A DNA stretch of 64,000 bases, from assembly GCF_022828475.1 (NCBI RefSeq), contig NZ_CP059557.1, positions 2,108,001 to 2,172,000 on the forward strand. Direction: 5' to 3'. The DNA is from Saccharopolyspora gloriosae (GTDB lineage Bacteria; Actinomycetota; Actinomycetes; Mycobacteriales; Pseudonocardiaceae). The position numbers and the translations under genes are program-made. The notes under the pieces were generated by a model, which was not told the DNA's origin, ran no database searches, and saw only the letters and a program-made list of their open reading frames with translations. Positions 1-64,000 of the stretch are shown here, one piece after another; the first letter of the stretch is position 1; each line of letters starts with the position of its first letter.

Positions 1-364
1 TTGGCCTGGTCGTGGGCCTTCCTGGCTTGAGCTGTCGCAGCCTCGCCTTCGTCCCATAATGTGATTGCCTCGGCTGCTTGGTCGTGTGCCCAGCGGAGCG
101 TGTTGGCGTATGCCGAAAGTGCGGCCGCCGTGGTTTCGAAGGCGTCAGCACCTTGAAGCCAGCGGGGTGGCTCGTAGGAGAAACGATCTCGAAAAGCATC
201 GCCGCGGCACCCTGCCATGCACCGCTGTCGATCTCCTTAAGACCTGTGCCAGCTCGGTCAAGTGCACTGCCTCGAGCGCGAAGAGCGTGAACGTCTCGGT
301 CAATCGCCGCGGGGTCGCCCGGGATCAGTTGTCTGGGGTCGTGGGTCTGGCCGAGCTCAGCCAT
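1..364 (-). pseudogene. Putative type VII-secreted toxin N-terminus, frameshifted and cut by window edge
   Basis: The reading frame opens at an ATG at 364 that overlaps the end of the WXG100-like gene. It starts MAELGQTHDPRQLIPGDP and runs to GAWQGAAAMLFE. This is the N-terminal helical secretion-signal module of large actinobacterial polymorphic toxins exported by type VII (ESX) systems. Near 183-191 the homology jumps to the -1/+2 frame, which then continues with SYEPPRWLQGADAFETTAAA and a long helix ending LWDEGEAATAQARKAHDQA at the window edge. Adding one base restores one open frame. The toxic C-terminal domain lies outside the window. Seen: both frames and the break. Known: the family layout. 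Inferred: one gene inactivated, or one sequencing error. Confidence 0.72.
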
Positions 365-686
365 CGGCCGCGTCCTGAGCAGGATCGGAGCCCGCACCGA
401 CAGAGCGCATCGATTGCACGGCAGCGTGATCGGCTTCTACGTAGGAATCCATCGAGGCATTGAGGGCTTGCACGAGAGTGTCGCCGTCGTCGATGAGCGT
501 GTTGAGGGCCTTTTCCCAGCGATCGCAGAAGTGCTTGAACGAGGCGTGGACGCCGGCGTGACCGTAGTCGCCGCTGGGGCCGTCGATGTCGCCAAGCGGC
601 TTAGATCCCATGTCTTCGATGGTCTGCGAGATCGCTTGGCCGGTCTGGTCCAGGGCGGTCAGATCGACTTGAAAGCCGTCTGGCAT
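357..686 (-). CDS. WXG100/EspC-like ESX secretion partner
   Basis: A 109-residue, probably all-helical protein with the size and spacing of WXG100-superfamily secretion partners: helix, short turn with glycines around residues 40-45, then a helix with FKHFCDRWEKALNTLIDD. A clear GGAG ribosome site precedes the ATG at 686. The stop overlaps the start of the toxin gene by a few bases, so the two are translationally coupled. It is expected to pair with the toxin N-terminus or chaperone its export. The exact subfamily is uncertain. Confidence 0.65.
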   Translation of the reverse strand: MPDGFQVDLTALDQTGQAISQTIEDMGSKPLGDIDGPSGDYGHAGVHASFKHFCDRWEKALNTLIDDGDTLVQALNASMDSYVEADHAAVQSMRSVGAGSDPAQDAADG

Positions 687-700
687 GGGCGTTGATCTCC

Positions 701-1093
701 TTACTCACCCACGTGCGCCGGTGCGCTGGCGAATCGGGCTGCCCCGTTCGGCTGTGGTATCAGCGGTAAGCCGTGCTCCTCGCCGACGTCGAAGAGCACG
801 CCGATGGCGGGCGGAAGCTGTTCCAGCAGGTCTTCCCCTGTAGTGCACATCCATGGGACGTCCTTGTGGAAGGCGGCGAGTCGTTCCATGGTCGAGAAGG
901 CAAGCACCCACTGGCTGTTGTCTGGGAGCATCGAAACGATTACCCCAGGACGCTGGCTGCGGCTACGCTGCGCGTACACGGTGGCCTGGGCGAAGGCGGC
1001 ATCGAACTCGGCCGCTTTGCTCCGTAGCGATCGGACAGCGCCTGCGATGCGGACAATCGAAGGCTCATCTAAGTCCATGCCGACATCACGCAT
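701..1093 (-). CDS. SseB-like domain protein, type VII toxin operon
   Basis: 130 residues. The C-terminal half resembles the SseB N-terminal domain: a strand, WVLAFSTMERLAAF, then DLLEQLPPAIGVLFDVGEEHGL. SseB-like proteins are common accessory genes next to ESX-secreted toxins; their biochemical role is unknown. It is the first gene of the leftward set SseB-like, WXG100-like, toxin, with 14 bases to the next gene. An in-frame ATG five codons in (1078) is an alternative start. Confidence 0.55.
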   Translation of the reverse strand: MRDVGMDLDEPSIVRIAGAVRSLRSKAAEFDAAFAQATVYAQRSRSQRPGVIVSMLPDNSQWVLAFSTMERLAAFHKDVPWMCTTGEDLLEQLPPAIGVLFDVGEEHGLPLIPQPNGAARFASAPAHVGE

Positions 1094-1469
1094 CCGAGCG
1101 CCACGGATGACCGGTTGGCTCTTGGTGGGTTCTGCCCGCCATCAGCACCGCCAGAGCGTGGCCGCAGTCCGTGTTCCGCAACATGCCCTATTACTCCCCA
1201 GTACATGCCAGCTTCGAAGTCGTCGATCGGTGAGCGATTGTCACATACCTGGTGATCTGGAGTGGGTCGATTCAGAAGTGATCCAGAACGCCACTCGGAA
1301 GGACCAGCGGCGCCGCTGCGGCACGGCACCACCACCAGCCGAAAGTTCGTTCGCGACGGTCGACAACGAACTCCCTTACTCGAATAGAAGAAGATGGTGG
1401 AACGCGCCAGGTGTCCTGTGGCCGCCCACCACCGGCTACGTGTCCCGTAAGTCCACGGCTGGCTTCGAG
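1094..1469. other. Non-coding stretch between toxin operon and IS256 remnant
   Basis: No open frame here has convincing codon bias or recognisable domains. It should contain the promoter of the leftward toxin operon. Its left part may be the decayed end of the transposase remnant next to it. Confidence 0.4.
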
Positions 1470-1850
1470 CGCAGTTGATGCCGACACCACGACGTAGATT
1501 GGCCGGTTGGTGACCTGGCCTTCCCGGATCTTCACGTGGATCGCGTCGATGAGCACGATCGGGACACGCGATCCAGTAGCCGGGTCTGCCAGACCTTGAG
1601 TTCGTCGACGACGTGGTCGGTGACCTGTCTGATCAAGTCCCTGGACCCACCTCGGTTTGTTAGATCTCAGGCAAGTGCGCCTGATTCTCACCGGTGCTGC
1701 CCGGCACGACGGTCGCCGTCCACGACCTTGCCCGACTCCCATCAACGGCAGCAATCCCGCAAGGCCAACGGCCTTCCGCGGACGCCTCATCGACGACGCG
1801 CTGGGAAAGTTCCTGCTCCGCTGGCCTATTGAAGGCCCGATAGCCGTCGG
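1470..1850 (-). pseudogene. IS256-family transposase remnant
   Basis: Fragments of an IS256/mutator transposase are recognisable in several frames on the minus strand: AEQELSQRVVDEASAEG near 1785-1835, TGENQAHLPEI then a stop and QTEVG near 1650-1690, DHVVDELKVWQTRLLDRV near 1560-1625, and the strand with the first catalytic Asp, LIDAIHVKIREGQVTNRPIY, near 1490-1550. Frameshifts and stops separate them. The middle of the N-terminal half and everything after the first DDE aspartate are missing. It is a dead element, marking this edge of the island as a landing site for transposons. Confidence 0.75.
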
Positions 1851-1989
1851 GCGCACATCGTTTCCAGGCTGCCGCGTCCATGGACGAATACATCGGGCCG
1901 CGCGGTGGCTTTCGGGGCGAGTTCACGGTCGACCCTGCGCCTCGGACAGCCACCACCGAGGTGACTTGGCGTTCGTTCTGGCTGTTGCC

Positions 1990-3035
1990 TTACAGATCCT
2001 GCGGTAGGGCTGTGGAGGATGCGCCCGCTGGCCCGGAATCTCCCAGCACACAGACCCATGCGGTGGCAGAGAAGTTCTTCACGTGGACGGACACTCGACG
2101 CCGGTTGTCTTGCCCCAGCACCGTGAGCCTATGATCGTACGCCTTCTCGTAGAGCGCCTGGTGGAGATCACACCAAGGTTGGCATTCGACGCTGCGACCA
2201 TCGCTTCCCGGAGCGGGGTCGCAGCGAGCAGGCGAAATGTGTCGACGAGGGCTGGCCCCTCGTACCCGTTGTTAGTCGGCACCACCACGCCGTAGTGCAT
2301 CGCCAGGCGTACTTGCATGCGGTTGGTTGATAGGAGGCCCTCGTTGTGCCGGGCGAGAACGTTGCTCAGCTCTCGGACGTAGTTGTCGATTACCTGGAGT
2401 TGAGCAGGCTCGAAATCGGGCAGCAGTACTAGTTCCCCGTCACCCGCGGAACGCTGCTCCCACCGAGCTCTGTCCGCCCCGGTACGCTCACCGGCCTCGT
2501 TAAGCACGGCACGCATCACGTCAAACGCCGCAATCCGATGCTCGCTCGATAAGACCGAAGAGTTCGCTATTTCGGCCGCGAGACAGAGGGCGTGCCTTCG
2601 CCGGGGGGTGCCCCATGAGACATCGCCGCGCCTGTCGGCGAGGCTGCGGTGAAGCAATGCCTTTTGTTGAGTCACCTCGGCGGCCTCATCTCGTCGCCCC
2701 AAGTCGCCGAGTTGCTCAGTGAGGCTTTCCAACAACACGTATTCGTCTTTACCTGCTAGCTCCGATTCAGTCAGCTTCTTCACTAGCTGGAGGCCAATCG
2801 AGCGCTTTGTTGCCGACTCGTCCATCGTCAGGTCTGCTGCCCAGGTAAAGCGTCGCCACCACTCTTCGCGGCGAGCCGATAACTCGCGTTGATCAACATC
2901 GCGTTGAGAGGCGAGGTCGCGTTGACCGGTAGCGCGATCGTTGCCTTTCACGGTGAGCTGCACACCTAATAAGGCCCCCGTCGCCGTTATGACACCGGTT
3001 ACCAGCGAGAGCACCGTCGGAAGCCATGGGCTCAA
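1990..3035 (-). pseudogene. Membrane-anchored cyclase-like protein, C-terminus frameshifted
   Basis: As sequenced the frame from the ATG at 3035 ends at 2079 (318 residues). It has one N-terminal membrane segment (residues 5-28), a charged coiled-coil-like stretch to about 130, then a domain like degenerate class III nucleotidyl cyclases of actinobacteria: AGDGELVLLP near 198-206, VRLAMHYGVVVPTNNGYEGP near 242-261. At about 2167-2172 homology moves to another frame, continuing DLHQALYEKAYDHR and VSVHVKNFSATAWV to a stop at 1990-1992. One added base gives a single protein of normal length. It is co-directional with the small membrane gene upstream. Cyclase-like assignment is moderate; the frame break is seen directly. 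Confidence 0.6.
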
Positions 3036-3116
3036 CGTGACCGTCCTCGAAGCATGCAGCGGATCGTAACGGGTCGTGCCCGCGATGTGCGGGCTGTGCT
3101 ACTTCGACGAGACGAC

Positions 3117-3620
3117 TTAAAGCACTGGGAATCGCTCCGTCCTGGGCTCGTCCTGGCAGTCAGGATCCTGATGCCATGTGATCGAGACCATGTCTGTCGA
3201 CATCCCCAGGGGCCGCGACAGAATGTACTTCTCCAGGTGCCCAGCATCGAACGACTCAAAATTTGTCGTGCCGCGAGCGAGCATCTCACCGACGTCAACG
3301 CGTACCGAGTACGCGGTGTGTGTCCCCGCGTTGCGGAGAACGTACGCCGACCTCTGGAAATGGTCGAACGACCACACCACTCGGCTACGTTCCTCGGCCA
3401 CAGCAGCACGCCGTTCGCCCTCACGTTGGAACGCCAAAGCTTCTTCAGCCGCATCAGCCGAGCGACCGGCAGATCGCTCAGAGCCTTCGGCGGCGCCGGC
3501 CGAACGCTCGGCTGCCGTCGCCGAACGGCCGGACGCTGTTGCGGAGCTCCGCGCGTACCAAAGTGCCGCGAGTGCGACAAGGCCCGAAACAACCGACACA
3601 GTGAAAGATGCGACATCCAT
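3117..3620 (-). CDS. Small membrane-anchored protein with Ala/Ser/Glu-rich helix
   Basis: About 167 residues from the ATG at 3620, chosen because MDVASFTVSVVSGLVALAAL begins the membrane segment. The frame stays open a further 63 bases upstream, but that part looks non-coding. After the membrane helix comes a low-complexity helix of repeated SATAAERSA-like blocks (residues 27-75), probably a coiled-coil stalk, then a small domain with VVWSFDHFQRSAYVLRNAG. It sits 81 bases upstream of the cyclase-like gene on the same strand, so both may form one membrane complex. The family is not recognised; such proteins are common in actinobacterial accessory regions. Confidence 0.55.
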   Translation of the reverse strand: MDVASFTVSVVSGLVALAALWYARSSATASGRSATAAERSAGAAEGSERSAGRSADAAEEALAFQREGERRAAVAEERSRVVWSFDHFQRSAYVLRNAGTHTAYSVRVDVGEMLARGTTNFESFDAGHLEKYILSRPLGMSTDMVSITWHQDPDCQDEPRTERFPVL

Positions 3621-3781
3621 CTCAGAATGAAAGCAGCATCGCCTCGCAAGGGCGAAACGTGCTTCCGCCGTGTCGGCCACCATTCGGGAGTGGCGACGTC
3701 AGGTGGCTTGGCGGTCTACGGGCCGACCGGCGTTTTGGCTTTCGGCCAGGACTAGCCATGCCTGATCGGTAGGGTGCGGGT

Positions 3782-4831
3782 ATGGGACCGAGTTCCGACA
3801 GGGTGGGTCGGGTAGGCGTGCACGGGGTTGCGCTGCTGGTCGTCGGCGAGCTTGGTTGGAAGTTCCGCGAACAGCACGAGTCCGACTGGGGAATCGACGC
3901 GATCATCGAGGTCGCTGACGAGGACCAGCCGACGAGTCGACTGATCGCCTTGCAGATCAAGTGCGGCGATGCCCGCCTGGACCGATTGCACCGGGACGGA
4001 AGATGGCCCCTGTACGGGGAAAAGCGTCATCTGATGAGGTGGCTTGAGTATCCGATACCGGTCGTAGTGGTCCTCTACGACCCCACGCGCCGCACAGCGT
4101 ACTGGCAGCACGTCAACGATCGCACCGCCGCATGGACCCCAGCAGGCTTCAGAATCGACGTGCCCGAAAGTCAGCCTCTTGACGCAGCGGCCTCGGCCAC
4201 GCTACGTGCGGTGGCTGAGCAGTGGGTGCCGCAGCGCGGTACCAGCCGATCTCGTGCGCTGCATGCGCTTGCGACCTGTACTGCGGCCAGTGTGCCCGTA
4301 CCTCCGACAGAGCAGCTCTGGACCCTGTTCGCCCGAGGGGCGGACACGAACCTGCGTGCGGCGGTCCACGCCTTCGGCCTGCCTCTGATCGGCGAGGCTC
4401 CGGCCGTACATCTGTTGGCAGGTGCTCACACGCCGATCACGCTGAGCATGGACGATCGAGGGCTGTGGAGCGTGCCGCCCGGTACGACCGTCTTTGTCTG
4501 CGAAAACCTGGGGATCATCGACGTTGCCGCGGCCGTGCTGGGAACGGACTGTCGGCCCCTGGTGTGCTTGGGCGGATTCCCGTCGCTGGCCACGGAATAC
4601 CTGTTGATCGGCCTCGGCGCGTGTGGTGCGCGTCTGCGGGTCCACGTCGATCACGACACGGTTGGTCGCCAAATCACTGATTCTCTGTTCGTGCGCAGCG
4701 TGCCTTTCGAAACCTGGCGTCCGATAGGGCAAGACTGCCAGGGCATGCTCGGGGAAGAGGAAGAGTGTCTGCCAGCGATGCTTGCCGATCTTGCGGGCGA
4801 GCCGACTACGATCGACTCAAGCAAGGCATAG
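3782..4831 (+). CDS. DUF4365 (PD-(D/E)XK-like) fused to DUF2399-type Toprim domain
   Basis: 349 residues, a single-gene unit transcribed away from the leftward pair. Residues 8-125 match the DUF4365 pattern: VGRVGVHGVALLVVGELGW, then SDWGIDAIIEV (D39) and ALQIK (Q58, K60), the PD-(D/E)XK order, followed by PIPVVVVLYDPTRRTAYWQ. Residues about 150-345 resemble DUF2399, the Toprim-like C-terminal domain of TIGR02679/JetD-type proteins: TVFVCEN (E241), PLVCLGGFPS, ARLRVHVDHDTVG with an acidic DxD pair (D290, D292). The acidic pattern fits a metal-dependent Toprim nuclease. No partner gene is adjacent. Domain naming is from motif reading; joint nuclease or defence function is inference. The start lacks a strong ribosome site. 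Confidence 0.7.
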   Translation: MGPSSDRVGRVGVHGVALLVVGELGWKFREQHESDWGIDAIIEVADEDQPTSRLIALQIKCGDARLDRLHRDGRWPLYGEKRHLMRWLEYPIPVVVVLYDPTRRTAYWQHVNDRTAAWTPAGFRIDVPESQPLDAAASATLRAVAEQWVPQRGTSRSRALHALATCTAASVPVPPTEQLWTLFARGADTNLRAAVHAFGLPLIGEAPAVHLLAGAHTPITLSMDDRGLWSVPPGTTVFVCENLGIIDVAAAVLGTDCRPLVCLGGFPSLATEYLLIGLGACGARLRVHVDHDTVGRQITDSLFVRSVPFETWRPIGQDCQGMLGEEEECLPAMLADLAGEPTTIDSSKA

Positions 4832-4898
4832 TGGTCCGGGTCACGAGCCCCGGAACCGGCCGCGATCGGCGCCAACGCAGATCGGATCTCTCCACGGC

Positions 4899-5786
4899 TC
4901 AGGTGCCCAGCCGCCCGCAGCAGTGACTGGTTCCGGCCTGGGGTGGGCTGTCCAAGGATTGGGCAGCCCACCCGCGGCTCCACTGCTCATTCCGCTGCTG
5001 CCAGACCGTTCCGGGTTGGCGGTGCAGGCGGATGTGGCGGGTGAGGACGCGGGCTCGTTTCGAGCCGATGCTGAGCTTTCGGCGGAGGGTGTCGGCGGAG
5101 ATCGGGCGTTGGTAGAGATTCCAGTGTTCGGCGTCGAGCCGGCATGCCTCTTCGCACAGGGAATCAGCGTCCTCGCCGTGCGATACCGCTGAGTCAGCGT
5201 CGGTGGCGTTGGCGCTGTGACCAGGCGCGTTATTCACGACGGTGCGTAACGCTGGCACATCCTCAGCCTCCTCGGGAGTCTCCAGTGTCTGGCTGGCTCC
5301 GTCCGGGGCGGCCGATTCCGGCTGTGCTGCGTTGGGCTCTTCGGCCTCGGGAATGATCCCATTCGCTGTCTCCGCGCGGCGCCGCTTGAGTGCCTGGTTG
5401 AGCAGTTCGACCGACAGCAGCAGCGCCAGCGGTGGACAGGCGGCCACGGCTATGGAGAATGCGTTCAATTCGGGGGCGGAGGCGATGTTGGCGCACAGCG
5501 AGAGCCCGATGCCGAAGGTGAACGACAGCCATGCCTTCCACTTCCCGGTTGCGTGATACCGGTGACCAGCCTTCCACAGTTCGATTGTCGCCATCGTCAG
5601 CAACCCATCGACAATGAGCGGCCAGATCGTGGCGGTGGTCTCGTCGGCTCCGAACCGCAGAGCGAACTCGCGGCCGTGCCGGTAGGAGACGTATGCAGCG
5701 CCCAAGGCCACCAGCAGCGTGCACGCGCACTGCAGATGCAGTGATCGATCGGTGGCAGGGCTCGATATGGATGGCGTGCTGTTCAT
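4899..5786 (-). CDS. DUF2637 integrative-element membrane protein with C-terminal wHTH-like domain
   Basis: 295 residues. Four predicted membrane segments lie between residues 18 and 135, with the DUF2637 signature around [22 protein letters not shown]2637 proteins are typical of actinomycete integrative and conjugative elements and plasmids, where related Spd/Tra membrane proteins help spread DNA between hyphae. After an acidic linker, residues 208-262 form a small helical domain ([20 protein letters not shown], then [14 protein letters not shown]) shared with the second DUF2637 protein of this island. No replication, integrase or FtsK-like gene lies beside it, so the element is probably incomplete. 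Confidence 0.75.
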
Positions 5787-6065
5787 CAGGTGTCACCCAC
5801 ACGGAGCTTTCCCTGGCGGGCGCGCAATCTGACGCGGCGCTCGTGCGGGCGTTGGTGCGCGGTTTCTGCAGCCGCTTCCAGGCAGGCGCCGATCCTAAAC
5901 AGGCGCGCTTCTCCCGACGATCGGGGGTGGCTCAGGCGAGAAACCAAGGGCCCTCCTCCAAGATCAAATGGCGATTTCGTGGCGACGGGAACCCGCGGCA
6001 ACGCGTCGGAACCCGTCGGAACGGTGAGGAAGGAGAACCGCTGACCTGCGGCGGAGTGCGAAGGT

Positions 6066-6120
6066 GCTGGTCGTGAACCAGCGGGCGCTACCTTGACACG
6101 GTAGAGGTCATTCGCCGACC
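6066..6120 (+). other. tRNA-Val(GAC)-like arm fragment
   Basis: CTACC-TTGACAC-GGTAG (6089-6105) is a standard anticodon arm with anticodon GAC, followed by AGGTCA as in tRNA-Val genes. A perfect GCTGGT/ACCAGC hairpin precedes it where the D arm would be, and GGTC/GACC follows where the T arm would be. No acceptor stem can be paired and the T loop is not canonical. It is either a decayed tRNA, an old attachment site, or chance. Confidence 0.35.
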
Positions 6121-6231
6121 GAGCTGATGGTCCCGTGAGCCGGCACGTTAGCCCGTGGTCCTCTAAGCGATACGCGAAGTGCGTCTGAGATCTCAGGGTT
6201 GAGCGTTCGTTTTTGCAGTGGTGCCCGACGC

Positions 6232-6321
6232 GGAACCTTCCTCGCGTGCGCGGGGCCGACACGTTTCCTTCGGAAACAGGGACCGAAATCCAGGAACTAT
6301 CCCCGCGTGCGCGGGGCCGAC
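6232..6321. CRISPR. Two-repeat, one-spacer type I-E-like CRISPR remnant
   Basis: Two copies of a 29-base repeat lie at 6232-6260 and 6293-6321 with four mismatches near the 5' end. The conserved core is CGCGTGCGCGGGGCCGAC, with the GC-rich palindrome typical of type I-E repeats of actinobacteria. They enclose a 32-base spacer at 6261-6292, exactly the type I-E geometry (61-base period). No third repeat is found 61 bases either side, and no cas gene or leader is in the window. It is an orphan mini-array or a remnant carried by the mobile element. Confidence 0.65.
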
Positions 6322-6609
6322 ACTTCTTGACCTGGTGGTTTATCTCTGGCAGGGCTGGTTTTCATTCACTCCGGATCGCGGGCAGGCGTGGAGCTTGGTC
6401 GTCGGGTTCATGTGCTCTCGGTTCGCAGTGCGGCGGCGTAGGTGAGTGTGGGCGTTGTTGTGAAGATCACCTGACTGGGTGACCACGGAATCCTCCCACT
6501 GCGCGCCCCCATTTCGCGGGCGCGGACGAAATCCTCCCAAAATCCTCCCAAAAATCGGCACAGCCGGTCCGGGGAGATCCACTACGAGATCGACACCGCA
6601 ACATCGAAA

Positions 6610-6648
6610 AGCCCGCTGACCTGCACTTTCGTGCTAGATCAGCGGGCT
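6610..6648 (-). terminator. Inverted repeat downstream of tRNA-Pro fragment
   Basis: A 10-bp perfect stem AGCCCGCTGA/TCAGCGGGCT with a 19-base loop lies 11 bases beyond the tRNA-Pro 3' end in its transcription direction. It looks like the original tRNA terminator, kept with the displaced 3' half. Confidence 0.5.
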
Positions 6649-6658
6649 CTCGCGACCG

Positions 6659-6700
6659 TCGGGACGGCGGGATTCGAACCCACGACCCCTTGACCCCCAG
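6659..6700 (-). other. tRNA-Pro(GGG) 3' half, probable attachment-site remnant
   Basis: Read leftward, the 42 bases start in the anticodon loop (CTGGGGGTCAAGG), continue through a canonical T arm (GTGGGTTCGAATCCC) and end with the acceptor strand CGTCCCG and discriminator A. The 5' half is absent: the bases to the right do not pair with the anticodon or acceptor strands. Integrative elements that use tRNA-Pro carry exactly such 3' halves to rebuild the gene, leaving a displaced copy at one end. No full tRNA-Pro occurs in this window. Confidence 0.7.
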
Positions 6701-6853
6701 TAGTGGGGTGGAGTTCGAGGCATAAGTTTGTGTTCATTGCCAGCCGAGTGCGCACGGCGCGGTATGGGGCGACCTGGCAAAAGATACCTGGCGAAGGGCT
6801 TCGATCATCTGGTTACCTTCATGCCGGTTCGGATGCATCTGTGTGGACGCCAG

Positions 6854-7576
6854 TTAGACGGGGGTGGGTAGCGTGGTCGGTTGGTAGCGACTTCGAACGT
6901 TGCGAGTCAGCTTGCGCGCAGGTTCAGCGCCGATGCGAAGTTCGCGTCGGAGGGCTTCGGCGGAGATCGGTCGCTGGTGTTTCGCCCAGTGCTCGATGTC
7001 CAAACGGCAGGCCGCAGCCAGGAGCGGGCCGCCCGCATCTTCGGTCTCTGAGAGTATGGCGACGGTGCCGTCGTTGTTGTGATCAGTAGGGCCGTTCTCG
7101 TGAGAAGGGCGCGTTGGTTGCACTGCTGATTGCGATTCAGCATCGAAGGGCTGGTCATGCTGAGGGTGCTCGGAGATCTCGTGGATCGCCTGCAGCACGT
7201 TGGGGCCGACCTCTGCCCACCCAATGAGCAACAGTGGTCCGACTGCGTCGAAGGCGGCTTTGCCGAACTGGCCAGCGCACACTGGTTCGGCCACGTTTAG
7301 GGCCAGAGTGACAATGCTGGCAAACATCAACAAACGTTGGGCGGGACGCAGTTGGTCCGGGGTTGCTCCGTGGAGGGCCAAGTGCCGGGTACCGACCAGC
7401 AAGCCAAGAACGGACAGATCGACGGCGGGCGCAACCAGTGGTGCCACGTACGGCGGCACTCCGAGCCTCAGGCCCAGGCCAAGGACGTTGCCGAATCCGA
7501 ACAGGAATGTCAGTGCGACGACAGTTCCAATGATCACTGTCAACGAACGCAGGACAGTGTCGCGGGTAGTGGTCAT
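6854..7576 (-). CDS. DUF2637-like membrane protein, second paralogue, with shared C-terminal domain
   Basis: 240 residues with four predicted membrane segments in residues 10-120 (FGFGNVLGLGLRLGVPPYV; APAVDLSVLGLLVG) in the DUF2637/SpdB style. An acidic linker follows, then a C-terminal helical domain (CRLDIEHWAKHQRPISAEAL, IGAEPARKLTRNVRS) closely similar to that of the DUF2637 protein at 4899-5786 although the membrane halves have diverged. The shared tail looks like a small winged-helix DNA-binding or docking domain. The gene ends about 100 bases from the tRNA-Leu 3' end, so it is the last island gene on this side. Confidence 0.65.
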   Translation of the reverse strand: MTTTRDTVLRSLTVIIGTVVALTFLFGFGNVLGLGLRLGVPPYVAPLVAPAVDLSVLGLLVGTRHLALHGATPDQLRPAQRLLMFASIVTLALNVAEPVCAGQFGKAAFDAVGPLLLIGWAEVGPNVLQAIHEISEHPQHDQPFDAESQSAVQPTRPSHENGPTDHNNDGTVAILSETEDAGGPLLAAACRLDIEHWAKHQRPISAEALRRELRIGAEPARKLTRNVRSRYQPTTLPTPV

Positions 7577-7674
7577 CCCAGGTCACCAGCCTGGGCGCGC
7601 CGCCGACGAGCGATGGTGAACCGTGCCGATAGTCGCAGCTCACGGCCGGAACAGCGCTGTGACGATGCTGTACG

Positions 7675-7748
7675 TGCCCCCGGTCAGAGTCGAACTGACA
7701 CTGTACGGATTTTGAGTCCGCCGCCTCTGCCGATTGGGCTACGGGGGC
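7675..7748 (-). tRNA. tRNA-Leu (anticodon CAA)
   Basis: A 74-base cloverleaf on the minus strand: acceptor GCCCCCG/CGGGGGC, anticodon stem GCGGA/TCCGT with loop CTCAAAA (anticodon CAA), T arm GTCAG-TTCGACT-CTGAC, discriminator A. No CCA is encoded. The variable region is short for a leucine tRNA. Its 3' end faces the accessory island (1-7,670) and its 5' side faces conserved chromosome, the usual geometry for island insertion at a tRNA 3' end. Confidence 0.88.
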
Positions 7749-7973
7749 TAGGCGAGAGACAGCTTACGGGAGTGGTGATCACCGTGCGCGGGTGGGGGTG
7801 CGGTGGCGGTGCTGGGGCGAAGCCTGCTGGTAGTGCTGGTGTGACGTGTTGGAAACCGGTGTCAGGATGGTCACCCTCCCTGGTCATCTCAGGGCGAGCG
7901 GCTGGCCGGTAAGCTGAATTTCCCCGGTGCGGGACCGCACTGGACCGTGTCAGAACTACCCCAGGAGGACCCG

Positions 7974-8585
7974 GTGACCACGCCGGCTGCCGAGGACCCA
8001 GGCGAGGCCAAGCCCGTCGAACGTCGCGTACTCGTGGCCGAGGACGAGGCGTTGATCAGGCTCGATCTGGTTGAGATGCTCAAAGAAGAGGGATACCAGG
8101 TCGTCGGTGAGGCCGGGGACGGGCAAGAAGCCGTGCGGCTGGCCGAGGAGCTGCGGCCTGACCTGGTGATCCTGGACATCAAGATGCCGAAGATGGACGG
8201 CATCGAAGCTGCTTCGAACATCGCGGGCGAGCGCATCGCGCCCGTGGTGATCCTCACCGCTTTCAGCCAGCGCGACCTGGTGGAGCGTGCGCGGGACGCG
8301 GGGGCGATGGCCTACTTGGTCAAGCCGTTCGCGAAGCGCGACCTGGTGCCCGCGGTGGAGCTCGCGGTGTCCCGGTTCACCGAGGTGCAGGCGTTGGAGG
8401 CGGAAGTCGCCGACCTCACCGAGCGGCTCGAGGCGCGCAAGACGATCGAACGCGCCAAGGGTCTGCTCATGAGCAAGCACAACCTCTCCGAGCCCGAGTC
8501 GTTCCGCTGGTTGCAGCGGACCGCGATGGACCGCCGGACCACGATGAAGGCCGTGGCCCAGGCGGTGCTCGAGAACCTGGAGTGA
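7974..8585 (+). CDS. pdtaR: ANTAR-domain response regulator (PdtaR type)
   Basis: About 203 residues from a GTG at 7974, chosen because AGGAGG lies five bases upstream; an ATG-like start 27 bases earlier has no ribosome site. The receiver domain carries the acidic pocket (VAEDEA), the phospho-acceptor Asp in LVILDIKMPKMDG and the Lys in YLVKPF. The C-terminal ANTAR domain is seen as LEARKTIERAKGLLMSKHNL and RWLQRTAMDRRTTM; ANTAR domains bind paired hairpins in nascent mRNA and prevent termination. M. tuberculosis PdtaR (Rv1626) pairs with the sensor PdtaS; no kinase is adjacent here. Position beside polA matches the mycobacterial order. Confidence 0.92.
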   Translation: MTTPAAEDPGEAKPVERRVLVAEDEALIRLDLVEMLKEEGYQVVGEAGDGQEAVRLAEELRPDLVILDIKMPKMDGIEAASNIAGERIAPVVILTAFSQRDLVERARDAGAMAYLVKPFAKRDLVPAVELAVSRFTEVQALEAEVADLTERLEARKTIERAKGLLMSKHNLSEPESFRWLQRTAMDRRTTMKAVAQAVLENLE

Positions 8586-9023
8586 TCAGCCCGCGGGCTG
8601 GTCGCGGATGACGCAGGTCAGGCGTGCCGTGCAGGTGCGCCTGCCCTGTGCATCGTTGATCACGATGTCGTAGGTCGCGGTGCTGCGGCCCCGGTGCAAC
8701 GGGGTTGCGGTGCCGGTGACCACGCCTTCCGTGGCGGAGCGGTGGTGCGTGCAGGACAGTTCCAGGCCCACCGCGATCCGGCCCTCGCCCGCGTGCAGCG
8801 CCGAAGCGACCGAGCCGATCGACTCCGCCAGCACGGCGTTCGCACCACCGTGCAGCAGTCCGTACGGCTGCTTGTTCCCCGCCACCGGCATCGTGGCGAC
8901 CACACGTTCGGGTGACCATTCGACGTATTCGATGCCCATCCGGTGCTGCAATTGCCCTGGCTCCGGGTTCAGAACCTTCGCCATCGCGTCGCTCACCGGC
9001 TGGTCGTTCTCGGTCGCCGTCAC
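8586..9023 (-). CDS. PaaI-like hotdog-fold acyl-CoA thioesterase
   Basis: 145 residues with the hotdog thioesterase signature YGLLHGGANAVLAESIGSVAS (HGG loop plus catalytic Glu region), preceded by MGIEYVEWSPERVVATMPV. Family members hydrolyse aryl- or acyl-CoA thioesters in the cytoplasm. It is convergent with the ANTAR regulator, its stop codon immediately following that gene's stop, and divergent from polA. M. tuberculosis has other small genes in this interval. Substrate cannot be told. Confidence 0.85.
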   Translation of the reverse strand: MTATENDQPVSDAMAKVLNPEPGQLQHRMGIEYVEWSPERVVATMPVAGNKQPYGLLHGGANAVLAESIGSVASALHAGEGRIAVGLELSCTHHRSATEGVVTGTATPLHRGRSTATYDIVINDAQGRRTCTARLTCVIRDQPAG

Positions 9024-9089
9024 GGTCCACCCCTCCTCGTGCCTCGCCGCACGCGCTGTCGGTGGGTCAGCCTAGACTCCCGCGACGTG

Positions 9090-11780
9090 ATGGCTTCCGA
9101 AGACCGACGTCTGCTGTTGATCGACGGCCATTCAATGGCCTATCGAGCGTTCTACGCCCTGCCGAAGGAGAACTTCCAAACCGGCACGGGCCAGCACACC
9201 AATGCGGTCTACGGCTTCACCTCGATGCTGATCAACCTGTTGCGCGATGAGCAGCCCACGCACTTCGCGGTCGCGTTCGACGTGTCCCGCAAGACCTTCC
9301 GCAGCGAGAAGTTCACCGAGTACAAGGCCAACCGCAGCGCCAGCCCGGACGAGTTCAAGGGGCAGGTGAGCCTGATCCAGGACGTGCTCGGCGCGCTGTC
9401 GGTTCCGGTGCTGAGCAAGGACAACTACGAGGCCGACGACGTCATCGCGACGCTCACCACCCAGGCCACCGGCGAAGGCTTCTCCGTCGCCATCTGTACG
9501 GGAGACCGCGACGCGCTGCAGCTGGTCACCGACAAGGTCACCGTGCTGTACCCGACGAAGGGCGTCTCCGAGCTCACCCGGTTCACGCCGCAGGCCGTCG
9601 AGGACAAGTACGGCCTCTCACCCGAGCAGTACCCGGACTTCGCCGCGCTGCGCGGCGATCCCTCGGACAACCTCCCGAAGATCCCGGGTGTCGGGGAGAA
9701 GACCGTCACCAAGTGGATTCAGCAGTTCGGTTCGCTGGCCGGGCTCATCGACCGCGCCGACGAGGTCAAGGGCAAGGCCGGTGAGGCGCTGCGGGCGAAC
9801 CTGGCCTCGGTGCAGCTCAACCGCGAACTGACCGAGCTGGAGCACGAGGTGCCGCTCGGGGTCACGCCGGACGAGCTGGCTATGGCCCAGTGGGACCGGG
9901 ACGCGGTGCACAAGTTGTTCGACGACTTGGAATTCCGGGTGCTGCGCGACCGGCTGTTCTCGACGCTGTCGGCGGCGGAACCGGAAGTGGGAGAGGGTTT
10001 CGAAGTCACGGGGGGCGCGGTCGCGCCGGGTGAACTCGCCGGGTGGCTCGACCGGCACGCCCGGGACGGGCGGCGGATCGGGCTGGCGTTCAGCGGGACC
10101 TGGACCAGCGGCGCCGGCGACCTGCAGGGCATCGCCCTCGTGAACGCCGACGGTGAGGGCACCTACGCCGACGTGACCGAACTGAGTCCGGAGGACGAGA
10201 AGGCGCTGGGGGAGTGGCTGGCCGATCCGGCGCTGCCGAAGGCCGCGCACGACGTCAAAGGCCCGCTGCACGCCCTGCGGGGCCGGGGCTGGACGCTGTC
10301 GGGACTCACCAGCGACACCGCGCTCGCCGCCTACTTGGTGCGGCCGGGGCAGCGGTCCTTCGACCTGCCCGACCTGGTGGTGCGCTACCTGCAACGGGAA
10401 CTGCGCGCCGAACAGGACGGCGGGGACGGGCAGTTGTCCCTGCTCGCCGATGAGGAGCAGGACAAGGCCGACGCCGCCAACGCGGAGCTGGTCAAGGCCC
10501 GCGCCGTGGGCGAGCTCGGCGACGCGCTCGACGCGGAACTGGACCGCATCGACAGCCGGAGCCTGCTCACCGACCTCGAGCTGCCGCTGCTCGCGGTGAT
10601 CGACGAGCTGGAGGCCGCGGGCATCGCGGTGGACTCCGATCTGCTCGACGAGCTCGGCGCGCACTTCGCGGGCCGGGTCAAGCAGGCCGCGCAGGACGCC
10701 TACGAGGTCATCGGCAAGGAGATCAACCTCGGTTCGCCGAAGCAGCTCCAAGTGGTGCTGTTCGACGAACTGGGCATGCCGAAGACGAAGCGCACCAAGA
10801 CCGGCTACACGACCGACGCGGACGCGCTGCAGGGGCTGTACGAGAAGACCGAGCACCCGTTCCTGCAGCACCTGCTGGAGCACCGCGACGCGACGCGGCT
10901 CAAGACGACCGTCGAAGGCCTGGTGAAGTCCGTCGCCGACGACGGGCGGATCCACACCACGCTGAACCAGACCATCGCGGCCACCGGGCGGCTGTCCTCG
11001 ACCGATCCGAACCTGCAGAACATCCCGATCCGCACCGAGGAAGGTCGCCGGATCCGGGAGGTGTTCGTCGTCGGCTCCGGGTACTCCGAGCTGCTGACGG
11101 CCGACTACAGCCAGATCGAAATGCGGATCATGGCCCACCTGTCCGGTGACGAGGGGCTCATCGAGGCGTTCCGGTCCGGGGAGGACCTGCACAACTTCGT
11201 TGCGTCCCAAGCGTTCGGCGTGCCGATCGACGAGGTGGACCAGGAGCTGCGGCGCCGCGTGAAAGCCATGTCCTACGGGCTGGCCTACGGGCTGTCCGCG
11301 TTCGGGCTGGCCCAGCAGCTGCGGATCTCGGCGGAGGATGCGAAGGCGCAGATGGACGCCTACTTCGCCCGTTTCGGGCGGGTGCGGGACTACCTGCACG
11401 AAGTCGTCTCCCAGGCGCGGGAGGACGGCTACACCTCGACGATCCTGGGGCGCCGCCGCTACCTGCCGGACCTGCTCAGCGACAACCGGCAGCGCCGCGA
11501 GATGGCGGAGCGGATGGCGCTCAACGCGCCGATTCAAGGCAGCGCGGCCGACATCATCAAGGTCGCGATGCTCGGTGCGCACAAGGCGCTGGGCGAGGCC
11601 GGGCTGCGGTCGCGGATGTTGCTGCAGGTGCACGACGAGTTGATCATCGAGTTGGTCGACGGGGAGCGTGCGGAGGTGGAGCGGATCGTGCGCGAGCAGA
11701 TGGGCGCGGCGTACCCGCTGGACGTGCCGCTGGAAGTGTCGGTCGGCGCGGGCCGTTCCTGGGACTCCGCCGCACACTGA
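9090..11780 (+). CDS. polA: DNA polymerase I
   Basis: 896 residues from the ATG at 9090 (MASEDRRLLLIDGHSMAYRA), the normal start; a GTG one codon earlier is also possible. Order: 5'-3' flap exonuclease (residues 1-290; ICTGDRDALQL, GDPSDNLPKIPGVGEKT), a 3'-5' exonuclease-like domain (about 310-500) lacking the usual acidic proofreading residues, as in other actinobacterial Pol I, and the polymerase (about 510-896). Polymerase motifs: A, DYSQIEMRIMAHLSGD; B, KAMSYGLAYG; C, QVHDELIIE. It fills gaps after excision repair and replaces RNA primers. The gene lies in the conserved pdtaR-polA-rpsA-coaE-uvrB neighbourhood. Confidence 0.98.
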   Translation: MASEDRRLLLIDGHSMAYRAFYALPKENFQTGTGQHTNAVYGFTSMLINLLRDEQPTHFAVAFDVSRKTFRSEKFTEYKANRSASPDEFKGQVSLIQDVLGALSVPVLSKDNYEADDVIATLTTQATGEGFSVAICTGDRDALQLVTDKVTVLYPTKGVSELTRFTPQAVEDKYGLSPEQYPDFAALRGDPSDNLPKIPGVGEKTVTKWIQQFGSLAGLIDRADEVKGKAGEALRANLASVQLNRELTELEHEVPLGVTPDELAMAQWDRDAVHKLFDDLEFRVLRDRLFSTLSAAEPEVGEGFEVTGGAVAPGELAGWLDRHARDGRRIGLAFSGTWTSGAGDLQGIALVNADGEGTYADVTELSPEDEKALGEWLADPALPKAAHDVKGPLHALRGRGWTLSGLTSDTALAAYLVRPGQRSFDLPDLVVRYLQRELRAEQDGGDGQLSLLADEEQDKADAANAELVKARAVGELGDALDAELDRIDSRSLLTDLELPLLAVIDELEAAGIAVDSDLLDELGAHFAGRVKQAAQDAYEVIGKEINLGSPKQLQVVLFDELGMPKTKRTKTGYTTDADALQGLYEKTEHPFLQHLLEHRDATRLKTTVEGLVKSVADDGRIHTTLNQTIAATGRLSSTDPNLQNIPIRTEEGRRIREVFVVGSGYSELLTADYSQIEMRIMAHLSGDEGLIEAFRSGEDLHNFVASQAFGVPIDEVDQELRRRVKAMSYGLAYGLSAFGLAQQLRISAEDAKAQMDAYFARFGRVRDYLHEVVSQAREDGYTSTILGRRRYLPDLLSDNRQRREMAERMALNAPIQGSAADIIKVAMLGAHKALGEAGLRSRMLLQVHDELIIELVDGERAEVERIVREQMGAAYPLDVPLEVSVGAGRSWDSAAH

Positions 11781-12105
11781 GAGGCACGCACACGCCCGCA
11801 TTGAGGGCCGCACGCGGAGGCAGCGGCCGGTGCGGCGAGTGTCCGATCGATCACCGGGTGTCGGCATATGCCAAGGAAACGGTCTCCGATCTGCGGAGAT
11901 TGCGGCTGGATCACAAAAACATCATTTCGTGGCGCCGTGAGCGTCTCAGCTACTGAGATGTCCGGAACGTGAACGACGCAGGCCCCCAGTTGGACCTTTC
12001 GGGTGATAGCCGGGATAGCCTGCCTACTTTGCGAAACAGCGGATGTCGACTAGCCGGCGCGTGGCGCGTACGGCAGACCCGGGACGGAGAGCCCGGAGGA
12101 GGAAA
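11781..12105. other. Non-coding gap after polA
   Basis: No gene supported. The region should contain the promoter of the VOC gene, but I see no confident -35/-10 pair. A TCTCAGCTACTGAGA palindrome occurs near 11943-11957. Confidence 0.35.
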
Positions 12106-12519
12106 ATGATCAACATCGACAGAGTGGACCACTTGGTGCTCACCGTGGCCGATGTCGATCGGGCGGCTGAGTTCTACGAGCGCATCCTCGGGATGCGCAC
12201 GGTGACCTTCCCCGGTGACCGGCGGGCCGTGAGCTTCGGGCAGCAGACCGTCAAACTGCACGCCGCCAGCGAGCTCGTGGAGCCCACCGCGACGCACCCG
12301 GTGCCGGGCTCGGCCAACCTGTGCTTCGTCACCGAACAGCCCATCAGCGAGGTGCAGGAACACCTGCGGGCCAACGACGTCCGCATCGAGGAAGGCCCGG
12401 TGGGGCGCACCGGAACCTTCGGCCCGATCACCTCGCTGTACCTGCGTGACCCCGATGGCAACCTGATCGAGGTCGCTCGTTACGACGAAGAGGCCGAGGC
12501 CGCGGCCAACGCGGAGTGA
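12106..12519 (+). CDS. VOC-superfamily (glyoxalase-like) protein
   Basis: 137 residues from the ATG at 12106, five bases after GGAGGAGG. It has the two beta-alpha-beta-beta-beta repeats of the vicinal oxygen chelate fold: VDHLVLTVADVDRAAEFYER with a metal-ligand His, VSFGQQTVKLHAAS, then TSLYLRDPDGNLIEV with a terminal Glu ligand. Such single-domain members act as glyoxalase/dioxygenase-like enzymes or drug-binding proteins; substrate not determinable. A strong terminator follows. Confidence 0.85.
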   Translation: MINIDRVDHLVLTVADVDRAAEFYERILGMRTVTFPGDRRAVSFGQQTVKLHAASELVEPTATHPVPGSANLCFVTEQPISEVQEHLRANDVRIEEGPVGRTGTFGPITSLYLRDPDGNLIEVARYDEEAEAAANAE

Positions 12520-12560
12520 TCGCGTGCGGGCCTGACACCGCCCGCACCGCGGAACGAGAA

Positions 12561-12594
12561 CGGGGCCGTCGAGCGGTGACGCTCGACGGCCCCG
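12561..12594. terminator. Bidirectional hairpin terminator
   Basis: A 14-bp perfect stem CGGGGCCGTCGAGC/GCTCGACGGCCCCG with a six-base loop, flanked by AA on the left and TTTG on the right. It separates the convergent VOC gene and YhgE operon. Confidence 0.85.
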
Positions 12595-12611
12595 TTTGTG
12601 CTCAAGAGGCC

Positions 12612-12684
12612 TTGAGAACGATCACTGCCCTGTGAGCGACGGAGCCGCTGAGCAGCGACCTGCGCAGGCCGCTTTTGAAACGAA
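12612..12684. repeat. Short copy of the dispersed palindromic element family
   Basis: Starts TGAGAACGATCACTG, contains the diagnostic GGAGCCGCTGAGCAGCGACC and ends near GGCCGCTTTTGAAA. It has the same layout as the short copy at 45489-45562 and the head of the long copy at 58424-58642. It lies just past the end of the YhgE gene. Confidence 0.5.
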
Positions 12685-12690
12685 TACCCA

Positions 12691-14757
12691 TCACAACGCC
12701 AGTTCGGGCTTGAGGCGACCTGGCGTCCACACTCGTTGCCGCCACGCGGCGATGGTGCTCAGCACCAGCCCGGCGACCAGGTAGGCGAGCAGCACCAGCG
12801 CGGAAGTGCCCGCGGTCTCCAGCCCCGGCCCGCCGTAGAGCAGGTGCCGCAGCGCGCTCACCACGTAGCTCAGCGGCAACAGCTGGTGCAGCGGGTGCAG
12901 TGGTGCGGGGATCGTCTGCCACGGGAAGGTGCCGCCTGCGGTGACCAGCTGCAGCACCAGGACGATCAGCGCGATGAACTTGCCCTTCGGCCCGAACGCC
13001 GCGTTCAGCGCGTGCACCACGGACGTGAACGCGAACGAGGTGAGCACCAGGAACCCGAGCGTCAGCCACGGGTGGGCCGGCTGCACGCCCACGCCGAACA
13101 CGACGACGAGGTGCAGCAGCACCGCCTGCGCGATGCCCACCACCGCCGCCGGGATCCATCCGCCGAGCGCCACCTTCCAGGCAGCAACACCCGCGGCGAG
13201 CGCCCGCTGCGACAGCGGCCGCATGATCAGGAACAGCACGAACCCGCCGATCCACAACGCCAGACCCATGAAGAACGGAGCCAGGCCCGCGCCGTAGGTG
13301 CCTGCCTTGACCTGCGCGTCGTTGCTCACGGCCACCGGGTCTCCGATGGTGCGCGCGGTGTTCTCCCTAGTGGCGTCGTCGAGGCTGGGGATGTCCTCGG
13401 CGCCCTTGCCGAGTTCGTCGGCCAGGGTGTGCGATCCGTCGACGAGCTGGCCCGAGCCGTTCGCGAGCCGGTGGGAGCCGTCGGCCAGCCGGTCGGCGCC
13501 GTCGGTGAGCTTGGTGGTGCCGGTGACGGCCTGTTGCTCGCCCTGGTGCAGTTGCCGGGCGCCCGAGTCCAGCTCGCCCGCGCCGTTGGCGAGAGTTCCG
13601 GCGCCGTCGTTGAGCTGTCCGATGGCGCCGGTCAACGCGGGTGTCGAGTCGGCGAGCTTGCGGTTGCCGTCGGCGACCTGCCGGGCACCGCCCGCGAGGG
13701 TGTCGAGCTGACCGATCTGGCCCTGCACCTTGTCGTTGGCGTCGTTGATGGGCTGGTTCAGCTCGTCGAGCCCGTCGAGCACCTTCTGCACGGTCGCCTC
13801 GTCGGCTCCCGTGGCGCGCAACTGCTCGGCGATGCGGGTCTTGGTCTGCTCCAAGTCGTCGACGAAGCCCTGCGAGACGTCGCCGAGCCTGCCCGCGGTG
13901 CCGGCGAGCTTCTCGTTGCCCTGTGCGACCTGTTCGGCCCCGTCGGCGAGCTTCTCCGACTGCTCCGGCAACGGCGCGGTGCGTTCCTGCAACTGCTGCA
14001 GGCCGCCGCGCAGCTGCTCGGCGCCGGAGCTGAGCCGGCCGGTGCCGTCCACGAGCCTGCCGGAACCGTCCAGCAGCGCCTGCTGCCCGTCGAGCAGCTG
14101 GTGGGCGCCGGAGGAGAGCTGCGCGGTGCCGTCCTCGGCGGTGCCGAGACCGTCCCGAAGCTCGCCCGCCCCGTCGGCGAGCTTGCCCGCGCCGTCGGCG
14201 GCCTGGATCGTCTTTTCGTGCACCGTGCCGAAGCCCATCAGCAGCTGATCGGCGGCTTCGGTGCCTGCGTCGGCGGCGACGGCTTTGCGGACCTCGCCCG
14301 CGACCTTGTCGGCGATGGTGGAGATCAAGTAGTTGTTCGTGTCGTTGGTGACCAGCCGCAGTTGCGCCTGCCGCGGCTCGAAATCTCCTGGCGACATCAG
14401 CGCGGCGGAGAAGTCACGCGGCACCACCAGCGCGAACGTGTACTTGCCCTGCGCGACGCCCTGTTCGGCGTCCTGGGAACCGGTCCGCTCCCAGTCGAAC
14501 GAGCCGGAGTTCTCCAGTTCGTCGTAGACCTTGTCCCCGGCGTCGAGTTTGCTGCCATCGTCGCGGGTGGCGCCCTCGTCGTCGACCACCACGGCGGCGG
14601 GCACCGAACCGAGCCGGTTGTACGGATCCCAGTTGGCGTAGAGGTACATCGCGCCGTACAGCAGCGGCACGAGCGTGATCGCCACCAGGGCGAGCCGGGG
14701 GAGTTTGCCGGAGGTCAGCCTGCGCAGTTCGGTCAAGGCGAGGCGGAACGTGGTCAT
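12691..14757 (-). CDS. YhgE/Pip-family ABC-2-type exporter with long periplasmic coiled coil
   Basis: 688 residues from an ATG at 14757 that overlaps the stop of the ATPase-like gene (ATGA), so the two are translationally coupled. An N-terminal membrane helix (about residues 18-37, ALVAITLVPLLYGAMYLYAN) is followed by a large extracytoplasmic region of repeated DGAxxLxxGxxxL units (about 150-440) typical of YhgE/Pip phage-receptor-like proteins, then five or six C-terminal membrane helices (about 475-680). Family members resemble MmpL-like or ABC-2 exporters; substrates are mostly unknown. The gene sits between polA and rpsA, an insertion relative to mycobacteria. Confidence 0.85.
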   Translation of the reverse strand: MTTFRLALTELRRLTSGKLPRLALVAITLVPLLYGAMYLYANWDPYNRLGSVPAAVVVDDEGATRDDGSKLDAGDKVYDELENSGSFDWERTGSQDAEQGVAQGKYTFALVVPRDFSAALMSPGDFEPRQAQLRLVTNDTNNYLISTIADKVAGEVRKAVAADAGTEAADQLLMGFGTVHEKTIQAADGAGKLADGAGELRDGLGTAEDGTAQLSSGAHQLLDGQQALLDGSGRLVDGTGRLSSGAEQLRGGLQQLQERTAPLPEQSEKLADGAEQVAQGNEKLAGTAGRLGDVSQGFVDDLEQTKTRIAEQLRATGADEATVQKVLDGLDELNQPINDANDKVQGQIGQLDTLAGGARQVADGNRKLADSTPALTGAIGQLNDGAGTLANGAGELDSGARQLHQGEQQAVTGTTKLTDGADRLADGSHRLANGSGQLVDGSHTLADELGKGAEDIPSLDDATRENTARTIGDPVAVSNDAQVKAGTYGAGLAPFFMGLALWIGGFVLFLIMRPLSQRALAAGVAAWKVALGGWIPAAVVGIAQAVLLHLVVVFGVGVQPAHPWLTLGFLVLTSFAFTSVVHALNAAFGPKGKFIALIVLVLQLVTAGGTFPWQTIPAPLHPLHQLLPLSYVVSALRHLLYGGPGLETAGTSALVLLAYLVAGLVLSTIAAWRQRVWTPGRLKPELAL

Positions 14758-15413
14758 CAGGCACCTTCTTCGGCGCGGTTGTCCGCGCCCACTCGGGCAT
14801 GGGGAACGGCGAGCCGGTCGGCGGAATGCGGGGAGCACAGCACGAGCACCGCGCGCTGCCTGCGGGCTTCCCGCCGGGCGAGCCGGTACCAGACGTGCGG
14901 GTCGCCGCCGTGGCGGTCGGGTGTGTCGAGCACCAGCGCGTCGGTGTTCTTCACCGCGCACGCCAGGTCGACGAGCAGCCGGGTCCGCTCGGCCGCGGGC
15001 AGGTTCTCCACCCGCGTCGTGGCGTGTTCGGTGAGGTCGTGGCCGGTGAGCCAGGTGCGGACGGCGGAACGGCCGGAGCGGCGTCCGGCGATGCTCAGCG
15101 CCTCGGCGACCATGGTGCGCACCGGCACGCTCGGTTCGGGTTCGGTGATGTCGGGGCCGTCGACGATCGCGACCCGGCGCCGCAGCGCCTTCGGATCGTC
15201 GGCGCCGTCGATCAGCACCCGGCCGCGGCCGGGCTTGAGCCGACCGGACAGGGCGAGGGCCAGCGCGGTGTGCCCGGAGTTCGGTTCTCCGGTCACCACC
15301 AGCAGGTCTCCGCTGCTCACGTGCAGCGAGGTGGGCGCGAGCAGGGGACTGTGCGCTCCGTTGACCTCGACTGCGTCAGCGACGATCTCCACGCGTCGTC
15401 TCGACTCCTTCAC
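14757..15413 (-). CDS. Degenerate ABC ATPase-like partner of YhgE exporter
   Basis: 218 residues with the layout of an ABC nucleotide-binding domain, but each catalytic motif is altered. The Walker A region reads GEPNSGHTALALALSG, with His where the invariant Lys should be. The signature region reads ENLPAAERTRL instead of LSGGQ. The Walker B end reads ALVLDTPDRHGG, with Thr in place of the catalytic Glu. It can hardly hydrolyse ATP in the normal way and may act as a regulatory or structural subunit. It is 12 bases after the acetyltransferase gene and overlaps the exporter start by four bases. Confidence 0.75.
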   Translation of the reverse strand: MKESRRRVEIVADAVEVNGAHSPLLAPTSLHVSSGDLLVVTGEPNSGHTALALALSGRLKPGRGRVLIDGADDPKALRRRVAIVDGPDITEPEPSVPVRTMVAEALSIAGRRSGRSAVRTWLTGHDLTEHATTRVENLPAAERTRLLVDLACAVKNTDALVLDTPDRHGGDPHVWYRLARREARRQRAVLVLCSPHSADRLAVPHARVGADNRAEEGA

Positions 15414-15425
15414 GAAGGCGGGAGA

Positions 15426-16376
15426 TCAGCGCAGCGCCGTTGCCGGGCGCATCTCCCACATCGTCCATAGTGGCCGGTAACCCTGGCGGGGCCAGAACAC
15501 CGACGACAGCGGGTTGGGCGGGTTGTAGTACAGGAAGCTGCCGAGAACGCCGGCGTTGGCGAACTCGTCGTGCGCCGTGGCCATCAGCAGCTTTCCGACG
15601 CCGCCGCCGCGGGCTCTCTCGTGCACTGACACGCAGTTCACGTAGGCCCACCGCCCGGATCGGAGCCGGTGGCCACCTGCTTGGCGGTCCGGGTCGATCC
15701 AGCCGCACTCGGCGAGCGCGATCGGTGCGCCGTCCTGTTCGGCCAGCCACACCGGGTCGCCTCCGGGGCCGCTGCCCGCGGCGAGCCGGAGACGTGCGGC
15801 GATGCGTTTGAGCTCGGCTGCGTCAGGGCGGTGCACCGATGCGCCGACCAGGGCGGCGTAGGCGTGCTCGGCGAGTGCGAGCTCGACCACGGAGTCCAGA
15901 TCGGCCGGTCCGGCGCGGCGCACCTTTACGGTACCAGACAGTTCCGTATCTACCTGGGATGGCGGTCCCGGTGGACGGATCGCCAAGCACGACAGCGGGG
16001 CGAAGCCGTGGTCCAGCAGCGCACGGGTCGCTCGCGCGTCCCGGCTCGGCCAGGTCACCACGCAGGACGAATCCTCGGCGGGAGCCTCGTGCGCGGCCAG
16101 CCAACGCCGCCACTCGCTCAGCAGGCCGTCCATGCCTTCCTGCGGGTGATCGCCGAGCAGCGGGAACAGCTCGAAGGTGTCGGTGGCCTGCCACAGGCTC
16201 TGCGTGGAGCCCTGCGGAACGTGCGTGTGCGTGACCAGTCCGGCCACGGTCGCGCCACTCGGCAACCGCGCCATCAGCGGATCGCCCTTCGGCAGCAGAT
16301 AGCGATCCGGTAGCTGCCGGTCCAGCTCGGCGAACCGGGCGCACTGCCGGTCCATCAGTTCCTGCGCGTCACCCAT
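15426..16376 (-). CDS. GNAT-family N-acetyltransferase
   Basis: 316 residues from the ATG at 16376, with AGGAGG about 11 bases upstream. The C-terminal half is a GNAT domain: VKVRRAGPADLDSVVELALA, then AYVNCVSVHERARGGGVGKLL, the acetyl-CoA-binding motif A (R/QxxGxG/A), and FLYYNPPNPLSSVFWPRQGY. The N-terminal half resembles another GNAT-like fold without a clear motif. It probably acetylates a small molecule or amine. It is the gene immediately before the ATPase/YhgE pair and may be co-transcribed. Confidence 0.82.
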   Translation of the reverse strand: MGDAQELMDRQCARFAELDRQLPDRYLLPKGDPLMARLPSGATVAGLVTHTHVPQGSTQSLWQATDTFELFPLLGDHPQEGMDGLLSEWRRWLAAHEAPAEDSSCVVTWPSRDARATRALLDHGFAPLSCLAIRPPGPPSQVDTELSGTVKVRRAGPADLDSVVELALAEHAYAALVGASVHRPDAAELKRIAARLRLAAGSGPGGDPVWLAEQDGAPIALAECGWIDPDRQAGGHRLRSGRWAYVNCVSVHERARGGGVGKLLMATAHDEFANAGVLGSFLYYNPPNPLSSVFWPRQGYRPLWTMWEMRPATALR

Positions 16377-16525
16377 GACCGCTGAACCCTCCTCCGAGCC
16401 GCCGGGCGTCCCGGATTCTGGCAGCTCCGGTGCGATCTCTGCGGCTGATTTCCCAGCGGCAGGGCTCCGGTGCACGTCAGCGATCGGGGATCGCATTTTC
16501 CCGAGGTGATCGGGGAACCGCGGAA

Positions 16526-17422
16526 TCAGTCCAGCGTGCAGCAGAAAATGGACGTACCGGGGAACAGCCTGCCGCGCAGCCGGCTCCACTGGCCCCAGGT
16601 GTGGTCGGCGTCCTCGGGCCACTCCGGCTCGATCAGATCCACCAGTCGCATGCCCGCGGCGGTGAGCTGGCGGACGTAGTCGCCGAGCGTCCGGTGGTGC
16701 TCCACGTAGGTGGCCGCCCCGAACGCGTTGATCTCCACGTACGGCGACCGGTCGAAGTACGGCTGCACGACGGTGAGCCCGCCCGGCCCGGGATCGTCCG
16801 GGAAGATCCACCGCATCGGGTGAGTCACCGCGAACACCCAGCGTCCGCCCGGTCGCAGCACGCGCGCGACCTCGTTGAAGACGGCTCCGGAGTCGGCCAC
16901 GAACGGCACCCCGCCGAACGCCGAGCACGCCAGGTCGAAGCTGTTCGCCGCGAACGGCAGGGTGTCCGCGCTGGCCTGCACGAGCGGCACGTCGATGCCG
17001 CTGGCCGCCGCCCCCTCCGCCGCGTGCCGCAGCATGCCGGCGGAGATGTCCAGGGCCACCGGCTGCGCGCCCTGCGAGGCCAGCCACCGGGAGCAGGCGG
17101 CCGAACCGGAACCGACCTCCAGCACCCGCTTCCCGGCGACGTCGCCGAGCAGCCGGACGTCGGCTTCGCGTACTCGTTCCGGGCACCAGACGAAGTCGCT
17201 GACGCCCAGGAACTCGCCGTGTTCGGCCTGGTAGTCGTCGGCGTCCGCGTCCCACCAGAGCCTGCTCGCCTGCCGCGACTCGACTGCGCCCGCAGTGCGC
17301 TTGCTCACACCCGTCGTGCCGAGCGCGCGCTCCGCGGAGGCGTGCGCGGAACCGCCGTCCAGCTGTTCTCCTGTCGCCGAGTCGGGTGAAATTTCGGTGG
17401 GTGCCGAGTGGTCGTGCGACAT
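16526..17422 (-). CDS. Class I SAM-dependent methyltransferase
   Basis: 298 residues. SAM-binding motif I is GKRVLEVGSGSAACSRWLA (about 96-114), with the acidic residue in PVALDIS and motif II/III PFAANSFDLACSAFGGVPF. The closing part RPGGRWVFAVTHPMRW fits Methyltransf_11 enzymes. The first 45 residues are a low-complexity Ser/Ala/Thr-rich tail, so a start nearer residue 45 is possible. Mycobacterial and Pseudonocardiaceae homologues lie near rpsA. Substrate unknown. Confidence 0.85.
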   Translation of the reverse strand: MSHDHSAPTEISPDSATGEQLDGGSAHASAERALGTTGVSKRTAGAVESRQASRLWWDADADDYQAEHGEFLGVSDFVWCPERVREADVRLLGDVAGKRVLEVGSGSAACSRWLASQGAQPVALDISAGMLRHAAEGAAASGIDVPLVQASADTLPFAANSFDLACSAFGGVPFVADSGAVFNEVARVLRPGGRWVFAVTHPMRWIFPDDPGPGGLTVVQPYFDRSPYVEINAFGAATYVEHHRTLGDYVRQLTAAGMRLVDLIEPEWPEDADHTWGQWSRLRGRLFPGTSIFCCTLD

Positions 17423-17944
17423 GAGAAGTCCTGTGGTTCGGTGTTTCGCCGGAAAGTGGTTTGCTCCGCGATCGCGCGAACGCGTACGATACCGCCCGCG
17501 CCGTGGGTCTTAACGTGTCCGTGCATTCTGGCTGGGAAAACCCGGGACCGGTTCCGCCGGTCGGCAATCGCCGACCGCCGCCGCCGGAGCCGAGCAACCC
17601 GACCGGTTGTCGTCCCCCGATCGGGATTAGCGATGGGGGTCCAGCGTTCGACTGTGGTGCGGCCTCGCCGAGTCGGCAGACGCGGGGCGGCCGTACCGAC
17701 CGGGGATCGTCGACGGGAAGCCGTCGAGACCGGAACCGGGAGTCGTGCGCCACTGGACCGGACCTGTTACGCCGGTTCCGCTCGCAGACGTGTCGGTCCC
17801 GGAGGCTAAGATCCAGGGTGCAACCCCCAGCGGGTCGTGCGCGGATGCGTGGTGGGACTTTCGTCCAGCCGTCTCCGACGCTGACCGAAGCGGGGGAGAA
17901 CCGTAGGCAACCGACAAACTATCCGTACCGGAGCAACCCACCTG
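17423..17944. other. Divergent promoter region upstream of rpsA
   Basis: 522 bases without a gene, between the divergent methyltransferase and rpsA. It should carry promoters of both and a long untranslated leader for rpsA. A GC-rich low-complexity stretch near 17560-17600 can form local hairpins, but I recognise no known leader motif. Confidence 0.45.
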
Positions 17945-19459
17945 ATGTCCACCGACACCACCACCGTTCCGACCACCGCCACCAAGCCGCAGGTCGCGGT
18001 CAACGACGTCGGGACGGAGGAGGACTTCCTCGCCGCCGTCGACCTAACCATCAAGTACTTCAACGACGGCGACATCGTTGAGGGCACCATCGTCAAGGTC
18101 GACCGTGACGAGGTGCTGCTTGATATCGGCTACAAGACCGAGGGCGTCATCCCGTCCCGGGAGCTGTCCATCAAGCACGACGTCGACCCGGCAGAGGTCG
18201 TCACCGTCGGCGACTTCGTCGAGGCCCTCGTTCTCCAGAAGGAGGACAAGGAAGGCCGGCTGATCCTGTCCAAGAAGCGCGCCCAGTACGAGCGCGCCTG
18301 GGGCACCATCGAGGAGCTCAAGGACAAGGACGAGCCCGTCAAGGGCACCGTCATCGAGGTCGTCAAGGGCGGCCTCATCCTCGACATCGGCCTGCGCGGC
18401 TTCCTGCCCGCGTCGCTGGTCGAGATGCGCCGTGTCCGCGACCTGCAGCCCTACGTCGGCCGCGAGCTCGAAGCCAAGATCATCGAGCTGGACAAGAACC
18501 GCAACAACGTGGTCCTGTCCCGCCGTGCCTGGCTGGAGCAGACCCAGTCCGAGGTCCGCAGCGAGTTCCTCAACCAGCTGCAGAACGGCCAGGTCCGCAA
18601 GGGTGTCGTGTCCTCGATCGTCAACTTCGGTGCGTTCGTGGACCTCGGTGGCGTCGACGGTCTGGTGCACGTTTCCGAGCTGTCCTGGAAGCACATCGAC
18701 CACCCGAGCGAGGTCGTCGAGGTCGGCCAGGAGGTCACGGTCGAGGTCCTCAACGTCGAGATGGACCGCGAGCGCGTCTCGCTGTCGCTGAAGGCGACGC
18801 AGGAAGACCCGTGGCGTCAGTTCGCCCGGACCCACGCGATCGGTCAGATCGTGCCGGGCAAGGTCACCAAGCTGGTGCCGTTCGGTGCGTTCGTCCGCGT
18901 CGACGAGGGCATCGAGGGCCTGGTGCACATCTCCGAGCTGGCCGAGCGCCACGTGGAGATCCCGGAGCAGGTCGTTCAGGTCGGCGACGACGTGATGATC
19001 AAGGTCATCGACATCGACCTGGAGCGTCGCCGGATCTCGCTGTCGCTGAAGCAGGCCAACGAGGGCTTCACGCCGGACTCCGAGTTCGACCCCACTCAGT
19101 ACGGTATGGCCGCCGAGTACGACAACAACGGCGACTACATCTACCCCGAGGGCTTCGACCCGGAGACCCAGGAGTGGCAGGACGGCTACGAGACGCAGCG
19201 CGAGGAGTGGGAGCGCCAGTACGCCGACGCGCTGTCCCGCTACGAGCAGCACATGAAGCAGGTCGCGAAGGCCGCCGAGGCCGACGCCGAGGCTGCTGCC
19301 GCCGCTGCGGCCGGTACGACCTCCGAGACGCCGTCCCAGGGCGGTGGAGGCGGGAACTACTCCTCCTCCGGCTCGTCCGAGCAGCAGGAGGACTCGGGCT
19401 CGCTGGCCAGCGACGCACAGCTGGCCGCGCTGCGGGAGAAGCTCTCCGGCGGAGCGTGA
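17945..19459 (+). CDS. rpsA: 30S ribosomal protein S1
   Basis: 504 residues. Four S1 RNA-binding repeats: about 48-115 (GDIVEGTIVKVDRDEVLLDI), 130-200 (VKGTVIEVVKGGLILDIGLR), 215-285 (GQVRKGVVSSIVNFGAFVDL) and 300-370 (GQIVPGKVTKLVPFGAFVRV). The tail (370-504) is acidic and rich in Glu, Ala, Gly and Ser, as in other actinobacteria. S1 helps load mRNAs onto the 30S subunit, especially those without strong ribosome sites. GGAG precedes the ATG. Conserved neighbours are polA upstream and coaE downstream. Confidence 0.98.
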   Translation: MSTDTTTVPTTATKPQVAVNDVGTEEDFLAAVDLTIKYFNDGDIVEGTIVKVDRDEVLLDIGYKTEGVIPSRELSIKHDVDPAEVVTVGDFVEALVLQKEDKEGRLILSKKRAQYERAWGTIEELKDKDEPVKGTVIEVVKGGLILDIGLRGFLPASLVEMRRVRDLQPYVGRELEAKIIELDKNRNNVVLSRRAWLEQTQSEVRSEFLNQLQNGQVRKGVVSSIVNFGAFVDLGGVDGLVHVSELSWKHIDHPSEVVEVGQEVTVEVLNVEMDRERVSLSLKATQEDPWRQFARTHAIGQIVPGKVTKLVPFGAFVRVDEGIEGLVHISELAERHVEIPEQVVQVGDDVMIKVIDIDLERRRISLSLKQANEGFTPDSEFDPTQYGMAAEYDNNGDYIYPEGFDPETQEWQDGYETQREEWERQYADALSRYEQHMKQVAKAAEADAEAAAAAAAGTTSETPSQGGGGGNYSSSGSSEQQEDSGSLASDAQLAALREKLSGGA

Positions 19460-19500
19460 ACCGCATGACCGTCCCGGTCTGATCGGGCACGGATGAACGC

Positions 19501-19538
19501 CCACGGCCCCGCACCTGTTCGCAGGTGCGGGGCCGTGG
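19501..19538 (+). terminator. Strong hairpin terminator after rpsA
   Basis: A 17-bp perfect stem (CCACGGCCCCGCACCTG and its complement) closes a TTCG tetraloop at 19518-19521. There is no U-tract, as is usual in actinomycetes. It separates rpsA from coaE. Confidence 0.88.
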
Positions 19539-19558
19539 TGCGTTCGAGGGCTGGCAAG

Positions 19559-20770
19559 ATGAGCCGCATGTTGCGTGTGGGGCTCAGCGGCGGGATCGGA
19601 TCGGGCAAGTCGACGGTGGCCGCGCGGCTGGTGGAACTGGGCGCGGTGCTCATCGACGCCGACGTCTTGGCGCGCGAGGTGGTGCAGCCGGGCAGTGCCG
19701 GTTTGGCGGAACTCGCCGAGCGGTTCGGACCTGAGATCCTCACCGCCGACGGCGCGCTGGATCGCCCGGCGATGGCGCGCAAGGTGTTCGGCGACGATCA
19801 GGCGCGAGCCGACCTGAACGCGATCACGCACCCGAAGATCGGCGCGTTGACGGTGGAGCGCATGGCGCAGGCCCCTGCGGACGCGATCGTGGTGCACGAC
19901 GTGCCGCTGCTGGTGGAGAACGATTACGCGGCGAACTACCACCTGGTGCTCATCGTGGACGCCCCGGAGGACGAGCGGGTGCGGCGGTTGACCGGTCGCG
20001 GCCTGGACGCCGAGGACGCGCGGGCGCGGATCCGTTCGCAGGCCACCGACGAGCAGCGCCGCGAAGCGGCGGACGTGTGGTTGGACAACACCGGTGCGGT
20101 CGAGGACCTGGTGGCCGAGGTGGACCGGCTGTGGTCCGAGCGGCTGGTCCCGTTCGAGGCGAACGTGCGGGCAGGACGGCGGGCGACGCCGCTGTCACCG
20201 CGGATCGTCGAGCCGGATTCGGAGTGGCCGCGGGCGGCGCGGCGGCTGAGCGCCAGGGTGCTGCGGGCGGCGGGGGAGAAGGGGGTTCGGGTCGATCACG
20301 TCGGTTCGACCTCGGTGCCCGGGCTGCCCGCGAAGGACGTCATCGACCTCCAGCTGGCCGTGCGGTCGATCGAGGACGCGGAAGCGGTGGCCGAGTCCTT
20401 GGGCGAGGCCGGATTCCCGGCGTACCACGGGATTCAGCGCGACAACGTGCACGACATCATCGACCCCGACCCGGCGGGGTGGCTCAAGCGTTTCCACACC
20501 TCGGCGGATCCCGGGCGTTATGTGAACTTGCACGTGCGGGTGTTCGGCTCGCCGGGGTGGCGGGTGGCGCTGCTGTTCCGCGATTGGTTGCGCGCCGACG
20601 CGGACGCCCGGGCCGGGTACGTGGCGGTGAAGCGGGAGCTGGCGGAGCGGTTCGGTTCGGATCCCGATCACGAGCGGTACGCGGAGGCCAAGGAGCCTTG
20701 GTTCCTTGAGGCGCTGCCGCGGGCGCAGGAGTGGGCTGAGCGCACGGGGTGGGCGCCGCCGGAGAACTGA
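19559..20770 (+). CDS. coaE: Dephospho-CoA kinase fused to GrpB/UPF0157 domain
   Basis: 403 residues from the ATG at 19559 (MSRMLRVGL); the second ATG at 19568 is equally possible. Residues 4-200 are CoaE, the last enzyme of coenzyme A synthesis, with the P-loop GLSGGIGSGKST and VVHDVPLLVEN. Residues about 215-400 are a GrpB/UPF0157 nucleotidyltransferase-like domain (VDHVGSTSVPGLPAKDVIDL). The same fusion is known in M. tuberculosis Rv1631, where the second domain is reported to aid folding of the kinase. The stop codon lies within the first unit of a tandem repeat (20761-20865). Confidence 0.96.
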   Translation: MSRMLRVGLSGGIGSGKSTVAARLVELGAVLIDADVLAREVVQPGSAGLAELAERFGPEILTADGALDRPAMARKVFGDDQARADLNAITHPKIGALTVERMAQAPADAIVVHDVPLLVENDYAANYHLVLIVDAPEDERVRRLTGRGLDAEDARARIRSQATDEQRREAADVWLDNTGAVEDLVAEVDRLWSERLVPFEANVRAGRRATPLSPRIVEPDSEWPRAARRLSARVLRAAGEKGVRVDHVGSTSVPGLPAKDVIDLQLAVRSIEDAEAVAESLGEAGFPAYHGIQRDNVHDIIDPDPAGWLKRFHTSADPGRYVNLHVRVFGSPGWRVALLFRDWLRADADARAGYVAVKRELAERFGSDPDHERYAEAKEPWFLEALPRAQEWAERTGWAPPEN

Positions 20771-20865
20771 CCGCGGGAGAACTGACCGCGGGAGAACTGA
20801 CCGCGGGAGAACTGGCCGCGGGAGAACTGGCCGCGGGAGAACTGGCCGCGGGAGAACTGGCCGCG
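20761..20865. repeat. Seven tandem 15-bp repeats spanning the coaE stop codon
   Basis: Seven perfect-length units of GGAGAACTGRCCGCG. The first three carry A at the variable base, giving TGA in the coaE frame; the last four carry G, giving TGG. The real stop is in unit 1, and two more in-frame TGA codons follow. The unit length is a multiple of three, so slippage changes the number of stops but not the frame. Confidence 0.95.
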
Positions 20866-20930
20866 GGGGCCGAGGCGCGATCAGCGGTGTGGTCGGCAGC
20901 TCCGGTGCGTCATCGCGGCATCGCCGCGGA

Positions 20931-21437
20931 TCACCAGAGTTCGAAGATGCCGCGGTACGCGAGCCACTGGTTGATGTCGCGGTGCCGGGACAGTTCCTCG
21001 AAGGTCCGGTGCACGGTGCGCAGCGCGTAGTCGGCCTCGCTGAGCCGGATGATGCCTGCGGAGATGGCGGTGGCGAACTCCTCGGCCTGCACGATGCGGG
21101 CGCAGCCGTGGTCCGGCACTTGCAGCCCGAGCAGCAGGTCCGTGGTCGTCCACGATCGGGTGTCGCGTTCGATGTGCACGACGGTGAGGCTGCTGGGCTC
21201 GCGCATGGAGTGCCTGCGCCGTGAACGGCGACGGGTGAGCCGCAGCCCGAGGTCCGGCATCAGCCAGCTGACCTCGCCTTCGTGGGCGGGATCCTCGGGG
21301 GTGGAGCATTCGATGGACAGGCCCCAGCTTTCCACTTGGCAGCGGTCCAACGGCACTACGGCGCCCGAAGAATGCGAACGCTGCGCAGCGAACAGGTCGA
21401 TGGTGTCCACCAGCTGAGGAGTGACTACGGTGCCCAC
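20931..21437 (-). CDS. Conserved hypothetical protein between coaE and uvrB
   Basis: 168 residues with good actinobacterial codon bias and an uninterrupted frame. The C-terminal half (GCARIVQAEEFATAISAGII, HRTFEELSRHRDINQWLAYRG) looks like a compact helical domain. No motif tells a function. It occupies the position of Rv1632c in the mycobacterial coaE-uvrB interval; whether it is its orthologue would need an alignment. It is convergent with coaE. Confidence 0.65.
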   Translation of the reverse strand: MGTVVTPQLVDTIDLFAAQRSHSSGAVVPLDRCQVESWGLSIECSTPEDPAHEGEVSWLMPDLGLRLTRRRSRRRHSMREPSSLTVVHIERDTRSWTTTDLLLGLQVPDHGCARIVQAEEFATAISAGIIRLSEADYALRTVHRTFEELSRHRDINQWLAYRGIFELW

Positions 21438-21543
21438 GGCTTCAGACAGTAGCGCTGTTTCGGGGTTAAGTGATCGTCAGTACCGTTTTTTAACGTAACT
21501 TTCCCGTGCTGTCCGGATATCAATTCGAGCCGCATCCGTGGCA

Positions 21544-22140
21544 TCACCGCTTCGGCGGTACAAGCGAAGATCGAATCGCGCGATCGTGAGCGGATTGCCC
21601 GTGCCAGGACAGCTCGATCCCGTGTTCGCGGAGCCAGTCGTGCAGCCGGTACCCGTGCCTGGCGAGCCCGTCGAGCGCGGCGCACGCCGATCGCATGGCG
21701 CGTTCCGCGGTGGGCTCGTCGAGGAGTTCGGCACGCACTGCCTGCGTGAACTCGTCCACGTCGAGGAGTTCGCTGTGCCTGCCGTCGGCGACGAGGATGT
21801 CCAGGTAGTGATCCACCGACCGCCATCGGGCGGGACCGGGTTCGATGCCGGCGATGTCTACGTAGAAATCCCAGTCGGCGGAATGACCCGGGTGGTACTT
21901 CCAGCGAGTGATGCGCAGATCGTGTTCGGGCAGCAGCCACGATTCCAGCGATCGCAGTTTCGGGTGACCTGGCATCGCGCGGCGCAGGTACAGGCCGAAC
22001 GGTTCCCGCCGGTATTCGTCGACTTGGCGGATGATGCTCTTGGGATCGGTGTTGGTCCTGGCGTCCAGGTCGAACAATTCGATCTTGGGCGGGTGCACGG
22101 GCAGTCCGAGGCGCTGTGCGATCTCGTGTTGCGTGGTCAC
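21544..22140 (-). CDS. DUF402-family protein
   Basis: About 198 residues from a GTG at 22140 (VTTQHEIAQRLGL); upstream in-frame sequence to 22197 looks non-coding. It has the DUF402 core: FYVDIAGIEPGPARWRSVDH, LDILVADGRHSELLDVDEF, with the conserved acidic residues. Well-studied DUF402 members (FomD, Ntdp) are metal-dependent nucleoside phosphatases or CMP-conjugate hydrolases. It is divergent from uvrB with about 165 bases between. No strong ribosome site is seen. A gap of 106 bases separates it from the previous gene. Confidence 0.75.
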   Translation of the reverse strand: MTTQHEIAQRLGLPVHPPKIELFDLDARTNTDPKSIIRQVDEYRREPFGLYLRRAMPGHPKLRSLESWLLPEHDLRITRWKYHPGHSADWDFYVDIAGIEPGPARWRSVDHYLDILVADGRHSELLDVDEFTQAVRAELLDEPTAERAMRSACAALDGLARHGYRLHDWLREHGIELSWHGQSAHDRAIRSSLVPPKR

Positions 22141-22307
22141 GGTGAAACTGTAAGTCGGCGAGGGCGTTGAACGGCAGGTCCGATGAGGTCCTGGCACGTC
22201 CGCAATGCCCGTTTCGTGAACACGAAGCGTGTCCGGATCGACGCCCGAGAGTGCGCCTCGGGGCGGTCCGGGACATGTTGTCGGTGCAGGCTCGTACCCT
22301 CGGAGAC

Positions 22308-24464
<2,157 letters not shown>

Positions 24465-24474
24465 CGGGTTCCGC

Positions 24475-24501
24475 GCCCCGCGCCCGGTCCGGGTGCGGGG
24501 C
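24475..24501. terminator. Hairpin terminator after uvrB
   Basis: A 13-bp stem GCCCCGCGCCCGG/CCGGGTGCGGGGC with one wobble pair and a one-base loop core, sitting between the convergent uvrB and nucleotidyltransferase genes. Confidence 0.65.
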
Positions 24502-24513
24502 ACGGCGTCTCCG

Positions 24514-25317
24514 TCAGTGCAGCCGAGCTGCGATCAGTTCGAACAGCTCCTGGTCGACGGCCAGTTCCCAGCGCTTCGCCGCTTCGTCGGACAACGATCG
24601 GGTCCACTGCCAGCTTTCCCGGGCTGCGATCTGCACCTCGTGCGGCGCGAGCCGCGAGGTGGTGGCCGCGTGACGGTCGTAGTCCCCGGCAGGCAGGTCG
24701 TGTTCCAGGCGGCGGCTCGGGGTGAGCCAGTTGTCGACGGTGCCGCGCAGCAGCCGGCACAGCCGCAGCTGGAACGGTGCCACGACGCCGGTGAGCCATG
24801 CGTGTCCGCGCGCGGTTTCGCCGCGGGCCAGCAGGTTCGCGGCCATCAGGGTCCAGTTGGTCAGTTCGTCGATGAGTTGCCGTGCGGTGGCGGCCGGTTC
24901 GGGCCGATGCGGTTCGGTGAGCACCGCGGCGGATTCGGTGAGCTCGCCGGTGCGGTCGAGCAGCACCGCGCGTTCCGGATCCGGCAGGTGGATCATGCCG
25001 CGCCAGTCGAGGACCTGGCCGATCGAGCTCGCGGCCTCGGCGTGGAACTCGCCGCGCATCAGGTCGTCGAAGACGACCGTGTGCACGCCGTACTGGTTGA
25101 CGTAGGCCATGCGAACCGGGGCGACGGTCGCGAGGAACGCGGCAACGTCGAACTCGGGCAGTGCTTCGTCGTTGAGGAACAGGTACGCCTCGATGTCCGA
25201 GAATTCGTCGGCCTCGGCGATGGTGAACGAGCCGTACAGCAGCACCGCTTCGATGCGCGGGTCGGCTTCGGCGCGGGCGCGCAGCGCGTTGACGCGCTGT
25301 TCCAGGGGCGATGACAT
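24514..25317 (-). CDS. Lincosamide-type nucleotidyltransferase (Lnu-like)
   Basis: 267 residues. The N-terminal nucleotidyltransferase fold has VLLYGSFTIAEADEFSDIEA, that is GS followed by an SDxE acidic pair in place of the classic DxD. The rest (FDDLMRGEFH, DWRGMIHLPDPE, ANLLARGETARGHAWL) matches the Lnu(B/F)-like or MNT family, which adenylates lincosamides or aminoglycosides. In a soil actinomycete a cryptic resistance role is plausible, but many relatives have unknown substrates. It stands alone, convergent with uvrB. Confidence 0.75.
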   Translation of the reverse strand: MSSPLEQRVNALRARAEADPRIEAVLLYGSFTIAEADEFSDIEAYLFLNDEALPEFDVAAFLATVAPVRMAYVNQYGVHTVVFDDLMRGEFHAEAASSIGQVLDWRGMIHLPDPERAVLLDRTGELTESAAVLTEPHRPEPAATARQLIDELTNWTLMAANLLARGETARGHAWLTGVVAPFQLRLCRLLRGTVDNWLTPSRRLEHDLPAGDYDRHAATTSRLAPHEVQIAARESWQWTRSLSDEAAKRWELAVDQELFELIAARLH

Positions 25318-25511
25318 GGTTCTTCTCCAGGTTCGCGCGGCCCACCGGGCGGGTGGGATGCGGACGGTGTGATCGCGGGTGCCCGGGACGGGCGCGCGTC
25401 ACCTTGAGAAGACGGCCATGAACCGGACATTATCTGACGGCGGTGCGGGCTCCGGATGCGGGCTTGTGGAGCACCGGCACTCCGGTTCGGAGTTTCGAGG
25501 GGGATTCGGAA

Positions 25512-26069
25512 ATGGGCAGGCTGGTCTACTCGGCGATCATGTCGCTGGACGGTTGTGTCGCGGATGAGCGCGGCGAGTACGACTGGGCCGCGCCGAGCGA
25601 GTCGGTGCACGCGTTCCTGAACGATCTGGAACGCGAGGTCGGCACCTATCTGCTGGGACGCCGGAGCTACGCGGAAATGATCGTGTGGGACACGTTGCCG
25701 CTGGCGGATCAGCCGCGGGTGATGCGTGATTTCGCGGAGGTTTGGCTGGCCGCGGACAAGGTGGTGTATTCCGGAACGCTGGAATCGGTGTCCACTGGGA
25801 AGACCCGGCTCGAGACCGATTTCGACCCGGCCGAGGTGCGGCGCTTGAAGGTGGCGTCGGCGCGCGACATCACAGTGGGCGGGCCGACCCTCGCTGCCAC
25901 GGCGTTCCGGGCGGGGCTGGTCGACGAATGCCATCTGTTCATCAAGCCGGTTCTGGTCGGCGGCGGTCTGCGGGCGTTGCCGCGCGGAGTCCGGCTGGAC
26001 CTCGACCTGCGCGCGGAGCGGCGTTTCGAAGACGGCACCGTGCACCTTCGATACGACGTGCGGAGCTGA
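25512..26069 (+). CDS. Dihydrofolate reductase-family protein (RibD C-terminal type)
   Basis: 185 residues from an ATG at 25512 with GAGGGGGA upstream. It starts MGRLVYSAIMSLDGCVAD, the NADPH-binding strand of RibD_C/DHFR-like reductases, and contains YLLGRRSYAEMIVW, ITVGGPTLAATAFRAGLVDE and FIKPVLVGGG. It probably reduces a pteridine- or flavin-precursor-like compound. It is not the housekeeping dihydrofolate reductase. Isolated gene with about 190 bases upstream. Confidence 0.85.
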   Translation: MGRLVYSAIMSLDGCVADERGEYDWAAPSESVHAFLNDLEREVGTYLLGRRSYAEMIVWDTLPLADQPRVMRDFAEVWLAADKVVYSGTLESVSTGKTRLETDFDPAEVRRLKVASARDITVGGPTLAATAFRAGLVDECHLFIKPVLVGGGLRALPRGVRLDLDLRAERRFEDGTVHLRYDVRS

Positions 26070-26428
26070 ACCGAGGGTTTCCGGTGAAATCCGTTGCTGC
26101 CGGGCGGCTGATGGTGAATTGGAATATTCGAATCACTGAATGGTGATAGCGGCTTCAATGTTGTGCTGATCCGGGGTGTCCAAGGATCGAACCGACACGT
26201 TCAGAGTAGTCGAAGGGTGCGCCGGTGCGGGTTCAGCCGACCGTTTCTCCCGTAGGGTGTAACCGTCGTTCGTCCGATCGGGATCGTCGTTTCAGCGGTA
26301 CCTCAATTCTCGGCGGGTGATATTGACCCCGGGGGTGTTTTGTTCATACCCTCCCCTTTCTCGCTTCGCTGGATCGGTTTGGGAAGCCGCGTCCATCCGG
26401 AGTTCTCATCGCTGATCGGGGGATCGCA
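26070..26428. other. Non-coding gap before STAND ATPase
   Basis: 359 bases with no supported gene. AT-richer than its surroundings near 26,100-26,160 (GAATTGGAATATTCG), which is where a promoter for the ATPase pair would be expected. No operator or leader motif is recognised. Confidence 0.4.
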
Positions 26429-28408
26429 GTGGTGCGGAATGCGCAGGAATCGTCGGGCCGGGAGTCCGTGCTCTACGGCCGGAGCCGGGAACTGCTGCTG
26501 GTCCGGGAATTTCTGCTGCGCCCGGAACGGGGCGGTGTCCCCGTGAGCAGGCCGGTTCCGGTGCTCGCCTTCACCGGAACCCGTGGCAGCGGGAAGACCG
26601 CGTTGCTCGACGAACTCGCCGCGGGTTTGGAGCAGAACGTGCCGTTCGCCCGGCTGAACTGCGCACAACTCGGTGGGAGCTCACCGCAGAAGGCGTTGGC
26701 GGCGTTGGCCTTCCAGCTGAGCAGACCGTGCAAGGGTTACGGGACGCTGGAGTTCCCGCGACTGATCACCGGGCAACTCGCGCTCGGCGCGAACCTGGAC
26801 GTCACTCGTTGGAAGAACGCCCGCCAGCAGGTCGAGAACGAACTGACGGCGTATCCGAAGATCAGCGACCCGCCGCAGTTCCTCGCCACCCTCGCGTCCG
26901 AAGTGCTCTCCGCGGTGCCCGCTTTGGGGAACGTTCCGGGAGTCGTCACGTTGGGCAGGCACCTGCCCGGATTGGTCGTGGGAGGGCTCAACGCGCTGTC
27001 GCGCGGCAGACGAGAGCGCGGCGACGGCCGGAAGTGGTTCGGGCACCAGGACAAAGGGCTCGGTCGCGATCCGATCGACGTACTGGTGGAGCTGAACCAC
27101 AAAGCCCGCTCGGACGACGGAGTGCAGGAAGTGGGGGAGGTGCTGTGGGCGGCGTTCCTCGCGGACCTGCGGGACGGTTTCCGCCGCGGCAGGCACGCCG
27201 ATCGGCGCACCCTCAACTGCGCGGTGCTGTTCGACGATGTGGACGCCGGACTCGAGCTGCTCTCCGGGCTGGACGTGGCGCACCGGCAGCGCGGTCCGCT
27301 GGCCGTCGACGATCCGGACCCGTTGACCGTCGTGGCGACCAGCAGCAAGAGCACGTTGATAAGGCGGCTGTCGGCCACCGGTGAGGAAGCCGTGTCGATC
27401 GAGGCCGCCGGTTATAAGGACTACGCCCAGCGGGTGTCCGGCCGTCACCGCATCGGTACGTACGTGGTCCGGTTGGACGATCTGAGCGCGGAAACGGTCG
27501 GCACCCTGGTCGCGGCGCTCGGGCCGCGGCTGAGCGACACCCGCCGCATCACCGCCTTGGTGCACGGGTTCGCCCACGGTCATCCACGGGCGACGCGGAT
27601 GCTGCTGGACGCGATGGCCGAGCTGCGGCTGGACCCGACGGGACTCGACGCGGTGCTCGACGCGCCGATGCCGGACGAGTCCGGTGACGGTGCGGGCCGG
27701 GTGGCGGACCGGATGTTGGCGACGTTCCTGGCCGACGTCCCGTCGGACGTCGTGGAGGACCTGGTGACGTGCGCGGCAGCGCGCAACATCGATCAGGCGT
27801 TGCGGCTGGCCCGGTACCGGCCGCTGCTGCTGGGCACGGGTGACCGCAACTCGGTCGTCTTCGACGGGACGTTGTGGAGCGGCGTCGACGGTGCGGGTGC
27901 GCGCACGATGATCCCGGTGCTGCGCCGGTTGTTGCTGCGCAGGCTCGCCGATCGAGCCGAGCACGAGCGCGCCGACTGGGCGTCGGTGCACGGGTGGTTG
28001 CGGCGCTGGTGCGAACAGGACCAGGACCAGGCGGGGGAGTTGCACCACGCGCTGGCGCTCGGCGAGGTCGAGTTCGTCACTAGGAAGCTCGCGGACCTGC
28101 TCGACCAGGTGTCCGCGGGCGCCTGGCTGGACCTGCTGCGGTCGGTCTGCGCGGCGCCGAGCTCCGGCGGCAACGTGCTGCCACCGGTCGAGCGGGTGCG
28201 TGAACTGACGCGTTGGGCGCTGCCGCGCGATCTGCCGGTGGCGCCGCTGGCTCGGTTAGTCGTCGCGTTGTGGACGGTCGCCGATCCGTTTAACGGCACC
28301 CGGTATCGCGAACTGGACAGTGAGATCGCCGCCGATTTCGACGACATCGCACCGTACGCCGGCGACGGGCTCGCCGTGCTGCGCGCGGAGGCGGACAAGT
28401 ACCGGTAG
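26429..28408 (+). CDS. STAND-type P-loop ATPase
   Basis: 659 residues from a GTG at 26429, with GGGGG about eight bases upstream. The N-terminal P-loop is AFTGTRGSGKTALLDEL (residues 47-63), and the Walker B strand CAVLFDDVDAG (264-274) ends in a double Asp. Residues 340-660 are a helical region without obvious repeats. STAND ATPases act as signal-activated switches in regulation, programmed death or conflict systems. It is 18 bases upstream of a membrane-tethered periplasmic-binding protein with which it forms a two-gene operon, suggesting a sensor-switch pair. No effector domain is evident. Confidence 0.75.
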   Translation: MVRNAQESSGRESVLYGRSRELLLVREFLLRPERGGVPVSRPVPVLAFTGTRGSGKTALLDELAAGLEQNVPFARLNCAQLGGSSPQKALAALAFQLSRPCKGYGTLEFPRLITGQLALGANLDVTRWKNARQQVENELTAYPKISDPPQFLATLASEVLSAVPALGNVPGVVTLGRHLPGLVVGGLNALSRGRRERGDGRKWFGHQDKGLGRDPIDVLVELNHKARSDDGVQEVGEVLWAAFLADLRDGFRRGRHADRRTLNCAVLFDDVDAGLELLSGLDVAHRQRGPLAVDDPDPLTVVATSSKSTLIRRLSATGEEAVSIEAAGYKDYAQRVSGRHRIGTYVVRLDDLSAETVGTLVAALGPRLSDTRRITALVHGFAHGHPRATRMLLDAMAELRLDPTGLDAVLDAPMPDESGDGAGRVADRMLATFLADVPSDVVEDLVTCAAARNIDQALRLARYRPLLLGTGDRNSVVFDGTLWSGVDGAGARTMIPVLRRLLLRRLADRAEHERADWASVHGWLRRWCEQDQDQAGELHHALALGEVEFVTRKLADLLDQVSAGAWLDLLRSVCAAPSSGGNVLPPVERVRELTRWALPRDLPVAPLARLVVALWTVADPFNGTRYRELDSEIAADFDDIAPYAGDGLAVLRAEADKYR

Positions 28409-28426
28409 GTGCTCGGAGGAGGGCCA

Positions 28427-29926
28427 GTGAACACACCGACAGGGTTCGATTTCCGGCCACCGCAATACGCCAAGGTGGTCGCTCGTGGCAGGCGGATGCG
28501 GGTGTTGCGCAACGTCGGTGCGCTCCTCGGCGTCGTGCTGCTGCTCACCGGCGCGTGGATCGGGGCGGGCCGGTGGTTGAACGGCTGCTCTTCGGGCATG
28601 TGGCGCGGGGTCGACGACGAGTGCGTGGGCGTCAGCGACGGTTCGGCGAGCCTGCACCCCGGGCTCGGCGACATCGAGGAGAAGATCGAGCGGGAGAACG
28701 ATCGCATCGCGGGAATCGGCGGGAAGGTCGTCACGGTCGCGGTGCTCACGCCGGTTCCCGAACCGGGCGGTGAACGTGCCAGCGTGTCCCTGGAACAGGT
28801 GCGCTCGAAGATCATCGGCGCGTACTTGGCGCAGCGGAAGACGAATCTCGTCGAGGGTGCCTATCCGCTGATCCGGCTGGTGATCGCTGACGAGGGCAGC
28901 AATGAGAAGTCGTGGCAGCCGGTCGTGGAGAAGCTGATCGGTCTCACCGAAGACGAGCAACCCCTGGTCGCCGTGACGGGCCTCGGCGTCAGCATCGGCG
29001 AGACGATCGACGCCGCGCACCTGCTGGCGCGACACGACATCCCGATGGTCGGCGCGGTGCTCACCGCGGACGGGCTCAACATGACCGGCGCCGTGCGCAG
29101 CGAGAGGGGGCCGATCCGAGGGCTGTACCGGGTGAGCCCCAGCAACCACACCGAGGTGCTGGCGCTGCACGAACATTTGGCCACGCAGCAGCGCAAGTAC
29201 ATGCTGGTGCGCGATCAGAACTTCAACGATTTCTACACCACCGGCCTGCGCGACGATTTCGCCGAGGTGTTCTCGGCCGAGCTCGAATCGTCCGGGGTGC
29301 AGAGATCCTTCGACGGAACACCCGGCATCAACGGAACGACCAACCAGTTCAACGAGATCGGCAACGAGCTGTGCAGCCCGGGAACTCCCGACACGGTGCT
29401 CTACGCCGGGCGTGCCTCGTTGCTGGACGCGTTCGTCGAGAAGCTCCGCGATCGGTACTGCCAGAAGCAGATCACCGTGGTGACGGGCTCCGACGCGGCC
29501 AAGCTGGCGAATACGGAGCTGCCGCAGAACGTGGACGTGATCTACGCGGCGCTGGCCGACCCGAAAGCATTGGGGGACAAGCGGTTCAACGTGTACGCCG
29601 AGGACTACAGAGCGAACTTCGACGCGTACCGGCAGCGGGAGGGCATCGACTCCCGCGACCTCGGCAACGGCTGGGCGATCATGGAGTTCGACGCGATGAC
29701 CGCCGTGGTGCTCGCCGCGCAGAACGCGCTGCGAGGTGAGACCGAGATCGGACCCGCCGAGGTCAGGACGTCGCTGGTGGGCCTGACGAGTGAGCGCAGC
29801 GCCGTCACCGGTGCCGGGGACAAGTTCTACTTCAACGCCGACACGGGAGACCCGGTCGGCCGGACGATCCACGTGATCCACCGATTCGGCAACGAGTCCG
29901 AGCCCGTCGACAAGTACACGTCATGA
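28427..29926 (+). CDS. Membrane-anchored periplasmic-binding-protein-like (type 1) protein
   Basis: 499 residues from a GTG at 28427 behind GGAGGAGGG. A membrane helix near residues 31-50 (ALLGVVLLLTGAWIGAG) tethers it. The outer part contains WRGVDDECVGVSDG, then a type 1 periplasmic-binding fold: VTVAVLTPVP, LIRLVIADEGSN, LVAVTGLGVSIGETIDAAHL, IPMVGAVLTADGLNMTG, DTVLYAGRAS. It resembles branched-chain amino-acid binding proteins, but no permease genes are near. Partner of the preceding STAND ATPase; together they may sense an extracellular ligand. Confidence 0.75.
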   Translation: MNTPTGFDFRPPQYAKVVARGRRMRVLRNVGALLGVVLLLTGAWIGAGRWLNGCSSGMWRGVDDECVGVSDGSASLHPGLGDIEEKIERENDRIAGIGGKVVTVAVLTPVPEPGGERASVSLEQVRSKIIGAYLAQRKTNLVEGAYPLIRLVIADEGSNEKSWQPVVEKLIGLTEDEQPLVAVTGLGVSIGETIDAAHLLARHDIPMVGAVLTADGLNMTGAVRSERGPIRGLYRVSPSNHTEVLALHEHLATQQRKYMLVRDQNFNDFYTTGLRDDFAEVFSAELESSGVQRSFDGTPGINGTTNQFNEIGNELCSPGTPDTVLYAGRASLLDAFVEKLRDRYCQKQITVVTGSDAAKLANTELPQNVDVIYAALADPKALGDKRFNVYAEDYRANFDAYRQREGIDSRDLGNGWAIMEFDAMTAVVLAAQNALRGETEIGPAEVRTSLVGLTSERSAVTGAGDKFYFNADTGDPVGRTIHVIHRFGNESEPVDKYTS

Positions 29927-30215
29927 GGATTCTCGCCGCTGCCACCGGTGCGTCCTGCTCAGCGAAGCCGGATTCGTTGCGGTGACGCGATCGTCGTCCG
30001 TGCGGGCGGTGGTGTCGGCAACTCGGCGGGGGAGCACCGGTACGGCCCGCCTCGGGTCGGTACCGGGAGCGCTGGGTGCGGAAAGGTATGGGTCCGGGGC
30101 GCCGTAGGTGGGATGCGGTTGCGGCATTCCGGATCTTCGGATTCGAGGACGGCACGGCGCTGATTCGCGGTTCGTTCTCGGGCCGCGTTTCGGCGAAGGG
30201 CTGATCGAGCGGCGA
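29927..30215. other. Non-coding gap
   Basis: About 290 bases between the convergent binding-protein and acyl-CoA dehydrogenase genes, ending in the terminator at 30216-30248. Two copies of CCTACGCGAAG occur near 30290-30315. Nothing else recognised. Confidence 0.4.
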
Positions 30216-30248
30216 AAGCGGGCGCGGGAATCCCTCCCGCGCCCGCTT
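30216..30248. terminator. Bidirectional hairpin terminator
   Basis: A 14-bp perfect stem AAGCGGGCGCGGGA/TCCCGCGCCCGCTT with a five-base loop, between convergent genes. Confidence 0.85.
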
Positions 30249-30310
30249 CCAGCGTCGCCCGTACTCGAAGGCCGTTATGCGAAGCCTGGCCCTACGCGAA
30301 GCCCCTGCCC

Positions 30311-31495
30311 CTACGCGAAGGCACTCAGCCCCGTGATGGACTTGCCGACGATGAGGGTGTTCATCTCACGGCTGCCCTCGAAGGAGTACACGGCCTCGGC
30401 GTCGGCGAAGAACTTCGCCACCTCGTAGTCGAGCACGATCCCGTTGCCGCCGAACAACTCCCGCGCCCACGCGACGACCTCGCGCATCCGGGTCGTGGTG
30501 AACGCCTTGGCGAGCGCGGCCTGGTCGGCCCCGGCCTTGCCCTCGGCGGTGAGTTGGTTGAGCCGCACCACCATGCCGAACATGGCGGTGATGTTGCCGA
30601 GCATCTTCACCAGCAGGTCCTGGATCATCTGGAACCCGCCGATGGGCTTGCCGAACTGCTCGCGGCTCACCGCGTACTCCCGGGCGAGCTCGTAGGCCCG
30701 CATCGCCAGCCCCAGCGCCTGCCAGGCCACGCCGCCTCGGGTGCGGGCGAGGACCTTCGCGGTGTCGCGGAAGCTGTTGATGTTCTGCAGCCGGTCGGAT
30801 TCCGGGACCCGGGCCTCGTCGAAGACGATGTCGGCGTTCTGCACGCTGCGCAGCGCGATCTTGCCTTCGATCTTGGTGGCGGTGACGCCGGGGGTGTCCT
30901 TGCCGACGACGAAGCCCTTCACCTGGTCGTCGGCCACGTCCCTGGCCCACACGACGATCAGATCGGCGAAGGTGCCGTTGCCGATCCAGCGCTTGGCGCC
31001 GTTGAGCACCCACTCGTCGCCCTCGCGGCGCGCGGTGGTGCGCATGCCGCCCGCCACGTCGGAACCGCCCTCGGGTTCGGTGAGCGCGAACGCGCCGATC
31101 TTCTTCATGTCGACCATGTCCGGAAGCCAGCGGTCCCGCTGCTCCTGGTCGCCGCCGCCGAGGATGCTGCCCATCGCGAGTCCGGTGTGGACACCCGAGA
31201 ACACGGCCAGCGACGGGTCGATGCGGTTGAGCTCGATGCTCAGGAACCCGGCGAACAGTTCGCTGCGCTGCTTGCCGTCGCCGTACTCGGGGTACTGGTA
31301 GCCGGCCAGCCGCAGCTTCGCGAACTTCTCGATCACCTCGAACGGGAATTCCGCCTTGTCCCACGCCGGATTCGCCAGCGGGGCGATCTCGCGCTGGAGG
31401 TAGTCGCGGATCTCGGCGAGTTCCGCGCGCTCCGAGTCGCTGAGGAGTTCGGCGTAGCCGAAGAAGTCCGGTTCGGTGTTGACCTTCTTGGCCAT
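30311..31495 (-). CDS. Acyl-CoA dehydrogenase, glutaryl-CoA dehydrogenase-like
   Basis: 394 residues. FAD/substrate motifs FALTEPEGGSDVAGGM and KRWIGNGTFADLIVVWAR, LARTRGGVAWQALGLAMRAY, the ELFGGNGI loop, and YSFEGSREMN with the catalytic-base Glu are all present. Sequence pattern is of the glutaryl-CoA dehydrogenase/ACOX4 branch rather than straight-chain enzymes. Last gene of the leftward operon CaiB CoA-transferase, decarboxylase-like, 3-hydroxyacyl-CoA dehydrogenase, acyl-CoA dehydrogenase; a CoA-transferase feeding a glutaryl-CoA-type substrate would fit. Substrate is inferred only. Confidence 0.88.
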   Translation of the reverse strand: MAKKVNTEPDFFGYAELLSDSERAELAEIRDYLQREIAPLANPAWDKAEFPFEVIEKFAKLRLAGYQYPEYGDGKQRSELFAGFLSIELNRIDPSLAVFSGVHTGLAMGSILGGGDQEQRDRWLPDMVDMKKIGAFALTEPEGGSDVAGGMRTTARREGDEWVLNGAKRWIGNGTFADLIVVWARDVADDQVKGFVVGKDTPGVTATKIEGKIALRSVQNADIVFDEARVPESDRLQNINSFRDTAKVLARTRGGVAWQALGLAMRAYELAREYAVSREQFGKPIGGFQMIQDLLVKMLGNITAMFGMVVRLNQLTAEGKAGADQAALAKAFTTTRMREVVAWARELFGGNGIVLDYEVAKFFADAEAVYSFEGSREMNTLIVGKSITGLSAFA

Positions 31496-31527
31496 GATGG
31501 CCTCACTTTCTGCGTGGTGGCCGGGGT

Positions 31528-32505
31528 TCAGTTCCGGTGGTGGCGGCCTTGGCCGTCGCTCGCCTCGGAGTCCAAGGCGGCGTTGAGCGCGTTGTGCTTG
31601 CGGTCGCGGGAGCTCGTGCGGTCGAGGTAGGCATCCGGGCCGGTGCCGTAGACCTCTTCGGTCTGCGTCGTGAGCTCGTCGATCGCGGCGGGCGTCAGTT
31701 CGGGATTCCCGAGGTCCTTCCAGCGTTCGGCCATGCCGACACCGAGGTGGTCCATCATGTGCCGGATGCCGCCGGGGCCGCCGCCGAGGTGGAAGCTCTC
31801 GAACGGGCCGATCGTGGCGTAACGGCCGCCGAGGGACGCCTTCATCACGGTGTCCAGCTCGGGAACGGTGACCACGCCGTCCAGCACGAGGCTGATGGCC
31901 TCCCGCATGATCGCGCTCTGGAGGCGGTTCGCCACGAATCCGCTCACTTCCTTGCGCACCCGAACGGGGGTTTTGCCGATCCCCCGGTAGAAGTCGAACG
32001 CGCTGGTCACGACCGATTCCGCGGTGCGGGAGCCGGGGACGATCTCGACCAGCGGCACCACGTGCGGCGGGTTGAACGGGTGCGCGATCAGCAGCCGGGC
32101 GGCCACGTCGTCGGGCAGGTCCTCGGCGATGTCGGAGGCCACGATGCCGGAGCTCGAGGAGACCAGCACCGCCTCGCGCGGCGCGTGCTCGGCGATCTCG
32201 GTGAACAATTCCTGCTTGAAGCCCAGCCGTTCCGGGCCGTTCTCCTGCACGAGGTCCGCTGCGCGCACCGCCTCGGGCAGCGAGGGGACGACTTCGATCC
32301 GGCTCAGCAGATCGGCGGGCGAGGTACCGGGAATCCCCGTCGACAGCGCGGGAATCGCCTCCGTGAGCACCTGCGCGAGGTCATCGCGCGGATCGGTCAG
32401 CCGCACCCGCAGGCCGCGCGCCGCGAACAGCGCCGCCCAGGACAGGCCGATGGTGCCCGCGCCGACCACCGCCACCGTAGTCCACTGTGGATCTTGCCGT
32501 GTCAT
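31528..32505 (-). CDS. 3-hydroxyacyl-CoA dehydrogenase family protein
   Basis: 325 residues from the ATG at 32505 with AAGGAG upstream. NAD-binding motif VAVVGAGTIGLSWAALFAARG, ENGPERLGFKQELF, then IAHPFNPPHVVPLVEIVPG with the catalytic His region, and a C-terminal 3HCDH domain (FVANRLQSAIMREAISLV). Close in pattern to carnitine 3-dehydrogenase and lambda-crystallin-type enzymes. In the raw sequence its frame is continuous with the decarboxylase-like gene before it, but that is best explained by a one-base deletion in that gene, not a fusion. Thirty-two bases from the acyl-CoA dehydrogenase. Confidence 0.85.
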   Translation of the reverse strand: MTRQDPQWTTVAVVGAGTIGLSWAALFAARGLRVRLTDPRDDLAQVLTEAIPALSTGIPGTSPADLLSRIEVVPSLPEAVRAADLVQENGPERLGFKQELFTEIAEHAPREAVLVSSSSGIVASDIAEDLPDDVAARLLIAHPFNPPHVVPLVEIVPGSRTAESVVTSAFDFYRGIGKTPVRVRKEVSGFVANRLQSAIMREAISLVLDGVVTVPELDTVMKASLGGRYATIGPFESFHLGGGPGGIRHMMDHLGVGMAERWKDLGNPELTPAAIDELTTQTEEVYGTGPDAYLDRTSSRDRKHNALNAALDSEASDGQGRHHRN

Positions 32506-32518
32506 CGAGTTCGCTCCT

Positions 32519-33255
32519 TCACTCGGCGAGGTAGTCGTGGACGGGGGTCGCCGCCCCAGCGTGAGGTCGGTGATGATGTGGCTGGCGGAGACGACCTCCC
32601 GCACCGGGAGGTCGGCCAACGGCGCCAGCACGTGTTCGAACAGCTGGAGCCGCGCCGGGCCGGTGTGGGCCTCCTTGACGGTGATGTCGGTGATCTGCGA
32701 CCGGACCAGCTCGCACACCCGGGGTTCCCGCCGGTAGCCCGGCACAATCTTGAGCATGAACGAGGGAACGGTGATCTCGGCCTGCGCTTCGGCGAGGTCC
32801 AGCGGGTGGTGCTTGTAGCCCATCGTCGCCGTCGCCACTCGCTGCGAGCCGTAGTCCAAGGTGCCCACCAGCGCGCCGTGGTCGGGGAACAACGCGGGCG
32901 TACCCAGCACCTTCGGATAGGCGCTGGCCTCCCGGCCCGCTGCGATGGCGGGGAAGTTGTCCAGGTACATGGCGTGCAGGTATTCGCCGCGCTCCTCACC
33001 GAGGCGGACCGGGATCGCCTGGCCTGCCTCCACGTACGGGCCGAACGAGGTCACCTCGCCCATCTTCATGATCTCGAACCGCACCAGCGGTTCCTCGATC
33101 TCCAGCGGCTCCGGCACGACCGCCCGCAGCGCCTCCGGATCGGTCCGGTAAACGATGTTGAGGTACTCGCGGTCGGTGAACCGGGGTACCGCGGCGGCGA
33201 ACGCGGGGGCGTTGAGCGGGGTGGTGGGGCTGCGCAGAATCTGCTCGCGGTTCAC
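32519..33255 (-). CDS. Acetoacetate decarboxylase-like protein, C-terminal frameshift
   Basis: About 245 residues. The acetoacetate decarboxylase fold is seen from FTDREYLNIVYRTDPEALRA through GREASAYPKVLGTP, where K115 is the Schiff-base lysine position, to GPARLQLFEHVLAPLADLP. After HIITDLTLG the frame slips at the G run at 32554-32557 (C run on the plus strand). The expected ending VHDYLAE followed by TGA at 32519-32521 is present one frame over. With one G added the gene ends normally, 13 bases before the next ATG. Members decarboxylate beta-keto acids or act on related keto substrates. Confidence 0.82.
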
Positions 33256-33331
33256 GACGGATCTCCTTGATGCGAAGTGAGGTGCTCGGTGGGTCGGGTA
33301 GCGGCGGGTGCGCTTCGGTGAATCGCCGAGG

Positions 33332-34528
33332 TCACGCCGCGCCGAATTCGCGCAGCACCTCGTCGGTGTGCTGGCCGGGCAGCGGCGCGTGCCCGCGGAT
33401 CGAGCCGGGGGTGGCGGAGAAGTTCATCGGCACCCCGACCACCCGGTAGGCCCCTTCGGTGGGGTGCTCGGTGAGGTCCAGCAGGTGGCCTTCGCGGACG
33501 TAATCGTCGTCGGCGGCCTCGTCCAGCTTCAGCACCGGGCCGACGGGGATGCTGCGTTCGGTGCACACGTCGATCCACTCGGCCGTGGTCAGGTTCGGCG
33601 TGACCGATTCGATCATCTCGGCGATCGCCTCGCCGTCGGCTCGGGCGTCCAGGATCTTGCCGTTGACCCGCGGATCGTCGGCCAGCTCGGAGCGTCCGGC
33701 GGCGTGGAAGATGTCGCGACAGTTCTGCGGGCTGTACGGAATGATCATGGCGAGCCCGTCCTTGGTGGGGCGTGCCCGGTGTCCCTTGGTCAACGACGGC
33801 GCGAAGCCCGTCTCGCCCATCGGCGGCTCGAACGCGGCGCCCTGCAGGTGCTCGACCAGGTTGAACGCGAGCATCGTGTCGGCCATCGGCACCTCCACGA
33901 GCTGTCCCTGTCCGGTGGCGCGCTGGTGGTGCAGCGCGGCGAGCGCGCTGTAGGCGATGGTCAGCGCCGCGACCTTGTCGGCGAAGATGCTGGGCAGCAC
34001 CACCGGTGCGCCGATGTCCCCGGCCCGGTCGGCCAGGTCGAGCAGTCCGGAGGCGGCCTGCACCGTCTCGTCGTAGGCGGCGAGATTCGCGCGGTCGGAA
34101 TCCGGCCGGAAGCCCTGCGCGTGCGCGTAGATCAGGTGCGGGAAGGACTCGGCGAGGCTGTCGTGGTCCATGCCGAGCCGGCGCAGTGCGCCGATGCGCA
34201 TGTTCGTGATCAGGATGTCGGCGCCGCCGATGAGCTTGAGCGCCTTCTCGTGGTCCGTCTCGTCCTTGAGGTTCAGTGCCACGCTGCGCTTGTTGCGGTT
34301 CACGTTCAGGTTCAGCGGCGTCATGCCGGGGGTGCGGAACAGCGTGCCGTTGCGGACCGTGTCCTTCGGCGATTCGATCTTGATCACGTCGGCGCCGAGG
34401 TCACCGAGGATCTGAGCCGCGTACGGTCCCATCACGACGGTGGCCATGTCGATGACGCGGACGCCCGCCAAGGGGCCTGTCCGGCCCGAGTCCGAGGTGG
34501 CTGCGGAAGGGCCTGTGGGGGCTGTCAT
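33332..34528 (-). CDS. CaiB/BaiF family CoA-transferase
   Basis: 398 residues. Family III CoA-transferase features: PLAGVRVIDMATVVMGPYAA, LGADVIKIESPKDTVRNG, NRNKRSVALNLKDE, and AYDETVQAASGLLDL carrying the nucleophilic Asp that forms the acyl anhydride. It moves CoA between organic acids, activating the substrate for the acyl-CoA enzymes encoded next. First gene of a four-gene leftward operon, 76 bases before the decarboxylase-like gene and downstream of a LysR regulator on the same strand. Confidence 0.9.
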   Translation of the reverse strand: MTAPTGPSAATSDSGRTGPLAGVRVIDMATVVMGPYAAQILGDLGADVIKIESPKDTVRNGTLFRTPGMTPLNLNVNRNKRSVALNLKDETDHEKALKLIGGADILITNMRIGALRRLGMDHDSLAESFPHLIYAHAQGFRPDSDRANLAAYDETVQAASGLLDLADRAGDIGAPVVLPSIFADKVAALTIAYSALAALHHQRATGQGQLVEVPMADTMLAFNLVEHLQGAAFEPPMGETGFAPSLTKGHRARPTKDGLAMIIPYSPQNCRDIFHAAGRSELADDPRVNGKILDARADGEAIAEMIESVTPNLTTAEWIDVCTERSIPVGPVLKLDEAADDDYVREGHLLDLTEHPTEGAYRVVGVPMNFSATPGSIRGHAPLPGQHTDEVLREFGAA

Positions 34529-34669
34529 GACTGCGAAGTTCCTCCTCGCGCGAATTCTTTTGCTTCGCTAACGACGCTACGAGGAGGGGCTCGGGGGCGG
34601 CAATCGATCGGTGCGCCCGATCGGCGAACATTGGCGTGACCGCAGTGGTCACGCGACGATAATCGCAGG

Positions 34670-35563
34670 TCAGGAAAGTATTCGGAGGCCCTCGGAGATC
34701 AAATCGGCGAGGTCCGCGCCCGGTTCCGCGCGATCGGCACGCCAGATCAGGCCGGTCGCCAGCACCGGGTCGAAATCGGCGAACGGCAGCACCAGGACCT
34801 GATCGTGCTCCGAGGGGCGGCCCATCTGGTTCTGCGGATCCAGCATCGAGATGCCGAACGCGCCGCCGTTGGCCACGAACTCGCCCAAGCCCGAGTAGTC
34901 CCGGGTGCTCAGCGTTGTGCGCCGGTGCACGCCGGCGGCGGCGAGCCGAACCTCGAGCTGATCGAAATAGGTGGGCGACAGGCCCGAGCCCGGCCGGGCG
35001 TAGACGTGTCCGGTCAGCTCCGTCAGCGACACCGACTCCCGGCCGGCGAACTCCGAGGCGGGCAGCACCGCGCCGAGCGGTTCCCGCAGCACCTCCCGGG
35101 ACTCCACGCCTTCCGCGTGCGCGGGCAGGTGCACCAGCGCCAGTTCCAGTCCGCGTCGGCGCACCTGATCGAGCAGGTCTTGGCTGCCGCCCGGCCAGCG
35201 CCGCACCTCGCAGTCCGCGACGCGGTCGAACTCCCGGAGCCGTTCCCGCAGCCGCGGATGCAGCCCCGGCGGCACGCCCACGTGTACCGCGCGCCGTTCC
35301 GCGCCCACCTGCTGGCGCAACCGGCCCGGGAGGTCGTCGAACCGGCTCAGCACGTCGTTGGCCAGCGGCAGCAGCGCAGTGCCCGCCGCAGTGAGGTTCA
35401 CGCTGTGCGAGTCGCGCTCGAACAACCGCACGTCCAGTTCGCGCTCCAGGTCACGCACCCGCCTGCTCAACGGCGACACCGCCATGTGCAACTGCCGCGC
35501 CGCCTTCGAGAAGCTCAAGTTCTCAGCGACCGCAGCGAAGTACCGCAGGTGGAACACCTCCAT
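34670..35563 (-). CDS. LysR-family transcriptional regulator
   Basis: 297 residues from the ATG at 35563. Winged helix-turn-helix at residues 1-60 (MEVFHLRYFAAVAENLSFSK, HMAVSPLSRRVRDLERELDV), then the periplasmic-binding-like effector domain (RAVHVGVPPGLHPRL to C-terminus). It lies upstream of and on the same strand as the CaiB-decarboxylase-dehydrogenase operon and is its likely regulator, although LysR regulators are more often divergent. The effector is probably a carboxylic acid or its CoA ester (inference). Confidence 0.9.
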   Translation of the reverse strand: MEVFHLRYFAAVAENLSFSKAARQLHMAVSPLSRRVRDLERELDVRLFERDSHSVNLTAAGTALLPLANDVLSRFDDLPGRLRQQVGAERRAVHVGVPPGLHPRLRERLREFDRVADCEVRRWPGGSQDLLDQVRRRGLELALVHLPAHAEGVESREVLREPLGAVLPASEFAGRESVSLTELTGHVYARPGSGLSPTYFDQLEVRLAAAGVHRRTTLSTRDYSGLGEFVANGGAFGISMLDPQNQMGRPSEHDQVLVLPFADFDPVLATGLIWRADRAEPGADLADLISEGLRILS

Positions 35564-35766
35564 ACACAGCAGCCTATGCCCCCGTTCGGCCGCACCGGCA
35601 CCCGCGCCACCGAGAAGATCAAAGCCCCCGCCGCCCGGAGCGCGCACCAGCGAACACGTGCGCTGCCACCACAACCCGCGCCTCGGGAAGGCAGAGCCCC
35701 ACCAGCATCACGCCCGAAGCCCGCGAAGTCGCCCAGCGAACCCCGCAAACGGCGGCCGAAACCACG

Positions 35767-36225
35767 CCTGCCTTCCGGCCGAAGGCCGTGCCTCACGGCG
35801 AAGCCGTGCAGTCGGCGGCGAAGCCCGCGAAGGGCGGGCGAAGCCCCGCCTGCCTGGCGGCCGGAGGCCGTGTCTCGCGGCGAAGCCGTGCAGTCGGCGG
35901 CGTAGGCCGCGAAGGGCGGGCGAAGCCCCGCCTGCCTGGCGGCCGGAGGCCGTGTCTCGCGGCGAAGCCGTGCAGTCGGCGGCGTAGTCCGCGAAGGGCG
36001 GGCGAAGCCCCGCCTGCCTGGCGGCCGGAGGCCGTGCCTCACGGCGAAGCCGTGCAGTCGGCGGCGAAGCCCGCGAAGGGCTGCGAAGCCCCGCCTGCCT
36101 GGCGGCCGGAGGCCGTGTCTCGCGGCGAAGCCGTGCAGTCGGCGGCGTAGTCCGCGAAGGGCTGCGAAGCCCCGCCTGCCTCGCGGCCGAAGGCCGTGCC
36201 TGTATGTGCGAAGCACATAGCCCAC
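35767..36225. repeat. Tandem array of about six 81-82-bp repeats
   Basis: The block beginning CCTGCCTGGCGGCCGGAGG recurs with starts near 35767, 35849, 35931, 36013, 36094 and 36175, spacing 82, 82, 82, 81, 81. The first unit (CCTTCCGGCCGAAGG) and the last (CCTCGCGGCCGAAGG) are the most diverged, as expected for array edges. The array follows the LysR start and runs into the palindromic element at 36226. Apparent open frames here (Arg/Gly-rich) are by-products of the repeat and not genes. Confidence 0.93.
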
Positions 36226-36350
36226 GTCAAGAAGCCGACCACCGGCGGGTTCTCAGTTGGTCTCTCGCGAGGACAGCTTTTTCCCTCGTGGCGGAGCCAC
36301 TAGGGAAAAAGATCCCGCAGCGAGAGACCAACTGAGGTTCCGCTACCCGA
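36226..36350. repeat. Palindromic intergenic element, copy A
   Basis: Nested inverted repeats: outer arms CAGTTGGTCTCTCGC / GCGAGAGACCAACTG, inner arms TTTTTCCCT / AGGGAAAAA, and a tip GTGGC-GGA-GCCAC. It is nearly identical over about 150 bases, including flanks, to the reverse complement of copy E at 62702-62840. Together with the tandem repeats it fills the 0.8-kb gap between LysR and the ABC permease. Confidence 0.92.
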
Positions 36351-36380
36351 CCCCCCAAGCAAAAAGAGCCCAGAACCAGA

Positions 36381-37796
36381 TCAACTAATGATGTCACGGC
36401 TTTGGAAGTGCCAGTGTGCCAATCCCACGAACACAGTGGCGTAAAGGACAGCGGAGCAGAGGCCGTTGGCCATGTTGGTCCAGTCGACGTCCTCAGCGAG
36501 CAGGTCGGACCATGCGGCGGCGTAGTGCGTCGGTAGGAACGCCCGCAGGCCGCCCAGCGCGGAGATCTGGTCCAGGATCTGCGAGAGGATCGACACCAGC
36601 ACCGCGCCGCCCACGGCGCCCAGCGGTGTGTCCGTGCTGACGCTGAGCCACAGCGCGAGCCCGGCGACCCAGCTCAGCTGCACCGCCAGGTACGCCACCG
36701 CCAGCGCCAGGTTCACCGCGCCCACCGGGAACGACAGCACGCTGCCGCTCGGCGTCACGAGCTCACCCGGCCCGTACCAGAACAGCCCTGCCGCGAGCGC
36801 CACGACGGGCAGCAGCACGGTCCCGAGCAGTGACAGCAGTGCGGCCACGATCGCCTTCTGCCGCAGCAACCGGCCGCGCGGCACCGGGGCCGCGAGCAGG
36901 TAGCGCAGGCTGGACCAGGAGGCCTCGCTGGCCACCGTGTCCCCGAAGAACAACGCGACCACCAGGACCAGCAGGAATCCCGCCGAGGAGGACACGGCGA
37001 ACGCGGCGAAGTTCAGTCCGCTGGAGGTCGCCAGTCCGGAGAGGTCCCCGGCTCGCGGCGTGCTTCCGTCGTCGCCGATCTCGAACGCGGCGAGCAGCAG
37101 CAGCGGCAGCAGCATCAGGACCGCCAGCGCCAGCCGGGTGCGCCTGCGTCCCAGTTGGCGGGCCAGTTCCACGCTCACCGGCAGCGTCCGCCGCGCTTGG
37201 TAGCCCTGCACGCTGCCGTCGGCCTGCGTCGGGTCCTGCGCGCTCACCGGCAGTGCCGCCGCCGTTTCCGCGGCCGGTTCGGCGACGGTGAGCCGGGCGG
37301 TCTCGACGATGCCGGAACGGCCCGACGAGGTGTCGGTGAAGCGGGGATGGCCGGGGCCGATGCCGGTCGAGCGGCCTGCCGGGATCGGGTCGTCACCGGT
37401 GGCCGGGGAGTGATCGTCGCGGGACCCGTTCGTCACGTCCGGACCTGGCGTGTCCGAGGGCGGGTGTTCGGGGTCCCAAGTGGGGGAGGTCCAGTCGGCC
37501 GGTTCCCGCACGGCGGCCCGGTCCGCGCCGAGCTCGTCGGTGCCGGTGGCTTCTTGGTCTTCGGGTTCCGGGTCGTCGGGGAGCATGGCGTCCGCCCCCC
37601 ACACTTGCGAGCTCGCCCGCTCAGCCGGGTCCAGTTCGGGGAATCCGCCGGATTCCAGCGCGCGGGCGATCGCCGCCCGGTGCTGCTCGGACTCCGTCGA
37701 CAACGGCTGCGTCTCCCGCCCGGCCCGCTCCGCGCCGTGTTCCGGAGCCGCGGTCCGCGGGGACTCGGTGGGGCCGCCGCTTGATGTTTCCGGCAT
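36381..37796 (-). CDS. ABC-2 type permease with long disordered N-terminus
   Basis: 471 residues. Residues 1-200 are acidic, Pro/Ser/Thr/Asp-rich and probably disordered in the cytoplasm; residues 215-465 hold six predicted membrane helices (LALAVLMLLPLLLLAAFEI first) with the ABC-2 layout and EASWSSLRYLLAAPVPRGRLL. Its start overlaps the stop of the hydrolase-ABC ATPase gene by ATGA, so the two proteins are made together as one transporter. The long tail is unusual for this family and might be a regulatory tether. Confidence 0.85.
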   Translation of the reverse strand: MPETSSGGPTESPRTAAPEHGAERAGRETQPLSTESEQHRAAIARALESGGFPELDPAERASSQVWGADAMLPDDPEPEDQEATGTDELGADRAAVREPADWTSPTWDPEHPPSDTPGPDVTNGSRDDHSPATGDDPIPAGRSTGIGPGHPRFTDTSSGRSGIVETARLTVAEPAAETAAALPVSAQDPTQADGSVQGYQARRTLPVSVELARQLGRRRTRLALAVLMLLPLLLLAAFEIGDDGSTPRAGDLSGLATSSGLNFAAFAVSSSAGFLLVLVVALFFGDTVASEASWSSLRYLLAAPVPRGRLLRQKAIVAALLSLLGTVLLPVVALAAGLFWYGPGELVTPSGSVLSFPVGAVNLALAVAYLAVQLSWVAGLALWLSVSTDTPLGAVGGAVLVSILSQILDQISALGGLRAFLPTHYAAAWSDLLAEDVDWTNMANGLCSAVLYATVFVGLAHWHFQSRDIIS

Positions 37797-40600
37797 CAGC
37801 GCTGCTCCTCTCCCACGAGATTCAGGAATGCGTCCTCGAGCCTGCGGCGTGGCCCGACTTGGCTGACCGCCACACCGGAGGCGACCAGCGCGTTCACCGC
37901 GATCGCTCGGCTGTGCCCGGCCAGGTCGGCGTGCACCAGCTCCCCGTCGACCTGCACCTCGCCGAGCCCTTCCAGCGACCGCAGCGCCGTGGCGGCCTGT
38001 TCCGGGTCGTCGACGCGGAACGTCGCTTGCCCGTCCAGGGACACGACCTCTTCCACGCTTCCCGTCGTGATCACTTTGCCGCGATGCATCACGATCACGT
38101 GCGTGCAGGTCTGCTCCACTTCGGAGAGCAGGTGGCTGGACAGCAGCACGCTGCGCCCCGTGGCCGCGTAGCGGCGCAGGATCTCGCGCATCTGGTGGAT
38201 TTGCGGCGGGTCCAGCCGGTTCGTCGGCTCGTCCAGCACGAGCAGGTCGGGCAGGCCCAGCATGGCCTGCGCGATCGCGAGCCGCTGCTGGGTGCCTTGG
38301 CTGAACGTGGCGGTGCGACGATGCGCGTGCTCACCGAGACCGGCGATGTGCACGACTTCGTCGAACCGCGCCTGCAACATCGGTCTGCCGGTGGCCGCCC
38401 AGTAGTGCTTGAGGCTGTCGAGCCCGGTCAGGTGCGGTGGGAAGCCGGGCGATTCGACCAGCGAACCGATCCGTGACAACACCGGGGCGCCCGGTTCGAC
38501 CTGGTGCCCGAAGACCTGGATCCGCCCGGCGCTCGGATGCAGCAGTCCCAGCAGCAGGCGCAGCGTGGTCGTCTTGCCCGCGCCGTTCGGCCCGAGCAGC
38601 CCGACGATCTGCCCGCGATCCACCCGCAGCGACACCCCGTCGACCGCGGTCACCTTGTGCGGGAACGTCTTGGTCAGGTCCGTGATCTCCAGCGGCGGCC
38701 CGCTCGTGTCCGCCTCCGAGGGCTGGGCGTACCGGCGGCGCAGTCGTGCCAGCAGCCAGGTGAGCCCGAGCAGCGCGAGGACCCCGGCGATGCCGGCCAC
38801 CGGTGCCACCGGGAACGTGCCGCCGGTGATGCCGGTGCCTTTCACCGACGGCACCGACAACGCCCGGTCGCCTGCCATGTCCACCCGGTGCACCGCGGAT
38901 TCGACCGGCACCGCGTAGGCCTGGTCGGTGGTGCTCACCGCGAGTTCCAAGTGGTGGCCGGTCTCCACCGAATGCACCACGCCGGGCAGCGAGGCGTTCA
39001 CCTCGACCGGTGTGCCGTCCGGGCGCAGCCCGGTGACGTGCATCGGAGCGGCCGAGTCTCCCACCAGCGTCCGCCTGCCTTCGCGGTCGACGTCGTAGAG
39101 CTTGGTGAACAGCACCGCGTTTCCGGTGGTGGGCTGGCCGGGCACCGCGGCCACCGACAACCGGGTCTGCGGAACACCGGAGACCAGCAGCCGTGCGGTG
39201 ACGGGTTCGGTGCGGAACACCGCCACCTGCCCCGGCAGGTCCCGCGGCTCGGGCCTATCCCGCTCATCCCCGGAACCGGGCAGTGAGCTCACGGCGGCGG
39301 GGGAGCCGCCCGGCGGATTCACCACGGTTGCTGCCGGGCCGGTGAGATCCAGCGAGAACCGCGGCGTGCGGTCGGCGCGCACCCCCGGATAGTCGGGGGA
39401 GGCCATGGTGCGCACCGGGATTTCGCCGTCGTATCGCGCCGTTCCGGCGATGTCGTACTCGAAGCGGTTGCCCGGATCGCCCAGGCCGCGCAGGTGGAAG
39501 GTGAACCAGTCGGCGACGCGCGAGTCGACCCGAGCGCTCGGCCCGGCGCCGTCGTGGCCGCCCGCGAACCACAGCATGCTGACGTCGCCGCCCGCCGCGG
39601 CGATCTGCCGGGCGTTGGCATCGGCCTGGTCCAGCCCGACCAACGTGTCCTGCGTGCCCTGGACCAGCAGCGTCGGAACCCGGATGTTCGCGGTCTTCGA
39701 ACGTGGTGAGACCGACGCCAGCAGGTCGCGGGTGCTCGCCGACGCGCGCCCGGTGCGGGCGAGCTCGCTGTAGGCCGCGCACACCTCGGCGGTGAAGTTC
39801 CCGCAGGTCGCCGGTGGCGGCGAAGCGGAGCGGTCGGCGGAGGGGGCCGGAGCTCCGGCCCCGCCTGCGGCGGACCCGCCGGTGGCGAACAGCAGCCCGG
39901 CCCATGCGCGCCGGAACACTCCTTGCGGACCGAAGGAGCCGTGCGCCGGGGTGTCGGCGGGCGGCGGTGCGGAGCCCGCCGTGTTCGGCAGCAGCGCCTG
40001 GCCGAGATCGTTGTAGGTCATCACCGGTGCGATCGCGTCGATCCGCTGATCGCTGCCCGCCAGCAGCAGGCTCAGCGCGCCGCCGTAGGAAGTCCCGGTC
40101 ACGCCCACTCGCGGATCGCCCTCGCCGTCGCGCTGCACCTCGGGTTGCCGCGCCAGCCAGTCCACGATCTGGTGGGCGTCGGCGATCTCGTAGTCCGGTG
40201 AGTTCAACGCGATCCGGCCGGTGCTGTCGCCGAAGCCGCGGGCCGAGTACGTCAGCACCGCGAAGCCGCGCCGGCTCAGGTCCCGCGCCTGCGCGTCCGC
40301 GTCGGTCTTGTCGCCGCCCATGCCGTGCGCGATCACGATCGCGGGCGCCGGTGTGGCGGCGGGCGCGTAGAGGGTGGCGTCGATCTGGATGCGTTCCAGC
40401 CCGTCCGGGCCGTCCTGGACGTCGATCAACGCTTCGCGCGGTTGCGGCGGGGCGGGCTGTTCGCGCTCGCCGGACCACAGCGCCGCCACGCCGCCGACCA
40501 GGAGCACGGCGATCACGATGAGCAGCAGGAGACGCCTGCCGTGGCGGAGGAGCTGAGGCACGGGGCCGACAGTAGGGGAAAGAGGCGGCAACGGATTCAT
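37796..40600 (-). CDS. Fusion of S15/CocE-like hydrolase, membrane helix and ABC ATPase
   Basis: About 934 residues from the ATG at 40600. N-terminal membrane anchor (LLLLIVIAVLLVGGVAALW), then an extracytoplasmic alpha/beta hydrolase: GVTGTSYGGALSLLL (nucleophile Ser), GTQDTLVGLDQAD (acid) and FAGGHDGAG (His), followed by a beta-rich region as in X-Pro dipeptidyl-peptidase/CocE enzymes. A second membrane helix (VAGIAGVLALLGLTWLLA, about residue 620-640) leads to a cytoplasmic ABC ATPase with Walker A GLLGPNGAGKTTT, signature FSQGTQQRLAIAQ and Walker B LLVLDEPTNRLD. It pairs with the overlapping ABC-2 permease. The architecture is known in actinobacteria; the substrate, perhaps a peptide processed at the membrane, is not. 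Confidence 0.87.
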   Translation of the reverse strand: MNPLPPLSPTVGPVPQLLRHGRRLLLLIVIAVLLVGGVAALWSGEREQPAPPQPREALIDVQDGPDGLERIQIDATLYAPAATPAPAIVIAHGMGGDKTDADAQARDLSRRGFAVLTYSARGFGDSTGRIALNSPDYEIADAHQIVDWLARQPEVQRDGEGDPRVGVTGTSYGGALSLLLAGSDQRIDAIAPVMTYNDLGQALLPNTAGSAPPPADTPAHGSFGPQGVFRRAWAGLLFATGGSAAGGAGAPAPSADRSASPPPATCGNFTAEVCAAYSELARTGRASASTRDLLASVSPRSKTANIRVPTLLVQGTQDTLVGLDQADANARQIAAAGGDVSMLWFAGGHDGAGPSARVDSRVADWFTFHLRGLGDPGNRFEYDIAGTARYDGEIPVRTMASPDYPGVRADRTPRFSLDLTGPAATVVNPPGGSPAAVSSLPGSGDERDRPEPRDLPGQVAVFRTEPVTARLLVSGVPQTRLSVAAVPGQPTTGNAVLFTKLYDVDREGRRTLVGDSAAPMHVTGLRPDGTPVEVNASLPGVVHSVETGHHLELAVSTTDQAYAVPVESAVHRVDMAGDRALSVPSVKGTGITGGTFPVAPVAGIAGVLALLGLTWLLARLRRRYAQPSEADTSGPPLEITDLTKTFPHKVTAVDGVSLRVDRGQIVGLLGPNGAGKTTTLRLLLGLLHPSAGRIQVFGHQVEPGAPVLSRIGSLVESPGFPPHLTGLDSLKHYWAATGRPMLQARFDEVVHIAGLGEHAHRRTATFSQGTQQRLAIAQAMLGLPDLLVLDEPTNRLDPPQIHQMREILRRYAATGRSVLLSSHLLSEVEQTCTHVIVMHRGKVITTGSVEEVVSLDGQATFRVDDPEQAATALRSLEGLGEVQVDGELVHADLAGHSRAIAVNALVASGVAVSQVGPRRRLEDAFLNLVGEEQR

Positions 40601-40954
40601 CCTGAGGCGGGCCAGGGCGAAGACGCTATGAAGCAGCAACCGAACAGAAATCCGGTCGCCTCCTGCGGCGTCACCCTCGCGATCGTCGAGTCGTTCGGTG
40701 CACGGCCGCATCCCGAGTGCGGGCAGCGGCGATCATAACCGTGCTGCGCGCTACGGCGATCGCCCATTCGTTCGAGTGCTATTGGTGCGATCGATGGGAT
40801 TGGTCACACGGCGAGACTGGTACCCCGTAAAGGGTGACGCTTTGACCAGGGCATTGTGGCCTCAGGTAGCTCGCCGTAGTCTTCCGTGCGCAATCGGGCT
40901 GATCAACCCGGGCTGGTGTTCGAAGCAGTGCATAAGTGACAATCTTGGCAACGT

Positions 40955-41075
40955 TGTGGAGGGGAGTATTCCTTCGCGGCGGCATCGTCATCACGGCCTC
41001 GTCGGCTGCCTTTAGGATCTGCCGGCGGGACCCGGTGCCGTCGACCGGTACGCCGGTGGAAGAGACCTCCGGTCC
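40955..41075 (+). promoter_or_regulatory. Probable yybP-ykoY (Mn2+) riboswitch upstream of terC
   Basis: GGAGG-GGAGTATTCC (40959-40972) and GAAGAGACCTCC (41059-41070) match the two conserved strands of the yybP-ykoY family: GGAGG pairs with CCTCC as the P1 stem, and loops carry GGAGTA and GAGAC. CGTCATCACGG between them fits the conserved internal part. These riboswitches bind Mn2+ and often precede TerC/Alx-type metal exporters. The element ends about 30 bases before the terC start and could mask its ribosome site. Confidence 0.68.
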
Positions 41076-41104
41076 CGGCGCATGCCCTGAACCGGAGGTG
41101 ATCG

Positions 41105-42139
41105 ATGGGTGCCAGGATGACCGTGGCGGCCCAGCAAGCTCAAGCGGCGGCCGACACGTTGCACGTGCCCTGGTGGGGGTGGGCGGCGACGCTGGGTGGT
41201 CTGGCCCTGCTGTTGCTGATCGACCTTGTGATCGTGGATCGCAAGCCGCACGAGGTGAGCACCGGCGAGGCGGCTCGGTGGGTGACCTTCTACATCGCCT
41301 GCGCCATCGCGTTCGGCATCGGCGTGTGGATCTTCGGCGACCAGCACTTCGCGATCGAGTACTTCACCGGTTACATCACCGAGTACTCGCTGAGCGTGGA
41401 CAACCTGTTCATCTTCATGGTGATCATGTCCAGCTTCGCGGTCCCGGCCATTCACCAGCACCGCGTGCTGCTGATCGGCATCCTGCTGGCGCTGGTGATG
41501 CGCGGTGCGTTCATCGCGGTGGGCGCGGCGCTGATCGAGCGCTTCGTGTGGGTCTTCTTCGTGTTCGGCGCGTTCCTGATCTGGACCGCGATCGGCATGA
41601 TCCGGAACAAGGGCGAGGACGAGGAGTACAAGGAGAACGTCGTCGTCCGCTGGGTCCGCAAGGTGTTCCCGGTGACCGAGGAGTACCACGAGACCAAGTC
41701 GATCGTGAAGATCGACGGCAAGCGCTGGCTCACCCCGATGTTCGTGGTGATCGTCGCCATCGGCAGTGCGGACCTACTGTTCGCCGTCGACTCCATTCCG
41801 GCGATCTTCGGCATCACCCAGGACCCGTTCCTGGTGTTCGCGGCGAACGCGTTCGCCCTGATGGGGCTGCGGCAGCTGTACTTCCTGCTCGGCGGACTCG
41901 TCGACAAGCTCGTCTACCTGAACGTGGGGCTGTCGATCATCCTCGGGTTCATCGGCATCAAGTTGGTGATCCACGCGCTGCACGAGTACCACGCGGTGCC
42001 GGAGTGGCTGGAGATCAACAACTGGATGTCCCTCGGCGTGATCATCGGCGTGCTGGTGATCACCACGGTCGCGAGCTTGGCGAAGTCCCGCAAGGACGAG
42101 GCGGCCGCGGCGCAGCCGGAGCCCGAGAAGAAGTCCTGA
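41105..42139 (+). CDS. TerC/Alx-family integral membrane protein
   Basis: 344 residues from the ATG at 41105 after CCGGAGG. Seven to nine membrane helices with the TerC signatures EYSLSVDNLFIFMVIM and SADLLFAVDSIPAIFGIT, the intramembrane acidic residues thought to coordinate metal. TerC family members export Mn2+ or load it onto exported proteins. The upstream riboswitch candidate supports a Mn2+ role here, not tellurite resistance. A strong terminator follows. Confidence 0.93.
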   Translation: MGARMTVAAQQAQAAADTLHVPWWGWAATLGGLALLLLIDLVIVDRKPHEVSTGEAARWVTFYIACAIAFGIGVWIFGDQHFAIEYFTGYITEYSLSVDNLFIFMVIMSSFAVPAIHQHRVLLIGILLALVMRGAFIAVGAALIERFVWVFFVFGAFLIWTAIGMIRNKGEDEEYKENVVVRWVRKVFPVTEEYHETKSIVKIDGKRWLTPMFVVIVAIGSADLLFAVDSIPAIFGITQDPFLVFAANAFALMGLRQLYFLLGGLVDKLVYLNVGLSIILGFIGIKLVIHALHEYHAVPEWLEINNWMSLGVIIGVLVITTVASLAKSRKDEAAAAQPEPEKKS

Positions 42140-42145
42140 CCTGAA

Positions 42146-42197
42146 CGAAAAGAACCGCGCGGCGTTCCCCCCTCGGGACACCGCGCGGTTCTTTTCG
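42146..42197. terminator. Bidirectional hairpin terminator
   Basis: A 17-bp perfect stem CGAAAAGAACCGCGCGG/CCGCGCGGTTCTTTTCG closing an 18-base loop, between the convergent terC and RES genes. The U-rich right arm suits the plus strand, the A-rich left arm the minus strand. Confidence 0.9.
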
Positions 42198-42229
42198 CGT
42201 CCAACGCCCCGCGCGCTGGCGAGGCTTCG

Positions 42230-42886
42230 TCAGTCGAGCAGGGTGTAGTTGAGTTCCTTGCACACGCGGCCGAGCGGGACGTCCAGCCCCGGATGGTCGA
42301 GCGGCAGCAGCACGTCGGGCGCGTCCGGCAGCGCCGTCGCCGACGGCGGATCCCACAGGCACAGCGACGGGTTGCCCCCGTCCATCGCCGAGCGGTACCA
42401 GAGCCCGTCGAGTTCCGGATAGGCCGCGCGGATGCTGCGCGCCCACGCCTGGGTGCGTTCCTTCGGGCCGTTGCTGATGGCCTGCGAGGCGCCCGCTCTG
42501 GTCGCCCACAGCCCGGCCAGGTCCAGTAGCCGCAGCGTTCGGCGCGGCCGGAACAGCACCAGGTGCGGCTTGCGAGTGCGCCGGTCCACAGTGGACGTCG
42601 CCTGGAAGACCTCGGCGACGCAGGTGCGCACGGACAGCGAGAAGTACAGGACGCCGTGTTCCCGCGTGACCGTCGGCCCGCCTTGGGTGTTCGGCAGATG
42701 CGGGTCGAAGCGCGCGTGCGGCAGTGGCCCGGCGTAGCGGAAGCTGTCCCACTGCTGCGGATGGTTGCCGCCGGAGGTGAACACGCGGGCGAGCCGAGTT
42801 CCCGCGGGCACCGCGATCACGTCCTCGGTACGTCGCAGCATGGCTTGCAATACCGCCGGTGCCGGCGGCTGGGGGAGTCTTGCCAA
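42230..42886 (-). CDS. RES-domain toxin (NAD+ phosphorylase/hydrolase type)
   Basis: 218 residues. The RES signature is spread over LARVFTSGGNHPQQWDSFRY, RFDPH, GVLYFSLSVRTCVAEVFQ, placing the conserved Arg, Glu and Ser residues that name the family. RES toxins such as MbcT of M. tuberculosis degrade NAD+ and kill the cell unless bound by their antitoxin. It lies 34 bases after its antitoxin on the same strand. The pair is probably active; neither gene is damaged. Confidence 0.85.
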   Translation of the reverse strand: MARLPQPPAPAVLQAMLRRTEDVIAVPAGTRLARVFTSGGNHPQQWDSFRYAGPLPHARFDPHLPNTQGGPTVTREHGVLYFSLSVRTCVAEVFQATSTVDRRTRKPHLVLFRPRRTLRLLDLAGLWATRAGASQAISNGPKERTQAWARSIRAAYPELDGLWYRSAMDGGNPSLCLWDPPSATALPDAPDVLLPLDHPGLDVPLGRVCKELNYTLLD

Positions 42887-42920
42887 CGGATGTCCTGGTG
42901 AGGTCGCGGTCCGGGGCCGG

Positions 42921-43505
42921 TCAGGCGGGGGTGCCGATCGCGGAGGCGAGGTCGGCGACGCGACGCGCGCTCCCGCCCGCGAGCAGCCATTCCCGGGGGC
43001 TGACCGCCCGGTCGCCGAGCTCCAGGTCGTCCTGAACGGTCGTCATGAACTTCGCGAGCACCAGCGCGGGCTGGTCCTGCGGCATGCCGGTGAGCACTGT
43101 TTCCAGCCCGGGCAGCACGTCGTTGTCGCTGAACTGCCAGGCGGGCAGCCGCCAGCCGCCGCGGTCCTTCCAGCCGATGAGCCGTCCGTCGCCGATGCGG
43201 TGCCGGATGCGGCTGGAGTCGACGCCGATGCGGTCCGCGGCCTGATTGACCGACAGTGCGGTGTCGCGCAGCACCGCCTGCTCGGCTACCGTCCGGGCGC
43301 GCGGATCCGTCTCGTTCGCGGCCAGCGGCGCGAGGTCGAGCCCGGCTTCTCCGAGGGCTTCGCGTTCGGCGGTGGTGAAGTGCGCTGAGGGGTCGACCTG
43401 CGGGGTGATGAGCCTCTTCGCCGCGTCCTCGACGAGCGAGAGGAATTCGTTGGCGGTGACCCGCAATCCTGCCCGGGCCAGGATGGTCTCCAGCGCGACT
43501 GTCAT
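42921..43505 (-). CDS. Antitoxin of RES module (MbcA/Xre-like)
   Basis: 194 residues from the ATG at 43505. The middle contains a helix-turn-helix (LSVNQAADRIGVDSSRIRHR, then GGWRLPAWQF), which probably binds its own promoter. The C-terminal segment (VLTGMPQDQPALVLAKFMTT, SPREWLLAGGSARRVADLAS) is the toxin-binding helical domain of MbcA/ParS-type antitoxins. The order antitoxin then toxin allows conditional cooperativity. The N-terminal 65 residues are specific to actinobacterial members. Confidence 0.82.
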   Translation of the reverse strand: MTVALETILARAGLRVTANEFLSLVEDAAKRLITPQVDPSAHFTTAEREALGEAGLDLAPLAANETDPRARTVAEQAVLRDTALSVNQAADRIGVDSSRIRHRIGDGRLIGWKDRGGWRLPAWQFSDNDVLPGLETVLTGMPQDQPALVLAKFMTTVQDDLELGDRAVSPREWLLAGGSARRVADLASAIGTPA

Positions 43506-43929
43506 GTCCCCAGCGTAGCGCGTTCTGGGCCAAACGTGTGCGCGATCGTGCGCTCCGCAATGGTGAATCACTGGATGTAGTAGTCGTGTCGCACAGCGTG
43601 CCGCGTCCGTCCGACTGACGGAGGACCCGTCCGATTCTTTCGGGCGATGTGTCCGACTTCGTGGAAAATCGCCGTCCGGACTCGTGGTCGATCTTCGTTT
43701 TTGCTGGCGAGGGCCTAGTGGATCGTCTTGTGGCCCGCGAGCCGGTCTCGGTGACGGCAGCTGCACGACGTGAGGTCAAGGGCCTGACGGGTGGTTCGGT
43801 GGTGTGTCGCGCCGATCGGGCGGAGCTCGCCGGGTTCGGTCCGTCGTGGCGCCGAAGGCTTGACGCGCCCCGGGGGCAGCCCGTTGACTGGCCCGTACCG
43901 ACTGGTCGGTCTTTCGAGTGGAGCATCGC
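43506..43929. other. Divergent promoter region
   Basis: 424 bases between the leftward antitoxin and the rightward SDR genes, with no supported gene. It should hold the autoregulated toxin-antitoxin promoter near 43,510-43,620 and the SDR promoter. No clear operator palindrome was found. Confidence 0.4.
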
Positions 43930-44685
43930 ATGAGCAAGCGTTTCGACGGCCGCGTGGCGATCGTGACCGGTGCCAGTCGCGGCATCGGCCTCGGTATCGC
44001 CGAACGGCTGGTGTCCGAGGGCGCCAAGGTGATCATCACGGCCCGCAATCCGGAACCCCTGGCCGAGGCCGTGGCCGCGCTCGGCGGTGCGGGCAACGCG
44101 CAGGGAGTCGCGGGCAAGGCCGACAACGTCGAGCACCAGGCCGAGGTCGTCGAGCGCGCGTTGAGCGACCACGGCCGGATCGACATCCTGGTCAACAACA
44201 CCGGCATCAACCCCGCCTACGGTCCGGTCATCGACGTGGATCACGCGGTCGCGCGCAAGACCTTCGAGGTCAACGTGCTCGCCGCGCTGTCCTGGACGCA
44301 GCAGGTGTACCGGGCGTGGATGAAGGAGCACGGCGGTTCCATCCTCAACGTCTCCTCCGTCGCCGGGCAGCGCCCCTCGCCGGGCATCGGCTACTACGGC
44401 GGGACCAAGGCGATGCTGTCGCTGCTGACCCAGCAGCTCGGCGTGGAGCTGGCGCCGAACGTGCGGGTCAACGCGGTCGCGCCCGCGGTGGTGAAGACGA
44501 AGTTCGCCACCGCGCTCTACGCCGAGGACGAGGACGGCGTCTCGGCCAGCTACCCGCTCAAGCGCCTCGGCGTACCGGACGACATCGGCGGCGCGGCGGC
44601 GTACCTGCTCTCCGACGAGGCCTCCTGGGTGACCGGGCAGGTCCTCACCCTCGACGGCGGGCTGACCCTCACCGGAGGCGTGTGA
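43930..44685 (+). CDS. SDR-family oxidoreductase (FabG-like)
   Basis: 251 residues from the ATG at 43930 (MSKRFDGRVAIVTGASRGIG). Rossmann motif TGASRGIGLG, NNTG structural motif (ILVNNTGINPAYG), catalytic Ser in ILNVSSVAGQ and YxxxK in YYGGTKAM, and a C-terminal TGQVLTLDGGLTLTGG. It is a typical NAD(P)-dependent 3-oxoacyl reductase. The stop overlaps the start of the next SDR gene by one base. Likely part of an acyl-CoA degradation unit with the following TetR and quinone oxidoreductase genes. Confidence 0.9.
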   Translation: MSKRFDGRVAIVTGASRGIGLGIAERLVSEGAKVIITARNPEPLAEAVAALGGAGNAQGVAGKADNVEHQAEVVERALSDHGRIDILVNNTGINPAYGPVIDVDHAVARKTFEVNVLAALSWTQQVYRAWMKEHGGSILNVSSVAGQRPSPGIGYYGGTKAMLSLLTQQLGVELAPNVRVNAVAPAVVKTKFATALYAEDEDGVSASYPLKRLGVPDDIGGAAAYLLSDEASWVTGQVLTLDGGLTLTGGV

Positions 44686-45449
44686 TGCGGCTGGCGGAAT
44701 CGGTGGCCGTGGTCACCGGAGGCGGTAACGGCATCGGCGCCGCATTGAGCCGCCGCTTCGCCGAGCAGGGCGCCTCGGTCGTGGTCAACGATCTCGACGC
44801 GGACGCCGCGCGCGCGGTGGCCGCCGAGGTCGGCGGGCTGGCCGTGCCGGGCGATGCCGCGAGCGAGGCGGGCGTGGCCGAGCTGGTCGGCGCCGCGACC
44901 GAGCGCTACGGGCGGATCGACCTGTTCTGCGCCAACGCCGGTGTCGCCGACGGCGGCGGCCCGGAAGCCGAGGAGTTCGTGTGGGCGCGGTCGCTGGAAG
45001 TCAACGTGATGGCGCACGTGCGGGCGGCGCGGGCGGTGCTGCCGCAGTGGCTCGAACGCGGTGAGGGCCGGTTCTTGGCGACCGTTTCGGCGGCCGGGCT
45101 GCTCACGATGCTGGGCTCGGCGCCGTACTCGGTGAGCAAGCACGCGGCGTTGGCGTTCGCGGAGTGGCTGTCGATCACGTACGCGGATCGCGGCATCACC
45201 GTGCAGGCGCTGTGCCCGCAGGGCGTGCGCACGAACCTGCTCGACGGCACCGGCGAAACGGGCAAGAAGCTGCTGGCGGACGCCGCGATCGAACCGGACG
45301 AGGTCGCCGACGAGGTGCTGGCGGCGCTGGCCGACGACAGGTTCCTGATCCTGCCGCACGCCGAGGTGGCGCAGTACTACGCGCTGCGCGCGGCCGATCC
45401 CGCGAAGTGGCACGGCGGGATGCGCAGGTTGCAGCGCGGCCTGACGTGA
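44685..45449 (+). CDS. SDR-family oxidoreductase
   Basis: 254 residues from an ATG at 44685 that shares its A with the upstream TGA; GGAGG lies 9 bases before. TGGGNGIGAA dinucleotide motif, CANAGVADGGG, catalytic Ser in ATVSAAGLL and YSVSK. The C-terminal region EVADEVLAALADDRFLILPH is typical of classical SDRs acting on acyl or steroid-like alcohols in mycobacteria and relatives. Translationally coupled to the first SDR. Confidence 0.88.
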   Translation: MRLAESVAVVTGGGNGIGAALSRRFAEQGASVVVNDLDADAARAVAAEVGGLAVPGDAASEAGVAELVGAATERYGRIDLFCANAGVADGGGPEAEEFVWARSLEVNVMAHVRAARAVLPQWLERGEGRFLATVSAAGLLTMLGSAPYSVSKHAALAFAEWLSITYADRGITVQALCPQGVRTNLLDGTGETGKKLLADAAIEPDEVADEVLAALADDRFLILPHAEVAQYYALRAADPAKWHGGMRRLQRGLT

Positions 45450-45488
45450 TCTCCCGATCGATAGCCTGATGCGAGGGACGGAGCCTCG

Positions 45489-45562
45489 CAGAATGATCTT
45501 GGGGTCGTCGGCCGGTCAGCGGGGAGCCGCTGAGTGACCCACTGCGCAGGTCGTTCTGAACG
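45489..45562. repeat. Short copy of the dispersed palindromic element family
   Basis: Left end CAGAATGATCTTGGGGTCGTCG, palindrome TCAGCGGGGAGCCGCTGA in the middle, right end GCGCAGGTCGTTCTGAA, so the outer TCAGAAYGA ends are inverted. The left half matches the head of the long copy at 58424-58642. It lies between the SDR and TetR genes. Confidence 0.65.
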
Positions 45563-45586
45563 GGCTTGAAGGGGAGGGAGGCGCAC

Positions 45587-46186
45587 ATGGTGGAGGTTCG
45601 CACGACACCGGAGGTCGCCGAGACGGTGCCGCAGCGACTGCTGGCGGCTGCGACGCGGCTGTTCGCCGAGCACGGGTTCGAGACGACCTCGGTGCAGCAG
45701 ATCGTGGACGCCGCCGGGGTCACCAAGGGCGCGATGTACCACTACTTCGGCTCCAAGGACGACCTGCTGTACGAGATCTACGCGCGGCTGCTGCGGGTCC
45801 AGACGGCGCGGATGGAACGGGACGCGGACGGGGACGCGCCGGTCGCGGAGCGGTTGCACGCGGTGGCCTCGGACGTGGTGGCCACGACGGCGGCGAACCT
45901 GGACGACACGGTGATCTTCTTCCGGTCGATGCACCTGCTGCACCCGGACAAGCGCACCGAGGTGCGGGCGCAGCGCCGCCGCTACCACGAGCGGGTGCGG
46001 TCGTTGATCGAGGAAGGCCAGACGGCGGGAGTGTTCCGCACCGACAAGTCGGCGGAGCTGGTCGTCGACTTCTTCTTCGGTTCGGTGCACCACCTGGGCA
46101 CCTGGTTCCGGCGGGACGGCGAGCTCAGCGGTGAGCAGATCGGTGAGCACTTCGCGGATCTGCTGCTGACATCCCTGCGGCCATAG
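45587..46186 (+). CDS. TetR-family transcriptional regulator
   Basis: 199 residues from the ATG at 45587 behind GGGAGGGAGG. The N-terminal TetR helix-turn-helix is AATRLFAEHGFETTSVQQIV then GVTKGAMYHYFGSKDDLLYE (about 20-62). The C-terminal domain (RTEVRAQRRRYHERVRSLIE) resembles TetR_C regulators of fatty-acid or steroid degradation such as KstR2/FadR-like proteins. It probably represses the surrounding SDR and oxidoreductase genes. Confidence 0.9.
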   Translation: MVEVRTTPEVAETVPQRLLAAATRLFAEHGFETTSVQQIVDAAGVTKGAMYHYFGSKDDLLYEIYARLLRVQTARMERDADGDAPVAERLHAVASDVVATTAANLDDTVIFFRSMHLLHPDKRTEVRAQRRRYHERVRSLIEEGQTAGVFRTDKSAELVVDFFFGSVHHLGTWFRRDGELSGEQIGEHFADLLLTSLRP

Positions 46187-46238
46187 CCGGTCGCGGGCGC
46201 AACGAGGAGCGACGGAGCTCCCTTTTCGGAGGTGGCGT

Positions 46239-47228
46239 GTGAAGGCGTGGCAGCTCAGCGAGAACGGTGAACCGCAGGACGTGCTGCGGCTCGACGACGT
46301 GGCGGATCCACGGCCGGGTGCGGGGCAGCTGTTGGTGCGGGTGCTGGCGACTCCGGTGAACTTCCCGGACGTGCTGCTGTGCCGCGGCCAGTACCAGATC
46401 AAGCCGCCGCTGCCGTTCACTCCCGGCGTGGAGCTGTGCGGTGAGGTCGTGGAGGTCGGCGAGGGCGTCACCGGTTTCTCCCCGGGCGATCGGGTGCTGG
46501 GCTCGGCGGCGCTGCCCACCGGTGGTTTCGCGGAGCTGGCGCTGATGGACGCGCCGCGCGCGTTCCCGGCACCGGAGTCGTTGTCGGACGCTGAGGCTTC
46601 CGCGCTGTTCATCGGTTACCAGACCGGCCACTTCGGACTGCACCGGCGCGCGGGCCTGCGGGAAGGCGAGACGCTGCTGGTGCACGCCGCCGCGGGCGGC
46701 GTGGGCTCGGCCGCGGTGCAGCTCGGCAAGGCGGCCGGGGCGAAGGTGATCGGCGTGGTCGGCGGGCCGAAGAAGGCCGAGGTGGCCAGGGAACTCGGCG
46801 CCGACGTGGTGGTGGATCGCAGCACCGAGGACTTCGTGGCGGTGGTCAAGGAGTACACCGGCGGCAAGGGCGCCGACGTGGTGTACGACCCGGTGGGCGG
46901 TGACACCTACACGCGCTCGACGAAGTGCATCGCCTTCGAGGGACGCATCCTGATCATCGGGTTCGCCGGGGGCACCATCCCCACTCCGGGCCTGAACCAC
47001 GCGCTGATCAAGAACTACTCGATCGTGGGCCTGCACTGGGGCCTGTACAACGAGCGCGACCCGCAGCTGGTGGTCGACGCGCACCGCGAGCTCACCCGGC
47101 TGGCCGACGAGGGCCTGATCCGCCCGCTGATCAGCGAACGGCTGCCGCTGGACGCCGTGTCCGACGGCGTTCGCCGCGTCGGCGAGGGCAGCACCGTCGG
47201 CCGCGTCGTCTACGACGTCTCCGCCTGA
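46239..47228 (+). CDS. NADPH:quinone oxidoreductase-like MDR enzyme
   Basis: 329 residues from a GTG at 46239 after CGGAGG. Zinc-free medium-chain dehydrogenase: PVNFPDVLLCRGQYQIKPP, TPGVELCGEVVEVGEGV, nucleotide-binding VHAAAGGVGSAAVQLGKAAG, and DVVYDPVGGDTYTRS. It reduces quinones or conjugated acyl groups. Fifty-two bases after the TetR gene, probably in the same unit. A hairpin and then an IS30 element follow. Confidence 0.9.
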   Translation: MKAWQLSENGEPQDVLRLDDVADPRPGAGQLLVRVLATPVNFPDVLLCRGQYQIKPPLPFTPGVELCGEVVEVGEGVTGFSPGDRVLGSAALPTGGFAELALMDAPRAFPAPESLSDAEASALFIGYQTGHFGLHRRAGLREGETLLVHAAAGGVGSAAVQLGKAAGAKVIGVVGGPKKAEVARELGADVVVDRSTEDFVAVVKEYTGGKGADVVYDPVGGDTYTRSTKCIAFEGRILIIGFAGGTIPTPGLNHALIKNYSIVGLHWGLYNERDPQLVVDAHRELTRLADEGLIRPLISERLPLDAVSDGVRRVGEGSTVGRVVYDVSA

Positions 47229-47239
47229 TCACCGCCGCC

Positions 47240-47289
47240 CCAGGTGAATGGTCCGTTCGACCGATCGGTCGAAGGGGACATTCACCTGG
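47240..47289 (+). terminator. Two-armed hairpin after quinone oxidoreductase gene
   Basis: Outer stem CCAGGTGAATG/CATTCACCTGG (11 bp) encloses an inner GTTCGACC/GGTCGAA stem. It is most likely the terminator of the oxidoreductase gene. The IS30 left end lies about 20 bases downstream. Confidence 0.75.
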
Positions 47290-47309
47290 AGGGGCCGTGC
47301 GGGTTCTAG

Positions 47310-48742
47310 CGGTCCTTGCAACGCCTTGGATTTGAGGGGTTGTGGGGGTCGTGGTTGTTGCGGGGTTGAAGGCGTGGTTTTTCGAGGTGTTGGAGGGTGA
47401 AGGGGGCTGTATTGCGGGTGCTGCTCGGGTGGCCGGGGTGGCTCCTGCGACGGCGTTCGGGTGGGCGAAGAGGGCGGGTGTTCGTGGTCGTGGGAAACCG
47501 GGCAGGCGTGGGCATCCCGGCCGGGCGGTCTACGACGAGTTGCGTGGGTCCGGGGTGTCGAGGCGGGATGCTGCGGCACGGGTCGGGGTGCATGTGCGCA
47601 CTGCCGCTGATTGGGATCGGGGGATCCGCAAGATCGGTGATGCCCGGGTGCACCCGGACGGGCACAGGATCGACTACAACACCGCTGTGACTAGTGGATC
47701 AGTGTTGTCGTTGGCGGTGGTCGAAGCTGAGCTGCACCCCCGGTTTTTGACGGTGACGGAACGGGAAACGATCGCTGACTTGTGGCGGCAGGGCGAGTCG
47801 TTGCGGGTGATCGGGCGTGTTTTGGGCCGGTCGCCCTCCACGGTCAAACGCGAGATCGACAACCGCAGCGTCGCCGGCGAATATCAGCCGCACCGGGCGC
47901 AGCGGGCATGGGCCGCCAGCCGCGCACGCCCGAAGGCCTCCAAACTCGCCCAACACGGCCCGTTACGCGACTACGTCACCGCCGGCCTGCAGCAACGATG
48001 GTCACCAGAGCAAATCTGTCACGCTCTGGTCACCGAGTTCCCCGACGACGAAGGCATGCGGGTGAGTCCCGAAACGATCTACCAAGCCATCTACATCCAG
48101 GCACGAGGCGGGTTACGGCGCGAACTCGCCGACGCGCTGCGCACCGGACGCACCCGCCGCGCACTACACCGCAGCCCCGAACAGCGCACGCCCCGATTCG
48201 ACGACATGGTGATGATCTCCGAACGCCCACCACAGATCGAAGACCGGGCCGTGCCCGGCCACTGGGAAGGCGACCTGATCGTCGGCACCCGCAGCGAAAG
48301 CGCGATCGTGACCCTGGTCGAACGCTCCACCCGCTACGTCCTGCTCGGACACCTGCCCGGCAGACACACCGCCGAAGCCGTCCGCGACGTCCTGATCCCC
48401 CTGATCAAAACCCTGCCCGAACACCTCCGCGGCTCCCTGACCTGGGACCAAGGCTGCGAAATGGCCGCACACAAACAGTTCACCATCACCACCGGAGTCC
48501 CGGTCTACTTCTGCGACCCCCACTCACCCTGGCAACGCGGAACGAACGAGAACACCAACGGACTCCTGCGCCAATACTTCCCCAAAGGCACCGACCTCCG
48601 CATCCACAGCCCCGAAGACCTCGAACACGTCGCCCAACAACTCAACAACCGACCACGCAAAACACTCGGCTGGCACACCCCAGCCCAACGCCTCCGTGAT
48701 CTACTCACCACCACATAAACCATCAGGCGTTGCGACCACCAC
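47310..48742 (+). mobile_element. IS30-family insertion sequence
   Basis: About 1.43 kb holding one full transposase gene. The ends carry imperfect inverted repeats: GGTCCTTGCAACGCCTTGG at the left (from about 47311) and GGTCGCAACGCCTGATGG on the complementary strand at the right (to about 48740), sharing the core GCAACGCCT. The short target duplication of IS30 elements could not be fixed with confidence. It inserted beside a hairpin, a known preference of IS30-like elements. Confidence 0.8.
47342..48718 (+). CDS. IS30-family transposase
   Basis: 458 residues. The N-terminal helix-turn-helix region is long (about 1-175, including RVIGRVLGRSPSTVKREIDN), followed by the rve-type DDE core: HWEGDLIVGT (first Asp), SLTWDQGCEM (second Asp) and RGTNENTNGLLRQYFPKGTD (Glu in NEN). 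No stop or frameshift interrupts it, so it should be active. The codon use is less GC3-biased toward the C-terminus than neighbouring genes. Confidence 0.93.
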   Translation: MGVVVVAGLKAWFFEVLEGEGGCIAGAARVAGVAPATAFGWAKRAGVRGRGKPGRRGHPGRAVYDELRGSGVSRRDAAARVGVHVRTAADWDRGIRKIGDARVHPDGHRIDYNTAVTSGSVLSLAVVEAELHPRFLTVTERETIADLWRQGESLRVIGRVLGRSPSTVKREIDNRSVAGEYQPHRAQRAWAASRARPKASKLAQHGPLRDYVTAGLQQRWSPEQICHALVTEFPDDEGMRVSPETIYQAIYIQARGGLRRELADALRTGRTRRALHRSPEQRTPRFDDMVMISERPPQIEDRAVPGHWEGDLIVGTRSESAIVTLVERSTRYVLLGHLPGRHTAEAVRDVLIPLIKTLPEHLRGSLTWDQGCEMAAHKQFTITTGVPVYFCDPHSPWQRGTNENTNGLLRQYFPKGTDLRIHSPEDLEHVAQQLNNRPRKTLGWHTPAQRLRDLLTTT

Positions 48743-48915
48743 AAGAATCCGCCCCGGCGGAGTGAACGGCCCATCTGCTCTTCCCGCCGGACGATGTGGC
48801 CGAGGGGTCTTGATGCGGTCGTAACCTGTTGCGGCGGGGTGCGGGGTTAGGTTTTCGGGACGGTTCTCCGGTAGTCGTCCGGGATCGCGCCCACCTCGCC
48901 GTCGCAGGAGTTCGC

Positions 48916-50514
48916 ATGGCCGATACCGCCGCACCCGCGAAGCAGACCCGGCTGGATCGGGTGCTGAACCTGATCGAACGGGCCGGCAACAAGCTGCCCG
49001 ATCCGTTCCTGCTGTTCGGACTGCTGTTCCTGGTGGTCGTGGTGGTGTCCACGGTGGTCGCCGCGTTCGGTGTGTCGGTGCGGATTCCCGGCGCGGAGCA
49101 GGACACCCCGGTGCGGGCGGCGTTGTCGGGTGCGGGGCTGGAGTTCCTGTTCACCGAGATGCCGGAGAACTTCATCGGCTTCCCGCCGATGAAGACCGTG
49201 GTCACGATCATGCTCGGGGTGGGGCTGGCGGAGCGGACCGGGCTGCTCACGGCGCTGATCAGGGGTTCGTTCGGCGGTGCGCCGCGCTGGGTGCTGCCTT
49301 ACGCGGTGGGGTTCGTCGGCATCACCTCCAGCGTGATGGCCGACTCCGCGATGATCATCGTGCCGCCGTTGGCGGCGATGGTGTTCAAGGCCGCAGGCAG
49401 GCATCCGGTCGCGGGCCTGCTCGGCGGGTTCGCGGCGGCGGGTGCCGGGTATTCGACGGCGCCGGTGGTGACGAGCCTGGACGCGTTGTTCGCCGGGATC
49501 AGCAACGAGGTCGCCTCGGTCCTGCCGGATCCGGGCGCCACGGTGACGCCGGTGTCGAACTACTACTTCAACGCGGTGTCCTCGGTGGTCCTGGCCTTGC
49601 TGGCGGGGTTCCTGATCGATCGGATCATCGAGCCGCGCATGGTTCGGGGCGGAGTTCCCCGCGAAGAAACCGATGAGTCCGATGTGGACGGTTCGGTCGA
49701 GGTGCACCGGGAGGGCGGTCCGGAGGCGGGTGAGCGGATCACCGTCGTGCTCGGCGAATCCGAACGGCGCGGCCTGCGATGGGCGGGAGTGGCGGCGGCC
49801 GTCCTGATCGCGGCGGTGCTGACTCTGGTGCTGTGGCCCGGTTCGCCGCTGCGCAACGATGCCGGTGGCTTCCTGCCGGAGTCCCCGCTGCTGGATTCGG
49901 TCACCACACTGATCTTCCTGGCGTTCATCGTGCCCGGCATCGCCTTCGGCGTGCCGGTGGGCGTCGTCGCGCGCGCCGCGGACGTGCCGAAGCTGATGGC
50001 AGGCGCGCTGCGGAACCTGACGGGATTCCTGGTGCTGGCGTTCATGCTCGGCCAGTTCATCGCCCTGTTCAACTGGACGAATCTCGGAGCTGCGCTGGCC
50101 GTCGGCGGCGCGGATCTGCTGCGGGCGCTGGGGCTGGCGGGCTATCCGGCGTTCCTCGGGTTCATGGTGCTGGCTTCGGTGCTGAACCTGTTCATCATCT
50201 CCGGGTCGAGCCTGTGGACGCTGATGGCCTCGGTGTTCGTACCGATGTTCGCGCTGCTCGGTTTCGAGCCGGGATTCGCGCAAGCGGCGTTCCGGGTGGG
50301 CGACTCGGCGACGCAGATCATGACTCCGCTGAACCCCTACATGATCATCATCTTGGGTTACCTGCGCCGCTACGAGCCGAACGCCGGACTGGGCACACTG
50401 GTCGCGCGGATGACGCCGTTCGTCGTGCCGTTCTGGTTGCTGTGGGCGCTGATCCTCACCGCGTTCTACTTCGCGGACCTGCCGCTCGGTCCCGGCATGG
50501 GCATCAGGTTGTGA
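48916..50514 (+). CDS. AbgT-family transporter
   Basis: 532 residues from the ATG at 48916 with CAGGAG upstream. Eleven to thirteen membrane helices, family motifs RAGNKLPDPFLLFGLL, GFVGITSSVMADSAMIIVPP, GYSTAPVVTSLDALFAGIS and GDSATQIMTPLNPYMIII. AbgT proteins import p-aminobenzoyl-glutamate or export sulfonamides by proton antiport. A hydrophilic loop of about 50 residues (250-300) is acidic. It stands alone, convergent with the SSS symporter. Confidence 0.9.
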   Translation: MADTAAPAKQTRLDRVLNLIERAGNKLPDPFLLFGLLFLVVVVVSTVVAAFGVSVRIPGAEQDTPVRAALSGAGLEFLFTEMPENFIGFPPMKTVVTIMLGVGLAERTGLLTALIRGSFGGAPRWVLPYAVGFVGITSSVMADSAMIIVPPLAAMVFKAAGRHPVAGLLGGFAAAGAGYSTAPVVTSLDALFAGISNEVASVLPDPGATVTPVSNYYFNAVSSVVLALLAGFLIDRIIEPRMVRGGVPREETDESDVDGSVEVHREGGPEAGERITVVLGESERRGLRWAGVAAAVLIAAVLTLVLWPGSPLRNDAGGFLPESPLLDSVTTLIFLAFIVPGIAFGVPVGVVARAADVPKLMAGALRNLTGFLVLAFMLGQFIALFNWTNLGAALAVGGADLLRALGLAGYPAFLGFMVLASVLNLFIISGSSLWTLMASVFVPMFALLGFEPGFAQAAFRVGDSATQIMTPLNPYMIIILGYLRRYEPNAGLGTLVARMTPFVVPFWLLWALILTAFYFADLPLGPGMGIRL

Positions 50515-50520
50515 AGCACG

Positions 50521-50672
50521 GGATTCTCAGCGGCTGCGTAGTGGGCCGGGTGCAGCGGCTTCCTCGCTGCCCTCCGGTGTACCGCGGTCCGATGCACGGC
50601 GAAATCGCCGTCCTCGCGAGGAAGCCGCGGAGAACCCGCCGGTGGTCGGCTCAAGCTGGTCGCTCAGCGGCT
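50521..50672. repeat. Palindromic intergenic element, copy B
   Basis: Inverted arms GCAGCGGCTTCCTCGCTG-like / CTCGCGAGGAAGCCGCGG and TTCTCAGCGGCTG / CGCTCAGCGG with the family segment AGAACCCGCCGGTGGTCGG. In reverse complement it matches copy C (58424-58642) across the GACCAGCTTGAGC and CCACCGGCGGGTTCTCCGCGG blocks. It overlaps the last codons and stop of the SSS symporter gene. Confidence 0.8.
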
Positions 50673-52174
50673 TCGCCGTCGGCGAGGGGCAGATCAAAAC
50701 CATCCGGAACGGACTCCTCAGCCGGCGCAGGCACCAGGAGCGAGCCGGCCACGCAGATCGCCACGTTGAGGCCGAGGCCCACCAGGCCGCCGGGCACCCC
50801 GTAGAACGGCCCCAGGCCGAACACGGTCAGCAGTCCCGCGAGGGCTGCTCCGGCGAGCATGCCCCAGAACGCGGGTGCGGCCGCCATCCGCCGCCAGTAC
50901 ATGCCGAGGATGAACACCGGCGCGAGCTGCACGATCAGCTCGAACTTGAGCACGAAGATGTTGTACAGCGTGCTCGGCGGGTTCCAGGCCAGCGCCAGCA
51001 GCACCGCGATCGCGATGATCCCGGCCACCTTGCCGACCAGCACCTGCTTGTACTCGGAGGCCCGCGGGTTCACGAACCGGCCGTAGACGTCCCGCGAGAT
51101 CACCGCGGAGAAGCTCAGCAGCGCCGAGTCCGCAGTGGACACGATCGCCGCGATCACCCCGCCGAACAGCAGGATCATGGTGATGTAGAAGAACAGGTTG
51201 ATCCCGGCGACCTCGTTGGCGATCATGCCGACGAGCTGCTCGGAGCCCGTTTCGGACAGGCCGGGGAACAACTGGATGCCGATGATGCCGACGAGGAACA
51301 CGACACCGGTGGTCACCAACGGCATCCACGCCATGATCGCCAACGAGCGCTTCAAGGTGCGCTCGGTACGAGCGGAGTAGATCCGCTGGATGGCGTGTGG
51401 GTACACGGCGGCGCCCAGCCCGATCATGACGATCATCGACAGCCAGTTCACCGAGTCCTCGCGGGTGGGCACCCCGGCCTTCTCCGGCGCGGTCTCCACC
51501 AGGTGCCGGGTCACTCCGGCGACGTCACCGTCCACCAGGTACAGCGCGCCGCCGAGCAGCACCACGATCCCGATCAGCAGTGCGATTCCCTGCATGACGT
51601 CGGTGAACGCGACCGCGCGCATTCCGCCGGTCCACGAATAGATCAGCATGACGAGCACGAACGCGACCACGCCGACCTGGTACGGCACGGTCTCCCCGGT
51701 CAGCCCCGCGATGCCCTGGCCCATCGCGACCAGCTGCTCCAGCAGGTAGTTCGCCAGGCCCCACAGCATCAGCAGCGCCACCAGCACCGCGAGCTTCGTC
51801 GAGCCGAAGCGGTGCCGCACCCAGTCGGTCGGCGTGACGAAACCTTCCCGCTTGGCGATGACGTAGAGCCGGGGTGCGAACAGCAGGTACCCGGCGATGA
51901 CGGCGATCATGAACGGAACCGACTGCCACCACAGGAATCCGGACCGGTAGGCCTCCGGCGCGTAGCCGACGATGGAGTTGCCGCTGTACTGCGTGGCGTA
52001 GAGCGTGAAGAGCAGCGCGGTGAAGCCGAGCCCGCCGCCACCGAGGTAGTAGCCGCGCACGCTCTTGCTCGCGTCGGCGCCCTTGCCCGCGAAGAAGCCG
52101 ATCACCAGCATGATCACCGCGTAGGCGGTGAGCACGATGATGCCGCTGAGCCCGGCGAAGCTGAGATCGTTCAC
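50651..52174 (-). CDS. Sodium:solute symporter (SSS family)
   Basis: 507 residues from a GTG at 52174 overlapping the preceding gene's stop (GTGA). Thirteen predicted helices; SSS signatures GGGGLGFTALLFTLYATQYSG, GMRAVAFTDVMQG and IVSTADSALLSFSAVISRD. It imports an organic acid or similar solute with Na+. Last gene of the gntR-CoA-transferase-small membrane protein-symporter operon, so its substrate is probably the acid activated by that CoA-transferase. Its final residues and stop codon fall inside palindromic element copy B. Confidence 0.92.
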   Translation of the reverse strand: MNDLSFAGLSGIIVLTAYAVIMLVIGFFAGKGADASKSVRGYYLGGGGLGFTALLFTLYATQYSGNSIVGYAPEAYRSGFLWWQSVPFMIAVIAGYLLFAPRLYVIAKREGFVTPTDWVRHRFGSTKLAVLVALLMLWGLANYLLEQLVAMGQGIAGLTGETVPYQVGVVAFVLVMLIYSWTGGMRAVAFTDVMQGIALLIGIVVLLGGALYLVDGDVAGVTRHLVETAPEKAGVPTREDSVNWLSMIVMIGLGAAVYPHAIQRIYSARTERTLKRSLAIMAWMPLVTTGVVFLVGIIGIQLFPGLSETGSEQLVGMIANEVAGINLFFYITMILLFGGVIAAIVSTADSALLSFSAVISRDVYGRFVNPRASEYKQVLVGKVAGIIAIAVLLALAWNPPSTLYNIFVLKFELIVQLAPVFILGMYWRRMAAAPAFWGMLAGAALAGLLTVFGLGPFYGVPGGLVGLGLNVAICVAGSLLVPAPAEESVPDGFDLPLADGEAAERPA

Positions 52175-52458
52175 GCCGTGCCCCGATCATCGTTGCGGGC
52201 GGCTTCTTCAGCCGGTTCCGCGAGGTTCCACCAGCGCAGGCACATCCAGCTGGTCAGCGCGGAGAACGCCAGCGCCGCGAGCACCGAGCCCGCCAGCCAC
52301 GCCGGCACGCCGAACACGAGCGGCCGCACCAGGCCGGGCGACAGGTAGAGCGGGACGCCCGCGAGGACGCTGATCGCCAGCGCGACCCACGGCCAGGGAT
52401 GGCGGATCGGTTCGCGCAACGGGCGTTCGGCGCGCGGATCGGATCGTCGTTGATCCAT
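52171..52458 (-). CDS. Small DUF3311-like membrane protein, symporter partner
   Basis: 95 residues with two membrane helices (WVALAISVLAGVPLYLSPGL; LAGSVLAALAFSALTSWMCL). Small two-helix proteins of this sort are regularly encoded directly before SSS symporters. The stop overlaps the symporter start by four bases. It probably assists assembly or function of the symporter. Confidence 0.78.
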   Translation of the reverse strand: MDQRRSDPRAERPLREPIRHPWPWVALAISVLAGVPLYLSPGLVRPLVFGVPAWLAGSVLAALAFSALTSWMCLRWWNLAEPAEEAARNDDRGTA

Positions 52459-52495
52459 CGTGGTCTCCTGTTCTGGAGGAGCCGGAGGGGCGAGG

Positions 52496-53691
52496 TCAGA
52501 TGACCTTCGCTTCGCGCCACTGCGCGAGCTGGTCGGCGTCGGCGCCGAGCAGGGCGCCGTACACCTCGGCGTTGTGCTCGCCGAGTTCCGGGCCGAGTCC
52601 GCGGACTTCGCCGGGAGTGTCGGACAGTCGGGGGACCACGTTCTGCATCGGGAAGTCGCCGAGTTCGGGGTGCATCAGCCGCACGATCGCGTTGCGCGCG
52701 GCGAAGTGCGGGTCCTCGGTCATGTCGGCGGCCGTGTACACCCGGCCCGCGGGCACGCCCGCCTCGTGCAGCCGGTCCAGCAGCTCGTCCGTCGGCAGCG
52801 TGCGAGTCCACGCGGAGATCAGTTCGTCGAGTTCTTGCTGCCGTTCACCGCGAGCGCCGTGGGTGCCGAACTCATCGAGCAGCTCCGGGCGGTCCATCGC
52901 CGTGCAGAGGCGGGTGAACACGGTGTCCCGGTTCGCGCCGATGATCACTTCGGCACCGTCGGCGGTGGGGTAGGCGTTGCTGGGGGCGATGCCGGGCAGG
53001 ATCGCGCCGGTGCGTTCGCGGCGGTGCCCGGCGAGCCGCCACTCCGGCAGCAGCGACTCCATGAACGCCAGCACCGCCTCGTAGATCGCGGTGTCCACGA
53101 CCTGGCCGCGCCCGGTGCGTTGCCGCGCGTGCAACGCCATCATCGCGCCCAGCGCGGAGAAGGTGCCCGCGAGCGAGTCGCCGAGGGAGATCCCGGCGCG
53201 GCTCGGCGGCCGGTCCGGCTCACCGGTGACGTGGCGCAGACCGCCCATCGCCTCGCCGATGGAGCCGAACCCGGCGCGTCCCGCGTACGGGCCGTCCTGG
53301 CCGTAGCCGGTGACGCGCACCAGGACCAGCCCGGGGTTGAGCTCGTGGAGTGCTTCGGGGACAGACCCCAGCGTTCCAGCGTGCCGGGGCGGAAGTTCTC
53401 CACCAGCACGTCGGCCTGCGCCACCAGTTCGCGCAGGATGCGCTGGCCCTCGGCGGAACGCAGGTCGCAGGTCACGGACTTCTTGCCGCGCGCGATGACC
53501 GGCCAGGACAGTGATCGGCCTTCGCTGCGCACGCCCCACTCGCGCATCGGGTCGCCGTTGGCGGGATCTTCGACCTTGATGACTTCGGCGCCGAAGTCCG
53601 CGAGCAGCTGGCCGCAGAACGGCCCGGCGATCAGTGATCCCGTCTCGACGACGCGCAGATCGGCCAGCGGTCCGGAGCTTGCGGTGGTCAT
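52496..53691 (-). pseudogene. CaiB/BaiF CoA-transferase, split by one-base frameshift
   Basis: From the ATG at 53691 the first frame reads MTTASSGPLADLRVVETGSL, FGAEVIKVEDPANGDPMREW, VLVENFRPGTLERWGLSP and then loses homology. The second frame resumes at once with PEALHELNPGLVLVRVTGYG and runs to the normal end at 52496 (GFGSIGEAMGGLRHVTGEPD, ADMTEDPHFAARNAIV). The break lies in a run of four G on the plus strand (53357-53360); one more base gives a continuous 397-residue family III CoA-transferase. Start overlaps the gntR stop (ATGA). Sequencing error is more likely than decay. Confidence 0.88.
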
Positions 53692-54383
53692 GCGCCCTGC
53701 CTTTCGCCGGAAACGCGCCCGGTCGAGGGGGTTTCGGCGTGATCGTCGGGTGGGGTCCGGCCGAGTGAGGTGCGGGCGGCGCGCAGGTGCGACTGCATCA
53801 CCGCGTGCGCCCACTCGCCGTCGCCCGCCGCGATGGCGTCGACGAGTTCGCGGTGCTGGGCGAAGCTGCGGTCCAGTTCGGCCGCCGTGTACTGGTGGAA
53901 GGTGCGGCGCACCAGCGGCACGTCGATGACGCGGGACATCAGGTCCGGCAGCAGGCGGCGGCCGCCCGCGCGGTGCACGGCGCGGTGGAATTCCATGTTC
54001 AGCCGGGTGATCTCGTCGTAGCCGGGGTCGTCGAGGTCGTGCAGCAGGTGTTCCATCCGCTCGCAGAGCTCGCGCAGCGCGGCGACGTCGGTGTCGCCGC
54101 GTTCGGCGGCGCGGCGGGCCGCGTGCGATTCGAGCAGGCAGCGCAGGTCGAACAGCTCGTCCACGTCCTCGTCTTCGAACCGCACGACTTCGGCGCCGCG
54201 GTGCGGGGCGAGCCGCACCAGACCGTCGGCTTCCAGCCGGCGCAGCGCCTCCCGGACCGGGGTGCGGCTGAGTTCGAAGGTCTCGGCGAGCTCCTCTTCC
54301 CGCAGCCGGGTGCCCGCGGGCCGCACGCCGGTGAGGATTTCCTGGCGCAGCTCCGAGTACGCCCGCGTCGCAGCCTGTGACAC
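53688..54383 (-). CDS. GntR-family regulator (FadR/FCD subfamily)
   Basis: 231 residues from a GTG at 54383, with AGGAGGTG seven bases upstream; longer in-frame starts run through the promoter and are rejected. Winged helix-turn-helix: LRQEILTGVRPAGTRLREEE, FELSRTPVREALRRLEADGL (about 10-70). The FCD effector domain (90-215) includes the metal-binding-type His/Asp pattern in LNMEFHRAVHRAGG. It heads the CoA-transferase/symporter operon and faces HMG-CoA lyase. Two TTGTGTAC palindromes in the intergenic region are its likely operators. Confidence 0.92.
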   Translation of the reverse strand: MSQAATRAYSELRQEILTGVRPAGTRLREEELAETFELSRTPVREALRRLEADGLVRLAPHRGAEVVRFEDEDVDELFDLRCLLESHAARRAAERGDTDVAALRELCERMEHLLHDLDDPGYDEITRLNMEFHRAVHRAGGRRLLPDLMSRVIDVPLVRRTFHQYTAAELDRSFAQHRELVDAIAAGDGEWAHAVMQSHLRAARTSLGRTPPDDHAETPSTGRVSGERQGA

Positions 54384-54402
54384 CGTCCACCTCCTGGCCG
54401 AA

Positions 54403-54412
54403 TTGTGTACAA
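54403..54412. promoter_or_regulatory. Probable GntR operator 1
   Basis: TTGTGTACAA, a near-perfect palindrome of the TTGTNNACAA type favoured by FadR-subfamily GntR regulators, 20 bases upstream of the gntR start. Binding here would repress the regulator's own operon. Confidence 0.6.
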
Positions 54413-54487
54413 AGTAGCGATCGACCCCGGGCGCGACAAGGGACTGGACGCGTGAAAGCCGCGAGGTGCACGATGTGAGCGGCAAGA

Positions 54488-54497
54488 TTGTGTACGA
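54488..54497. promoter_or_regulatory. Probable GntR operator 2
   Basis: TTGTGTACGA, eight of ten bases shared with operator 1, 85 bases away (about eight helical turns). It is better placed to control the divergent HMG-CoA lyase gene or to act jointly with operator 1. Confidence 0.5.
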
Positions 54498-54682
54498 AAG
54501 TGGATCGGCGGGGACCATTGGCTCCCGCGTTCGCGGACTCGCTGTGGACAGATCTGCGACCTGCGGGCGACTCGCGAGAAATTGTCCGAGCGCAAGCTCG
54601 TGACCAGGGAATTCGGTGGCCCGGTCGGTCAATGCCTCGTGAAATTGCGAGGATCCGGGCCAGGGCGAGCGGGGGAGCAGTG

Positions 54683-55591
54683 ATGCAGGCAGGTAGTCCG
54701 TCCCGGATCGAGGTCGTCGAGGTGGGGCCGCGCGACGGCCTGCAGAACGAGAGCGCGCTGCTGTCCGCCGAGACCAAGGTCGAGCTCATCGAACGGGCCA
54801 TCGCCGCCGGTGCGCGCCGCATCGAGGCCGTGTCCTTCGCGCATCCGCGCCGGGTGCCGCAGATGGCCGATGCCGAGCAGGTCATGGCGGCAGTGCCGCG
54901 CAGTGACGGCGTGAGCTACATCGGGCTGGTGCTCAACGGTCGCGGCTTCGACCGGGCGCTGGACGCCGGGGTGGACGAGGTGAACGTGGTCGTCGTCGCC
55001 ACCGACACCTTCAGCGAACGCAATCAGGGCATGAGCACCGAACAGGGCCTCGCGCTGTGGGCGGAACTCGCGGCCAGGGCGCACCGGGAGGGCGTCCGGC
55101 CGACGGTGACGATCGCCGCCTCCTTCGGATGTCCTTTCGAGGGAACGGTTTCCGCCGCGCACGTCGCCGAACTGGCGCGGCGCATCGCCGAGTCCGGCCC
55201 CGCCGAGATCGCACTGGCCGACACCATCGGCGCCGGCGTCCCCACCCAGGTGGTGGACCTGCTGGCGCGGACTCGCGAAGTCGCCCCGGCCGTCCCGTTG
55301 CGGTGCCATTTCCACAACACCCGCAACACCGGCTACGCCAACGCCGTCGCCGCGTTCCAGGAAGGGGTCGCCGCGCTGGACGCGAGCGTCGGCGGCATCG
55401 GTGGCTGTCCGTTCGCGCCGAACGCCACCGGCAACATCGCCACCGAGGACCTCGAGTACCTGCTCACCGGTATGGGCGTGCACACCGGCCTGGACGGGCG
55501 GGCGCTCGCCGAGACGGGCACGTGGATCGGTGCGCGGCTGGGCAAGGAAGTGCCCGCCTTGCTCGGCAAGGCGGGCACGTTCCCCGGCTGA
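54683..55591 (+). CDS. Hydroxymethylglutaryl-CoA lyase
   Basis: 302 residues from the ATG at 54683 with GGGGGAG upstream. Catalytic EVGPRDGLQNE at the N-terminus, metal ligands in CHFHNTRNTGYANA, and the conserved cysteine loop GGIGGCPFAPNATGN. It cleaves HMG-CoA (or a close analogue) to acetyl-CoA and acetoacetate at the end of leucine and isoprenoid degradation. It is divergent from the gntR-CoA-transferase-symporter operon; together they suggest uptake, CoA activation and cleavage of a branched hydroxy-dicarboxylic acid. Confidence 0.93.
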   Translation: MQAGSPSRIEVVEVGPRDGLQNESALLSAETKVELIERAIAAGARRIEAVSFAHPRRVPQMADAEQVMAAVPRSDGVSYIGLVLNGRGFDRALDAGVDEVNVVVVATDTFSERNQGMSTEQGLALWAELAARAHREGVRPTVTIAASFGCPFEGTVSAAHVAELARRIAESGPAEIALADTIGAGVPTQVVDLLARTREVAPAVPLRCHFHNTRNTGYANAVAAFQEGVAALDASVGGIGGCPFAPNATGNIATEDLEYLLTGMGVHTGLDGRALAETGTWIGARLGKEVPALLGKAGTFPG

Positions 55592-55635
55592 TCACTCGAC
55601 CCGGAACCGCCGCGCGAAGCGTCCGGGGCGGGTGA
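55588..55635. terminator. Imperfect hairpin between convergent genes
   Basis: CTGATCAC / GTGATCAG arms with an inner CCCGG/CCGGG pairing, between the ends of the lyase and MaoC genes. Probably a shared terminator. Confidence 0.5.
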
Positions 55636-56088
55636 TCAGAACAGCACGCGGGTGAGACCTTGGGCGACGCAAGCGGGCTTGTCCGCGCCCTCGATCTCCA
55701 CTGTGGACTCCACGGTGAGCTGGAGTCCGCCGTCGATCTCGGTGATCTCGGCGAGCCTCGTGTGCGAGCGGACCCGCGAACCCACCCGCACCGGGTTCGG
55801 GAAGCGCACCTTGTTCAGCCCGTAGTTGATGCCCATCTTGACGTTCTCGAACCGGTAGGTCTGCGCGTTGAGCGCCGACAGCAGGCTCAACGTGAGGAAG
55901 CCGTGCGCGATGGTCCCGCCGAACGGGCCTTTCTCCGCGCGGTCGGTGTCCACGTGGATCCACTGGTGATCCAGCGTGGCGTCGGCGAACGTGTCCACCT
56001 GTTCCTGGGAGATGGTCAGCCAGTCGCTGGTGCCCAGCTCGGAGCCCACGGCTTCACGTACTTCATCTGCGTTGGTGAAGACACGCAT
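55636..56088 (-). CDS. MaoC-like (R)-enoyl-CoA hydratase
   Basis: 150 residues. The hydratase-2 motif is FADATLDHQWIHVDTDRA with the catalytic Asp and His, followed by GPFGGTIAHGFLTLSLLSAL. Closest in pattern to NodN-like dehydratases of actinobacteria. It hydrates enoyl-CoA in the R direction. It is the last gene of a leftward run of acyl-CoA dehydrogenases. Confidence 0.9.
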   Translation of the reverse strand: MRVFTNADEVREAVGSELGTSDWLTISQEQVDTFADATLDHQWIHVDTDRAEKGPFGGTIAHGFLTLSLLSALNAQTYRFENVKMGINYGLNKVRFPNPVRVGSRVRSHTRLAEITEIDGGLQLTVESTVEIEGADKPACVAQGLTRVLF

Positions 56089-56122
56089 TCTTCCTCCTGT
56101 CTGTGAATCGAGAAGTTCGCGC

Positions 56123-57223
56123 TCAGACCCCGGGCAGGTCGACCAGTTCGGCGATGCGGGCGCGGTGGCGTTCGGGGGTGCCGAAGGTGAGTTGGGCGCT
56201 CTTGGCGCGGCCCAGGTACAGGTGGATGGGGTGTTCCCAGGTCATGCCGATGCCACCGTGGAGCTGCAGGGACTCCTCCGCGGCCAGGACCGCCAGGTCC
56301 GAGCAGTAGGCCTGGCCGAGGGCCACCGCCAGTTCCGCCTCGCCGGCATCGCCGCCGGTCAAGGCGTCGGCCGCGTTCCTGGAGGTGGCGCGGGCGGTGC
56401 TCACGCCGGACCACAGGTCCGCCAGCCGGTGCTTGACCGCTTGGAACGAGCCGATCCGGCGGCCGAACTGGTAGCGCGTCTGCACGTATTCCACTGTGGA
56501 GTCCAGGCTGTGCTGGGCGAGGCCGACCTGCTCGGCGGCCAGCACCCCGGCCGCGGTGAGCAAGGCCCGCCGCAGCACCGGAGTCGCGTCCGCCGCGACC
56601 AGCCGGGCCTGCGCCCCGGTCAGGTCCAAGGTGCCGAACCGGCGCGTCAGATCCAGCGGAGTCACCGGAGTCCGGCCGACCCCGGAGTCAGCTGTGTCCA
56701 CTATGTACAGACCAGTGCCGTCCGGGCCGGTCGCGGGCACCAGCACCCGATCGGCGACCTCCAGGTCGACCACCGCGGTCACGGTTCCGGTCAGCGTGCC
56801 GCCCTCGACCCGCACAGCGGGGCTGATCGGCGCGGACGGTGCGGTGGTGAGCCCGACCGCCAGGGTCGTCACCAGGGTTCCGGCGCCGATCTCGGCGATC
56901 GGGTCGGCCGAACCGGCGGCGGTGAGCGCGGCGGTGGCGAGCACGGTGCCCAGGAACGGAACGGGCGCCACCGCCCGGCCCAGCTCCTCGGCGACCACGG
57001 CAAGTTCGCGAACTCCGGCCCCGCCGCCGCCGAGCTCCTCCGGCACGGCGAGCGCGGCCACGCCCAGCTCACCGGCCAGCGTTCGCCACAGCGCCAGGTC
57101 GTAGGGCTCGTCGGACTCGCAGCGGGCGAGCACCGAGCTCACCTCGCAGCGGTCCCGCAGCACTCGGCGCACCGCGGAGCGCAGGTCCTCCTCGACCTCG
57201 GTGTAGAGCAGGTCGGTGCTCAT
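56123..57223 (-). CDS. Acyl-CoA dehydrogenase (FadE-type)
   Basis: 366 residues from an ATG at 57223 overlapping the upstream gene's stop (ATGA). N-terminal helical domain (EVEEDLRSAVRRVLRDRCEV), AALAVPEELGGGGAG, and C-terminal helices with QFGRRIGSFQAVKHRLADLW and LQLHGGIGMTWEHPIHLYL. The central FAD/substrate region is less conserved than in the partner gene. In actinobacteria such co-translated pairs form heteromeric alpha2beta2 acyl-CoA dehydrogenases with one active site per pair; that is likely here. Confidence 0.9.
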   Translation of the reverse strand: MSTDLLYTEVEEDLRSAVRRVLRDRCEVSSVLARCESDEPYDLALWRTLAGELGVAALAVPEELGGGGAGVRELAVVAEELGRAVAPVPFLGTVLATAALTAAGSADPIAEIGAGTLVTTLAVGLTTAPSAPISPAVRVEGGTLTGTVTAVVDLEVADRVLVPATGPDGTGLYIVDTADSGVGRTPVTPLDLTRRFGTLDLTGAQARLVAADATPVLRRALLTAAGVLAAEQVGLAQHSLDSTVEYVQTRYQFGRRIGSFQAVKHRLADLWSGVSTARATSRNAADALTGGDAGEAELAVALGQAYCSDLAVLAAEESLQLHGGIGMTWEHPIHLYLGRAKSAQLTFGTPERHRARIAELVDLPGV

Positions 57224-58398
57224 CGCGGCAGCTCCTTCCACGGCACGTCCTTATCCGTGCGGATTTCCGGCGGCAGTCCCAGCACCCGCTCGGCGATGAC
57301 GTTGCGCAGCACCTCGGAGGTGCCGCCCTCGATGGAGTTGCCCTTCGCCCGCAGATACCGGTAGCCGGGGTCGCGGCCGGTGAAGTCGACGGTCTCCGGG
57401 CGGCGCTGCGTCCAGTCCTCGTAGGACAGTCCCTGCTCGCCGAGCAGTTCCAGCTCGAAGCCGGAGATCTCCTGGTTGAGCCGGGAGAACGCGAGCTTCA
57501 CCGCGGAACCCTCCGGTCCCGGGGTGCCGACGGCGAGCTGCTGGCGCAACCGCTGCCCGGTGAGGCGGGTCGCCTCCGCCTCCACCCACAACCGCAGCAA
57601 CCGGTCGTGCGCGCCGGGAGTCCGCACCTCGGGGTCATCGCGCCATTCCCGCGCGACCACGCCGATCATGCCGGACTCACGTCCGGTGTTGCCGCCGCCG
57701 ATGGCGACGCGCTCGTTCATCAAGGTGCCCATCGCCACCTGCCAGCCCTGGCCGATCTCGCCGAGCCGCTGCGAATCGGGGATGCGCACCCCGTTGAGGA
57801 ACACCTCGTTGAACTCGGCCTCGCCGGTGATCTGGCGCAGCGGCCGCACTTCCACGTTCGGATCGGTCATGTCGCACACGAAGTACGACAGGCCCTTGTG
57901 CTTCGGCGCGTCCGGGTCGCTGCGGGCCACCAGGATCGCCCACTTCGCCTTGTGCGCGAACGAAGTCCACACCTTCTGGCCTTCGACGACCCAGTCGTCG
58001 CCGTCGCGCACCGCACGGGTCGCCAGCGCGGCCAGATCCGAGCCCGCACCCGGTTCGCTGAACAGCTGGCACCAGATCTCCTCGCCCGTCCACAGCGGGC
58101 GGAGGTAGCGGGCGCGCTGCTCGTCGGTGCCGAAGCGCAGGATCGTCGGCGCGGCCATGCCGAGCCCGATCCCGTTGCGCGACGGGGCGTTGTCCGGTGC
58201 TCCGGCGGCGGCGAATTCCGCATCGACGACGGTCTGCAACTCGCGCGGCGCGTCCCGGCCGCCGAGTCCCGCCGGATAGTTCACCCAGGCGAGCCCGGCG
58301 TCGAACCGGGCGCGCAGGAACTCCAGCCGATCACCACCGGGATCGTGCTCGGCGAGGAAATCCCGTACTGCGGCACGCAGTTCGGCTGCGTCGGTCAT
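57220..58398 (-). CDS. Acyl-CoA dehydrogenase (FadE-type), pair partner
   Basis: 392 residues. CQLFSEPGAGSDLAALATRA and VVEGQKVWTSFAHKAKWAIL are the FAD-binding and substrate strands; RYLRAKGNSIEGGTSEVLRN carries the EGGTSE segment near the C-terminus. It is translationally coupled to the next gene (start-stop overlap). Steroid- and branched-chain-degrading heteromers of mycobacteria have this arrangement. Substrate unknown. Confidence 0.92.
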   Translation of the reverse strand: MTDAAELRAAVRDFLAEHDPGGDRLEFLRARFDAGLAWVNYPAGLGGRDAPRELQTVVDAEFAAAGAPDNAPSRNGIGLGMAAPTILRFGTDEQRARYLRPLWTGEEIWCQLFSEPGAGSDLAALATRAVRDGDDWVVEGQKVWTSFAHKAKWAILVARSDPDAPKHKGLSYFVCDMTDPNVEVRPLRQITGEAEFNEVFLNGVRIPDSQRLGEIGQGWQVAMGTLMNERVAIGGGNTGRESGMIGVVAREWRDDPEVRTPGAHDRLLRLWVEAEATRLTGQRLRQQLAVGTPGPEGSAVKLAFSRLNQEISGFELELLGEQGLSYEDWTQRRPETVDFTGRDPGYRYLRAKGNSIEGGTSEVLRNVIAERVLGLPPEIRTDKDVPWKELPR

Positions 58399-58423
58399 CT
58401 CAACACTCCTTAGGGGGCCTTTC

Positions 58424-58642
58424 AGAGTGATCTTTTGATCGTCGTCTTGTCAGCGGCGGAGCCGCTGAGCAGTGACCAGCTTGAGCAAGCCGGCCACCGG
58501 CGGGTTCTCCGCGGCTTCCTCGCGACGACGGCGATTTCGCCGTGTACGGCATACATCAGAAATCGGCAGCCACCTCAGCAAGGGGGCAAGCGAGGAAGCC
58601 GCGGAGGTTCCGCTGAGTAACCGGCTACGAAGGCCATTCTGA
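58424..58642. repeat. Palindromic intergenic element, copy C
   Basis: The longest copy, about 220 bases. Outer inverted ends CCTTTCAGAGTGATC and, on the other strand, CCTTTCAGAATGG. Inside: CAGCGGCGGAGCCGCTG, CCACCGGCGGGTTCTCCGCGG, and arms CCGCGGCTTCCTCGC / GCGAGGAAGCCGCGG that would fold back. It fills the gap between the acyl-CoA dehydrogenase and the SDR. Confidence 0.88.
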
Positions 58643-58685
58643 AAGGACTCCTTAGAGCTCCGCGGAATTCGCTGCCGATCGGAGG

Positions 58686-59438
58686 TCAGTCGCGCGGGCC
58701 GCCCGCTACGTAGAGGACCTGGCCCGAGACGAAGCCGGAGCGCTCGTCGAGGAAGAACGAGGCGGCGTTGGCGATGTCGTCCGGTTCACCGGCGCGGGCC
58801 ACCGGGATGGTCGACACGGCGGCCTTCGAGAAGTCCTCGAAGGAGGCGCCGACGCGCTCGGCGGTCGCCTTCGTCATGTCGGTGGCGATGAAGCCGGGCG
58901 CGATGGCGTTCGCGGTGACGCCGAACTTGCCGAGCTCGATGGCGAGGGTCTTGGTGAGGCCCTGCAAACCGGCCTTCGCGGTGGAGTAGTTCGCCTGGCC
59001 GCGGTTGCCCAGCGCCGAGGTGCTGGAGAGGTTCACGATGCGGCCCCACTTGGCCTCCACCATGTACTTCTGGGTGGCGCGGCTCATCAGGAACGCCCCG
59101 CGCAAGTGCACCGACATCACGGTGTCCCAGTCGGAGTCGGACATCTTGAACAGCATGTTGTCGCGCAGCACGCCCGCGTTGTTCACCAGCGCCACCGGGT
59201 TGCCGAGTTCGGCGGCGACCCGCTCCACGGCGGCGGTGACCTGGTCGGAGTCGCTGACGTCGGCCCCCACGGCCAGCGCCTTGCCGCCCGCGGACTCGAT
59301 CGCCGACACCGTCTCGGCGCACTGCTTCTCGTCGAGGTCGATCACCGCCACGGCGAACCCGTCCTGGGCGAGCCGTTTCGCGGTGGCCGCGCCGATTCCA
59401 CGGGCGGCACCGGTGACGATCGCGGTCTTCTGCGGCAT
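58686..59438 (-). CDS. 3-oxoacyl reductase-like SDR (FabG-like)
   Basis: 250 residues from the ATG at 59438 (MPQKTAIVTGAARGIG). TGAARGIGAA, NNAGVLRDNM, catalytic Ser in VNLSSTSALG and YSTAK, C-terminal SGQVLYVAGGPRD. The domain is of the FabG/FabG4 kind used in beta-oxidation clusters. Flanked on both sides by palindromic elements. Upstream in-frame sequence to 59579 lies in element copy D and is rejected as coding. Confidence 0.93.
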   Translation of the reverse strand: MPQKTAIVTGAARGIGAATAKRLAQDGFAVAVIDLDEKQCAETVSAIESAGGKALAVGADVSDSDQVTAAVERVAAELGNPVALVNNAGVLRDNMLFKMSDSDWDTVMSVHLRGAFLMSRATQKYMVEAKWGRIVNLSSTSALGNRGQANYSTAKAGLQGLTKTLAIELGKFGVTANAIAPGFIATDMTKATAERVGASFEDFSKAAVSTIPVARAGEPDDIANAASFFLDERSGFVSGQVLYVAGGPRD

Positions 59439-59504
59439 GGGTCCCTCACTTCGTTGTCGAGATTCCAGATCTGCGGGCAGTCCTAGGAACGCGCCCACAG
59501 CTGA

Positions 59505-59705
59505 CGAGTCTTGCAAAATGCCCGTCGTCTTGTCAGCGGTGAAGCCGCTGAACAATGACCACGCACGCAGATCGACCACCGGCGGGTTCTCAGTTGGTCT
59601 CTCGCGAGGACGGCTTCTTCCCTCGTGGCGGAGCCACTTGGGAAAAAGATCCCGCAGCGAGAAGACACCTGAGGTTCCGCTGACCGACCCACTGCGCGAA
59701 CCGCT
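59505..59705. repeat. Palindromic intergenic element, copy D
   Basis: Head GTCGTCTTGTCAGCGGTGAAGC as in copy C, then the central module of copies A and E (GGTTCTCAGTTGGTCTCTCG, GTGGCGGAGCCAC, GGGAAAAAGATCCCGCAGCG). It is a mosaic joining the head of one subfamily to the core of the other. Arms are slightly decayed (GAAGACACCTGAG in place of GAGACCAACTGAG). Confidence 0.85.
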
Positions 59706-59715
59706 CCGAGAACCC

Positions 59716-60924
59716 TCAGCGGTACTGCTTGAGTTCGCGGCGGGCCAGGGAGCGGCGATGCACCTCGTCCGGTCCGTCCACGATGTGCAGGGTGCGGGCG
59801 TGCGCGTACAGCGAAGCCAGCGGAGTGTCCTGGCTGACCCCGGCGGCGCCGTGCGCCTGGATCGCTCGGTCCACGATCCGGGTCACCATCTCCGGCACCG
59901 CCACCTTGATGGACTGGATCTCGGTGTGCGCGCCCCTGTTGCCGACGGTGTCCATCAGCCACGCCGTCTTCAGCGTGAGCAGCCGGTTCGTCTCGATGCT
60001 GATGCGCGCGTCGGCGATCCACTGCTGCACCACGCCCTGATCGGCGATCGGCCCGCCGAACGCGGAACGCGCCAGCGCACGCCGGCACATGAGCTCCAGT
60101 GCGCGCTCTGCCATGCCGATGGCGCGCATGCAGTGGTGGATGCGTCCCGGCCCGAGCCTGGCCTGCGCGATCGCGAAGCCTTCGCCCTCACCGGAGATGA
60201 TGTTCTCGGCCGGTACCCGCACGTCGTCGAACACGATCTCGGCGTGCCCGCCGTGATCACCGTCGTGGTAGCCGAACACGTGCATGCCGCGCTTGATCTG
60301 CACGCCGGGAGTGTCGACGGGCACCAGGATCTGGCTCTGCTGCCGGTGCCGCTGCGCGTCCGGGTCGGACTTGCCCATCACGACGAGGATCTTGCAGCGC
60401 GGGCTCATCGCCCCGGACGACCACCACTTGCGGCCGTTGATGACGTACGAGTCGCCGTCGCGCTCGATCCGGGTGCCGATGTTGGTGGCGTCGGAGGACG
60501 CGACCTCCGGTTCGGTCATGCAGAACGCGGAGCGGATCTCCCCGGACAGCAGGGGTTTCAACCACCGGTCGCGCTGCGCCTCGGTGCCGAACTCGGACAG
60601 CACCTCCATGTTGCCGGTGTCCGGCGCCGAACAGTTGAACACTTCCGGAGCCAGGTGCGGGCTGCGTCCCATGATCTCGGCCAGCGGCGCGTACTGGAGA
60701 TTCGTCAGGCCCGCGCCGTGCTCACCCGGCAGGAACAGGTTCCACAGTCCGGCGTCCTTGGCCTTCGCCTTCAGGTCCTCGATGATCGGCGCGTGCGCCC
60801 ACGGGTCGGCTGACGCGGCGAGCTGCTCGTGCAGCACCGGTTCCGCCGGATAGATGTGCTCGTCCATGAATTCCGTGAGCTTGCCGCGGAATTCCTCGGT
60901 GCGGGCGTCGTAGCCGAAGTCCAT
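59716..60924 (-). CDS. Acyl-CoA dehydrogenase, ACAD10/ACAD11-like
   Basis: 402 residues. [20 protein letters not shown] and [20 protein letters not shown] replace the usual FAD strands in the way typical of the ACAD10/11 group, and the C-terminal [20 protein letters not shown] then DGPDEVH is diagnostic. Human ACAD10/11 act on acyl-CoAs modified by the linked APH-like kinase. Here the kinase-like gene ends one base upstream and a HAD gene precedes it, reproducing the human domain order as an operon. Confidence 0.92.
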
Positions 60925-60925
60925 G

Positions 60926-61954
60926 TCATGCCTCCTCGTCGAGTGCGGACAGGCCCTGGGAGACCAGGTGCGGGACCAGCGCCCCGACGTGCTCGAAGCC
61001 GTCGCCGACGGTTTGGCCGTGGGCGTAGCGGTAGTGGATGCCCTCGCTGATCACCGCGAGCTTGAAGAATCCGAACGCCCGATACCACTCCACATCGGAC
61101 AGATCGATGCCGCTGCGCTCGGCGTAGCGCTGCCACAGCTCGCGGACCGGCGGGAACTCGTACTCCGGCCCGATTCCCTTGGCGATGGGGTTGTTCTTGA
61201 TGCCGTCGAGCCCTTCCCAGTACACGGCCAGCAGCCCCACATCGGTGAGCGGATCTCCGAGCGTGGCCATCTCCCAGTCCAGCACCGCGCTGATCTCCAG
61301 CGAGTCCCCGACGAGCACGTTGTCCAGCCGGTAGTCGCCGTGCACGATCCCGGTGTGCCGGGTGGCGGGCACCCGGGCACCGAGCAGTTCGGCGAGCCGT
61401 TCGATGTCGTCGAGCTCGCGGCTGCGGGACGCGGCGAGCTGCTTGCTCCACCGGCGGACCTGCCGTTCCAGGAACCCGTCCGGGCGACCGAAGTCGCCCA
61501 GCCCGACCTGCTCCGGGTCGAGCGTGTGCAGGTCGGCGAGCACGTCGATCAGTCGCAGCGACAAGTCCCGGCGCTGCTCGACGCTCAAGTTCGTGGTGAG
61601 TTCGGGAGAGCGGTACACCGTGCCCGGCACGTACTCCATCACGTAGAACGGGGCGCCGAGCACGTCATCGTCCTGGCACAGCAGGTGCGTGCGCGGCACC
61701 GGCACCGACGTGCCCGCCAGCGCCGACATCACCCGGTGCTCCCGGCTCATGTCGTGCGCGGTGGCCAGCACGTGCCCCAGCGGCGGGCGGCGCACCACCC
61801 AGTTCTGCGCACCGTCGCCGACGATGTAAGTGAGGTTCGAGCGGCCGCCCTGCACGAGCTGCGCCGTCAGCGGCCCGGTCACGAGACCGGGCAGTTCGCG
61901 GTCGAGGTGCTCGCGCAGCCGGGTGAGGTCGAGTCCGGGCAGGTCGTCGCTCAT
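60926..61954 (-). CDS. APH-family phosphotransferase, ACAD10/11-type kinase
   Basis: 342 residues from an ATG at 61954 overlapping the HAD stop (ATGA). Kinase-fold residues: [32 protein letters not shown], catalytic loop [12 protein letters not shown] and metal-binding [12 protein letters not shown]. It is the FadE36-like group of APH proteins next to acyl-CoA dehydrogenases. In the mammalian counterpart the kinase phosphorylates the 4-hydroxyl of 4-hydroxyacyl-CoA. Antibiotic resistance is unlikely given the context. Confidence 0.9.
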
Positions 61955-62622
61955 TCGGTTTCCTCCGCGATGTCGGGTCCTAACCGTGGCAGCAGTCCGC
62001 TCAGCTCGGCACGGGTCTTGGCGGCGTCGGTGTGCAGCACGCAGTGCAGGCCGAGGCGTTCGGCGGCCTCGATGTTCGGGGCGCCGTCGTCGACGAACAC
62101 GGCCTCCGGCGGGCGCAGGCCGAGCCGTTCGAGGGTGAGCTCGTAGATCCGCGGGTCCGGTTTGCGCAGGCCCACCTCGCTGGAGATGACGGCCAGCTCG
62201 AACATTCCGTCCAAGGTGTCCCACGGGTAGTTGTTGCCCCAGCTGTTCGACAGCAGCGCCGTGCGCAGGCCCGCGTCGCGCAGGTCCGCGACCAGCCGGT
62301 GCATCGCCTCGTCGGGCCGCATGTAGGAGAACATCCGCGCCATCAGGCCGTCCGGGTCGACGGGCTCGTCGTCCTCGGTGCGCAGCCGCGCCGCGAGCAA
62401 CCGGTCGAACTCGGCGCCGGAGATCTCGCCGGTCTCCAGCCGGTGGATCGGCGTGCCCGCCGGGGCGCTGCGGGACAGCCATTCCTTGAGCGCCGCCGAG
62501 AACATCTCCGGCTTGATCCGTTCGGCGCGGGTCCACGCGTTGATCGCGACCCGGCCCTGCGTGGTCAGCACCCCGCCGTAGTCGAAGATCACCGCTTTGA
62601 TCGAAGGGCCGCTGGACACCAT
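61951..62622 (-). CDS. HAD-superfamily hydrolase, ACAD10 N-terminal-like
   Basis: 223 residues. HAD motifs: I, IKAVIFDYGGVLT (the second acidic residue is Tyr, and the nucleophile Asp is present); II, ALLSNSWGNN; III/IV, GLRKPDPRIYELTLERLGL and VFVDDGAPNIEAA. The pattern resembles the N-terminal HAD domain of ACAD10 and soluble epoxide hydrolases. First gene of the HAD-APH-ACAD operon, coupled to the kinase by a four-base overlap. Confidence 0.9.
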   Translation of the reverse strand: MVSSGPSIKAVIFDYGGVLTTQGRVAINAWTRAERIKPEMFSAALKEWLSRSAPAGTPIHRLETGEISGAEFDRLLAARLRTEDDEPVDPDGLMARMFSYMRPDEAMHRLVADLRDAGLRTALLSNSWGNNYPWDTLDGMFELAVISSEVGLRKPDPRIYELTLERLGLRPPEAVFVDDGAPNIEAAERLGLHCVLHTDAAKTRAELSGLLPRLGPDIAEETE

Positions 62623-62701
62623 GCCCCGGACCGTACCGACTAGCCGGTATGTCCGCTAGACCCCTGGAGCTGGGGTTCGGGGTCTTGTTGCTTGGGGGGT
62701 C

Positions 62702-62930
62702 GGGTGGCGGAACCTCAGTTGGTCTCTCGCTGCGGGATCTTTTTCCCTAGTGGCTCCGCCACGAGGGAAAAAGCTGTCCTCGCGAGAGACCAACTGAGAA
62801 CCCGCCGGTGGTCGGCTTCTTGACGTGGGCTATGCGCTTCGCGCATACAGGCACGGCTGCGCCGCAAGGCACGGCTTGCTTCGCAGCCCTTCGCAGCTCT
62901 TCGCGGGCTTTGTCGCTGTTCGCTGGGTTC
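62702..62930. repeat. Palindromic intergenic element, copy E, with degenerate tandem-repeat flank
   Basis: Reverse complement of copy A with only a few differences across about 150 bases (CAGTTGGTCTCTCGC arms, GGGAAAAAG, GTGGCTCCGCCAC tip). Beyond it (62,830-62,930) lies a degenerate stretch, GCGCATACAGGCACGGCTGC then CTTCGCAGC repeats, that resembles the edge of the 82-bp array next to copy A. So a composite unit of at least 200 bases is present twice, in opposite orientation. Confidence 0.9.
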
Positions 62931-62944
62931 GTCTGCTGAGGGGG

Positions 62945-63835
62945 TCAGGCTGGGAAGGCGGTGCGGAAGCGGGCGGCGTTGTCGAGGAGTTCGGGGACCG
63001 TGGTGCAGGTGAACTGGAGGTCGATGAATGCTTCCTCGACTCCGAGTTCGGCTATCGCGTGCAGGTAGTCCGCGATTTGTTCCACGGAGCCTTGTGCGGG
63101 CCTGGAGCCGGGTTCGCCCAGTTCGGGGTTCACTCGCAGCACCGTCGTGACCGGGGCGAGACCGGGGTCGCGCGGGTGTTCGCGCAGCGAGCGGAGCATG
63201 CGGCCGAGCGCGTCCAGCGGCAGCGCGATCGCCAGCCAGCCGTCGGCGCGGCGTCCGATGCGCCGCAGCGCGGCCTCCGAGCCGCCGCCGAGGTAGACGG
63301 GGATCTTGCGCTGCGGTTTCGGCTGGAAATCGCCCGCGCTGATCGTCCAGAACCGGCCGTGGTGCTCCACCGGGTCGGGTCCCCACGCGGCGTTGAGCAC
63401 GTCGAGCGTCTCGTCGAGCCGCGCCCCGCGCTCGGACCAGGGCACTCCGGCGGCGTTGTACTCGTCGCGGGACCAGCTCAGCCCCAGCCCGGCGATGAGC
63501 CGGCCGGAGCTGAGCAGGTCGAGGCCGGTGAGGTTGCGGGCCAGCAGGATCGGCGAGTGCAGCGGAGCGCTGAGCGTGCTCGTGCCCAGCCGGGGCAGCG
63601 TGGTGGCGGTGGCCGCGATGGCCAGCGTCAGCAGCGGGTCGAGCCCGGCCCGCATCTGCGCGGGCATCGTCCCGTCACCGCCGGGGTAGGGCGTCAGCAG
63701 CCGGTGCGGGGCGTGGACCCGTTCACCCGCCCAGAGGCTGTCGAAGCCCATGGCTTCGGCTTCCACGGCGACGGTGCGCACGTGGTCCGGGTGGGCGTAC
63801 GTGCCGAACTGCGGAAGTCCCAACCCCAAGCGCAT
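62945..63835 (-). CDS. LLM-class F420-dependent oxidoreductase (TIGR03619-like)
   Basis: 296 residues. Luciferase-like barrel starting MRLGLGLPQFGTYAHPDHVR, with FDSLWAGERVHAPHRLLTPY, ILLARNLTGLDLLSSGRL, GLGLSWSRDEYNAAGVPW and KIPVYLGGGSEAALRRIGRR. These enzymes use F420H2 or FMNH2 to reduce or oxidise small molecules. It is a single gene separated from the HAD operon by copy E. Substrate unknown. Confidence 0.9.
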   Translation of the reverse strand: MRLGLGLPQFGTYAHPDHVRTVAVEAEAMGFDSLWAGERVHAPHRLLTPYPGGDGTMPAQMRAGLDPLLTLAIAATATTLPRLGTSTLSAPLHSPILLARNLTGLDLLSSGRLIAGLGLSWSRDEYNAAGVPWSERGARLDETLDVLNAAWGPDPVEHHGRFWTISAGDFQPKPQRKIPVYLGGGSEAALRRIGRRADGWLAIALPLDALGRMLRSLREHPRDPGLAPVTTVLRVNPELGEPGSRPAQGSVEQIADYLHAIAELGVEEAFIDLQFTCTTVPELLDNAARFRTAFPA

Positions 63836-63926
63836 CGCGGCGCTCCTCTCCCGAGCCGTTTGCGGAACGATTCGTTTCCGGCGACCCGCGGCTGAAGTTC
63901 CGCCAGCCGAACCACTAACGGACTGC

Positions 63927-64000
63927 TCAGCCGCAGGTTGCCAGCATCTCTTCTAACGCCGACTTCTCGGCGGTCGTGATGGACAGGCCGTAGGAGTGCT
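63927..64000 (-). CDS. C-terminal end of a secreted HNH-nuclease-like protein (partial)
   Basis: The minus strand from the window edge reads HSYGLSITTAEKSALEEMLATCG then stop at 63927-63929. The pattern SxEKSALxxMLxTC at a C-terminus is common in actinobacterial secreted HNH-family (GmrSD/DUF1524-like) proteins. Only 24 residues are visible, so the name is tentative. Confidence 0.4.
   Translation of the reverse strand, partial: HSYGLSITTAEKSALEEMLATCG

Follow-up and report, generated by a model that had tools for sequence, protein, structure and literature searches.

A single gene of Saccharopolyspora gloriosae joins a DUF4365 nuclease domain of the DREN type to a JetD-type Toprim domain. 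The gene lies in a stretch of 64,000 nucleotides that we analysed as a whole (the window). Its open reading frame is uninterrupted from the ATG at position 3782 to the TAG at 4829–4831, giving 349 codons. The gene finder misses low-scoring foreign genes, and the fusion gene is among those missed. Comparison of the sequences indicates that the DUF4365/JetD-type fusion is neither chance nor an annotation error, since the same end-to-end architecture occurs in two other genomes (G007 and G160) and both halves are under purifying selection. Our text search of the literature, mostly without subscription journals and without bioRxiv preprints, found no description of a DUF4365 + DUF2399/Toprim architecture and none of the names DUF2399, TIGR02679 and DUF3323. 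Within that literature, the sequence-only reading, which had suggested that the combination may be undescribed, holds. The features are collected in Table 1.

Table 1. Coordinates of the fusion gene, its domains and associated features (window positions unless a locus is named)
Feature	Location	Strand	Basis or identity
Fusion gene, DUF4365/DREN nuclease domain + JetD-type Toprim, 349 aa	3782–4831	+	ORF, Pfam, full-length relatives
TAGGGT, resembling a -10 box, 6 nt ahead of the ATG; probable leaderless promoter	3770–3775	+	TANNNT at -12 to -7
DUF4365 (DREN, PD-(D/E)XK) domain, residues 10–144	3809–4213	+	Pfam
Codons of D39 (3896–3898), Q58 (3953–3955) and K60 (3959–3961), putative metal/catalytic triad	3896–3961	+	Alignment
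JetD-type Toprim, residues 193–345, matched to type II JetD over its entire C-terminal part	4358–4816	+	hhalign 99.5%, PF09664
Codons of the Toprim acidic residues E241 (4502–4504), D290 (4649–4651), D292 (4655–4657) and E326/E327 (4757–4762)	4502–4762	+	
Right-hand copy of the island's 1.45-kb direct repeat, with a small ORF, the 3' end of tRNA-Pro and a CRISPR end	6230–7683		93.9% identity
Full-length relative in G007	L034		64% identity, end to end
Full-length relative in G160	L035		47% identity, end to end
PD-T7-3-like neighbour of the G160 copy	L035, 8478–9854		
AbiJ/Abi_C neighbour of the G160 copy	L035, 7290–8132		
Endonuclease VII-like neighbour of the G160 copy	L035, 13476–14492		

Architecture of the fusion protein

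Using Pfam, we found exactly two families in the 349-aa protein, both well above their cut-offs: PF14280 (DUF4365; residues 10–144, 93.8 bits against a cut-off of 24.3, E = 1.3e-26) and PF09664 (DUF2399; residues 230–313, 57.5 bits against 23.4, E = 1.8e-15). The listing was taken to E = 10, and the HMMER filters drop most weak matches. The sole NCBIfam match was TIGR02679 at residues 160–316, with 73.6 bits against a whole-protein cut-off of 196, which is expected if the N-terminal half of this family is missing from the fusion. The best two PADLOC profiles were type II JetD (residues 178–313, E = 1.4e-20) and Aga_REase (residues 5–147, E = 7.3e-20), the latter being covered only at positions 8–145 of 429. 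Thus, the Pfam matches uphold both domain assignments that had been made from the sequence alone. The six residues named with them (D39, Q58, K60, E241, D290 and D292) are at the given positions and are invariant in all three full-length fusions found. Homologues without the acidic residues would have spoken against the sequence-only reading, and this check came out in its favour.

DUF4365 had been called nuclease-like. This assignment stands and can be refined to the DREN nuclease of SPARDA. D39, Q58 and K60 share alignment columns with D41, Q60 and K62 of NbaSPARDA and are invariant in 21/21 aligned DUF4365 rows, and the domain has a PD-(D/E)XK fold like that of the solved DREN. The predicted model of this half is poor around the triad (blocks 31–70 at pLDDT 47–55). 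The alignments show a DREN-type PD-(D/E)XK nuclease domain in which the positions proven catalytic are intact. As in SPARDA (DREN-APAZ with a short prokaryotic Argonaute), the DUF4365/DREN domain is N-terminal, the D-Q-K triad and its spacing are the same, and the effector is joined to a nucleic-acid sensing part. Unlike SPARDA, the fusion has no APAZ match and carries a JetD-type Toprim at residues 150–349 instead. A Pfam scan of six window ORFs on either side of the fusion revealed no Argonaute (PIWI) family.

In other proteins, too, DUF4365 stands N-terminal to unrelated modules. Ten were scanned with Pfam, five of them incomplete at the end of their locus. Two contain TPR arrays, one an AAA-like region (under the curated cut-off) with TPR, and one a Schlafen-type helicase; one more has a weak sub-cut-off TPR match alone, and the other five have no second Pfam family. 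In contrast to the fusion, none of these ten has a Toprim. The DUF4365 domains nearest to those of the fusions, L033/L052 (one Actinacidiphila locus) and L053, are 51% and 48% identical and are joined to TPR_10 repeat arrays; these proteins are probably one-protein sensor-effectors too. L016 (G271:C95) combines DUF4365 with a DNA/RNA helicase domain of Schlafen group 3.

For the C-terminal half, an hhalign comparison of the three fusions with eight JetD2 proteins placed residues 193–345 on JetD columns 266–448 (99.5%), and one with five more distant JetDs gave 99.2%. E241, N242, D290, D292, G295 and E327 are invariant in all 14 aligned rows (three fusions and 11 JetDs); E327 belongs to an extra invariant acidic pair, E326/E327, which the sequence-only reading had missed. 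From these alignments, the assignment of residues 193–345 to a JetD2-type domain is firm. That this half is a Toprim is well supported by a chain of profiles, which leads from the fusion to type II JetD, from the joint set to type I JetD_C, and from there to the solved JetD/MksG. The match of the joint set of type II JetDs and fusions to type I JetD_C reached 67.7% (E = 4.9e-5), and both motifs, E-N and DxD, fell on their counterparts. Type I JetD_C in turn matched the solved MksG 8b7f (5e-30) and the JetD structures 8q72, named JetD(E248A), and 7til (both 4e-20). The fusion profile alone matched type I JetD_C weakly (0.4%), and the profile of the 14-row type II/fusion set found no JetD in the PDB, giving one chance-level match. 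The predicted model of residues 150–349 has a pLDDT under 50 (about 30–43). Its alignment contained no JetD relatives; the relatives for structure prediction were drawn from IMG/VR, which gave no JetD. The fold-match list of this model, with rows almost wholly in residues 1–150, contains no Toprim.

The fusion is like type II JetD (TIGR02679/DUF2399) over the whole length of the C-terminal Toprim, including the E, the DxD and the C-terminal E. Unlike type II JetD, it has DREN as its N-terminal part, lies outside a jetABCD operon and stays under the TIGR02679 cut-off. With type I JetD/MksG (DUF3322 + JetD_C) it shares the E-N and D-x-D-x-x-G pattern of Toprim motifs; this similarity is distant and emerges when the type II JetDs are combined with the fusions but not from the fusions by themselves, and the type I system is SMC-dependent. 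The alignment begins at JetD column 266, so that what JetD has ahead of the Toprim, about 265 columns among the proteins compared, is missing. These comparisons show a putative Toprim core from a type II Wadjet JetD that keeps its acidic residues; DREN stands where JetD would have its N-terminal arm, which is gone. Thus, the proposed union of a JetD Toprim with a second nuclease-like domain is correct as a combination, but DREN replaces the N-terminal part of JetD, and a whole JetD is absent. Conservation is lower in residues 147–229, which span the linker and the beginning of the JetD-like part (identity to L034 is 52%, compared with 70% and 66% in the two domains). Like the L029 JetD, the fusions have a short Toprim that lacks the usual insertion.

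Genomic setting and expression

Two direct repeats flank the fusion gene, and both contain a tRNA-Pro(GGG) 3' end next to the end of a CRISPR array. The second repeat copy is 21.3 kb upstream, outside the window (G000:C1:2092949-2094390; 93.9% identity over 1457 columns). Two CRISPR-like repeats are found at 6232–6323, and L038 contains transposase genes (partial Mutator, IS110) that lie upstream of the window. The minus strand at 357–1093 carries an SseB-like gene and a weak, sub-cut-off WXG100-like gene, which may be what the earlier reading took for a toxin operon; Pfam recognised no toxin family there. Of the island that had been described, the CRISPR-like repeats and the transposase genes are thus present, the latter though outside the window, but a toxin operon is not borne out.

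Five sites of the genome carry the tRNA-Pro(GGG) 3' end, one in the window and the others at G000:C1 2060673, 2093376, 2617729 and 2628007. A 34-mer of it has three further exact copies besides that in the window, and one copy with one mismatch. Type I-E-like CRISPR repeats precede each tRNA-Pro copy, one at the intact tRNA-Pro (L063) and several elsewhere, and L062 holds a longer array with a 61-nt period. It seems that a CRISPR array next to a tRNA gene was broken up and copied by mobile elements or rearrangements.

None of the adjacent genes in the window is a recognised defence gene. The downstream neighbour is a DUF2637 gene (4899–5786, minus strand). Using blastn, we found it only in the window and in L035, about 3 kb from the G160 copy and in a different order; we therefore rejected it as an obligate operon partner. 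The three fusion loci have no partner in common among the genes compared. In G160, the gene directly upstream matches PD-T7-3 (E = 9.5e-22) and ends 15 nt before the fusion. In G007, three of seven scanned neighbours match phage families (two of unknown function, one of a weak PAPS-reductase type), and a DprA-like and a YgjP-like gene follow further along. Thus, the suggestion of a stand-alone protein fits two loci but not the third. L035 looks like a defence island; about 25 kb off is L037, a four-gene set that resembles Wadjet in its gene sizes and has a JetD match.

The earlier reading had also noted no adjacent SMC partner, and the lack of an SMC-sized one is confirmed at all three loci. 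No frame of at least 900 aa was found in 20 kb around any of the three copies; the threshold was set against JetC of about 1300 aa, so no JetC lies beside the fusion. No JetA/B/C family was found among the flanking genes scanned. As a positive control, this search recognised two complete type II Wadjet operons (JetA2-B2-C2-D2) in the same genome (L039:1502-9858 and L040:9379-17411). With these operons at hand, the fusion might be a JetD paralogue that serves as an alternative cutting subunit for a Wadjet JetABC encoded elsewhere, and canonical JetD-like matches do occur in G007 and G160 as well (L037 being recognised as a four-gene set by gene sizes). However, canonical JetDs are common in the host family, so their presence in all three genomes says little. 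In addition, an SMC-sized frame is absent within about 10 kb at all three loci, and all the JetD sequence before the Toprim is lost (about 265 columns); published contacts of JetD with JetABC include the IFDR motif of JetB (PMC10586767). We consider such a role quite improbable.

A TANNNT box at -12 to -7 precedes only 1 of 520 plus-strand ATG triplets in the window, and this is the ATG of the fusion gene. TANNNT at this distance before the ATG is the layout of actinobacterial leaderless promoters, and the box is probably such a promoter. The same spacing is found at L034 (TACCGT) and L036 (TACGGT) but is missing at L035, where the G160 copy probably shares the message of the upstream gene.

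Distribution, descent and selection

A search for the same architecture in other genomes, which the sequence-only reading had proposed, gave the two further full-length copies. The full-length fusion is present in 3/390 genomes of the host family, representing three different genera; an earlier draw of 297 genomes contained the same three. Among 394 genomes of the class there was no further fusion, and five besides our own matched at E ≤ 1e-20 in the DUF4365 part only. The same holds for 394 genomes of the family of G512, where three matched at E ≤ 1e-35, again only in DUF4365. Among 396 genomes of the phylum, only our own was found. In the genus of G007, 5 of 24 genomes matched at E ≤ 1e-25, one of them with the fusion, and in the genus of G160 (22 genomes) the single match was the fusion. 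These genome sets overlap, and the larger searches scored the five to seven best candidates per genome. Of 72,556 plasmid records, 25 matched, none over 80% of the query (24 in the DUF4365 part, one in the DUF2399 part); two of 50,697 phages matched, in the DUF4365 part only. In scans with few short words, IMG/VR gave no match to the fusion profile or the JetD profiles and two DUF4365 loci otherwise, and the genome contig set gave one locus, L033, in the DUF4365 part only. Since these scans use few short conserved words, absence from both collections is weak evidence. Rarity could mean a marginal or niche function.

The 205-aa Toprim-only frames in G247 and G283 were considered as a split version of the fusion and rejected: L058 and L059 look like broken Wadjet remnants, and the stretches examined contain no DUF4365.

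In a midpoint-rooted tree of the three fusions and 11 sampled JetDs, a 100/100 branch sets the three fused Toprims apart together on a long stem, and a single fusion event is therefore the simplest reading of these sequences. Nesting of the fused Toprim in a particular JetD2 clade is not supported by this tree, which sets the fusions beside the sampled JetDs. The Nei-Gojobori dN/dS between the window gene and L034 is about 0.12 for DREN and about 0.18 for Toprim, with dS above 1. These values show purifying selection on both halves, the Toprim half being nearly as constrained as the DREN half.

In G268, from another genus, L036:9790-9956 holds a 167-bp stub, 94% identical to the fusion, with 35 bp of upstream sequence and the first 44 codons; the remainder of the gene is missing, and the preceding genes look lanthipeptide-like by eye. 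The identity of this stub suggests that the gene moved horizontally between genera and was then lost in G268.

The relative in G268 that ends after about 45 codons, together with the CRISPR and transposase fragments of the island, could be taken to mean that the fusion is a decaying or accidental gene without function in a degraded island. This is very improbable, given a full-length architecture in three genera, invariant catalytic residues and a dN/dS of about 0.12–0.18.

Proposed function and its meaning

We hold with moderate confidence that the fusion is a one-protein sensor-effector nuclease, most likely for defence against mobile DNA and carried by mobile elements. Since no neighbour is conserved in all three loci, defence is argued from the history of the modules and from the mixed context. 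Type I JetD consists of a CAP-like arm at the N-terminus and a Toprim at the C-terminus, through which it dimerises, and in one type I structure the arms close the DNA cleft, which was read as autoinhibition (PMC10586767, PMC10123090). In such type I relatives, JetD/MksG Toprims dimerise and hold duplex DNA, and the arm can keep the cleft closed for as long as the SMC complex has not freed it. In the fusion the arm is gone and no SMC-sized gene is near, so by analogy both the SMC input and the arm-type lock would be lost. DREN alone is presumably monomeric and inactive, becoming a non-specific nuclease upon clustering. An effector that is inert until clustered, attached to a domain known to dimerise on DNA, offers a ready mechanism: a Toprim dimer on the trigger DNA would gather the DREN domains and turn them on. 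The Toprim may itself nick or cut this DNA. We guess that the trigger is an unusual DNA form from invading plasmids, phages or conjugative elements, such as a branch, end or circle, and that the outcome is destruction of the invading DNA or of the infected cell. Tentatively, then, a JetD Toprim without its SMC motor may be the DNA sensor and first cutter whose dimer or larger assembly on the trigger DNA licenses DREN as a collateral nuclease, a two-stage immunity without ATPase, guide or partner. The Toprim could also be a dimerisation/DNA-binding platform that no longer cuts.

A toxin-like abortive-infection effector, with DREN alone catalytic and the Toprim a dead scaffold or an RNA-binding part, appears distinctly unlikely. 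The Toprim effector PARIS AriB is described as cutting tRNA (PMC12409363), and the name SPARDA stands for DNase/RNase-APAZ (PMC12205087), but in the fusion all the acidic residues of the Toprim are kept and this half is nearly as constrained as DREN. The PD-(D/E)XK fold and Toprim both act on junctions, and the protein might accordingly process the DNA of integrative or conjugative elements (branch resolution, replication intermediates) and have no part in defence; we find this unlikely. Toprims also act as defence nucleases outside Wadjet, in PARIS AriB, OLD/Gabija and Retron-Eco2. They belong to different Toprim families and have ATPase or reverse transcriptase partners, and these effectors are not known to carry a DREN domain.

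The fusion is a rare joining of a SPARDA-type nuclease domain with the Wadjet JetD Toprim core, each part being known. In the current view, a loop-extruding SMC complex has to finish measuring a circle before JetD is unlocked, and DREN stays locked until it is clustered by an Argonaute filament. A protein found in nature with both cores and neither regulator would point to the minimum needed for safe control of a non-specific nuclease. As a simple protein, it would allow Toprim sensing and DREN activation to be probed separately by point mutation. If the proposed reading is true, a single protein of 349 residues rebuilds an anti-plasmid/anti-phage system from the parts of two others.
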